From: Marinosulfonomonas sp.
GTDB lineage: Bacteria > Pseudomonadota > Alphaproteobacteria > Rhodobacterales > Rhodobacteraceae
Direction: 5' to 3'
Assembly: GCA_030625325.1 (NCBI GenBank)
Contig: DAOURA010000004.1
Span: forward strand, 1 to 36,428
DNA length: 36,428 nucleotides
In this document: in pieces, positions 1 through 36,428 of the stretch
Numbering within the stretch: the first letter of the stretch is position 1
Layout of the letters: each line of letters starts with the position of its first letter
The notes under the pieces: model-generated
The model's database searches: none
Told to the model about the DNA's origin: nothing
The model's input: only the letters and a program-made list of their open reading frames with translations
Program-made: the position numbers and the translations under genes

Positions 1-125
1 CCCGTCAGAACGTTGAAAATACTTTCGCGCACCCGGTCACTGGTTGGGCGCAGGTGCGCGGCCATATCACCCTTACCCACAGACGCCAGCCCAAGGCCGC
101 GCCGTTTTCCCGCAATAATCCGCAT
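1..125 (-). CDS. rsmD: 16S rRNA (guanine-966-N2)-methyltransferase RsmD, 5' end only
   Basis: Only the first 41 codons are in the window; the gene runs off the left edge. The minus-strand reading starts MRIIAGKRRG and includes RPTSDRVRESIFNVL, the hallmark N-terminus of RsmD. RsmD is an S-adenosylmethionine enzyme that methylates G966 of 16S rRNA in the small ribosomal subunit. The SAM-binding motifs lie beyond the window and cannot be checked. The ATG shares one base with the TGA of the upstream reductase gene (TGATG), so the two are probably translationally coupled in one transcript. Recognition rests on the N-terminal signature alone, which is distinctive. Confidence 0.85.
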   Translation of the reverse strand, partial: MRIIAGKRRGLGLASVGKGDMAAHLRPTSDRVRESIFNVLT

Positions 126-1336
126 CAGGGTTTCAGCAGGGATTTAAGGTCGGTATCGGGGTCTGCAACCGTGTCCGCATTTGGGGATTTTCCGGCCTCA
201 ATCAGGCGTTTGGCGACCATATAGGCGCGGGGTTCATTGATGGCGTCCACGGCCAGCAATTGATCGCCCTTGAAATACCAGAATGACGCCGACTGTGCGG
301 TTGCACCGGGGCGCGTTACCACCCGGTCATAGCCGGTGTTCAGCCCGGCAATTTGCAGTTTTAAATCAAACTGATCCGACCAGAACCACGGTTTTGCGTT
401 ATAGGGTTTTTCCGCCCCCAGCATATTTTGCGCAACAATTTCAGCCTGATCAATGGCGTTACCCACGCTTTCCAGTCGGATGCGCCCGCCGTTATGGGGG
501 AACGATGCACAATCGCCCGCCGCCCAGATCGCCCGCTCAGAGGTGCGGCCAAATTTATCCGTTGCGATGCCGTTATCCAGTACAATCCCAGCCAGTTCCG
601 CCAGCTTTGTATCAGGGGCAACGCCGACCCCGATGATCACGAAATCAACGGCCAATTCGGTGCCATCCGTCAGGATTGCACCGCTGACACGGGCGCCACC
701 GGTTAGTTGTTTCAACCCAACCCCTTCGCGGATACCGACACCTTCGTCCCGGTGTTTGGCGCGAATGAAATCGGATGTTTCTGGTGCTGCAACCCGCTGT
801 AATATCCGATCGGCCATTTCTACAAGGGTGACATGCAGCCCCTTGCGCGCGGCCACCGCTGCGGCCTCAAGCCCGATGTAACCGCCACCAACTATCAGCA
901 CACGGCGACCCGTGCGAAATTCGGGTTCCATCGCGTCTGCGTCCTGCAAACTGCGTACCGTGTAAACGCCGCCCAGATCACCACCAATGGCCGCAGGTAA
1001 ACGGTGCGCAACAGCGCCGGTTGTCAGGGCCAGTTGATCGTATCCGATCACGTCATCCCCAAGGGTGACGGTCTTGGCACCCCGGTCAATGGCACTGACC
1101 GCCCGGCCAAGACGCAGGGTGATGTTGTTATCGGCGTAATAACTTTCAGGGCGCAGAAACATCCGGGGCAGTTCCATTTCCCCCAGCAGGTATTTCTTGG
1201 ACAGGGGCGGGCGCTGATAGGGGGGCACAGGTTCGCCACCGATCAGGGTAATTTCACCATCAAACCCAAGGCCGCGCAGCTTTGAAACCAGCGATTGCCC
1301 GGCCTGACCGGCACCGATGACGACTATGTGGTCCAT
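125..1336 (-). CDS. FAD-dependent NAD(P)H:ferredoxin reductase (rhodocoxin/putidaredoxin reductase type)
   Basis: A 403-residue pyridine nucleotide-disulfide oxidoreductase family protein. It has an N-terminal FAD-binding Rossmann motif, GAGQAG at residues 8-13. A second dinucleotide motif for NAD(P)H, GGGYIG, lies at 150-155, and the FAD-contacting AAGDC at 272-276. The YQRPPLSKKYL stretch near residue 40 is typical of ferredoxin reductases that pass electrons from NADH to a 2Fe-2S ferredoxin serving a P450 or dioxygenase. No ferredoxin or oxygenase gene lies nearby, so the partner is unknown. The 85-base gap to the divergent peroxiredoxin gene should hold both promoters. A role beside an antioxidant enzyme is possible but is only inferred from position. 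Confidence 0.85.
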   Translation of the reverse strand: MDHIVVIGAGQAGQSLVSKLRGLGFDGEITLIGGEPVPPYQRPPLSKKYLLGEMELPRMFLRPESYYADNNITLRLGRAVSAIDRGAKTVTLGDDVIGYDQLALTTGAVAHRLPAAIGGDLGGVYTVRSLQDADAMEPEFRTGRRVLIVGGGYIGLEAAAVAARKGLHVTLVEMADRILQRVAAPETSDFIRAKHRDEGVGIREGVGLKQLTGGARVSGAILTDGTELAVDFVIIGVGVAPDTKLAELAGIVLDNGIATDKFGRTSERAIWAAGDCASFPHNGGRIRLESVGNAIDQAEIVAQNMLGAEKPYNAKPWFWSDQFDLKLQIAGLNTGYDRVVTRPGATAQSASFWYFKGDQLLAVDAINEPRAYMVAKRLIEAGKSPNADTVADPDTDLKSLLKP

Positions 1337-1421
1337 AATTCCCCCTAAGTTACGGCTGGTCTGTTTCCCTGCAAACCCTATAACCTGTGCAGACAGATTG
1401 GCAAATCAACAGGGCGGCACA

Positions 1422-1910
1422 ATGACCATTTCAACAGGTGATAAATTACCGGATGCAACACTGACCCGGATCGGTGAAAACGGCCCGGAACAGGTTTCTC
1501 TGCATGATAAACTGCGCGGGCGTCGCGTGGTATTATTCGCCCTTCCCGGTGCCTTTACCCCGACCTGTAGTGCGGCCCATGTGCCCAGTTTTATCCGCAC
1601 GGCGGCGGATTTGGCGAAAAAGGGCGTGGATGAAATTATATGCGTTTCGGTCAATGACCCGTTTGTGATGCGGGCCTGGGGCGATGCAACTGGTGGCGCG
1701 AACGCCGGAATAACATTTTTGGCAGATGCCGATGGGTCCTATACCGCGGCCGTGGGTATGGGGTTTGATGCGCCGATCTCTGGGTTTTTTGGGCGCTCTG
1801 TTCGCTATTCAATGTTGATTGACGACGGAGTTTTGAAGGTCCTGAATATGGAAAAAGCACGCGGTGTGTGTGACCTGACGGCGGGTGAAACCCTGTTGGG
1901 GCAGATTTGA
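1422..1910 (+). CDS. Peroxiredoxin, Prx5-type (atypical two-cysteine thiol peroxidase)
   Basis: A 162-residue cytoplasmic peroxidase of the AhpC/TSA-redoxin superfamily that reduces hydrogen peroxide and organic hydroperoxides. The active-site segment PGAFTPTCSAAHVPSF places the peroxidatic cysteine at C49. C150, in GVCDLTAGETLL, sits where Prx5 proteins carry the resolving cysteine. A third cysteine is C74. I chose the ATG at 1422 because the protein then begins MTISTGDKLPDATL, matching the family; the reading frame continues upstream without homology. The stop is ten bases from the convergent stop of the FemAB-like gene. A glutaredoxin or thioredoxin reductant is expected but is not encoded here. 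Confidence 0.9.
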   Translation: MTISTGDKLPDATLTRIGENGPEQVSLHDKLRGRRVVLFALPGAFTPTCSAAHVPSFIRTAADLAKKGVDEIICVSVNDPFVMRAWGDATGGANAGITFLADADGSYTAAVGMGFDAPISGFFGRSVRYSMLIDDGVLKVLNMEKARGVCDLTAGETLLGQI

Positions 1911-1920
1911 TATTATCGGA

Positions 1921-3105
1921 TTAATCCGCTGGTCCGGGGCCCCGGCGGAATGGGCCATAGCTGGTCAGAATTTCATTTTCTTCATCTACTGCGCCGCGTT
2001 CGGCGTCCAGAAACTGTTCAACGGCTGATCTAAAGCCCGGATCACCGACCCAGTGCAGGGAATGGGTGGTCACGGGCATATAGCCCCGTGCCAGTTTGTG
2101 ATCGCCCTGCGCGCCGGCCTCAACGCGTTTCAGGCCGTGCGCGATTGCGAAATCAATAGCGCGATAATAACAAAGCTCAAAATGCAGGTTTGGGTGGTGT
2201 TCACTACACCCCCAGTAACGGCCATAAAGTGTATCGCGCCCGATAAAGTTCAACGCGCCCGCGATGGGTTTTCCGTCACGCTCGGCCAGAACCAACAGAA
2301 CATTGTCACGCATTTTTGCCTGCACGATGTCAAAAAAGGACCGGGTCAGATAAGGCGTCCCCCACTTTCGCGCCCCGGTGGATTGGTAAAATTCCCAGAA
2401 TGCATCCCAGTGATGGGGTTCAATCTGGTCCCCGGTCAGGCTGGTGATTGTGCCACCGAACCCTGACGCCCCGGCCCGTTCACGGCGGATATTTTTGCGT
2501 TTGCGTGATGATAGCTGTGCAAGGAAATCATCAAAATTCTGATAGCCGGGGTTTTCCCAGTGAAACTGCTGGCCCGTCCGGTGCAACAGGCCGATTTGTG
2601 TGCCTGCTGCGGCCTCATCCGGGGTGCAAAAAGTGATGTGAAGCGTCGAAATTTCATTGTTGGCGGCCAGTTGAATGGCACCCTGAACCAGTGCCGCCTG
2701 CCCGGTGGTGTCATGTCCGGGGCGTGTCAAAAACCGCCGCCCGGTGGCCGGGGTAAAAGGCACCGCGATCTGCAATTTCGGGTAATACCGCCCGCCCGCG
2801 TTTTCATAGGCGTTGGCCCAACTGTGATCAAAAACGTATTCACCCTGACTGTGCCCCTTGGCGTAAAGGGGGGCCACGGCAATGATCTGACCGTCAAGGG
2901 TGGCGGTTATGGGACGTGGTGACCAACCTGTGCCCGCCCCGACAGAGCCGGATTTTTCCAGCGCACTCAGGAACCTGTGGGTTGTGAACGGGTCAACTGC
3001 GCGCGCGCCGCCTGTGGATTGCGGACAGGCGCAGGCATCCCAGTCGCCGGGGGCAATTTCAAGAATGCTTTGATGGACGTTGATTTCAACTTGTGCTTCG
3101 CGCAT
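1921..3105 (-). CDS. FemAB-like / GNAT-fold acyltransferase (DUF482, PF04339 type)
   Basis: A 394-residue protein resembling the family annotated as peptidogalycan biosynthesis protein or DUF482 N-acetyltransferase. Recognisable stretches are the HSWANAYENAG region near residue 95, the basic SSRKRKNIRRERAGA near 205, and GRDTLYGRYWGCSEHHPNLHFELCYYRAIDFAI near 285-315, as in the family. No signal peptide or membrane segment is evident, so it is probably cytoplasmic. Substrates of this family are not established; transfer of an amino acid or acyl group onto a cell-surface precursor is the usual guess. It is last in the ridA-phosphodiesterase cluster, 50 bases after the preceding stop. Confidence 0.75.
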   Translation of the reverse strand: MREAQVEINVHQSILEIAPGDWDACACPQSTGGARAVDPFTTHRFLSALEKSGSVGAGTGWSPRPITATLDGQIIAVAPLYAKGHSQGEYVFDHSWANAYENAGGRYYPKLQIAVPFTPATGRRFLTRPGHDTTGQAALVQGAIQLAANNEISTLHITFCTPDEAAAGTQIGLLHRTGQQFHWENPGYQNFDDFLAQLSSRKRKNIRRERAGASGFGGTITSLTGDQIEPHHWDAFWEFYQSTGARKWGTPYLTRSFFDIVQAKMRDNVLLVLAERDGKPIAGALNFIGRDTLYGRYWGCSEHHPNLHFELCYYRAIDFAIAHGLKRVEAGAQGDHKLARGYMPVTTHSLHWVGDPGFRSAVEQFLDAERGAVDEENEILTSYGPFRRGPGPAD

Positions 3106-3155
3106 GAACCTATCCGGTTTTCACGCCGCGATTGTTGGTGCGATTTGGCGGGGCG

Positions 3156-3926
3156 TCAAGCGGGCAGATGTTTGGGCAGGTAATCTTCAAATGTGATGTT
3201 ATCGGCAAATTTGCGCGCCAGTAATTCCGATGCTTCATCCTTAAGCGTCCAACACAGGATAGGCACGCCCGCAGCTTTCAATTCAACAACACGGGGGCGT
3301 TCCAAATCACAGGCTTTGTGGGAAATAAAGTTGGCCTGCACCCGTTCAAAATCCGGGATTTCACGCAGCCTGTCACGGACGCTTTCGGGCAGTATCCCCC
3401 AGTTTTTCTTTAGGAAAGCCCCGGTAATCAGCCCACGCGGCGTGTTTGGCAAAAGATCTTTCATCCAGGCAACCGAATGGGGGTTGAAGGACATCACAGC
3501 AACCTGCCCCTGATAGTTATGCAATTCATTTGCGACCATTTTTTCCAGGGGCCCGGTGTCAGGCCCCATGGCCCCGTCCTGATCTTTTATTTCGATCAAA
3601 AGTGGTGCACGCCCGGCAACAAGGTCCAAAATCTCTGACAAGCTTGGAATGGTTTCGTTGCTGCCGGTCAGTTTGGTTTCATACAGCTCGGCCGCACTAC
3701 GCTGACGAACCGCGCCAAATTCTGCCGTTAGGCGGTTCATGAAATAGTCATGAAAAACAATCGCCTGACCGTCGCGCGACATCTGGATGTCAATTTCAAT
3801 GGCATAATTGGCATCAATCGCGGCGCGAATCGCCGCCCGCGAATTTTCGGGACGCCCCTTCGTCACATCGTGAAGTCCACGGTGCGCGATTGGCAGAGTC
3901 AAAAGGCGGGCGGGTAGGGCGTTCAT
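3156..3926 (-). CDS. Glycerophosphodiester phosphodiesterase
   Basis: A 256-residue GDPD-family enzyme that hydrolyses glycerophosphodiesters to glycerol-3-phosphate and an alcohol. All signature residues are visible: IAHRG near residue 14, an E-N pair (PENS) near 27, EIDIQMSRDG near 44 with the metal-binding E and D, FHD near 58, and IEIKDQ near 113. It has no signal peptide and so resembles cytoplasmic UgpQ rather than periplasmic GlpQ. Its ATG overlaps the ridA stop by four bases (ATGA), so the two are co-translated. A role in recycling phospholipid head groups follows from the family. Confidence 0.88.
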   Translation of the reverse strand: MNALPARLLTLPIAHRGLHDVTKGRPENSRAAIRAAIDANYAIEIDIQMSRDGQAIVFHDYFMNRLTAEFGAVRQRSAAELYETKLTGSNETIPSLSEILDLVAGRAPLLIEIKDQDGAMGPDTGPLEKMVANELHNYQGQVAVMSFNPHSVAWMKDLLPNTPRGLITGAFLKKNWGILPESVRDRLREIPDFERVQANFISHKACDLERPRVVELKAAGVPILCWTLKDEASELLARKFADNITFEDYLPKHLPA

Positions 3927-4387
3927 TTGATTTGAAAGATACCTTCGATCTCAACACTTACGCCAAACGGCAGGGAACCGGCACTAACGGCTGAGCGTGA
4001 ATGACGGCCAGCTTCACCTAGTGCCTCTGCAAAGAAATCCGATGCGCCGTTGATAACCTTTGGTTGCTCGGTAAAATCCGGGGTTGAATTTACAAACCCG
4101 GTCAGTTTGACCACGCGAACCAAACGATCCAGATCACCGCCACAGGCAACCTTTACCTGTGATAACAACCCAATGGCGCAAGACCGTGCCGCGGCAACCC
4201 CTTCTTCAACAGTTTTTTCGGCGCCAACTTTGCCGGTGACAAACCCGTCGGCATCAATTGAGATCTGACCAGATACATAAAGCGTATCACCAACCTGCAC
4301 AAACGGGATGTAGTTCGCCGCCGGGGCCTGTGCGTGTGCCAGTGTCACACCCATCTCGGCCAGTTTGGATTCTATATTTCCGCTCAT
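3923..4387 (-). CDS. RidA/YjgF family protein
   Basis: A 154-residue member of the RidA family, whose characterised members hydrolyse reactive enamine/imine intermediates. The length and the motifs VGDTLYVSGQISID and RSAVSAGSLPFGVSVEIEGI fit the longer YjgF-like subgroup rather than E. coli RidA itself. I chose the ATG at 4387 because GGAG lies about eight bases upstream and the protein then begins MSGNIESKLAEMGV as in relatives. An ATG 17 codons further upstream gives a non-homologous leader. This is the first gene of the minus-strand cluster, with a candidate promoter at 4478-4506. The biochemical activity of this subgroup is uncertain. Confidence 0.85.
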   Translation of the reverse strand: MSGNIESKLAEMGVTLAHAQAPAANYIPFVQVGDTLYVSGQISIDADGFVTGKVGAEKTVEEGVAAARSCAIGLLSQVKVACGGDLDRLVRVVKLTGFVNSTPDFTEQPKVINGASDFFAEALGEAGRHSRSAVSAGSLPFGVSVEIEGIFQIK

Positions 4388-4477
4388 ATCCGGTTCTCCG
4401 TATTTGAATTTGGCGCTGAAGTTAACCGGGTTTTGCATTGCTGAAAACTTCTAAATCAGCTTTCCCGGAAAGCCCGT

Positions 4478-4506
4478 GTAAAATAGGCAAAAACCGGCTT
4501 TGTCAA
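4478..4506 (-). promoter_or_regulatory. Candidate sigma70-type promoter for the ridA cluster
   Basis: On the minus strand a consensus -35 TTGACA (4506-4501) is followed by a weak -10: TATTTT after 15 bases, or TTTTAC after 17. It lies about 90 bases upstream of the chosen ridA start. The -35 match is perfect and the -10 is poor, so this is a candidate only. Confidence 0.4.
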
Positions 4507-4702
4507 GTAGGCCCAGACCGGTTGGAAAGAGGTGTAACGTTGTTCAAAAGGGAATGGGCGCTTACAATCCTGTTTTGCTTTTGACAGGCCTGATTTCCAA
4601 GACCTTGCCGGGGTGTGGGATAGTGGTAAAGTGGGGTTTGTATCGCTCTAATTCGTGAGAAACAGAGCTGGTGTTTTTTTGGGCCAATTGATTAGGTTAC
4701 TT

Positions 4703-5452
4703 ATGACTTCGATCAAAACAGCATTGCGCACGATGATTGGACTGTCCCTGATGACGGTCCTGTTGGCCTGCGCGGGGCCAGATGTCAGTGGTGGTATTTA
4801 CGACCCGTTTGAACGCCAGAACCGAGAGGTTCACGAATTTAATCGTCAGGTCGATAAGGCATTTTTGCGCCCGGCGTCCATGGCTTATGGTGGTATTTTG
4901 CCTGCGCCGGTGCGCATTGGTGTGGGGAATTTTGCATCAAACCTGTCGATTCCCGGCGCGATCGTGAATGATCTGCTGCAACTGAATATCGAAGATGCGG
5001 TGCATAACACTTTCCGCTTGCTGGTTAACACCACTGTGGGGCTTGGCGGTGTTCTGGACCCGGCACTGGCAATTGGCCTTGAACCGCGCGACAGTAATTT
5101 CGGTGAAACAATGCATGTCTGGGGCTTTAAGGAAGGCGCCTATGTTGAGCTGCCTTTTGTTGGCCCTTCAACAACCCGCGATTCGGTTGGGATGGCTGTG
5201 GATCTGGTGATCGATCCGCTGAACACCCTGTTTCCGGCCCCTGAAAAGTATATAGCACCGGCTGTGGCGGCGGCGGCAACCGTTGGCGACCGTTACCGGT
5301 TTGGCACGACCATCGATTCTGTCCTGTATGAAAGTGCGGACAGTTACGCCCAGTCGCGCCTGTTCTATCTGGAAAGTCGCCGCTTTGATCTGGGTGGGGA
5401 AACTGAAAGCGATGATGAATTATATGACCTCTATGAAGAAGCCTATGAATAG
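4703..5452 (+). CDS. mlaA: MlaA (VacJ) outer-membrane lipoprotein, phospholipid transport
   Basis: A 249-residue MlaA-family lipoprotein. An N-terminal hydrophobic stretch ends in the lipobox LLAC, making C23 the lipidated cysteine. The family segment YDPFERQNREVHEFN follows, then RVGVGNF-like and SNFGETMHVWGFKEGAYVELPFVGPST motifs. MlaA sits in the outer membrane and removes misplaced phospholipids from the outer leaflet, passing them to periplasmic MlaC. The ATG at 4703 gives a normal lipoprotein signal; an in-frame ATG at 4655 would add 16 residues. The gene ends with an acidic tail rich in D and E. It overlaps the following mlaC-like gene, so the pair is almost certainly one operon. Confidence 0.9.
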   Translation: MTSIKTALRTMIGLSLMTVLLACAGPDVSGGIYDPFERQNREVHEFNRQVDKAFLRPASMAYGGILPAPVRIGVGNFASNLSIPGAIVNDLLQLNIEDAVHNTFRLLVNTTVGLGGVLDPALAIGLEPRDSNFGETMHVWGFKEGAYVELPFVGPSTTRDSVGMAVDLVIDPLNTLFPAPEKYIAPAVAAAATVGDRYRFGTTIDSVLYESADSYAQSRLFYLESRRFDLGGETESDDELYDLYEEAYE

Positions 5453-6038
5453 TCCCCTGACGCGCCGGTTCTTTATGGCCGGTGCAAGTGCCGGGGTTTT
5501 GCTGACTGGCAGTCCCCTGTGGGCGTTTTCCACCAGTCAGGCAAAAGACCTGATTGAAAACGTTGTGAGGGACATCAACCGGATCATTAACTCGGGCAAG
5601 TCCGAGGCGGTGATGTTGCGTGATTTTGAAAAGATTTTTCGTGATTACGCTGATGTGGCGCGCATTGGTCAGCTGGTTCTTGGCCCCCCCGGCAGAAGCG
5701 CAAGTGGCGCGCAACGCGCCGCATTTGCCAGTGCTTTTCAGATCTATATTTCCCATAAATATGGCCGCAGGTTTCGTGAATTTATTGGCGGTCGGGTTGA
5801 TGTTGATAGCGCAAAGGCGGTGAAGTCATTTTATGAGGTCACCACCACGACCCACATGGCCGGTGAGGCCCCGTTTGAGGTTAAATTCGTGGTTGCCGAT
5901 AAAAATGGCCGTTTTATCGATATGAAGATCGAAGGGATCAGCCTTGTCAAAGCTGAACGAACCGAAATCGGTGCGATGCTGGACAAACGTAAGGGCAATC
6001 TAAATCAGTTGATCAAAGACCTGAAAAACACACGCTAA
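5445..6038 (+). CDS. mlaC: MlaC-family periplasmic phospholipid-binding protein with Tat signal
   Basis: About 197 residues of the MlaC/Ttg2D family (PF05494), which ferry phospholipid between MlaA and the inner-membrane MlaFEDB complex. The region from VMLRDFEKIFRDYADV through FASAFQIYISHKYGRRF and the C-terminal EGISLVKAERTEIGAML are characteristic. The N-terminus carries TRRFFMAG, a twin-arginine motif, before a hydrophobic core ending near PLWAFS. Export by the Tat pathway is therefore predicted. The ATG at 5445 has a purine-rich GAAG upstream and overlaps the mlaA stop by eight bases; an ATG at 5433 is the main alternative. The mlaFED genes are not in this window. Confidence 0.85.
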   Translation: MNSPLTRRFFMAGASAGVLLTGSPLWAFSTSQAKDLIENVVRDINRIINSGKSEAVMLRDFEKIFRDYADVARIGQLVLGPPGRSASGAQRAAFASAFQIYISHKYGRRFREFIGGRVDVDSAKAVKSFYEVTTTTHMAGEAPFEVKFVVADKNGRFIDMKIEGISLVKAERTEIGAMLDKRKGNLNQLIKDLKNTR

Positions 6039-6056
6039 CGCCGATTTACTGGCGTT
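6037..6056. terminator. Small hairpin between convergent mlaC and PBP genes
   Basis: AACGCC (6037-6042) pairs with GGCGTT (6051-6056) around an eight-base loop, just where mlaC ends and the convergent penicillin-binding protein gene ends. The U-tract is poor on both sides, so any terminator function would be weak. Confidence 0.35.
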
Positions 6057-8238
6057 TGGATTTTCCAAAAATTGACTGAAACACATCCCTTAATATCTGA
6101 TCCGCCACTCCGCCGCCGTTCCCATTTGGGTTGTTAAGCGTTTTTGGGATCAGGCCGGCCTTTGGCGGCCCGTCCACCCGGATCATTGGCAATGGTCGCG
6201 CTGGCAGGTCCTGATGCACCCGTTCCATTGTTTCGCGCCAAATCTCGGCGGGCAGGCCACCGCCGGTCACACCGGTTAACGGGGTGTTGTCGTCGTTGCC
6301 CATCCAGACCCCGGCCACATAATCGGCCGTGAAGCCCAGGAACCACGCGTCACGCGCCCCTTGGGTGGTGCCGGTTTTGGCGGCCACTTCACGCCCGGCC
6401 ATCTGGGCGCGCTGACCCGTGCCACGGGTGACGACTTCGCTCATCATGTAAATCAACTGACGTGCGGCGTCGGGTGTTATGACCCGTTCACCGATGCCAC
6501 CGCTTTGGGTCATCAGCGGGTCTGCGTCCCCCTGCAGGCGCAGTTCAATCAACCCGTAGGGTGTAACACTGGAGCCACCGTTCAAAATACCAGCATATGC
6601 GCCAGTCATTTCTATCAGGGTGGATTCTGACGCCCCAAGGGCCAGTGCCGGCCCTTCGGCCAGGTTGCTCTGAATGCCAAATTCCGAGGCAACAAAACGA
6701 ACATTATCGCGACCCACATCTTCGGAAATACGAACCGCAGGGGTGTTTAACGACAGGCGAAGCGCATCCGTCAGGGTCACAGGCCCCATGAATTTATTGG
6801 AATAGTTTCTGGGGGTCCAAGGGCCAGAACCGGGAATGTTGATGGTGATGGGTTCGTCAATAATCGTGTCATCATATCGATACCCAAGATCAAGTGCCGC
6901 CCCGTAAACAAAGGGCTTAAACGCCGATCCGGTTTGGCGTTTTGCCTGAATGGCGCGGTTGAACTGACCGGCAACACCCTTTAATTTCCGCCCCCCCACC
7001 ATGGCACGAACCGCGCCATCTGCGGACATAACCACAATGGCGGCCTGTGCGTTGGAGCCATCCTTAAGCTTGGCAAACACCAGTTGCAGGGCCTCTTCTG
7101 CGGCGGTTTGGATACGTTGATCAAAGGTCGTGCGGATCACCACGTCTTCGGTTGTTTCATCCGTCAGGAAACCCGGACCACTGCCCATGACCCAGTCGGC
7201 AAAATATCCGCCTGCGCGGGCCTCGGCCGCTTGTGATAACTGGGCCGGGTTGGCCAGTGCATCCGCCGCCTGTGCCGGGGACAAATACCCCTGATTTTTC
7301 ATCAGGGTAATGGTTGTGGCCGCCCGGTCCTGAGATCGTTTCAGGTTCGCGGTCGGGGCATAGCGTGACGGTGCCTTTAACAGGCCGGCAAGCATCGCCG
7401 ACTCTGCCGGGATCACCTGCGCGGCGGACTTGCCAAAATAGCGTTGGCTGGCCGCTTCAAACCCACGGGAACCGGCCCCCAGATAGGCGCGGTTCAGGTA
7501 GATCGTCAGAATTTCATCCTTGGTATATTTTGCCTCAAGGGACAGGGCGAATATGGCCTCTTTCACCTTGCGCCAAAGGGAACCCTGACGGCAGTCGGCT
7601 TCGTACTCGGCCTCACTTTGGCCTGCGTTTGGATCAAAGGGCACGCCAAGGCATAAAAGTTTCGCGGTTTGCTGGGTGATGGTCGAACCACCGTTCCCGG
7701 ACAATGGTCCGCGGCCCGCACGCAGGTTAATGCGAACGGCTGAGGCAACGCCCCGTGGGCTAAGGCCAAAATGGCGGTAAAACCGTTTGTCTTCTGTGGC
7801 GATCACCGCATTTTTCAGGTGCTTTGAAACCGTTCCGGCGGTGATTTGCCCGCCAAACTGTTCACCACGCCACGCATAAACATCGTTATTGCGATCCAGC
7901 AGGGTCACAGAGCCACGGGCACGTCCGTCCAGCAGATCCCCGACCGGGGGAAGGGTGGTGTAAAAATAGAAAATCGCAAGCAAAAGTAACAGGGTAACAA
8001 CGCCAGCCCCCCGCCATGCCAGACCCCAGAACAGGCGGAACAACCACCGGAACATCCCGCCAAAAATCCGCCGGAAGAACCCCACCTTGCGGGGGCCGCG
8101 GCGTTTTCTGCGGTTGGTTTTTGCCTTGGACTTTGGCTTACGCCGGGCGGTGGTTTTTGGGCCGGCCTTTGGCTTTTTCTTTGGGGTGCGCTTGTCCGCC
8201 ACCAGTGGCGTGCGCTTTTTCTTGCCTGTTCCGCTCAT
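6046..8238 (-). CDS. Class A penicillin-binding protein (PBP1A family): transglycosylase plus transpeptidase
   Basis: A 730-residue bifunctional peptidoglycan synthase. Residues 1-57 are a very basic cytoplasmic tail rich in K and R. One membrane segment follows at about 76-94. The GT51 glycosyltransferase domain (about 105-290) shows ATEDKRFYRHFG with catalytic E149, GGSTITQQ near 183-190, and the EILTIYLN motif near 242. The transpeptidase domain has SAFK with nucleophile S438, SLN at 496-498 and KTGT at 621-624. It polymerises and cross-links glycan strands on the outer face of the inner membrane. The tail after the transpeptidase domain is short, ending near FGKSKRQ. It could be named mrcA or pbpC-like; the exact paralogue is not resolvable here. 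Confidence 0.93.
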   Translation of the reverse strand: MSGTGKKKRTPLVADKRTPKKKPKAGPKTTARRKPKSKAKTNRRKRRGPRKVGFFRRIFGGMFRWLFRLFWGLAWRGAGVVTLLLLLAIFYFYTTLPPVGDLLDGRARGSVTLLDRNNDVYAWRGEQFGGQITAGTVSKHLKNAVIATEDKRFYRHFGLSPRGVASAVRINLRAGRGPLSGNGGSTITQQTAKLLCLGVPFDPNAGQSEAEYEADCRQGSLWRKVKEAIFALSLEAKYTKDEILTIYLNRAYLGAGSRGFEAASQRYFGKSAAQVIPAESAMLAGLLKAPSRYAPTANLKRSQDRAATTITLMKNQGYLSPAQAADALANPAQLSQAAEARAGGYFADWVMGSGPGFLTDETTEDVVIRTTFDQRIQTAAEEALQLVFAKLKDGSNAQAAIVVMSADGAVRAMVGGRKLKGVAGQFNRAIQAKRQTGSAFKPFVYGAALDLGYRYDDTIIDEPITINIPGSGPWTPRNYSNKFMGPVTLTDALRLSLNTPAVRISEDVGRDNVRFVASEFGIQSNLAEGPALALGASESTLIEMTGAYAGILNGGSSVTPYGLIELRLQGDADPLMTQSGGIGERVITPDAARQLIYMMSEVVTRGTGQRAQMAGREVAAKTGTTQGARDAWFLGFTADYVAGVWMGNDDNTPLTGVTGGGLPAEIWRETMERVHQDLPARPLPMIRVDGPPKAGLIPKTLNNPNGNGGGVADQILRDVFQSIFGKSKRQ

Positions 8239-8523
8239 TTTATTTGCTGCCTAATGCCTGCCGTTTTCGCAAAGATAGCCATTATGCAATCGGATGTCAG
8301 GGTGCAAGCCTGCGTTGGTTAGATAAATTCCGCCTAATATTTAGGCATACGCACAAAATTATGCACAAATTTGCAGAAACTTAATCCGCAGCATCATTTT
8401 TTCCAGTTCAAACCTTTAAGTAGTGGCCCCAGCCCGGCAGACCTTGGCAAGCAGGCCCGTGTTCATATTCGCACCGGTGGAACCACACAGATGCGCTTTG
8501 ATTGCGCCGGACCAAAGGAAGAA
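8239..8523. promoter_or_regulatory. Divergent intergenic region between the PBP gene and amtB
   Basis: This 285-base stretch should hold promoters for both genes. It contains a small inverted repeat, GCCTAA-TAT-TTAGGC, at 8332-8346, followed by an AT-rich segment. A purine-rich AAGGAAG ribosome-binding site precedes the amtB start. No glnK-like coding sequence was found here. I looked for a sigma54 GG-N10-GC pair and found no convincing one. Confidence 0.4.
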
Positions 8524-9840
8524 ATGAAAATGTCCAAGATATCGAAAATAATTAGCCTGGCAGGGGCCGCGTCACTAAGCGCGGCACCGGCACTGGCCCA
8601 AGAGGCCACGATGGATAAAGGCGACGTGGCCTGGATGATGACGTCAACCATTTTGGTGTTGTTCATGATCTTGCCCGGTCTGGCGCTGTTTTACGGTGGT
8701 CTGGTGCGTTCAAAGAACATGTTATCGGTGCTGATGCAGTGTACGTTGATCACCGCCGTGGTGATGGTGATTTGGGTCGTCTACGGCTATTCAATGGCCT
8801 TTGGCGGCGGCACCGGCCCGTTCTGGGGTGGTTTTGGAAAGGTCTTTTTGGCCGGTGTCGGTATGGATTCGATGGCCGCAACATTCACGGACGGTGTGGT
8901 GATCCCTGAATATGTGTTTATCGCGTTTCAAATGACCTTTGCAGCCATTACCCCGGCGTTGATCGTTGGGGCATTTGCCGAGCGGATCAAGTTTTCTGCA
9001 CTGCTGGCGTTTGTCGTTTTGTGGGTGACGTTTGTATATTTTCCGATTGCACACATGGTTTGGGATGGTGCGGGCTATATCTTTAACCTGGGTGCGCTGG
9101 ATTTTGCGGGTGGAACCGTTGTTCACATAAACGCGGGTATTGCAGCCCTTGTTGGTGCGATCATGGTTGGTAAACGCAAGGGCTTTGGCCGTGAAAACAT
9201 GGCGCCACATTCCATGACACTGACGATGGTTGGCGCATCTATGCTGTGGTTTGGCTGGTTTGGTTTTAACGCCGGTTCCAATCTGGAAGCAAACAGCGGT
9301 GCGGCACTGGCATTGATCAACACCTTCACAGCCACAGCAGGTGCAATATTGGCCTGGTCGGCGATCGAAGCAATTAACCGGGGCAAAGCATCCATGCTGG
9401 GCGCTGCATCCGGTATGGTCACAGGTCTGGTTGCAATCACACCGGCCGCAGGGTCGGTTGGCCCGGTTGGCGCAATTGCCCTTGGCGCGCTGGCGGCATT
9501 GGTTTGTTATTATTTTGTGACAACCGTGAAAAACAAGTTCGGATATGATGACACCCTGGATGTCTTTGGTATTCACGGAATTGGTGGGATTATTGGTGCG
9601 GTTGGCACCGGCATCTTTACCGCACCGGCACTGGGCGGCACTGGTGGCAATGATTATGCGTTGGTTGGTCAAACAGTCATTCAGATCGAAGCGGTGGCAA
9701 TAACGATTGTATGGTGTGGCATTGTTTCGGTGGTTTTGTTCAAATTGCTCGATATGATCATCGGCCTGCGCGTTGATGCCGAAGCCGAGATGGTCGGGCT
9801 TGACCTGAGTTCCCACGGGGAAACCGCGTATCACCATTAG
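8524..9840 (+). CDS. amtB: Ammonium transporter AmtB
   Basis: A 438-residue inner-membrane ammonium channel of the Amt/Mep/Rh family. Residues 1-25 form a cleavable signal peptide ending PALAQ, followed by about eleven hydrophobic helices. Conserved features are LFYGGLVRSKN near 56-65, the pore histidine pair H177 (FPIAHMVW) and H351 (FGIHGIGG), and D193 (LDFAGG). The ATG at 8524 was chosen because AAGGAAG lies a few bases upstream and a normal signal peptide follows. The usual PII gene glnK is not adjacent on either side, which is unusual for amtB. A strong intrinsic terminator follows at 9861. Confidence 0.95.
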   Translation: MKMSKISKIISLAGAASLSAAPALAQEATMDKGDVAWMMTSTILVLFMILPGLALFYGGLVRSKNMLSVLMQCTLITAVVMVIWVVYGYSMAFGGGTGPFWGGFGKVFLAGVGMDSMAATFTDGVVIPEYVFIAFQMTFAAITPALIVGAFAERIKFSALLAFVVLWVTFVYFPIAHMVWDGAGYIFNLGALDFAGGTVVHINAGIAALVGAIMVGKRKGFGRENMAPHSMTLTMVGASMLWFGWFGFNAGSNLEANSGAALALINTFTATAGAILAWSAIEAINRGKASMLGAASGMVTGLVAITPAAGSVGPVGAIALGALAALVCYYFVTTVKNKFGYDDTLDVFGIHGIGGIIGAVGTGIFTAPALGGTGGNDYALVGQTVIQIEAVAITIVWCGIVSVVLFKLLDMIIGLRVDAEAEMVGLDLSSHGETAYHH

Positions 9841-9860
9841 GGGTGACAGTGTATTGCAAC

Positions 9861-9900
9861 AGCAAAGCCCGGTGTTCGTGTCCGGGCTTTGCTATTTCTT
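9861..9900 (+). terminator. Rho-independent terminator of amtB
   Basis: A perfect 12-base-pair stem: AGCAAAGCCCGG (9861-9872) pairs with CCGGGCTTTGCT (9882-9893) across a nine-base loop. It is followed by ATTTCTTT. It lies 20 bases after the amtB stop. Confidence 0.9.
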
Positions 9901-9928
9901 TGGGTGCGCAAGGCCAGATGGGTTGCGT

Positions 9929-9960
9929 GCCTCCGGCGGGAGTATTTCTGTAAAGAAAAA
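9929..9960 (+). repeat. Dispersed short intergenic repeat, copy A (divergent)
   Basis: This copy starts GCCTCCGGCGGGAGTATTT and ends in TAAAGAAAAA. It is the most divergent of four related copies in the window (others at 21232, 24542 and 26070). It lies between the convergent ends of amtB and the aminotransferase gene. Confidence 0.6.
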
Positions 9961-9970
9961 ACCGGGTGTC

Positions 9971-11155
9971 TTAAACGCCGCTGGCGACGATTGCTTCGGC
10001 TAGAATTGGCACTGTGTTGGCGTTTAGCCCGGCAATGTTCAGGCGGCTGTCGCCGACCATATAGATGCCGTGGCTTTTGCGCATTGCCAGCACCTGTTCA
10101 GTCGTGGCCCCAAGGCGTGAGAACATGCCGCGGTGATGCGCGAGAAAATCAAAGCGGTCTGAATTGGTGCGCTGGCGCAGTTCGGACGCCAGTTGTTCAC
10201 GTAAAGACAGCATGTTCAGGCGGGTGTCTTCCAGTTCTGATTTCCAGTCGGCACGCAGGGCGTTGTCATTCAGGATCATCGTGACCAGCCGTGCGCCGTG
10301 GTCGGGCGGGAAGGAAAAGTTCTGTCGGTTCAGGTAGGCCAGTGAGCCTTGTGCCACCGTCTGGGTTTTGGTGCCCGGCGAAATCGCCATCAGAATGCCG
10401 GTGCGTTCGCGGTAAATGCCAAAGTTCTTTGAACAACTGGCCGCGATCAGCATTTCAGGCATACGGGATGCCACCAACCGCGTGGCGGCCGCGTCTGCAT
10501 CAAGCCCGTCGCCAAAGCCCTGATAGGCGATGTCGATAAACGGGATAGCCCCGGTTTTTTCCAGCGCATCAACCACGTTTTCCCATTGGGGCAGGGTTAG
10601 GTTGGCGCCGGTGGGGTTATGACAACAGCCATGCAGCAGAACCACGTCGCCTTTTTTAACCGCCTTCAGGTCGTCCATCATGCCGGGAAAATCAACGTCA
10701 CGGGTGGTGTTGTCGAAATAGCGATACTCGGCCATTTTCATGCCAAGGTATTTGATGATTGAGGGGTGGTTCGGCCATGTGGGTGCAGACAGCCATATAG
10801 TAGCGTCCGGGTTGGCCATTTTGATCAGTTCCAGCGCCTGACGGATCGCGCCTGTGCCGCCGGGGGTCGCAGCCGAGGCCACACGCCCGTTATCAACCGC
10901 ACCGTCAAGGACCAGGTCGCGCATGGCGACGCCATAAGCCGGATCGCCGGCCAAGCCGACGTAGGATTTGGTTTCCTGCGTTTCCCAAAGCTGATGTTCG
11001 GCCGCCTTGATGGCCCGCATGACCGGGGTGACACCTTTGGCATTTTTGTAAACGCCAACGCCAAGGTCAACTTTGTCGGTGCGCGGGTCGTCGCGGTAAA
11101 GCGCCATTAGTTGCAGGATTTTGTCTTCGGGTTGGGGTTGCAGGTGGCTAAGCAT
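9971..11155 (-). CDS. Aromatic amino acid / aspartate aminotransferase (class I, PLP)
   Basis: A 394-residue fold-type I aminotransferase close to TyrB/AspC. It begins MLSHLQPQPEDKILQLMALY as in the family and has the PLP lysine K243 in SCSKNFGIYRERTG. HNPTGANLT lies near 179-186 and IDIAYQGFGDG near 207-217. It interconverts aspartate or aromatic amino acids with their 2-oxo acids in the cytoplasm, and may serve the last step of phenylalanine or tyrosine synthesis. Its ATG directly abuts the stop codon of sseA, so the two are in one operon. Cysteine aminotransferase activity would supply the mercaptopyruvate used by SseA; that link is inference from gene order. Confidence 0.9.
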   Translation of the reverse strand: MLSHLQPQPEDKILQLMALYRDDPRTDKVDLGVGVYKNAKGVTPVMRAIKAAEHQLWETQETKSYVGLAGDPAYGVAMRDLVLDGAVDNGRVASAATPGGTGAIRQALELIKMANPDATIWLSAPTWPNHPSIIKYLGMKMAEYRYFDNTTRDVDFPGMMDDLKAVKKGDVVLLHGCCHNPTGANLTLPQWENVVDALEKTGAIPFIDIAYQGFGDGLDADAAATRLVASRMPEMLIAASCSKNFGIYRERTGILMAISPGTKTQTVAQGSLAYLNRQNFSFPPDHGARLVTMILNDNALRADWKSELEDTRLNMLSLREQLASELRQRTNSDRFDFLAHHRGMFSRLGATTEQVLAMRKSHGIYMVGDSRLNIAGLNANTVPILAEAIVASGV

Positions 11156-12013
11156 TTATGTGTCTCCGGTTTCGACCGCCAGGTCGCCATACATGCCCCA
11201 TTCAGACCATGAGCCGTCATAAAGTGAGTGGCGGTCATGGCCGATGCGTTCAAGGGCGAGGTTAATGATTGCGGCTGTGACGCCAGAACCGCAGGTGGTG
11301 ATGATGGGTTTCTTCAGGTTAATACCGGCGCTGGTAAAGGCGGCATTCAGCCCCTTGGGTGTTTTTAGGGTGCCGTCATCGTTCAACAATTCACGGTAGT
11401 GCAGGCTGTGTGATCTGGGGATGTGACCAGATCGCAGACCGGCGCGCGGTTCGGGTTCTTCACCGCGAAAACGTGCAAGTGATCTGGCATCAACAATTTC
11501 ATAGTCGCCCAGCTTGGCAGCGGCGGCGACCTGGGTGACGTCTTTTACCAAATGGGCCTGCCGTTGCACGGTGATGTGGCGGTCACGCAGAATTGGCGGC
11601 ATGTCTTCAACCGCACGCCCTTCGGCCTGCCATTTTCCAAATCCGCCATCCAGCACGGCGATGTCGGTTTTGCCCATCAGGCGGAACATCCACCAGACGC
11701 GCGCCGCCGAAAAAATACCGTCCCCGTCAGAAACAACCACCTGATGGCCGTCGCCAACGCCCATGGCACGCATACGGCTGATGAATTTTTCCACCGGCGG
11801 AATGGTGTGGGGCAGGTCACTGCGCAAATCGGATATTTCGTCGATATCAAAATACCGGGCGCCGGGGATGTGGGATGCATTGTATTCATCGCGGGCGTTT
11901 CGGCCCATATCATCCAGATACCATGACGCATCAAAGACCCGTAAATCCGGGTCTTTCAGGTGCGCGGCCAGCCAGCCGGTTGAAACAAGGGTTTTGGGAT
12001 CAGAATGTGGCAA
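11156..12013 (-). CDS. sseA: 3-mercaptopyruvate sulfurtransferase (SseA)
   Basis: A two-domain rhodanese-family enzyme of about 285 residues that moves sulfur from 3-mercaptopyruvate to thiol acceptors. The catalytic loop CGSGVTA starts at C241, the form typical of mercaptopyruvate rather than thiosulfate transferases. The first, inactive rhodanese domain carries VFDASWYL and HIPGARYFDIDEI. No ATG or GTG precedes the conserved SDPKTLVSTGWLAAHL region, so a TTG start is required. The TTG at 12013 follows a run of G residues and aligns best; a TTG at 12025 is the only longer option, since TGA lies two codons further up. The start sits at the base of a long hairpin. The downstream aminotransferase gene is co-transcribed. 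Confidence 0.9.
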   Translation of the reverse strand: MPHSDPKTLVSTGWLAAHLKDPDLRVFDASWYLDDMGRNARDEYNASHIPGARYFDIDEISDLRSDLPHTIPPVEKFISRMRAMGVGDGHQVVVSDGDGIFSAARVWWMFRLMGKTDIAVLDGGFGKWQAEGRAVEDMPPILRDRHITVQRQAHLVKDVTQVAAAAKLGDYEIVDARSLARFRGEEPEPRAGLRSGHIPRSHSLHYRELLNDDGTLKTPKGLNAAFTSAGINLKKPIITTCGSGVTAAIINLALERIGHDRHSLYDGSWSEWGMYGDLAVETGDT

Positions 12014-12015
12014 TG

Positions 12016-12059
12016 GGCCCCCCAAAGGTCAGACGTCTTTTGCCTAACGTTGGGGGGCC
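12016..12059 (-). promoter_or_regulatory. Long hairpin abutting the sseA TTG start
   Basis: GGCCCCCCAA and TTGGGGGGCC (12016-12025 and 12050-12059) are perfect complements of ten bases. Inside them GTTAG and CTGAC can pair with one G-U, extending the stem to about 15 pairs. In the minus-strand RNA the 3' arm holds the G-run that is the only possible ribosome-binding site, and also the upper candidate TTG codon. It could terminate the upstream transcript or mask sseA translation. No U-tract follows. Confidence 0.55.
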
Positions 12060-12104
12060 TGTCTTACAAGGGTCAGACCCCTGATATTGGCATAGAAATT
12101 AAAT

Positions 12105-12350
12105 TTACTTGGCCATTGCGGATTTGATCACACCGGCAACCACCATGACCAGAATGCCGCCTGCGGCCCCGGCGATAATTTCGCCAACGGCTGAGCCAGA
12201 AACAGTTTTACCCAAAAGTGCGCCACCAAGGCCACCGCCGACGATCCCGGCAAGCATGTTGCTAGCGGTGCCCATGCTGTATTTACTAAGGGCAACACCG
12301 CCAATAAAACCACCTACTGCACCAGCGAAAAGTGTAATAATCCAAGACAT
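12105..12350 (-). CDS. Small glycine-rich membrane protein (GlsB/YeaQ/YmgE-like)
   Basis: An 81-residue, highly hydrophobic protein with three predicted membrane helices, at about 1-20, 30-48 and 56-76. It is full of glycine and alanine. The layout, from MSWIITLFAGAVGGFIGG through a glycine-rich middle to a short basic end, resembles the transglycosylase-associated / YeaQ stress-membrane-protein group. The function of that group is not settled. It has its own 124-base upstream gap after smpB and is followed by a hairpin before sseA, so it is probably a single-gene unit. Confidence 0.65.
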   Translation of the reverse strand: MSWIITLFAGAVGGFIGGVALSKYSMGTASNMLAGIVGGGLGGALLGKTVSGSAVGEIIAGAAGGILVMVVAGVIKSAMAK

Positions 12351-12474
12351 ATTCTGTTCCTCTTATGGGCCTGTTGTTGTTATTTCCAAAGCATGGCCTA
12401 TAGGCTCTGGCTTTGGGAAAGCTTAGCAATTTTGGGAAAAATGACAATTAATGTATAAAATTTTTCTGACAATG

Positions 12475-12945
12475 TCAGCTATGGCGCAACAGTCGTGCCT
12501 TTTGCCGTGACCAGTCGCGGGACTTTTCGGTGGCGCGTTTGTCCTGGGTTTTCTTGCCCTTGGCGATGCCAATTTTGATTTTTACGATACCGCGATGATT
12601 GAAATACATCACCAGTGGCACAAGGGTCATGCCCTTGCGCGCGGTGGCCTGCCAAAGTTTGGACAGTTCCTTTTTTGAAGCCAGCAACTTGCGGCGACGG
12701 CGTTCTTCGTGGCCCCAGGTTTTGGCGGCTGCATAGGGGGCGACATAGGCGTTTACTAGCCACAGTTCGCCGCCCTCAACCGCCGCATAGCTTTCGGCGA
12801 TGTTGGTCTGACCAACGCGCATTGATTTAACCTCGGAGCCTTCAAGGATGATGCCGCATTCGATATCATCCTCGATCGCGTAATCATAACGCGCGCGCCG
12901 GTTTTCGGCGATGATCTTGTAATTGGGGTCAGATTTTTTGGCCAT
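12475..12945 (-). CDS. smpB: SsrA-binding protein SmpB
   Basis: A 156-residue cytoplasmic protein that binds tmRNA and brings it to stalled ribosomes. Family features are [16 protein letters not shown] near residue 10, [13 protein letters not shown] near 31, the [10 protein letters not shown] segment near 62, and the basic C-terminal tail [21 protein letters not shown] that enters the mRNA channel. The ATG at 12945 lies five bases after the dapA stop. An upstream in-frame extension is non-homologous and would overlap dapA. The tmRNA gene itself was not seen in the window. Confidence 0.95.
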
Positions 12946-12950
12946 CGGGG

Positions 12951-13826
12951 TTAGCTTATCAACCCCGCATGAACCATTCCGGCGCGGATTGCGGCCTTGG
13001 CTGGGTCTGTCAGGCCAACAAGGGGCAGGCGCACATCTGTGCTGCATTTTCCCAGCAGGGACAGGCCGTATTTTGCGCCCACCAGACCCGGTTCAAGGAA
13101 TATCGCGGTGTGCAGGGGCATCAGGCGGTCCTGATAGTCAAGGGCTTTGGCATAGTCACCCGCCAGGGTTGCCGCCTGAAATTCGGCGCACAGGCGTGGG
13201 GCGACATTGGCGGTAACTGAAATACAACCAATCCCACCGTGGGCATTAAAGCCCAGGGCAGATGCGTCTTCGCCGGACACCTGAACAAAATCCGCGCCAC
13301 AGGTGGCGCGTTGTTGGGACACGCGGGTGATATCACCCGTGGCATCCTTGACCCCGATGATACGGGGAAGGCGCGCCAGTTCGCCCATGGTTTGCGGCGT
13401 CATGTCCACAGTCGAACGTCCGGGGATGTTGTAGATTATGATCGGAATTTCAGCCGCATCGTGCATTGCGGTGAAGTGGGCGACCAACCCGGCCTGTGTT
13501 GGCTTGTTGTAATAGGGTGTGACCACCAGCGCACCGTCTGCACCAACGCGCGCGGCGTGTTGGATCAGGCCGATGCCTTCGGCGGTGTTGTTTGAACCCG
13601 CACCAGCCACAACCGGGATGCGCCCGGCGACAGCCTTGACCACTTCTTCGATCACGGTTTCATGTTCGGTGTGGCTAAGGGTCGGGCTTTCGCCGGTTGT
13701 GCCCACGGGCACCAGACCATTGCTGCCCTCGGCGATATGCCATTCCACCAGTTGTTTGAGTGTATCAAGATCCAGGGCACCGTCTTTGAACGGCGTTACT
13801 AGGGCTGGAAGGGATCCACTGATCAT
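12951..13826 (-). CDS. dapA: 4-hydroxy-tetrahydrodipicolinate synthase (DapA)
   Basis: A 291-residue class I aldolase that condenses pyruvate with aspartate semialdehyde, the first step specific to lysine and diaminopimelate synthesis. The Schiff-base lysine is K160 (GVKDATGD). T43-T44 (VGTTGE) and Y132 (IYNIPGRS) complete the catalytic triad. The ATG at 13826 is preceded by AGGAGAG at good spacing and gives the canonical [13 protein letters not shown] start. An ATG eleven codons upstream is a poorer choice. It is followed after five bases by smpB, a pairing I expect in this order, and is divergent from the lytic transglycosylase gene. Confidence 0.95.
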
Positions 13827-13977
13827 AACACACTCTCCTGATTCTGGGTAACGAGTCACCCGTTGCGAACGCGGCGGAAACTAGCCGGAGTTAACCCGAT
13901 TGCCAAGAAATTGTGTTGTTGTCCCGGATGGCTGGTCTAGGATGGCGGCTCTGGGGGCGGAAAAAGTTGGAAACTGG

Positions 13978-15918
13978 ATGAGAAAAGCTCTGATCTGCCT
14001 TGTTGTGTCTATGTTAACGGCCCTTGGCGCGGTTGCGCAAGATAACCCTGCCGGATTGGCCGTTGGTGCCGCACTGGAAGCAATTGAGACCGGCGACTGG
14101 GAAAAGGCCGATACGGTTGTCGCACCGGCTGGGCAGGTTGGCCACGATATTGTCACATGGCACCGTTTGCGCGCCGGGGTGGGGGAATTTTCCGAATATA
14201 CCGGTTTTCTGGCGCGCCGCGCCGATTGGCCCGGCCTGCCGCTGTTGAAAAAACAGGGTGAGGCCAAAATTCCGACCGGGCTGGATGCCACGTCCGTCAT
14301 TTCCTATTTTGGCGATCAGCCCCCTGAAACCGGGGGCGGGGCGCTGGCCTTGGCAGGGGCATTGATTTTCGCAGGCGATATCAAACAGGGCGAGGCAGTG
14401 ATCGTCACCGCGTGGCGTAATCTGTGGCTGAGCAAATCGGACCATGATGCGTTTATCGCCAGCTATGGCCCGGTTTTGGTCAATCACCACCGCGCCCGAC
14501 AGGATATGTTGTTGTGGCGCGGCCTGACGACACAGGCGGGTCGGCTGAATGCGCTGGTGGGCAGTGATTACAAGGCGCTGGCGCTGGCACGAATTGCATT
14601 GATCGAAAAGAAAAACGGCGTGGATGCATTGATCAAGGCGGTGCCAGAAACGCTGATGGATCATCCGGGGCTGGCCCATGCCCGGTTTGAATGGCGCGCC
14701 AGTCATCGCCAATCGGCAGGGGCGATCAACCTTTTGTTGAAACATTCAACGTCCACCAAGGCGTTGGGAAAGCCGGATGCATGGGGCAACCGGCGCCGTG
14801 TTCTGGCACGCGAAAAAATGCGCGCGGGTAAGGGGGAAGTTGCCTATCAGATAGCGGCAAATCATTATCTGAGCGAAGGCGACAACTTTATCGATCTGGA
14901 ATGGCTGGCGGGGTATATTGCGCTGCGCCATTTGAAAGATCCACAAAAGGCGTTGATGCATTTTCAAAGGTTTCGCGCCGGGGTTGATACGCCGATCAGT
15001 CTGGGGCGTGCAGGGTACTGGGAAGGGCGCGCATATGAGGCCCTGAAGCAGCCAGAAGAAGCGCGCGCGGCCTATGCCTTTGGCGGGGAATACCAGACCA
15101 GTTTTTACGGACAGCTTGCAGGCGAAAAGGCGGGGTTGGCGATGGACCCTGCCCTGACCGGGCGTGAAGTTTACCCAGATATCAAGACAACACCATATGG
15201 CAACAGTTCGGTTTTACAGGCGGCAGTTTTGTTTCAAATGGCCGGTGATACGCGGTTGTTCACCCGTTTCATGCGCCATCTGGCCGAAGTGATGTCGCCC
15301 CGGGAACGGGGCGCGCTTGCGCAATTGGCGCTGGATCTGAAACAGCCCTATACGGCCCTGTTTCTGGCCAAATATGCCGCCAGAAGTGGCACGGTTCTGG
15401 CCCGGCCATATTTCCCGATGACCGATCTTGTGACGTCGAAAATGCCAGTACCCGCGGAACTGGCCCTGTCAATTATCCGCCGCGAAAGTGAATTCAACGC
15501 GGATGTGATCAGCCGTGCCGGTGCGCGCGGTTTGATGCAACTGATGCCCAAGACCGCCCGCGCAATGGCAAAACAACAGGGCCTGCCCTATGATCTGGCG
15601 CGGCTGAACACGGATCCGACCTATAACGCCACCCTTGGCAGCGCCTATCTGGCGGTACTGATCGAAGAATTCGGGCCTTATTATCCGTTTGTGGCGGCCG
15701 GGTATAATGCCGGGCCAAGCCGGCCAAAAAAGTGGCAAGCCTTGTATGGTGATCCGCGCCAATCCACCGAGGCGGCGGTTGATTGGATCGAACACATCCC
15801 GTTTCGCGAAACCCGGAATTATGTGATGCGGGTGACGGAATCATTGGCCGTTTACCGGGCGCGTTTGTCGGGGAAGACATCCAAGCTGCGCCTGTCGCGT
15901 GACCTAACCGGGCGCTAA
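13978..15918 (+). CDS. slt: Soluble lytic murein transglycosylase (Slt70-like)
   Basis: A 646-residue periplasmic enzyme that cleaves glycan strands with 1,6-anhydro-MurNAc formation. The N-terminal signal peptide MRKALICLVVSMLTALGAVAQ is clear, which supports the ATG at 13978 over earlier in-frame codons. A long alpha-helical superhelix (about 25-480) precedes the C-terminal SLT domain. That domain carries IIRRESEFN with catalytic E503, SRAGARGLMQLMPKTA, and the AAGYNAGPSRPKKW motif. Its last four bases overlap the convergent DMT exporter stop. It sits near dapA and in the same window as a class A PBP, but no operon links them. Confidence 0.93.
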   Translation: MRKALICLVVSMLTALGAVAQDNPAGLAVGAALEAIETGDWEKADTVVAPAGQVGHDIVTWHRLRAGVGEFSEYTGFLARRADWPGLPLLKKQGEAKIPTGLDATSVISYFGDQPPETGGGALALAGALIFAGDIKQGEAVIVTAWRNLWLSKSDHDAFIASYGPVLVNHHRARQDMLLWRGLTTQAGRLNALVGSDYKALALARIALIEKKNGVDALIKAVPETLMDHPGLAHARFEWRASHRQSAGAINLLLKHSTSTKALGKPDAWGNRRRVLAREKMRAGKGEVAYQIAANHYLSEGDNFIDLEWLAGYIALRHLKDPQKALMHFQRFRAGVDTPISLGRAGYWEGRAYEALKQPEEARAAYAFGGEYQTSFYGQLAGEKAGLAMDPALTGREVYPDIKTTPYGNSSVLQAAVLFQMAGDTRLFTRFMRHLAEVMSPRERGALAQLALDLKQPYTALFLAKYAARSGTVLARPYFPMTDLVTSKMPVPAELALSIIRRESEFNADVISRAGARGLMQLMPKTARAMAKQQGLPYDLARLNTDPTYNATLGSAYLAVLIEEFGPYYPFVAAGYNAGPSRPKKWQALYGDPRQSTEAAVDWIEHIPFRETRNYVMRVTESLAVYRARLSGKTSKLRLSRDLTGR

Positions 15919-16790
15919 TCTGTGGTTTCAACCTGCCGTGCGCGCCACAGGGTGAACAGCCCGGCGCCCACGACGACAATTGCGCCAATGGCGACGTTCA
16001 GGCGTAATATTTCGCCAAAGACAAAGATGCCGATAACGGACACGAACACCAGTTGAAGAAAGGCAAAGGGCTGAACCGCACTTGCCTCGGCCACTTCGTA
16101 ACAGCGGATCAGTAGCCAGTGCCCAAGAACGCCGCTGATGCTAAGCACACCCATCCATAGCCAATCCGGGTTACTCATCGGTTCCCAGTACCAGACGCCG
16201 ACGGCTGTCATCACCACTGCGCCCATTGTGCCCGTCCAGAAAAAGCTGGTGGCGGTGGTGTCCCTGCGGGCCGCGTATCGGGTCAGCAGGCCATAAAGTG
16301 CAAACATCAGCGCCCCCAGCAATGGCACCAGTGCCGCCGGTGAAAACACGCCGTATCCGGGGTTCAGGGCGATCAGCACGCCGATAAAGCCGATGGTAAT
16401 CGCCCCCCAGCGCCGCCAGCCGACGCTTTCGCCCAGAACCGGCCCGGACAGGGCGGCCACCATCAGTGGGTAGCTGATAAAAATCGCATGGGTTTCCACC
16501 AGCCCCAGTAAAACAAAGGCCCATATGGTCACACAAATTTCCCCGGCCAACAGCGCGCCGCGAAAAATTTGCAAAACCGGTTGGGATGTGGCGGCGGTGG
16601 CGCGCAGACCGCCAGATGTGCGAACCGCCAGCGCAATAACAAATGCCGCAAAAAACCAATAGCGGATCATCACCACCATCAGCACGTTGTAATTGCTGGC
16701 CAAATGGCGGGAAATGCCGTCTTGCAAGGCAAAAACAAGGGTGGCAGCGATCATAAGAAAGATACCAAGGCGGGTGTTGCTATTGTTCAT
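15915..16790 (-). CDS. DMT-superfamily exporter (EamA domains)
   Basis: A 291-residue inner-membrane protein with about ten hydrophobic helices arranged as two EamA repeats of five. The start LGIFLMIAATLVFALQDGISRHLASNYNV and the ALLAGEICVTIWAFVLLGLVETHAIFISYPLMVAALSG stretch are typical of RhaT/EamA family metabolite transporters. Substrates in this family range over amino acids, nucleosides and other metabolites and cannot be assigned here. The ATG at 16790 overlaps the mnmD stop by eleven bases, so it is translationally coupled to mnmD. The stop overlaps the convergent slt gene by four bases. Confidence 0.85.
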   Translation of the reverse strand: MNNSNTRLGIFLMIAATLVFALQDGISRHLASNYNVLMVVMIRYWFFAAFVIALAVRTSGGLRATAATSQPVLQIFRGALLAGEICVTIWAFVLLGLVETHAIFISYPLMVAALSGPVLGESVGWRRWGAITIGFIGVLIALNPGYGVFSPAALVPLLGALMFALYGLLTRYAARRDTTATSFFWTGTMGAVVMTAVGVWYWEPMSNPDWLWMGVLSISGVLGHWLLIRCYEVAEASAVQPFAFLQLVFVSVIGIFVFGEILRLNVAIGAIVVVGAGLFTLWRARQVETTD

Positions 16791-17466
16791 TCTGGCCTGC
16801 TTTTTGTCCAATGGTCATGTGTCGTTTATGGCCGTATCCGGGAACCCGTTGCACCGCAAACCCGGCGTTGCCCAGTGCGCGGCGCACATGTCCTGCGGCC
16901 GAATAGGTGGCAAATGTGCCGCCCTGCCGGGTGTGGCTGGCCACCTCGCCCATCAGGGGTTCGCCCCATAATTCGGGGTTTTTTGCCGGGGAAAACCCGT
17001 CCAGAAACCATGCGTCCGCCATGCCGGGCCAGTTGGGCAGGGTTTGGCGTGCATCCCCGGTGATTATTTGTGCGCTTAGTCCGGGCAGTTCAATTTTACC
17101 GTCCGCTGCAGGCCATTGGGCCAAAAATGCAGCACTTAGGTCTGCTAGTTCGGGAAAGGCTGCCAAGGCGCGGGCGATGTCGGCATGTGCCATTGGAAAG
17201 GCCTCAAAGCTGGTGAAATTTAGCTGCCCGCGGGCACCGGCCTGTTGCCACGCCTGCCAGCTGGTCAGCATATTCAGCCCGGTCCCAAAGCCCAGTTCGC
17301 CAATATGAAACCCGTCGGCAAAGCGCGCCGGAAGGTCATTGCCGGCCAGAAAGACATGCCGGGTTTCGTTCAGCCCGCTGTGGATCGAAAAATACGGATC
17401 ATCAAAGCGGCGCGAAACCGGGGTTTTACCGTCGATCCAATCTATTTTTGTGCTCTGGTCTGCCAT
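16780..17466 (-). CDS. mnmD: tRNA (mnm5s2U34) methyltransferase, stand-alone MnmD (MnmC1-type)
   Basis: A 228-residue SAM-dependent methyltransferase corresponding to the methyltransferase half of bifunctional MnmC. It catalyses the last methylation in making mnm5s2U at the wobble position of some tRNAs. Visible are ELGFGTGLNML near residue 57 (SAM binding), SFEAFPM near 86, and the family signature DAWFLDGFSPAKNPELW near 150. The ATG at 17466 gives MADQSTKIDWIDGKTPVS, which fits the family N-terminus; a longer frame upstream is not homologous. A divergent FAD oxidoreductase 66 bases away could supply the other MnmC activity. Confidence 0.88.
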   Translation of the reverse strand: MADQSTKIDWIDGKTPVSRRFDDPYFSIHSGLNETRHVFLAGNDLPARFADGFHIGELGFGTGLNMLTSWQAWQQAGARGQLNFTSFEAFPMAHADIARALAAFPELADLSAAFLAQWPAADGKIELPGLSAQIITGDARQTLPNWPGMADAWFLDGFSPAKNPELWGEPLMGEVASHTRQGGTFATYSAAGHVRRALGNAGFAVQRVPGYGHKRHMTIGQKAGQNEQ

Positions 17467-17532
17467 CTGTGGATGCCCTAAAAGCCGGATGTGTTGGGGC
17501 GACAATGGGCAAGGGGCGCAGGTTTGGCAACG

Positions 17533-18564
17533 GTGGATATCACAGTGATGGGGGCGGGCATTTTTGGCCTGTCAGTTGCGTATGAATGTGCGCGGCGCGG
17601 TGCGGCGGTACGGGTGATTGACCCCCGTGGGCCCGGTGCCGGGTCAAGCGGTGGTCTGGTTGGCGCGCTGGCCCCCCACACCCCCGAACGCTGGGAGCTA
17701 AAGAAAGAATTTCAGCTTGATAGCCTGCTGATGGCGGCGGATTTCTGGGCCGGTGTTGACCACCTGTCGGGTTTGACCTGTGGCTATGGCCGGGTTGGGC
17801 GCTTACAGCCGATCGCCGACGAACGTGGGCTGGCACTGGCGCGTGAACGCATCGCCCAGGCCGATGAACTGTGGCGCGGTCAGGCAAGCTGGGACGTGCG
17901 ACCGGCGGCAGAATTTGGTAATTGGGCCCCGAAAAGTACCAGTGGTTATCTGGTTCATGACACCCTGTCGGCGCGTATGGACCCCCGGCGCGCCGGGGCC
18001 AGCATTGTTGGCGCGCTCAAAAGGTTGGGCGTGACGTTTGCAACCGATGGCCCTGCGCAGGGCCGGGTTGTGTGGGCCACTGGTTTCGAAGGTCTGTTGG
18101 AAATGTCGGCGCAATATGGACGTGAGGTCGGCAATGGCGTGAAGGGGCAATCAATATCACTGCAATATGATCCGGGGGAAGTGCCGCAGGTTTTTGTCGG
18201 CGGAATACACTTCATTGCCCACGATAATGGCACGGTTGCAATAGGATCAACGAGTGAGCGTTATTACGACGACCCGACATCAACCGATGAACTGCTGGAT
18301 GATCTTTACACCCGGGCCATGGCGGCAATGCCGCAACTGGTGGGCGCGCCGGTTCTGTCAAAATGGGCCGGAGTGCGGCCACGGGCCAAGACCCGCGCGC
18401 CGATGCTGGGCGGCTATCCGGGGCGGCAGGGGCATTTTATTGTCAACGGTGGATTTAAAATTGGCTTTGGCATGGCGCCCAAAATTGCGGTGATCATGGC
18501 CGATCTGGTGCTGGACGGGGTTGATAATATTCCCGATGAATTCCGGGTTGAAGCCAGCCTTTAG
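17533..18564 (+). CDS. FAD-dependent oxidoreductase (DAO family), possible stand-alone MnmC2-like
   Basis: A 343-residue D-amino-acid-oxidase-family flavoprotein. The FAD-binding motif GAGIFG lies at residues 7-12, followed by the family-typical GAGSSGGLVGALAPHTPE near 35-55. A C-terminal GFKIGFGMAPKIA segment closes the flavin site. Candidate activities are oxidative removal of a carboxymethyl group from cmnm5s2U in tRNA (the MnmC2 reaction), or oxidation of an amino acid such as glycine. The divergent mnmD neighbour favours the first, but this is inference. The GTG at 17533 is the best start (MDITVMGAGIFG); there is no in-frame ATG before the FAD motif except the one within it. The stop overlaps the convergent hydratase gene by four bases. 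Confidence 0.75.
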   Translation: MDITVMGAGIFGLSVAYECARRGAAVRVIDPRGPGAGSSGGLVGALAPHTPERWELKKEFQLDSLLMAADFWAGVDHLSGLTCGYGRVGRLQPIADERGLALARERIAQADELWRGQASWDVRPAAEFGNWAPKSTSGYLVHDTLSARMDPRRAGASIVGALKRLGVTFATDGPAQGRVVWATGFEGLLEMSAQYGREVGNGVKGQSISLQYDPGEVPQVFVGGIHFIAHDNGTVAIGSTSERYYDDPTSTDELLDDLYTRAMAAMPQLVGAPVLSKWAGVRPRAKTRAPMLGGYPGRQGHFIVNGGFKIGFGMAPKIAVIMADLVLDGVDNIPDEFRVEASL

Positions 18565-19364
18565 GTCGCATTTGCCTGCATACAAAGCCGCCCGTCAGGC
18601 CCGCGCACCCAAAGCGCGCCGTCGTTCCAGCAAAAATCGGCCGTTTCATGGTGCATAAGGGGTGACGTTGCGCGAAACCCAAAGGTTTTCAGCCCCCCGA
18701 TCTGGCGCGCCGCAAGTCGCATCAGGTTTTGTGCAAGCAAGGGGCCATGCACCACAAGGCCACTGTAACCTTCCACACCGCGGCAATAATCAACGTCATA
18801 ATGGATGCGGTGGCCGTTGAATGTCAGGGCGGAATACCTAAACAACAATGTCGACGAAAACCCAAGGGTGGTGCATTGGGTTTCGTCGGTGGGTGCGGGG
18901 CGCAGGTTTGGTTTGGCATTTCGGTCCGGGTAGTTTTTGAACACGAGATCCTGAATTTCAGTGACGCATAATTGCCCCCGTTGCCGAATTTCGTGGCGTA
19001 GCTTTACGAAACCAAGCGGCCCGCTTGTGCCATTTTTCAGGGTGACGTCCTGTACGAACGAAACCTTTTGCGCCACTTTCCCGACCAACAGGGGGGCGTG
19101 GAACGTCAGGTGTCCGCCTGCCCACATGCGTTGTGCAAGGCCCAGATTGGGCACCAAACCGACACCGTTCTTGATATGGCTGTCCGGCCCCAGTTGGTCC
19201 GGGGGTAAGGGATGCCAGAAATAGATCTGATGCCAGAAGGGGGGCAAAGGGTCACCCGCCTGTGGTGGTGGACCGGGTTGTGACAGGGTGTGGTGCAGGG
19301 CCGCCGCGCGGGCGGGATCCAGGCTGTCAGTGATTGTCAGGGGGGTACTGTCTGGCATTTGCAT
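18561..19364 (-). CDS. MaoC/HTD2-type acyl-thioester hydratase/dehydratase
   Basis: A 267-residue double-hotdog protein. The N-terminal half, with PLPPFWHQIYFWHPLPPDQLGPD and the MWAGGHLTFHAPLLVG segment, and the C-terminal half, with RIHYDVDYCRGVEGYSGLVVHGPLLAQNLM, match fungal HTD2-like dehydratases. They also match the family containing mesaconyl-C4-CoA hydratase. The catalytic D-H pair is visible as HYDVDY and VHGPL. It likely hydrates or dehydrates a CoA thioester, but the substrate is unknown. The usual partners (CoA transferases or lyases) are not adjacent. It is divergent from a ThDP enzyme, with about 170 bases between starts. Confidence 0.72.
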   Translation of the reverse strand: MQMPDSTPLTITDSLDPARAAALHHTLSQPGPPPQAGDPLPPFWHQIYFWHPLPPDQLGPDSHIKNGVGLVPNLGLAQRMWAGGHLTFHAPLLVGKVAQKVSFVQDVTLKNGTSGPLGFVKLRHEIRQRGQLCVTEIQDLVFKNYPDRNAKPNLRPAPTDETQCTTLGFSSTLLFRYSALTFNGHRIHYDVDYCRGVEGYSGLVVHGPLLAQNLMRLAARQIGGLKTFGFRATSPLMHHETADFCWNDGALWVRGPDGRLCMQANAT

Positions 19365-19534
19365 TTTTCGCCGCTGATCCGGGTCTTGTCCCTTTACGCA
19401 GCCATTTTAAGGTGCCAAGAAAACGGGGTTAGAATTACGTCTGGCCGTGCGCTGGTATGGCCATGGCGGACAGTAATGATCCTGAGGGCGGGCGCAATGG
19501 TTGCCGGTTGGTTGGGCGCAAAGGGGATGTTCAG

Positions 19535-21190
19535 ATGGTAAGACATGGCGGGCAGGTTCTGGTTGACCAGTTGACAGCACTGGGTGTTGAGCGGGTTTTT
19601 TCCGTGCCGGGCGAAAGCTTTCTTGCGGCGCTGGACGGCTTACATGACAGCGGCATTGAAAACATTGTTTGCCGCCACGAAGGTGGCGCAACAATGATGG
19701 CCGAGGCCGCCGGTAAAATAACCGGTCGCCCCGGTGTGGTGTTTGTCACCCGTGGTCCGGGGGCCACCAATGCCAGCGCCGGTATTCACGTGGCAAAACA
19801 GGACAGCACGCCGCTGGTGATGTTTGTCGGCCAGATTGCCCGCGCGCATCGGGACCGAGAGGCCTTTCAGGAACTGAATTACCGGGCGGTTTTCGGCACT
19901 ATGGCCAAATGGGTGGCTGAGGTGGACGATACTGATCGCCTGCCTGAATATATCAACCGCGCCTTTCATGTGGCGATGTCCGGTCGCCCCGGGCCGGTGG
20001 TTCTGGCCCTGCCCGAGGATATGCTAAGCGCGCCCTGCGTCGCGCCGGTTCTGCCAACACCCGCCCCCCGCCCCCCTGCGGTTGGTCAAGATCAGGCCGG
20101 TGAAATTCTGGCGTTGTTGGCCGGTGCCAAAAGGCCGTTGGTTATTGCCGGGGGGTCGGGTTGGTCGCAGGCGGCGGCTGATGATCTGGTGCAATTTTCG
20201 CAGGGTTGGGATCTGCCGGTGGCGGTGACGTTCCGCCGGCAGGATTACATGGATAACCGGTGTAAAAACTATGTTGGGGATCTGGCGTTTGGCATGAACC
20301 CAACACTGGGACAGCGCCTGCGGGATGCGGATTTATTGTTGATTCTGGGCTCGCGGTTTGGTGATGTTGCCACGGCTGGATACGAACTGGTTGATCCGGC
20401 AAACCCCGGCAAGGTGATCATTCACGTTCATCCCGACCCAGATATACCGGGCAGTATTTTTGCGACCGATCTGGGGGTGACCGCACAGGCCAGCGATGTG
20501 TTGCAAGCCCTGTGCCGGGTGGATGGTGTAAATAACCCGGTCTGGTCCGACTGGACCCATGATGCCCGTGCTAAATATGAGGACTGGCAAGTGCCGGTTG
20601 AAACGCCGGGGGATGTGAAGCTGGAGGCTGTTGTTGGCTGGTTGTCAGACAATCTGGCAAGTGATGCGATCATCACCAACGGGTCAGGGAATTGCGCCGG
20701 GTGGCTGCATCGGTATTTCCGGTTCAAACAGTTTGGCACCCAGGTTGCCGCCACATCCGGCAGTATGGGGTACGGGTTTCCGGCGGCGATTTCGGCGAAA
20801 CTGGCCAACCCGGACAAGACAGTTGTTTGTGTGGTTGGGGACGGTTGTTTCCAGATGACCCTGAATGAAATGTCCACCGCCATTCAGTATGGCGCAAACG
20901 TTATCACGATTGTTGTGAACAACGGGCGTTACGGGACGATCCGTATGCATCAGGAACGATCGTACCCCGGACGGATCAGCGGAACAGATCTGGCGAACCC
21001 GGATTTTGCGGCCCTTGCCGTGGCCTATGGCGGGCACGGCGAACTGGTTGAGCGGGGGGATGACTTTGCGGCGGCCTTTGCACGGGCTGAGGCGTCTGGT
21101 TTGCCGTCTGTGATCGAACTAACGCAGGACCCCGAGGCGTTATCAAGCGGGCGAACCCTAAGTGAGGTGCGCGCGCAGGCGGGGGCGTAG
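19535..21190 (+). CDS. Thiamine diphosphate-dependent enzyme (acetolactate synthase large-subunit-like)
   Basis: A 551-residue three-domain ThDP enzyme. The N-terminal pyrimidine-binding domain has the catalytic glutamate E49 (RHEGGATMMAEAAG). A central FAD/nucleotide-like domain spans about 190-320. The C-terminal domain has the ThDP/Mg motif starting GDG at 435-437 and ending in VVNNGRYG. It resembles IlvB-type proteins but sits without an ilvH/ilvN small subunit, so it is probably not the housekeeping acetolactate synthase. Other 2-oxoacid decarboxylase or lyase activities are possible. The ATG at 19535 has AAGGGG upstream and gives the family-typical MVRHGGQVLVDQL; earlier in-frame codons add an unlike leader. 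Confidence 0.82.
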   Translation: MVRHGGQVLVDQLTALGVERVFSVPGESFLAALDGLHDSGIENIVCRHEGGATMMAEAAGKITGRPGVVFVTRGPGATNASAGIHVAKQDSTPLVMFVGQIARAHRDREAFQELNYRAVFGTMAKWVAEVDDTDRLPEYINRAFHVAMSGRPGPVVLALPEDMLSAPCVAPVLPTPAPRPPAVGQDQAGEILALLAGAKRPLVIAGGSGWSQAAADDLVQFSQGWDLPVAVTFRRQDYMDNRCKNYVGDLAFGMNPTLGQRLRDADLLLILGSRFGDVATAGYELVDPANPGKVIIHVHPDPDIPGSIFATDLGVTAQASDVLQALCRVDGVNNPVWSDWTHDARAKYEDWQVPVETPGDVKLEAVVGWLSDNLASDAIITNGSGNCAGWLHRYFRFKQFGTQVAATSGSMGYGFPAAISAKLANPDKTVVCVVGDGCFQMTLNEMSTAIQYGANVITIVVNNGRYGTIRMHQERSYPGRISGTDLANPDFAALAVAYGGHGELVERGDDFAAAFARAEASGLPSVIELTQDPEALSSGRTLSEVRAQAGA

Positions 21191-21209
21191 GGCGCGGACT
21201 GGTTTGCGC

Positions 21210-21262
21210 CGGGGCTTTGCCCCGTCGTGGGGCCTCCGGCGGGGATATTTTGAACAGAAGAA
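21210..21262 (+). repeat. Dispersed short intergenic repeat, copy B, with preceding hairpin
   Basis: The core GCCTCCGGC-GGGGATATTTTGAACAGAAGAA occupies 21232-21262. It is preceded by CGGGGC-TTT-GCCCCG (21210-21224), a six-base-pair hairpin. The element fills the gap between the convergent ThDP-enzyme and cobO genes and could act as a bidirectional terminator. Confidence 0.7.
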
Positions 21263-21265
21263 GGG

Positions 21266-21874
21266 TTAGTATTCCACCCCGATCTGGGCCTTTATGCCGG
21301 ATCGGAACGGGTGTTTGACCAGTTCCATTTCGGTCACGAGATCAGCAATTTCTATCAGGTCGGCGTGGGCGTTGCGCCCGGTCAGGACGACGTGGGTCAT
21401 GGCGGGTTTTTCAGTGCTCAGGAAGGTGGTGACGTCTTCGATTGGCACATACCCGTAGCGGATGGCGATATTAATTTCGTCCAACAGTACCATTTTGTTC
21501 GATGGATCGCGGATCAGGTCCTTGGCCTTTTCCCAGGCCGCCACGGCCATTTCGGTGTCGCGGGTTTTGTCCTGGGTTTCCCAGGTGAAACCTTCGCCCA
21601 TGGTGTGAAAGGCGCATGCATCGGAAAACTTTGACAGGATCAGGTCGCGCTCACCGGTGGACATACCGCCTTTGATGAACTGGACCACAGCGCATTTTAT
21701 GTCATGGGCGATGCAGCGAAAGATCATGCCAAAGGCGGCCGATGATTTGCCTTTGCCCTTACCGGTGTGAACGATGATCAGGCCCTTTTGATCGGTCTTA
21801 GTGGCCATAATTTTATCGCGCGCGGCCTTTTTCTTGGCCATTTTTGTGGCGTGGCGGTCTGTGTCGTCAGTCAT
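21266..21874 (-). CDS. cobO: Cob(I)yrinic acid a,c-diamide adenosyltransferase
   Basis: A 202-residue CobO/BtuR-family enzyme that transfers the adenosyl group of ATP to cob(I)yrinic acid a,c-diamide, forming the cobalt-carbon bond. The P-loop HTGKGKGKSS lies at 36-45. CAVVQFIKGG near 62, FTWETQD near 97 and MVLLDEINIAIRYGY near 128 are family motifs. The ATG at 21874 is preceded by AGGAAGG, which decides the start. It is on the same strand as cobN but separated by a small lipoprotein gene on the other strand, so it needs its own promoter. The stop lies four bases from repeat copy B. Confidence 0.95.
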   Translation of the reverse strand: MTDDTDRHATKMAKKKAARDKIMATKTDQKGLIIVHTGKGKGKSSAAFGMIFRCIAHDIKCAVVQFIKGGMSTGERDLILSKFSDACAFHTMGEGFTWETQDKTRDTEMAVAAWEKAKDLIRDPSNKMVLLDEINIAIRYGYVPIEDVTTFLSTEKPAMTHVVLTGRNAHADLIEIADLVTEMELVKHPFRSGIKAQIGVEY

Positions 21875-21953
21875 TTGGTTTCCTTCCTGTCGCCGATTGA
21901 CAGTGATCGGGCAGGCGGGTGATTGCAAGGGCTGCGTTAAGGGACGGTTAACC

Positions 21954-22280
21954 ATGAGTTGGTTAGATACCGGAATGAGATGGTTGATTTTTACAGGTTT
22001 GGTTTTTCTGGCGGCTTGTGACAGCCCCAGCCCGAAATTTATGGGTGGCGGTGCGCAGGTGGTGACAGTGGATGACAGCCGGTTTCGGGTTTACACCCGG
22101 TCTGGCAGCCGTTCGGTTGAGGCGCATCGCATTAGTTTTGAGCCGCTGCCCAGTTTGGTGGCAACCCTGGAAAAGGCATACCGCGCTATTGAGCTGGCCA
22201 CCGGGTGCAAGGTCAAGCCGGGCAGTTTGCATGGGGATCGTGCGATCATTCTGGCGGATGTGGATTGTGTGCTGCCCTAG
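21954..22280 (+). CDS. Small putative lipoprotein, unknown function
   Basis: A 108-residue protein with a hydrophobic N-terminus ending in the lipobox LAAC (about residue 22), so it should be an exported lipoprotein. The remainder has a beta-rich look (QVVTVDDSRFRVYTRSGSRSVEAHRIS), then a predicted helix (SLVATLEKAYRAIELATG). It contains two more cysteines near the end that could form a disulfide. I do not recognise a family. It lies on the plus strand between cobO and cobN and runs convergent to cobN, so it is not part of the cobalamin operon. AAGGGA upstream of the ATG at 21954 supports that start; an ATG seven codons later is possible. Confidence 0.6.
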   Translation: MSWLDTGMRWLIFTGLVFLAACDSPSPKFMGGGAQVVTVDDSRFRVYTRSGSRSVEAHRISFEPLPSLVATLEKAYRAIELATGCKVKPGSLHGDRAIILADVDCVLP

Positions 22281-22320
22281 GGAATTTAGATCGCAGGTAG
22301 TATGAAAGGTGCCCGGTGGG

Positions 22321-25300
22321 TCATAGCAGGCTATCAATTAAGGCACGGGCCGAATTTGATCGCGGGGCCCAGAGGCCGCGATCAATTGCTTCGGCCAGAC
22401 GTTCGGCGATTTCGCGCAAGGCCGGGGCGTTGTGGGTTTCGATAAATTCTCGGGTGTCGTCATCTTGCAGAAAAGCGGCGTGGACCAGATCGAAATGGTG
22501 GTTTTTTACCGCCCCCGTGGTGGCGGCAAAGGCGAACATATAGTCCACCGTGGCGGCGATCTCAAAAGCACCTTTATAGCCGTGGCGTTTGACGCCATCG
22601 ATCCATTTTGGGTTGACCACGCGGCTGCGTACCACACGCGCGATTTCGTCGTCCAGCGTTCGGATCACCGGGCGTTCCGGGCGGGAATGGTCGTTGTGGT
22701 AAATCGGGCGATCTTGTCCTTGCAGGGTGGAAACGGCGGCCGCCGCGCCGCCTTCAAACTGGTAATAATCGTCGCTGTCCAGAATGTCGTGTTCGCGGTT
22801 GTCCTGATTTTGCACGATGGCTTCGGTTTGGGACAGGCGGGTTTCGAATGTGGCGCGGTGCTGGTCGCCGTCACTGTCTTTGCCGTAAGCGTAGGATCCC
22901 CATTCAAGATAGGCCTCGGCGAGGTCAGATTTATCACCCCACAGGCGTTCGTCAATCATGGCCTGCAGGCCCGCGCCGTAGGCCCCGGGTTTGGAACCGT
23001 AAACGCGGAACTGGCCGGCTTTTCCCTCAACGCGGGCACGCATGGCGGCGGGGTTGATGTCATCCGGTTCATCCAGCGCCATGACAGCGCGCGCGGCACT
23101 GTCCACCAGTGCGATAAGTTGCGGGAATGCATCGCGGAAAAACCCCGATACCCGCAGGGTGACGTCAACGCGTGGGCGGCCCAGTGCGGTGTGTGGGATG
23201 ACCTGAAAGCCGGTAACGCGGCGGTTGGCGGCGTCCCATTCGGGTTTGACGCCCATCAGCGCCAGACATTGGGCGATGTCGTCGCCGCCAGTGCGCATGT
23301 TGGCGGTGCCCCAGGCGGTCAGCAGCATGGTACGGGGCCAGTCGCCAAAGTCTTGCAGGTGCTTTTCGATCAGAAGGTTCGCGGATTTCCAGCCAAGCTT
23401 CCACGCCGTCGGGGTGGGCACGGCGCGGCTGTCTACCGAATAGAAATTGCGCCCTGTTGGCAGGACATCCAACCGCCCGCGTGTCGGGGCACCGGATGGT
23501 GCCGGGGCGACGAAGCGCCCTGCAAGGGCGGTGAGGAGGCCCGCGCCTTCGGTCGGGCCGCAGGCGCGAATTTTTGGCAAAACCACTGTGTGGATCTCAA
23601 TGATCACTGCAGATGTCTGGTGCCAGTCCGGGGCTGGTTTCTGCCCGTTGATCAGTTGGGCGCACAGGATTTCCAGCCGTTCAACCGTGTCGCCGTTGCT
23701 GCGCCAGTTGTCGGGGCTGACCGCTTGCAGGGCGCGCGGGCGTGGGCCAGCCCATTTTTGCGCCATATCGCAATCAAGCGGGTCAAAGCCAAGGGTCAGG
23801 TCATTGGCCAGTGCACGGATCAGGCTGGCGTTGCCATCGTTGCCATCGCCGCGGGGCACCCGGACCAGTGCCATGGCCAGGTCCCGTTCAAGCCCGTCAA
23901 TGGGTGACTGGCCAAATATGTGCAACCCGTCGCGGATCTGGGCCTCTTTCAGCTCGCACAGGTAGGCGTCAAGCTTTGCAAGATCAGTGTCTTCGTCAGC
24001 GCCGGTCATGCCGGCGTCAACGTCCAGCCCGGTGGCAGAGGTAAGCGACAGGATTTCGCGGCGCAGGTGTTTGATACGGCGCGGGTCGACGCCTGCGGCT
24101 TCATAATATTCGTCAACCAGACCTTCCAGATCGCGCAGGGGTCCGTAGATTTCGGCCCGGGTCAGGGGGGGTGTCAGGTGATCAATAATCACCGCCTGCG
24201 CGCGGCGTTTTGCTTGTGTGCCTTCGCCGGGGTCATTGACGATGAACGGATAAATATGGGGCATCGGGCCGAGGATTGCCTCGGGGATACAGGTTTCAGA
24301 CAGGGCCAGCGATTTACCCGGCAGCCATTCCAGATTGCCGTGCTTGCCCATGTGGACAATGGCGTGGGCGCCGTGCTGATGGCGCAGCCAGAAGTAGAAC
24401 GCCAGATAGTTGTGCGGTGGCACGAGGTCCGGCGAATGGTAGGTGTCGGTCGGGTCAATGTTATAGCCGCGCGCCGGTTGCAGGCCGACGACCACATTGC
24501 CAAATTGCAGGACAGAGAGTTTAAAGCCGCCTTTGGCGACTGCCTGCGGCGCGGATATTTCTGAACAGAAGAATGGGTCAGACTGGGGCTTTCCCCAGCG
24601 GTTTTCGATCAGGTTTTTTACGTCCCATGGCAGGGCATTGTAGTGGGTCAGGTAGGTTTCCAGATTAAGGGTGACGCCACCCGTTTTTTGTGCGCGATCA
24701 GTTAGCCAGTTGGTTGGGCCAGACATGATTTGGCGCATCAGGGCGTTGCTGTTGGGGGGGGCGTTGGTGACGTGGTAGCCCTGATCAGCCAGTAGGTTCA
24801 GGCAGTGGATTGTCGCGGCGGGGGTGTCCAGACCGACGCCATTGGCAAGGCGGCCGTCTTTGTTTGGGTAATTGGCAAGGATTAGCGCGACTTTGCGTTC
24901 GGGGGGTGGGGTGTTGCGCAGGCTTGCCCAGTTGGCGGCAAGATCGGTAACAAAATCAACCCGGTCACCACGGGCCTGATAGGTGGCGATGGGGCATTGG
25001 GTTGCATCGTCAAAATAGGCTTGGCCCTTGAACGAAATGGCGCGCGACAGGATGCGGCCGTCGACCTCGGGCAGGGCGACATTCATGGCGATGTCGCGCG
25101 GTGACAGGCCGTTCAGGCCGTTGGCCCAGCTTTCCTCGGTGGCCGAGGACAGGACAACCTGAAACACCGGGGCGCTGTTGGCGGACGGTGCGTTCAGGGG
25201 GTTGGCGGCGGCTTTGGCGCCCTGATCGGCCGAGCCGACGGCAAAGGATGTGCAGTTCAGGATCACGTCTGGCGGGGCTTGGGAAAACAGGTTGTCGAGC

Positions 25301-26040
25301 GTTGCAGCCGACAGGGTGTCCTTTAGTGAGGCAACGAACACCGGTAGCGGGTTCAGCCCCTTGCGCAAAAGTGCGCGGGTCAGCCGGTTAATCGGGTTCA
25401 GCCCTGCACCCTGCAACAGGGCGCGGTAAAAGATGATCGGGATGGTGGGCGCGCCGGGGGTCCAGTTGTTGCGGATGGATGCCAGATCCGAGACACCGGC
25501 GCCGGGCCAGTAAAGGCCAGAGCGCAGCAGTGGTTTGGCCGCGGCGGGCTGTGTGCCGCCACCAAGCATTGATTTTGTGTAAGCCAGAAAATTCGTCGAA
25601 TTTTCAGGCCCGCCTTCGACGAAATAGGCCCAAAGGGATTGGTAATCAGCGTCTGAGACAGTTGAAAGGTTGTGCAGGTCGGGGTCTGGTTTGTCGTCGC
25701 CGGGCAGGGCAGCAAAGGGCACGCCAGCGGCATGCAGGTGGGCGGCGTATTGTTCCAGCCCGTATTTCCAGTAGGCGGCCCCGCCCAGAATTCGGGCAAC
25801 CACCAGCCCGGATTTTGTGGCGCAGTTTTCGATATGCAGGTCCACCGACATCGGGTGTTTCAGGTGGGTCAGGTTGGCCAGACGCAGGGATGGTGGGTCG
25901 GCCATTTCGCCGCGCGCCTGTGAAAGTGCCGCGAGTTCGGTGTCGGCCGCAGAGATGAACAGGACATCTGCCGGGGTCTGGCCCAGATCAACCGGTTCAC
26001 CGTCATCGACCGTGCCGGGGGTGGCGGCAAGAAGGTGCAT
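22321..26040 (-). CDS. cobN: Cobaltochelatase subunit CobN
   Basis: The large 1239-residue subunit of the ATP-dependent aerobic cobaltochelatase (CobNST), which inserts Co2+ into hydrogenobyrinic acid a,c-diamide. It begins MHLLAATPGTVDD, a standard CobN start. It carries the family segments GNVVVGLQPARGYNIDP, AHAIVHMGKHGNLEWLPGKSLAL and GPMPHIYPFIVNDPGEGTQAKRRAQAVIIDHLTPP. The last of these is the CobN/magnesium-chelatase H signature region. The C-terminal third contains WGTANMRTGGDDIAQCLALMG and the RVVNPKWIDGVKRHGYKGAFEIAATVDYMFAFAATTG motif. Length is near the family norm. Residues 490-500 are encoded by a copy of a dispersed repeat, a probable small insertion before KGGFKLSVLQFGN. CobS and CobT are not in the window. 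The ATG has no strong ribosome-binding site. Confidence 0.95.
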   Translation of the reverse strand: MHLLAATPGTVDDGEPVDLGQTPADVLFISAADTELAALSQARGEMADPPSLRLANLTHLKHPMSVDLHIENCATKSGLVVARILGGAAYWKYGLEQYAAHLHAAGVPFAALPGDDKPDPDLHNLSTVSDADYQSLWAYFVEGGPENSTNFLAYTKSMLGGGTQPAAAKPLLRSGLYWPGAGVSDLASIRNNWTPGAPTIPIIFYRALLQGAGLNPINRLTRALLRKGLNPLPVFVASLKDTLSAATLDNLFSQAPPDVILNCTSFAVGSADQGAKAAANPLNAPSANSAPVFQVVLSSATEESWANGLNGLSPRDIAMNVALPEVDGRILSRAISFKGQAYFDDATQCPIATYQARGDRVDFVTDLAANWASLRNTPPPERKVALILANYPNKDGRLANGVGLDTPAATIHCLNLLADQGYHVTNAPPNSNALMRQIMSGPTNWLTDRAQKTGGVTLNLETYLTHYNALPWDVKNLIENRWGKPQSDPFFCSEISAPQAVAKGGFKLSVLQFGNVVVGLQPARGYNIDPTDTYHSPDLVPPHNYLAFYFWLRHQHGAHAIVHMGKHGNLEWLPGKSLALSETCIPEAILGPMPHIYPFIVNDPGEGTQAKRRAQAVIIDHLTPPLTRAEIYGPLRDLEGLVDEYYEAAGVDPRRIKHLRREILSLTSATGLDVDAGMTGADEDTDLAKLDAYLCELKEAQIRDGLHIFGQSPIDGLERDLAMALVRVPRGDGNDGNASLIRALANDLTLGFDPLDCDMAQKWAGPRPRALQAVSPDNWRSNGDTVERLEILCAQLINGQKPAPDWHQTSAVIIEIHTVVLPKIRACGPTEGAGLLTALAGRFVAPAPSGAPTRGRLDVLPTGRNFYSVDSRAVPTPTAWKLGWKSANLLIEKHLQDFGDWPRTMLLTAWGTANMRTGGDDIAQCLALMGVKPEWDAANRRVTGFQVIPHTALGRPRVDVTLRVSGFFRDAFPQLIALVDSAARAVMALDEPDDINPAAMRARVEGKAGQFRVYGSKPGAYGAGLQAMIDERLWGDKSDLAEAYLEWGSYAYGKDSDGDQHRATFETRLSQTEAIVQNQDNREHDILDSDDYYQFEGGAAAAVSTLQGQDRPIYHNDHSRPERPVIRTLDDEIARVVRSRVVNPKWIDGVKRHGYKGAFEIAATVDYMFAFAATTGAVKNHHFDLVHAAFLQDDDTREFIETHNAPALREIAERLAEAIDRGLWAPRSNSARALIDSLL
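24542..24573 (+). repeat. Dispersed repeat, copy C, inside cobN and translated
   Basis: GCCTGCGGCGCGGATATTT-CTGAACAGAAGAA matches copy D at 26070 almost base for base. It lies wholly within cobN; read on the minus strand it encodes FFCSEISAPQA (codons 490-500) and keeps the frame open. Confidence 0.8.
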
Positions 26041-26069
26041 CAGCGGGTATGCCTGTGGTTGGGGCAGAA

Positions 26070-26100
26070 GCCTGCGGCGCGGATATTTTTGAACAGAAGA
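26070..26100 (+). repeat. Dispersed repeat, copy D, just upstream of cobN
   Basis: The core GCCTGCGGCGCGGATATTT-TTGAACAGAAGA lies 30-60 bases before the cobN start codon, in the 81-base gap after the GNAT gene. It differs from copy C at one base over about 31. Confidence 0.8.
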
Positions 26101-26121
26101 GGCAGGGCGTGTGTCTTTCGT

Positions 26122-26574
26122 TTACAGGGTTTTTCCCATGAAAAGGCTGGCGGGGTGTTCGGGATAATCCCCAAACGGGCCCCGGGTTTTATAGCCGAGG
26201 GATTTATAGAGCGCGACGCCAGCGGCAAGTTTTGGCCCGGTTTCAAGGCGGATCAGGTTGTGGCCTGATGTTCGGGCCTGATCTTCGAGGTGCTGCATAA
26301 GTTTTCGTGCAGCCCCCGTGCCGCGCGCGTCCGGTGTTACGAACAGGCGTTTGATTTCAGCGTAAGTTTCACAATCACACAGGGCAACGCAGCCAATCGG
26401 TGTGCCACCCTTGCGTGCAACGAAGAACCGGACGCCGGGTTTGGCCAGTTCATCTGCGGTGAAGGAAAAGCATTCGTCGGCTGCATATACTGCACGCAGG
26501 GCAGTTTCGGAGCCGTTAATAAGGGCGCGACCTTCATCGGTCAGCGGGTTTTCCTGTGTGATTGTCAGGGTCAT
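26122..26574 (-). CDS. GNAT-family N-acetyltransferase
   Basis: A 150-residue acetyl-CoA-dependent acyltransferase. The GNAT motif A is visible as KRLFVTPDARGTGAARKLMQHLEDQA at about residues 74-99, with the R-G-x-G-A acetyl-CoA loop. It is followed by GHNLIRLETGPKLAAGVALYKSLGYK, motif B. The acceptor is unknown. Its ATG overlaps the cobW stop by four bases, so it is co-translated with cobW within the cobalt/B12 operon. It is not a known cobalamin enzyme, and its place between cobW and cobN appears to be an insertion into the operon. Repeat copy D follows it. Confidence 0.82.
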   Translation of the reverse strand: MTLTITQENPLTDEGRALINGSETALRAVYAADECFSFTADELAKPGVRFFVARKGGTPIGCVALCDCETYAEIKRLFVTPDARGTGAARKLMQHLEDQARTSGHNLIRLETGPKLAAGVALYKSLGYKTRGPFGDYPEHPASLFMGKTL

Positions 26575-27626
26575 GCACTTAGGGCGGCGGTGATGGCCGC
26601 CCGGTCAAGGCCAGCGCCACCGATCACCACAAGGCGGGTTTGGCGTGGTTCATCAGGCGTCAGGGGGCGATCAAAATAGGTCTCAATGCGTGGGCCAACG
26701 GCCTGCAGGGTCAGGCGCATTGGTTTGCCTGTTACGCTTGCGAACCCCTTCAGGCGCAGGATGTTATGGGTTTTTATGACGTCGGACACCTGTTTGGCAA
26801 ATTCCTCGGGGTTTGTGATTTCTGACCGTGTGACCACAAAGCTTTCAAAATCATCGTGATCGTGGTGATGATGGTCGTCGCCGTCTTCGTCGTCATGGTG
26901 GTGGTGATGCAGTTCGTGGCGGTTGCTCAGATCGCCCTCGGCCCCTGCGCCCTGGCCCAGTAGGATATCAACCGGCAGCGCGCCCATAGATGTTTTGACG
27001 ATCTGGACCCCATTGCGACAATCCTGGCGCAGGCGGTCGGTCAGGGCGGTGGTCTGGGCGTCATCCAGCAGGTCAATTTTGTTCACTACAATCATATCTG
27101 CGCAGGCGATTTGGTCTTCGAACAGTTCGGACAGGGGTGTTTCGTGGTCAAGGTTTTCATCAAGTTTTCGCTGGGCATCCACGGCCGCGACATTATGGGT
27201 AAACTGGCCGTCACTGGCCGCCTTGCCGTCCACCACGGTGACCACGCCATCCACGGTGACCTGGGTCGAAATCTCGGGCCAGTTGAAGGCCCGCACCAGT
27301 GGTTGGGGCAGTGCCAACCCCGATGTTTCAATGACGATGTGATCCGGGCGCACATCGCGCGCCAGCAGTTTTTGCATGGTCGGGATAAAGTCTTCGGCCA
27401 CTGTGCAGCAGATACAACCGTTGGACAGTTCCATCACATCATCACTGGTGCAGGTTTCGTCACCACAGCCTGTCAGGATGTCGCCGTCAATGCCTAAGTC
27501 ACCGAATTCATTGATGATAAGGGCGATTTTTCTGCCGTTTGCATTGGCCAGCATGTGGCGGATCAGGGTGGTTTTTCCGCTGCCCAGAAAGCCGGTAATT
27601 ACGGTGGTGGGGATCTTAGTTGCCAT
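26571..27626 (-). CDS. cobW: Cobalamin biosynthesis protein CobW (G3E GTPase, metal chaperone)
   Basis: A 351-residue G3E-family GTPase thought to deliver cobalt for corrin synthesis. Walker A GFLGSGKT is at 12-19, the metal-binding GCICC at 70-74, the GTP-specificity NKID at 182-185, and a CobW C-terminal domain follows. A histidine/aspartate-rich tract at about 238-259 contains runs of five and four histidines, likely a metal-binding loop. The alphaproteobacterial CobW stretch GDILTGCGDETCTSDDVMEL precedes the CICC motif. The ATG at 27626 has GGAG upstream. It lies 23 bases after cbtA and overlaps the GNAT gene, consistent with one riboswitch-controlled operon. Confidence 0.93.
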   Translation of the reverse strand: MATKIPTTVITGFLGSGKTTLIRHMLANANGRKIALIINEFGDLGIDGDILTGCGDETCTSDDVMELSNGCICCTVAEDFIPTMQKLLARDVRPDHIVIETSGLALPQPLVRAFNWPEISTQVTVDGVVTVVDGKAASDGQFTHNVAAVDAQRKLDENLDHETPLSELFEDQIACADMIVVNKIDLLDDAQTTALTDRLRQDCRNGVQIVKTSMGALPVDILLGQGAGAEGDLSNRHELHHHHHDDEDGDDHHHHDHDDFESFVVTRSEITNPEEFAKQVSDVIKTHNILRLKGFASVTGKPMRLTLQAVGPRIETYFDRPLTPDEPRQTRLVVIGGAGLDRAAITAALSA

Positions 27627-27649
27627 TGCAGGCTCCGTTAAAGTTGGGA

Positions 27650-28345
27650 TCACGCGCGTTTGGCGCGGGTCCAGAAATAGGCGGCTAGAAAGCCAAGGGT
27701 TGCCCAGGCACCGGCGGCGGCGGCAAGGCTGTGGGTGACGAAAAGCGCGGATAATTCCGGCGGGGCAATGCCAAAGTAGGTATCAAGGTGCGGCGCGCCA
27801 AATATATGGGGCAGGATCAGGGCGATCAGCCCAATCAGCCACAGGGCCGGGCGGCGCGAAAACGCGATTAGCGCCAGCCCAAGGCCCGATGCAATGGCGG
27901 CGGTGATCCACCATATTTGGCGTGGGGACACCTCGGCCGCGATTGTTCCGGGCAATTCGGGGGGCAGGCCAATGGCCGGGCCAAATTGCATAACGTAAAA
28001 ACCGGACAGGCCCCAGATGATACCGGCGCGGGGCGTCAGGGTGTGCCCGGCCCGCTCGGCAAATGCCATAAAGGCCATTAAAATAAGGGCAAAACCCGTA
28101 AAAGCCACCACATTGAAGCCTGCCGTCAAAAGGTGGCGCGATATGTCCTGGGTCAGGCCAAAGGCGGGGCCGGCGGGGCTTTGGACAGGGGCGGACAGGC
28201 TGGCGGCGAAATGGGCGCGCACGCCAGATTCGTATAATTCGCCCTCAAGCAACAGCGGGATCACAAGCCAAAACTGAAGCAAAGCCGCCATCAGGCCAGC
28301 CGCCAAACCAGCGAACAGCGCGCTGGTCACCAAATGTCTGGTCAT
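27650..28345 (-). CDS. cbtA: Cobalt transporter subunit CbtA
   Basis: A 231-residue inner-membrane protein with about five to six hydrophobic helices, matching the CbtA family of predicted cobalt transporters. The start MTRHLVTSALFAGLAAGLMAALLQFWLVIPLLLEGE, the GPAIGLPPELPG loop and the late HIFGAPHLDTY segment are typical. The last two carry histidines likely to contact metal. The ATG at 28345 lies four bases after the cbtB stop. A longer frame upstream runs back over cbtB and is not homologous. Cobalt specificity is known for the family from riboswitch association and is supported here by the same context. Confidence 0.92.
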   Translation of the reverse strand: MTRHLVTSALFAGLAAGLMAALLQFWLVIPLLLEGELYESGVRAHFAASLSAPVQSPAGPAFGLTQDISRHLLTAGFNVVAFTGFALILMAFMAFAERAGHTLTPRAGIIWGLSGFYVMQFGPAIGLPPELPGTIAAEVSPRQIWWITAAIASGLGLALIAFSRRPALWLIGLIALILPHIFGAPHLDTYFGIAPPELSALFVTHSLAAAAGAWATLGFLAAYFWTRAKRA

Positions 28346-28349
28346 AGGA

Positions 28350-28520
28350 TCAGTGGCAGGGAAATGCGATGGCGTGGCGCGTGTCGTGCGCACTGTCATG
28401 CAGCACTGAGCCTTGGGCAAATCCGGCCGCAAACAGCAGCATAATACCCGCAAGGGCCACCCCGGCAATGCCAAAAAGCTGTGTATCTACAAGGGTTTGT
28501 GTCTGTACTTTGGTCGTCAT
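28350..28520 (-). CDS. cbtB: Cobalt transporter subunit CbtB
   Basis: A 56-residue protein with one membrane helix (about 16-35) and a histidine-rich end, HDSAHDTRHAIAFPCH. This is the hallmark of CbtB, the small partner of CbtA. The ATG at 28520 is preceded by AGGAGA at ideal spacing, so the upstream in-frame ATG is not needed. It is the first gene after the cobalamin riboswitch. A small hairpin at 28537-28554 (CCCGTC / GACGGG) sits immediately before the ribosome-binding site and may be part of the expression switch. Confidence 0.92.
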   Translation of the reverse strand: MTTKVQTQTLVDTQLFGIAGVALAGIMLLFAAGFAQGSVLHDSAHDTRHAIAFPCH

Positions 28521-28561
28521 GTTCGTTTCTCCTGTACCCGTCACACCCGACGGGGGGGTAA

Positions 28562-28715
28562 GGTTTCACGCATGGCTGGTCTCCTGGCTTGCGGGTCGAA
28601 GCGCGCCGTCACCTTCCCGGTTTTACCCAGTGGTTATTGACGAAACGCTCACCGCTTACAGTCGCGGGGGCGGCTGTGGAATAAGGCCCCTGATTGGGTC
28701 ACCCGCACCACATTC
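28562..28715 (-). promoter_or_regulatory. Cobalamin (adenosylcobalamin) riboswitch controlling cbtB-cbtA-cobW and cobN
   Basis: On the minus strand the conserved B12-riboswitch elements occur in order: GGTGCGGGTGACCC at the 5' side, the core GCCCCCGCGACTGTAAGCGG (28671-28652), CCACTGGGTAAAACCGGGAA (28634-28615) continuing GGT, and the B12 box AAGCCAGGAGACCAGCCATG (28590-28571). The last lies about 50 bases before cbtB. Such elements repress cobalamin and cobalt uptake genes when B12 is abundant. The short hairpin beside the ribosome-binding site suggests translational control, because no U-tract terminator is visible. Confidence 0.95.
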
Positions 28716-28766
28716 CCATATGCTCCCCCCATGCTTGGCATGTTGAATGGGGAAACCATGCGCGGG

Positions 28767-28796
28767 TATTTGGCGTGAAACCGGGGTGATGGTCAA
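28767..28796 (-). promoter_or_regulatory. Candidate promoter upstream of the riboswitch
   Basis: TTGACC (28796-28791) is followed after 18 bases by CAAATA (28772-28767) on the minus strand. It lies about 50 bases upstream of the riboswitch. The -35 is good and the -10 weak. The spacer contains one copy of a repeated GGTTTCACGC. Confidence 0.4.
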
Positions 28797-28886
28797 GGGG
28801 GGATCGCGACGGCGGGTGGGCGTTTTGTGGCGAAAACCCGGGTATATGAAAACCATATGAATTGCATATGAGCGTGAAACCGGGGT
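28773..28886 (+). repeat. Direct repeat GCGTGAAACCGGGGT, two copies 99 bases apart
   Basis: The same 15 bases occur at 28773-28787 and 28872-28886. The first ten, GCGTGAAACC, also occur inverted at 28562-28571, at the 3' edge of the riboswitch. CATATG is present twice between the copies, at 28854 and 28865. Confidence 0.75.
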
Positions 28887-28915
28887 TTTGGGGGTAGTGG
28901 GGGTAGTGGGGGGGG
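28882..28915 (+). other. G-quadruplex motif
   Basis: Four G-tracts of at least four G lie in a row with equal four-base loops: GGGG (28882-28885), TTTT, GGGGG (28890-28894), TAGT, GGGGG (28899-28903), TAGT, and eight G (28908-28915). This is a canonical four-tetrad quadruplex sequence on the plus strand. It sits between the riboswitch leader and the decayed transposase. Confidence 0.8.
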
Positions 28916-28929
28916 TGATGTAGGGTGAG

Positions 28930-29187
28930 CGGTTTCGCCCATCTGTCGTGGTCGACAATACACTGGATTGCCAGTTTGATGTGGCATCGCCGGACATGGT
29001 CTGGGTGTCCGATATTACCTACATCAAGACCTACGAGGGGTTTTTATACTTGGCTGTCTGGCGACGCAAACCAACGCAACCTGTTCTGATGCATACGGAC
29101 CAAGGTTCGTAATATACCAGCCGTGACTGGGCGGCGTTTCTACGCGCCCACACCCTGGAACACTCAATGAGCAGGCGCAAAAATTGC
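28930..29187 (+). pseudogene. Decayed IS3-family transposase (OrfB, rve integrase fragment)
   Basis: Plus-strand translation gives FRPSVVVDNTLDCQFDVA, PDMVWVSDITYIKTYEGFLY, LAVWRRKPTQPVLMHTDQGS, a TAA stop at 29110, then YTSRDWAAFLRAHTLEHSMS and RRKN. These are the IS3-group DDE integrase blocks with the first D (SDITYI) and second D (HTDQGS). About 25 residues normally lying between LYLAV and the following VWRRKP are missing (junction near 29053-29058). Both the start and the C-terminal E-containing part are gone. The stop replaces a glutamine codon (CAA to TAA). It is a dead remnant; no terminal inverted repeats were found. Confidence 0.8.
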
Positions 29188-29252
29188 CCTACCCACCTCA
29201 AGAAATTTTTCTCGGCCAGAGCCTCCGCCATGATTTGGGCTGGTCGAATTAG

Positions 29253-29957
29253 TTAGTGAACGCCCATCAGTTTTTTGGTCAGCGATGTATTTTTTTGAGC
29301 CTCATTTGCTGTGCCGGACCAGATCAAATTTCCGGCCTCCAGTGCGCAGATGTCGTCGGCGACGTCCAGAACACGTTCCGTATTTTGCTCAACCAAAAGT
29401 ATACCGATCCCCTCGCTCTTCAGTTTGTCCAACACGCCATAGCACTGATCCACAACTTTCGGCATTAGTCCCAGCGATAGCTCGTCAACAATGAGAATTT
29501 GGGGGCGAGAGATCAGTGCCCGGCCTATTGCGAGCATCTGCTGTTCGCCGCCCGACAACGAACCGGCGGCCTGGCTTTGCCGCTCAGCCAGGCGCGGAAA
29601 GAATTCATAGACCATATCAATCCCTGATGACATGACACTCTCGGCCACAATATGCCCACCAACCATTAGATTTTCGCGGATTGAGAGGTCGGGGAAAATA
29701 CGGCGACCTTCGGGAACGATGGCCAGGCCCGCTGTGATACGCGCCTCTATTTTCATGTCCGACAGATCTGTGCCATTCATCAAAATTGTCCCGGCCTTTC
29801 GTTCGACCAGCCCCATCAGGCACATCAGCGTTGAAGACTTTCCTGCCCCATTGGCACCGACCAGTGCCAGGATCTTGCCCGGCTCGACCGAAAAGGAAAA
29901 GCCCCGCACGGCAATGATGTCGCCATAACCGGCGGAAAGATTATTGACCTGCAGCAT
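29253..29957 (-). CDS. livF: Branched-chain amino acid-type ABC transporter ATPase LivF
   Basis: A 234-residue ATPase of the HAAT (hydrophobic amino acid) importer family. Walker A GANGAGKS is at 34-41, the signature LSGGE at 134-138, Walker B ILIVDE at 154-159, followed by the family-typical LSLGLMPKVV. With LivG it powers uptake through LivH and LivM. Its start overlaps the end of livG by 17 bases. It is the last gene of the liv operon and ends about 65 bases from the decayed transposase. The exact substrate (branched-chain amino acids, amides, urea or others) cannot be read from the ATPase. Confidence 0.93.
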   Translation of the reverse strand: MLQVNNLSAGYGDIIAVRGFSFSVEPGKILALVGANGAGKSSTLMCLMGLVERKAGTILMNGTDLSDMKIEARITAGLAIVPEGRRIFPDLSIRENLMVGGHIVAESVMSSGIDMVYEFFPRLAERQSQAAGSLSGGEQQMLAIGRALISRPQILIVDELSLGLMPKVVDQCYGVLDKLKSEGIGILLVEQNTERVLDVADDICALEAGNLIWSGTANEAQKNTSLTKKLMGVH

Positions 29958-30708
29958 TGGTGTTCCCCCCCATATAGGCTTGAATGACGTCCGGTCGGCT
30001 CATGACCTCCTCAGTTGGTCCAAATGCCAGCGGGCGGCCCTGGTCCTGAACGTAAACCTGCGGGCATATACGCATAACTTCCCGCAGGTTGTGTTCGATT
30101 AGCAGGATTGGAAGCCCATCGGCGTTGAGGGCTTTTATCAGGTCAGCTAATTCGCTTGCTTCGGATTGATTAAGTCCGGCAAGTGGTTCGTCCAACAACA
30201 AAAGCTGTGGATTTAGTGCAAGGGCGCGGGCGACTTCCAGCCGCTTGAGATATCCCAGCGGCAGTTTTGCGGGCTCCAGGTTGGCTGCCTCACGCAACCC
30301 AACCCGTGACAGCAGTTCTAACGCGCGCCTGTTCTCGGCGTCACGATCAAAAGACACCATCGCTGAAAATGGATTGCGGGTTTTTTCGGCTCCGCAAGCC
30401 AGCGCTACGTTTTCCAGTAAAGTCATTGCTTTTAATGGCTGAACGATTTGCTGCGCCAGGGCCAGACCTGCACGGATACGTTGGTTAACTGCCAGCCCGG
30501 CCAGATCTTTGCCCCCCAGCAAAACTTGGCCCTCATCGGGTTTGATAATGCCGGTTATCACCCTCATCAATGTTGTCTTGCCAGCGCCGTTTGGACCGAC
30601 GAAGCCGATCAATTCACCCGCCTTGATGGTCAGTGATGCACCGTCCACGGCAACCACACCGCCAAACCGGACGGTCACATCGGATACTTCCAGAACCGGA
30701 TATGTCAT
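29941..30708 (-). CDS. livG: Branched-chain amino acid-type ABC transporter ATPase LivG
   Basis: A 255-residue ATPase with Walker A GPNGAGKTT at 38-46, Walker B LLLLDEP at 169-175, and the LivG-type AGLNQSEASEL after it. The signature loop reads LPLGYLKRLEVARAL (149-163) instead of the usual LSxGQ, with proline in place of the ATP-contacting serine. The ATG at 30708 overlaps the livM stop by four bases (ATGA); the longer frame upstream runs into livM and is not homologous. The C-terminus has LAFGPTEEVMSRPDVIQAYMG, typical of LivG. Confidence 0.93.
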   Translation of the reverse strand: MTYPVLEVSDVTVRFGGVVAVDGASLTIKAGELIGFVGPNGAGKTTLMRVITGIIKPDEGQVLLGGKDLAGLAVNQRIRAGLALAQQIVQPLKAMTLLENVALACGAEKTRNPFSAMVSFDRDAENRRALELLSRVGLREAANLEPAKLPLGYLKRLEVARALALNPQLLLLDEPLAGLNQSEASELADLIKALNADGLPILLIEHNLREVMRICPQVYVQDQGRPLAFGPTEEVMSRPDVIQAYMGGNTNAAGQ

Positions 30709-31553
30709 GACCGGCCCCGCAATTTTTTCATGGATCGCGCAACAATTCCCGCCAACCCGTCTGGTGCCCACCGCATCATTGCGAACAATAATGCACCGTA
30801 GGCTAGGATTTTGAAGTCATTCACGAATTGGAACAGCAAAGGCATCACGCTTAGGAAAGCGGCCGCCACGGCGACCCCCCAGACCGATCCGATGCCGCCA
30901 ACGATGACCATCGCCAGAACGGTGATAGATTCTACAAAGCCAAAGCTGTCAGGGCCGACAAACCGGAAATGTTGTGCGTAAAGCGCCCCGGCGATACCCG
31001 CCGCAGATGTTCCGACCACAAACGCGATCAGTTTGTATTTTGAAACGTCTATACCAAGAATTCTGGACACGTCTTCGTTGTCAGCAATAGAGTCAAAAAC
31101 ATAGCCCATCCAAGACCGTTTGATCAAAAGTGAGAACGCTGCAAACGCCCCCGCCAGGCCCAAACAAATCGCCATAAACCCAAGGCGGCCAAATGATGAT
31201 CCGCGAATGCCGGAAATTCCGATCTCACCGCCTAGAAATTCCTGTTGCCGGACGATCCCGACAAACAGGAATACTACGCCCATGGTTGTGATGGCCAGAA
31301 AGTCATGCCGCACACGCAGGCTGGCGAACCCCACAAGTAGGCCCAAAATACCGGCAAGTATCGCAGCGGCGGGAATCGTCAAAAGAAATGGAATATCTGC
31401 CTTCATCATGATGGCAGATGTATATGCGCCTACCCCCATGAATGCCGCGTGTCCAAGGCTGATTTGGCCACAGAACCCGGTGATGAAATTCAGGCTGAGC
31501 GCAAAAAGGATGCTGATGGCCATTGTTGTGACCAGGGTGATTTCATAGGCCAT
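30705..31553 (-). CDS. livM: Branched-chain amino acid-type ABC transporter permease LivM
   Basis: A 282-residue inner-membrane permease with about eight hydrophobic helices. Family motifs include SLNFITGFCGQISLGHAAFMGVGAYTSA near residues 20-47 and RHDFLAITTMGVVFLFV near 80-97. AGIAGALYAQHFRFVGPDSFGFVESI near 183-208 and MVIVGGIGSVWGVAVAAAFL near 214-233 are also present. It pairs with LivH to form the membrane channel. The start codon directly follows the livH stop, and the stop overlaps the livG ATG, so translation is coupled throughout. Confidence 0.93.
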   Translation of the reverse strand: MAYEITLVTTMAISILFALSLNFITGFCGQISLGHAAFMGVGAYTSAIMMKADIPFLLTIPAAAILAGILGLLVGFASLRVRHDFLAITTMGVVFLFVGIVRQQEFLGGEIGISGIRGSSFGRLGFMAICLGLAGAFAAFSLLIKRSWMGYVFDSIADNEDVSRILGIDVSKYKLIAFVVGTSAAGIAGALYAQHFRFVGPDSFGFVESITVLAMVIVGGIGSVWGVAVAAAFLSVMPLLFQFVNDFKILAYGALLFAMMRWAPDGLAGIVARSMKKLRGRS

Positions 31554-32417
31554 CTACTTGGCCCCCAACAGCCCCTGGGGCCTTAGCATCAGAACAACGA
31601 TCAGGAATGCGAAGGCCAACGCGTCGCGGTCCAGCAAATGACCGATATAAATGGTTCCAAAAGATTCAATGATCCCTATTGCCATCGCGGCGATCAAAGT
31701 GCCCCGAATACTGCCAAGGCCGCCTAAAACGATAATCGCCAAAGCTTTGTAAGACGCCACGCTGCCCATTGAAGGTTCAACAAGATTGTTAAGCAGGGCC
31801 ACCAGCACACCTGCAGCAGCCGCAAGTGCCGAGCCGATGAAAAAATTCATATAGCGCACATTCTGTGTGTTGATGCCAAAGGCGCTTGCCATATCCGGAT
31901 CGGTTACCGTTGCCCGCCATGAAACCCCAAGCCGAGTCTTGGTAGAAAACCAGCCCAAAGCCGCCAGCATGACGACCGACAGAACAATCACCAGCGCCTC
32001 ACCATGTTTCAGGAAAAAGCCGTCAAACAGCACAAAATACCCTTGCAGCGGGGGGGTGGTATAGGACAGCCCATAGGGGCCAAAGATGATGCGAAAGATT
32101 TCTTCGGATGCAATAAATAACGCTATAGAAGCAATCAGTGCGATAAACGGTGGCTTGGACAGCAAAGGTTCGTAAGCCAGTTTATAAACTGCCATCCCGA
32201 CAAAACCAACAACAACCATCGATATCACCGTGGCCAATGCAAGGCTGCCAGTGGCGTTTGTAATGATTACACCAAGGTATCCACCAAGGGTAAAAAGCGC
32301 CGCGTGTGCCACATGCAAAATGCGCAGCAGACCATAAACCAACGTCAGACCCAGCGCGATCAGGGCATAGATGCTGCCCTGCACAATCCCTTGGAAAAGC
32401 AATTCCAGATATAACAT
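31554..32417 (-). CDS. livH: Branched-chain amino acid-type ABC transporter permease LivH
   Basis: A 287-residue inner-membrane permease. The start LLFQGIVQGSIYALIALGLTLVYGLLRILHVAHAALFTLGGYLGV is the LivH hallmark (GxxxGSIYALIALGLTLVYG). The VLGGLGSIRGTLIAAMAIGIIE segment near 230-251 is the permease coupling region. About eight membrane helices are predicted. It follows the binding-protein gene after a 98-base gap containing a stable hairpin, which may lower its expression relative to the binding protein. It runs directly into livM. Confidence 0.93.
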   Translation of the reverse strand: MLYLELLFQGIVQGSIYALIALGLTLVYGLLRILHVAHAALFTLGGYLGVIITNATGSLALATVISMVVVGFVGMAVYKLAYEPLLSKPPFIALIASIALFIASEEIFRIIFGPYGLSYTTPPLQGYFVLFDGFFLKHGEALVIVLSVVMLAALGWFSTKTRLGVSWRATVTDPDMASAFGINTQNVRYMNFFIGSALAAAAGVLVALLNNLVEPSMGSVASYKALAIIVLGGLGSIRGTLIAAMAIGIIESFGTIYIGHLLDRDALAFAFLIVVLMLRPQGLLGAK

Positions 32418-32477
32418 TTCGGCGGTCCATTGTTCGGGCTCTCTGTTGCGAGCTCGGGTGAAGACTTTGGAGGTTGT

Positions 32478-32504
32478 GCGCCGCCCAACTTGATCGGGCG
32501 GCGC
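32478..32504 (-). terminator. Stem-loop between the binding-protein gene and livH
   Basis: GCGCCGCCC (32478-32486) and GGGCGGCGC (32496-32504) form a perfect nine-pair stem with a nine-base loop, 11 bases after the binding-protein stop. No U-tract follows, so partial termination or protection of the upstream mRNA is more likely than full termination. Confidence 0.6.
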
Positions 32505-32515
32505 TTATGCAGCGT

Positions 32516-33661
32516 TTATTCGGTCGGTGGTGCCAGCAACGCGGTGTCATCGATTACAGAGTGATGGCGCCATTCACCATCTTTCACAATTTGAACCTGT
32601 ACCGACTTTTGAACTTCGCCAAGCTGATTGAAGGTTATCCGCCCTGTTGACGCCGTCAGGTCTGTTGCAGAGATCGCATCGCGTAGCGCTTCCCCGCCCA
32701 TGGCGCCGGATGATTGCAGCGCAGCTGCCAGTACCTTAATCGCGGTATGCGCAGAGGCGGCAACCATATCAGACTTGTGGCCGGATCTTTTCTCGAATGC
32801 CGCGATAAAGTCCTGTGTCTCTGTCGCAGAAGAATCGCGATCAAGTGACGTTGTTATGATCGTGCCTTCGGCTGCTGCACCCGCAATATTGATGTAGTTT
32901 TGCGAGTCATACCCTTCCTGGCCAATAACTGTCGTCGTGATACCTGCCGCCCGCAATTGGTTGACCAGAGGGCCGGCTGTAAAGAAATAGCCAGTGGCAT
33001 AGATGACGTCAGGGTTGTCGGCGCGGATCTTGGACACGATTGGTCCAAATTGGCGATCTTTGATGCTGTATTCGTATTCACCAATCACCTGGATGCCATA
33101 ATCACCGGCAACCTCTTTAAAGCCCGACGCAAGCGACTTACCAAAGTCATTTTGCAGCGTTACGATCACGGCTTTTTTCAGACCAAGTGACTCACCAACC
33201 AATTTGGCCCCAGCACGTCCTTGTACTTCGCCTACAAATGATGTGCGGAAGACATAATCACCAGCACGCGTAATATCAGGATGGATTGCAAAAGCAGAGA
33301 TGTATGGAATACCAGCTTCCTGGAAAATCCCTGCGGCTGCCCGCGTAGCACCCGAATAGCTGCCCGAAACCCCGGCAACAACGTCATCACGCTCGATCAG
33401 TTTTTGCGCAATTGGAACGGATTCCTTTGGTGAAGCCTGATCGTCGTAAACGATAAGTTCCAGCATATCGCCGTTGATACCACCAGCGCCGTTGATTTGC
33501 TCGACGGCAAGCTCGGCCCCGCCCAGGGCTGATTTCCCGTCCGCCGCAGCGAACCCGGTAAGCGGTACATTGAAGCCAATTTTGATGTTTTCGGCGAAAC
33601 CAGGCGAGACCATCGAGCCAAGCCCGATGGTTGCCGCCAGAAGTGTTGTTCGTAGTGTCAT
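32516..33661 (-). CDS. ABC transporter periplasmic substrate-binding protein (LivK/amide-binding type)
   Basis: A 381-residue class I periplasmic binding protein. The signal peptide MTLRTTLLAATIGLGSMVSP ends at GFA before the mature start ENIKIGFNVPLTG. The sequence then follows the Leu/Ile/Val-binding fold: ELAVEQINGAGGINGDMLELIVYDDQASP near 48-76, SGSYSGATRAAAGIFQEAGIPYIS near 98-121, and a second lobe from KAVIVTLQNDFGKS. The ligand cannot be deduced. It is the first gene of the minus-strand liv operon and is divergent from a GntR-family regulator that probably controls it. GGGAG upstream of the ATG at 33661 decides the start. Confidence 0.92.
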   Translation of the reverse strand: MTLRTTLLAATIGLGSMVSPGFAENIKIGFNVPLTGFAAADGKSALGGAELAVEQINGAGGINGDMLELIVYDDQASPKESVPIAQKLIERDDVVAGVSGSYSGATRAAAGIFQEAGIPYISAFAIHPDITRAGDYVFRTSFVGEVQGRAGAKLVGESLGLKKAVIVTLQNDFGKSLASGFKEVAGDYGIQVIGEYEYSIKDRQFGPIVSKIRADNPDVIYATGYFFTAGPLVNQLRAAGITTTVIGQEGYDSQNYINIAGAAAEGTIITTSLDRDSSATETQDFIAAFEKRSGHKSDMVAASAHTAIKVLAAALQSSGAMGGEALRDAISATDLTASTGRITFNQLGEVQKSVQVQIVKDGEWRHHSVIDDTALLAPPTE

Positions 33662-33986
33662 TTTATTCTCCCAGTTCAGGTGTCGTTTCATATTTGCAGG
33701 GGCATTTTAGTAAGTGCTTGGTTTCAGAATCTTGCGCCGTGAACCTGTTTGTTGCGAGGGCCATCCGACGCGGATCAATACTACTATCCAGCCACATTCA
33801 GGACTGGGATTTCTCAAATATCTAACGAATAATCCGCCTTAATTCACAAATGTCTTGCACTGGCGGAGTCCAGCGCATCCGGGGTTATATGTACACAAGT
33901 ATTAGATACGGCCTTGATTATGTGCATACTTAAAGATATTAAGTATGCACATAAAATAGTCAATTGAATTCTCTCGGCGGCGGAAA
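33662..33986. promoter_or_regulatory. Divergent control region between the liv operon and the GntR gene
   Basis: About 325 bases without a gene, clearly more AT-rich than the flanking genes toward its right end. It holds the large palindrome at 33918-33954. It also holds a related-looking TATGTACACA at about 33888, which resembles the TATGTGCATA half-element of the palindrome. I could not pick a convincing promoter for either gene. Confidence 0.5.
33918..33954. promoter_or_regulatory. Large perfect palindrome, candidate GntR operator
   Basis: TTATGTGCATACTTAA (33918-33933) and TTAAGTATGCACATAA (33939-33954) are exact reverse complements of 16 bases around the spacer AGATA. Each arm contains a near-palindromic ten-mer (TATGTGCATA and TATGCACATA) whose centres are 25 bases apart. 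It lies upstream of the GntR gene and could bind a regulator dimer pair. A bidirectional terminator is a less likely alternative because no gene ends here. Confidence 0.6.
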
Positions 33987-34043
33987 ATGTTCCGAAACCT
34001 ATGCCGAGAGATAAACAAAATAAGACAATTTGAGGACACAGTT

Positions 34044-34745
34044 TTGACAGTTGTCGTCCGACACTCATGGAAAAACGTGCGGAATGAAATCCAAGGTAAA
34101 ATCTTGGACTCCACATACGCACCGGGTGATAAGTTGCCAAAAGACGAGGATATCGCGCGCGATATTGGCTGTGCCCGAACGACCGTTCAGCGCGCTATGC
34201 GGGATTTATCAGACAGCGGAATAGTGGAGAGGCGGCGCAAAGGTGGAACTATCGTGCGCGCCGATCCAGTAACCCGTGCGATATTGGACATCCCGATTAC
34301 CCGCATGGAGGTTGAACAAAAGGGCGGCGTCTATGGCTATCAGCTGTTAGAAATGTCGTCGGGCCTGACACCAGTCCCAGTCACGGCGAATTTTGGTCTT
34401 GGGGCGCCACAAGTAATGTTGCGCATTCAGGCTCTGCATCTGGCCAATCAACGGCCATATATTTACGAGGATCGCTGGGTCTCCTTACAGACGGTGCCTG
34501 ATCTTGCAGATGTTGATCTGAGCAAAAAGAGCGCGAATGAATGGCTTGTACGCAACAAGCCCTACAGTCGTTGTGATCTGAGATTTTATGCGGCGCGCGC
34601 AGGCGACCACTATTCAGGTATTCTCGGCACAGACGTCAACGAAGCACTTTTCGTAATGGAACGCACGACCTGGATCCATACTGACCCAATTACAACGGTC
34701 AAAGCAGTTACGATGCCTGGCTATCAGTTGTTGACGCAGATTTAG
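34044..34745 (+). CDS. GntR-family transcriptional regulator, HutC subfamily
   Basis: About 233 residues. The N-terminal winged helix-turn-helix is clear: WKNVRNEIQGKILDSTYAPGDKLPKDEDIA, then ARTTVQRAMRDLSDSGIVERRRKGGTIV. A C-terminal UTRA effector-binding domain follows, with EDRWVSLQTVPDL, NEWL and EALFVMERTTW. HutC-type regulators usually repress a neighbouring uptake or catabolic operon and are released by the substrate, so the divergent liv operon is the likely target. I prefer the TTG at 34044 because GAGGA lies eight bases upstream and the domain begins just after it. The ATG at 33987 would add 19 residues. The gene is more AT-rich than most neighbours. Confidence 0.88.
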   Translation: MTVVVRHSWKNVRNEIQGKILDSTYAPGDKLPKDEDIARDIGCARTTVQRAMRDLSDSGIVERRRKGGTIVRADPVTRAILDIPITRMEVEQKGGVYGYQLLEMSSGLTPVPVTANFGLGAPQVMLRIQALHLANQRPYIYEDRWVSLQTVPDLADVDLSKKSANEWLVRNKPYSRCDLRFYAARAGDHYSGILGTDVNEALFVMERTTWIHTDPITTVKAVTMPGYQLLTQI

Positions 34746-34844
34746 CCTCCACTCGCTGGGGCTATGTTGTACTGAGATGCCCGTGGGTGTCCGGGATCAG
34801 ACCAGGCGTGGCCGGGCAAGGGGTTCCAATTGTACCCGCGCCCC

Positions 34845-35048
34845 TCACCCCGGCATTTTCCACGCGAACCGGACAAGCACCAGAAGCAATATCACCTCTA
34901 CCGCGCTGCCGAGCAGGAAGTATATCCATGTCTCGTCTATACAGCTGCCGATAATTGTCAGGGCGTATAGCAGCGCCACAATTATGTTGGCCCAGCGGTT
35001 CAGTTTTGGTGGCATGACCAGTGTCAGAAACACCATCAGGCTGGGGTT
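34845..35048 (-). pseudogene. C-terminal remnant of a DUF6326-like membrane protein
   Basis: Minus-strand translation NPSLMVFLTLVMPPKLNRWA, NIIVALLYALTIIGSCIDET, WIYFLLGSAVEVILLLVLVR and FAWKMPG matches, in my recollection, the last half of DUF6326 membrane proteins of about 140 residues. Two membrane helices remain. Upstream of NPSLM the frame has no sign of the family's N-terminal half, so the gene appears truncated. An ATG at 35036 could still give a 63-residue product. It lies between the GntR gene and hemF, at the right edge of the liv segment. Confidence 0.55.
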
Positions 35049-35099
35049 CCTCAGTACTATTGCGCAGGGTTTATGTGGGGGTTGGGGCGTTTGGCAGGC

Positions 35100-35987
35100 T
35101 TATACCCACTTGGCTAATGGTGGCAGACTCATCAATACCGCATTGGCATCATGGCCGGTTTCAAGGCCGAATTTGGTGCCCCGGTCGTAGACCAGATTAT
35201 ATTCGGCATATAGCCCGCGGTGGATCAGTTGGGTGTCTTTGTCGGCGGCGCCCCACGGCGTATCGCGGCGTTTTTCAACGCATGGCACATAGGCGGGCAA
35301 AAACGCACGGCCTGCGGATTGGGTAAAGGCAAAGTCGGCGTTCCAGTCGCCAGTGTTGTGGTCATCAAAAAAGATGCCGCCAACCCCGCGGGCGCGGTTG
35401 CGGTGGGGAACGTAAAAATATTCATCCGCCCATTTTTTATAGCGCGGGTAGTAGGTGGGATCATGAGGATCGCAGTGGGTTTTTTGCACGGCGTGAAAAT
35501 GGGCGGTGTCTTCGGGGTATTCAATGCAGGGGTTCAGGTCTGAACCACCGCCAAACCACCAGGCGTGCGGTGTCCAAAACATCCGCGTGTTCATGTGAAC
35601 CGACGGCGTGTGTGGGTTTTGCATATGCGCCACCAGCGAAATACCCGATGCCCAAAAGCGCGGGTCATCGGCCATGCCGGGCACACCACGGGCGGCCATT
35701 GCGGCCTGTGCGCGTTTGCCCAGTTCCCCCTGCACGGTGGAAATATTGACGCCGACCTTTTCAAAGACCCGCCCGCCGCGCAGCACACTCATCAAGCCAC
35801 CACCTGCGTCTGTGCCATCTTCAGAGGTGCGTTTTGTTTCGCTAAGCTCAAACCGGCCCGGGGGCTGGTCGGCGAATGGGCCGGTTGTCTGGCTGTCTTC
35901 CAGTGCCTCAAAGCGTGCAACAATGTCGTCACGAAGGCTGCGAAACCACGCCGAAGCCTGCGCCTTTTGTCCGATCATTTCATCCAT
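35100..35987 (-). CDS. hemF: Oxygen-dependent coproporphyrinogen III oxidase (HemF)
   Basis: A 295-residue cytoplasmic enzyme of haem synthesis that uses oxygen to decarboxylate two propionates of coproporphyrinogen III. Signature segments are HMNTRMFWTPHAWWFGGGSDLNPCIEYPEDTAHFH near 130-165, RGVGGIFFDDHNTG near 200-213, and the end segment RGTKFGLETGHDANAVLMSLPP. It begins MDEMIGQKAQASAWFRSLRDDIVARFEALED, with AGGGG upstream of the ATG at 35987. The gene is divergent from a small lipoprotein gene. Together with the cobalamin genes it reflects aerobic tetrapyrrole metabolism, though it is not in the same operon. Confidence 0.95.
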   Translation of the reverse strand: MDEMIGQKAQASAWFRSLRDDIVARFEALEDSQTTGPFADQPPGRFELSETKRTSEDGTDAGGGLMSVLRGGRVFEKVGVNISTVQGELGKRAQAAMAARGVPGMADDPRFWASGISLVAHMQNPHTPSVHMNTRMFWTPHAWWFGGGSDLNPCIEYPEDTAHFHAVQKTHCDPHDPTYYPRYKKWADEYFYVPHRNRARGVGGIFFDDHNTGDWNADFAFTQSAGRAFLPAYVPCVEKRRDTPWGAADKDTQLIHRGLYAEYNLVYDRGTKFGLETGHDANAVLMSLPPLAKWV

Positions 35988-36096
35988 ATCATCACCCCTT
36001 TTCGGCGCAAAATCGCATGGCCATCAGTAACCTGCTTTCAAATTCGTCACATGCCATCTATTTTGGGGCCAACGCAACCCATGCAAGGACTGCCCC

Positions 36097-36428
36097 ATGC
36101 GCCCCATCGCCCTGATCGCCCTGTTGACCCTTACCGCCTGTGCCAGCCCGCAGGAAATGTGCATTTACAGCGCCAGTAAAGAAGTCAGGGTTATGTCAGA
36201 TCTGATTTCAACCACGCAAGGTAACATCAATCGCGGCTATGCAATCGGGACCGAAAAATACTTTGAAGACGAACAGCAGGTTTGCGGCCAGATCGACGGC
36301 GAAGACGTGTTTTGCACCATACCGGTCGCCTATTCACGGGATGTGCCGGTTGCGGTTGATCTGGACGCCGAGCAGGCCAAGTTGAATTCCCTGATCAAAA
36401 AGCGCCGGCAACTGCAACAGCGTGCGAA
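36097..36428 (+). CDS. Small lipoprotein, 3' end outside the window
   Basis: At least 110 codons starting MRPIALIALLTLTACASPQE, with a short hydrophobic signal and the lipobox LTAC (C15), so the product should be a lipoprotein. The mature part has four cysteines in the visible stretch counting the lipidated one, and ends in a basic helix (LIKKRRQLQQRA) at the window edge. AAGGA lies about eight bases before the ATG at 36097. I do not recognise a family. It is divergent from hemF with a 109-base gap. Confidence 0.65.
   Translation, partial: MRPIALIALLTLTACASPQEMCIYSASKEVRVMSDLISTTQGNINRGYAIGTEKYFEDEQQVCGQIDGEDVFCTIPVAYSRDVPVAVDLDAEQAKLNSLIKKRRQLQQRA

Follow-up and report, generated by a model that had tools for sequence, protein, structure and literature searches.

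The window, by which we mean the whole stretch of 36,428 nt analysed here (Marinosulfonomonas sp., contig DAOURA010000004.1), carries cobN, a GNAT acetyltransferase gene upstream of it and four copies of a short repeat (Table 1). A repeat search returned copies C and D and the AG head-type copy, and a degenerate pattern recovered the identical three, with zero matches in 100 dinucleotide shuffles of the window; the fourth copy has a spacer that is one base shorter. Copy C is identical to the intergenic copy D at 30 of 31 bases and lies inside cobN. An earlier note, made from the sequence alone, had described copy C as a dispersed intergenic repeat that is translated in frame within this gene. 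Our searches bear this out for what is a full-length, conserved CobN, and the reading frame of the cobN ORF confirms the residues that the note had assigned to the repeat. From the open frame we infer that CobN is made with the peptide.

Table 1. Features of the window discussed in the text.
Feature	Coordinates	Strand	Remarks
AG head-type copy	9929..9959	+	Intergenic; convergent ends of ammonium transporter gene and aminotransferase gene
Fourth window copy	21232..21262	+	Spacer one base shorter; 3 nt from end of corrinoid adenosyltransferase gene
cobN (cobaltochelatase subunit CobN)	22321..26040	-	1239 aa; PF02514 CobN-Mg_chel, E 0
Copy C	24542..24572	+	31-nt dispersed element in cobN, antisense to the gene; residues 490-500 (FFCSEISAPQA)
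Copy D	26070..26100	+	Intergenic, between cobN and GNAT gene; 29 nt upstream of cobN start (26040)
GNAT acetyltransferase gene	26122..26574	-	Upstream of cobN; end 21 nt from copy D
Cobalamin riboswitch RF00174	28557..28775	-	121.7 bits; upstream of CbtA, CobW, GNAT and cobN genes (all minus strand)

Judged by its letters, the element is a REP-like dispersed sequence of ~31 nt, in which a 19-nt head, built of complementary arms that overlap, is followed by a spacer of ~3 nt that varies between copies and by a 9-nt tail. The head occurs 110 times at up to one mismatch in the window genome (G000, a 2.28 Mb assembly that is 91% complete), compared to 0 for the reversed control, and 103 of these copies were read in context. 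Their position profile shows T, then GCCTNCGGCGN'G at one end and an A-rich tail at the opposite end. T is preferred at position -1 before the head (76/103 copies), and conservation stops past about position 32. Tail wording varies between genomes, with few wordings in each (for example AACAGAAGA, CGAAAAAGA and CCAATTCGA in G000). Within G000, head and tail subfamilies are linked (positions 13-14 plus tail): 20 AG-head copies have CAAAGAAAA-like tails, and the tails AACAGAAG, CGAAAAAG and CCAATTCGA accompany GA heads. For G435, the genome of CobN locus L123, 53 copies were listed; among the 52 dispersed ones, the tail is AACAGAAGA in 49 and the head is AG in all, a uniformity that suggests recent spread or strong homogenisation.

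The arms covary. Positions 5 and 11 are complementary in all 103 G000 copies (CG 80, GC 13, TA 10). Across 308 dispersed copies from 13 genomes, the same positions, which the search patterns left free, were CG in 245, TA in 41, GC in 19 and other in 3. Positions 1 and 9 were GC in 297, CG in 10 and other in 1, although these were fixed in the own-genome search (102 copies) and limited to G or C elsewhere. Covariation at 5/11 and 1/9 thus indicates two overlapping arm sets, pairing 1-3 with 7-9 and 4-6 with 10-12. The copies favour gene ends: among the 92 G000 copies with both flanks, 37 lie between convergent genes, 53 between tandem genes (26 in one orientation and 27 in the other) and 2 between divergent genes. 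Some copies form facing pairs about a CCAATTCGAATTGG-like centre, making larger inverted repeats. Where the centre is CCAATTCGA(A/G)TTGG, the pairs are palindromes of 58-59 nt (L109:1785-1843, L116:2001-2059, L092:2001-2059 and L095:2001-2058), which we take to resemble REPINs.

At least three copies were found in 40 of 61 genomes (G000-G060) of the Rhodobacteraceae, a largely free-living family, and in 0 of 40 genomes of other families. One or two copies were present in 7 family and 4 other-family genomes, which is within the level of the reversed control (1-2 matches in 7/101 genomes) and therefore meaningless. An Rfam scan (E up to 1) of the window, L128, L135 and L187 returned the cobalamin riboswitch alone and no match to the element, and the element was not recognised in open-licence literature on repeats in Rhodobacteraceae, Roseobacter or Rhodobacter, or on the repeat letters. 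No transposase could be tied to it, as PF01797 (the RAYT-type, or Y1, transposase) is absent from the 91% complete G000 assembly and from 34 of the 37 family genomes searched; the domain was found in the other 3 and in 7 of 24 other genomes. On these grounds a RAYT-driven REP was set aside. The flanks of the 103 copies showed no conserved sequence beyond the T at -1 and no target-site duplication, although a site-variable duplication would escape such a profile. An intrinsic transcription terminator was likewise rejected, because four of five 31-mers fold no better than shuffles (best z -1.54) and the two tandem orientations are about equally frequent.

For the closest relative first aligned (G001, locus L032; same genus, 80% CobN identity), CobN reads DPFYEPGEVDCGRFKLS where the window CobN reads DPFFCSEISAPQAVAKGGFKLS. 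The segment comprises 34 residues in the window and 29 in G001, a net gain of 5, rising to 10 against the shortest CobNs in the alignment (24-residue segment). The earlier note had proposed a clean insertion of about a dozen residues. Aligned with relatives, the window protein does have extra residues, and the peptide is encoded by no element-free relative in the alignment, but the sister sequence does not fit a clean insertion: if the junctions are the ends of the element, ~16 nt of G001-type sequence (part of the F-Y-E-P-G-E codons) seems to have been replaced by 31 nt. An AlphaFold2 model of CobN residues 330-729, built from 54 aligned sequences (mean pLDDT 77.7), places the element at model residues 161-171. 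This stretch is mostly loop with short uncertain pieces, preceded by a helix (143-153) and followed by a strand (176-179). Model residues 166-170 have pLDDT < 50, and the loop is probably flexible. Of the surface loop that the earlier note had raised as a question, the model supports the loop. In a fold comparison the model matched M. tuberculosis CobN best (7c6o; TM-score 0.56 by query length, E 1.2e-22), and the solved CobN 9uk9 has a gap at the element site in the sequence alignment.

Unforeseen by the earlier note, this one CobN site is re-occupied across the family, and a second protein, BchB, also hosts the element. We assembled 110 CobN sequences (30 loci from G000 and its relatives plus 80 further loci), of which 106 were retained after removal of duplicate and short entries. 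Ten of these, all without the element, were left out of the tree (eight from other families, and two family members that are divergent), leaving 96 rows. Allowing up to 3 mismatches, the element was recognised in 23 of the 96, and neither its loop nor its orientation or frame varied; a search of both strands at the site gave antisense copies only. Carriers include Loktanella, Yoonia, Roseobacter CCS2, Pseudooceanicola, Marimonas, Maritimibacter and Pseudooctadecabacter, as well as uncultured Litoreibacter and Jannaschia; cultured species among them are Loktanella salsilacus (L172), Pseudooceanicola nitratireducens (L160) and Yoonia maritima (L187). The element follows the DPF codons, usually directly (extra residues intervene in L155, L160 and L179), and is read as xI(S/L/P)PPEA or a variant. 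A strict DNA pattern combining CobN codons with the element head matched 16 of 394 family genomes, all 16 inside CobN, with 0 matches for the reversed control; CobN of the searched type is present in 119 of the 394. Twelve of these matches span 56 nt, three 59 and one 74, so the tail-side junction falls mostly at one nucleotide. Head copies number 110, 44, 7, 13 and 9 in the CobN-site carriers G000, G007, G019, G032 and G049, respectively. Relatives with no head copy (G015, G018, G045, G054, G057 and G059) have a CobN site without the element, and so do several element-rich genomes (e.g. G001, G002 and G004).

The BchB copy of G437 lies between the Oxidored_nitro and PCP_red domains, in sense orientation, and reads ASGGSISGKMI. 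Among 29 readable BchB loci (L318 and L320 were left out), the element is also present in L294 (98% identical BchB), L295 (G032) and L312 (G270), and a pattern search of 295 genomes gave 4 matches and added G021. One of the 4, in G330, was discarded because its translation is not BchB, and a 3-mismatch reading in L306 was taken as chance. The linker is thus occupied in four genera (G437/G334, G032, G270 and G021), always in sense and in the frame ASGG[S/D]I; orientation and frame are constant within BchB and differ from those in CobN. Mapped on a tree of BchB, the label (four rows) requires three changes, of which two are forced. The same linker contains another palindrome-like sequence in L309, L310, L315 and L323 (GTCCCGGATCARGTCCGGGAC in L309 and L315, variants in L310 and L323), read as P[D/G]QVR[D/G], and linkers may be landing places for several repeat families.

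Coding copies are otherwise scarce. The search of the window genome that the earlier note had proposed left CobN as the sole copy, among the 103 read, deep in a predicted gene: of the 5 that overlap a prediction, four are no more than 86 nt from its start, which was taken in each case to be called too far upstream. A rough survey of five other genomes, made with a simple codon model, had 29 of 83 copies overlapping predictions. Seventeen of these translations were read. One, BchB of G437, is a recognisable protein that contains the copy well within its length; inspection by eye classed the remaining 16 (14 from G435 and one each from G439 and G442) as spurious or over-extended frames. The 12 overlapping copies whose translations were not among the 17 are all at most 79 nt from the start of a prediction. 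Within the roughness of the 83-copy survey, the data do not support numerous coding insertions per genome.

To ask where the CobN copies come from, we compared the head type and tail of 13 of them with the dispersed copies of their own genomes. Summed mean distance from CobN copy to own genome was 36.7, compared to 63.2 when permuted (0/100000 as low), and summed nearest distance was 19 compared to 42.7 (4/100000 as low), with kinship between genomes left in for both. Nine of the 13 have an exact own-genome match of head type and tail, and four have none, L185 among them. Ranked by mean distance, the own genome comes first for 5 of the 13 and second for 2. The clearest cases of own-genome wording are L187 ((A/C)CAAAGCGA in 11 of 13 other copies), L135 (GCAAAATGA), L143 and L123. 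L122, L131 and L155 fit their own genomes poorly (ranks 9, 5 and 7, the last hurt by a one-base shift), while L031, L128 and L160 rank 4-5 despite exact matches, as several wordings coexist per genome.

In the window genome itself, copy D is the closest match to copy C among 102 other copies read, with 1 mismatch against 3 for the runner-up. The position of D is occupied in G001 as well (L032, near 1453), by a copy whose head differs, being of CG/AG rather than GC/GA type. C and D thus share a change that G001 lacks, and they probably exchanged sequence after the window species and the G001 species parted. This favours the gene conversion between C and D that had been offered as an alternative in the earlier note.

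Inside the CobN copies, 98% of arm cells are paired, and 12 cells are doubly changed, compared to 3.2 in shuffles, although relatedness can inflate such counts. Slid controls were far lower; for two of the five arm-pairing measures the result was less extreme, being equalled or exceeded in 75/500 and 10/500 shuffles. Arms that are paired but differ from GCC..GGC occur in 7 of 23 CobN copies and in 10 of 206 dispersed copies from 12 other genomes. When the window's own copy is removed, the comparison is 7/22 vs 10/206 (Fisher 3e-4), nine of the 10 being in the L185 genome. The excess suggests that arms have changed within cobN while pairing was maintained, or that donors were rare; for the copies concerned, in-place change is more probable than a fresh copying event. 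The close relatives L213 (G334) and L135 (G437) have CobN copies that differ by a compensating GCC..GGC / CCC..GGG change, accompanied by an A to G residue change.

We consider it likely that a REP-like element from the resident pool was copied or converted into a flexible CobN loop and kept there as peptide. Under such a mechanism, resident-pool copies would repeatedly enter the low-confidence loop by copying or short-patch gene conversion, each time displacing a few nucleotides of the host. Nearly all entries into genes would be lost, those that do harm through their place, frame or orientation would disappear, and the survivors would therefore look targeted, whereas copies in flexible loops or linkers with a harmless frame would persist. 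In G000, C and D would be the likeliest exchange pair, and CobN would tolerate the peptide. What counts against copying from the pool is that the constant loop, orientation and frame are more regular than random insertion plus selection simply predicts. This constancy suggests an added bias in CobN, for which a candidate source is perhaps the likeness of the tail (GAAGAAG) to the DPFF codons. More tentatively, and with more doubt than belief on our part, cobN (and, at one place, bchB) could contain a preferred landing place at which the element is repeatedly installed and rewritten from the resident pool in one orientation and frame. If that were true, a conserved enzyme would carry a peptide written in the local dialect of its genome's intergenic repeats, and there would be a directed, ongoing route from non-coding DNA to protein.

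The number of independent entries depends on how far cobN sequence has moved between lineages. On a CobN tree built without the element-site columns, the element label (24 labelled rows, counting L175, which was dropped from later counts as too decayed) needs 16 changes, and well-supported branches force 13 of them. The mean over shuffled labels is 21.4, with 1/500 shuffles as low as 16, so the label is clustered and the sharing is partly by descent or transfer. A few insertions spread between genera by horizontal transfer or by recombination of short cobN segments could produce this clustering. L031, L122 and L123 have in common a segment length and the neighbouring residues AxGGF, which L032 lacks, a likeness that fits transfer. 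We nevertheless judge transfer an unlikely general explanation, given the wording of the copies. The L031 copy combines a GA head with a AACAGAAGA tail, and the AACAGAAG-tail copies of its own genome have GA heads in 18/18 cases, while all the dispersed copies listed for the L123 genome have AG. Moreover, L135, L187 and L143, near-neighbours on the tree, carry different own-genome tails.

A single ancient insertion into cobN, inherited vertically, lost many times and kept like the dispersed copies by gene conversion, would account for the single orientation and frame in the 23 rows and for the common tail-side junction in 12 of the 16 strict matches. Conversion would also yield own-genome wording, and possible decayed remnants were seen by eye in L142, L161, L162 and L166. 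However, 27 of the 96 rows, including the outgroup row L048 and L184, have an alternative motif, DCG. These rows are scattered among the element-bearing lineages, and DCG would have to re-evolve; in the 22-row clade that contains the window sequence, 13 rows have DCG and 2 the element. If DCG cannot re-evolve and descent is vertical, there were at least 8 origins on branches with support of at least 95 (10 on the full tree), a number that horizontal transfer of short cobN segments would reduce. We regard one ancient insertion as quite improbable.

That the element is kept for a role as nucleic acid (e.g. factor binding or antisense transcription), with the peptide as a by-product, seems very improbable to us. 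The arms do stay complementary, with compensating changes inside coding sequence, and the dispersed copies do lie at gene 3' ends. However, young copies would have intact arms too, 73 of the 96 CobN rows are without the element, and neither the folding of the 31-mer RNAs, no better than shuffles in four of five sequences, nor the orientation of the dispersed copies (26 vs 27) is distinctive. Chance or protein-level convergence on a Pro/Glu/Ala-rich loop, which does vary in length and sequence, can be dismissed almost entirely in view of a 31-nt likeness that includes tail and spacer (0 in shuffles), the compensating base changes and the own-genome wording.

Dispersed palindromes within proteins are already known from Rickettsia, as are scattered intragenic REPs, from the parts of the literature consulted (PMC10969869, PMC2229807, PMC3733652). 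Here, one and the same site has been occupied in many parallel cases within one family, and the enzyme concerned is conserved and has solved structures. Copying from the resident pool into CobN would have turned stray DNA into some ten amino acids of a vitamin B12 enzyme, a modest natural example of how a protein can acquire such sequence. The entry of elements into genes, their homogenisation and the cost of a translated repeat to a protein are now testable, as natural pairs of proteins that differ in having the element are available in the family, and cobaltochelatase activity can be measured.

Among known systems, the nearest in behaviour are the Rickettsia palindromic elements (RPE), described in the sections consulted as rickettsial elements of about 105-150 bp (PMC10969869, PMC2229807). 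As with RPEs in those accounts, dispersed palindromic elements occur in frame within unrelated protein genes, here with open frames through the conserved CobN and BchB, from which translation is predicted. Unlike RPEs, the element measures 31-32 nt, belongs to Rhodobacteraceae, is almost always intergenic in the copies read, and recurs at one CobN site. MITEs such as ERIC and RU elements are also non-autonomous, dispersed and, in the portions of the sources consulted, occasionally fused in frame with genes (PMC10969869, PMC2229807). Single 31-nt copies of our element showed no inverted repeats at both ends, and paired copies form larger inverted repeats.

REPs tagged GTAG or CGTC are portrayed, in the part of the source consulted, as sequences of 20-40 bp that are mostly intergenic between convergent or tandem genes, downstream of genes, partly in facing pairs and sometimes intragenic; the finding there of different REPs near the same recB site in two Xanthomonas species is an earlier hint of same-site intragenic REPs (PMC3733652). 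The words Rhodobacter, Ruegeria, Roseobacter and Paracoccus are absent from the main text of that paper. The element resembles REPs in size (~31-32 nt) and in its extragenic, gene-downstream placement (37 convergent, 53 tandem and 2 divergent of 92), and it has a palindromic stem, but as two overlapping three-pair arms rather than one stem. Its 103-copy consensus is without GTAG or CGTC, in contrast to tagged REPs, and no RAYT-type tyrosine transposase (PF01797) was found in G000, in contrast to the GTAG class. Thus, while it shares neither the size and host of RPEs nor the tag and transposase of REPs, the element works like an RPE.
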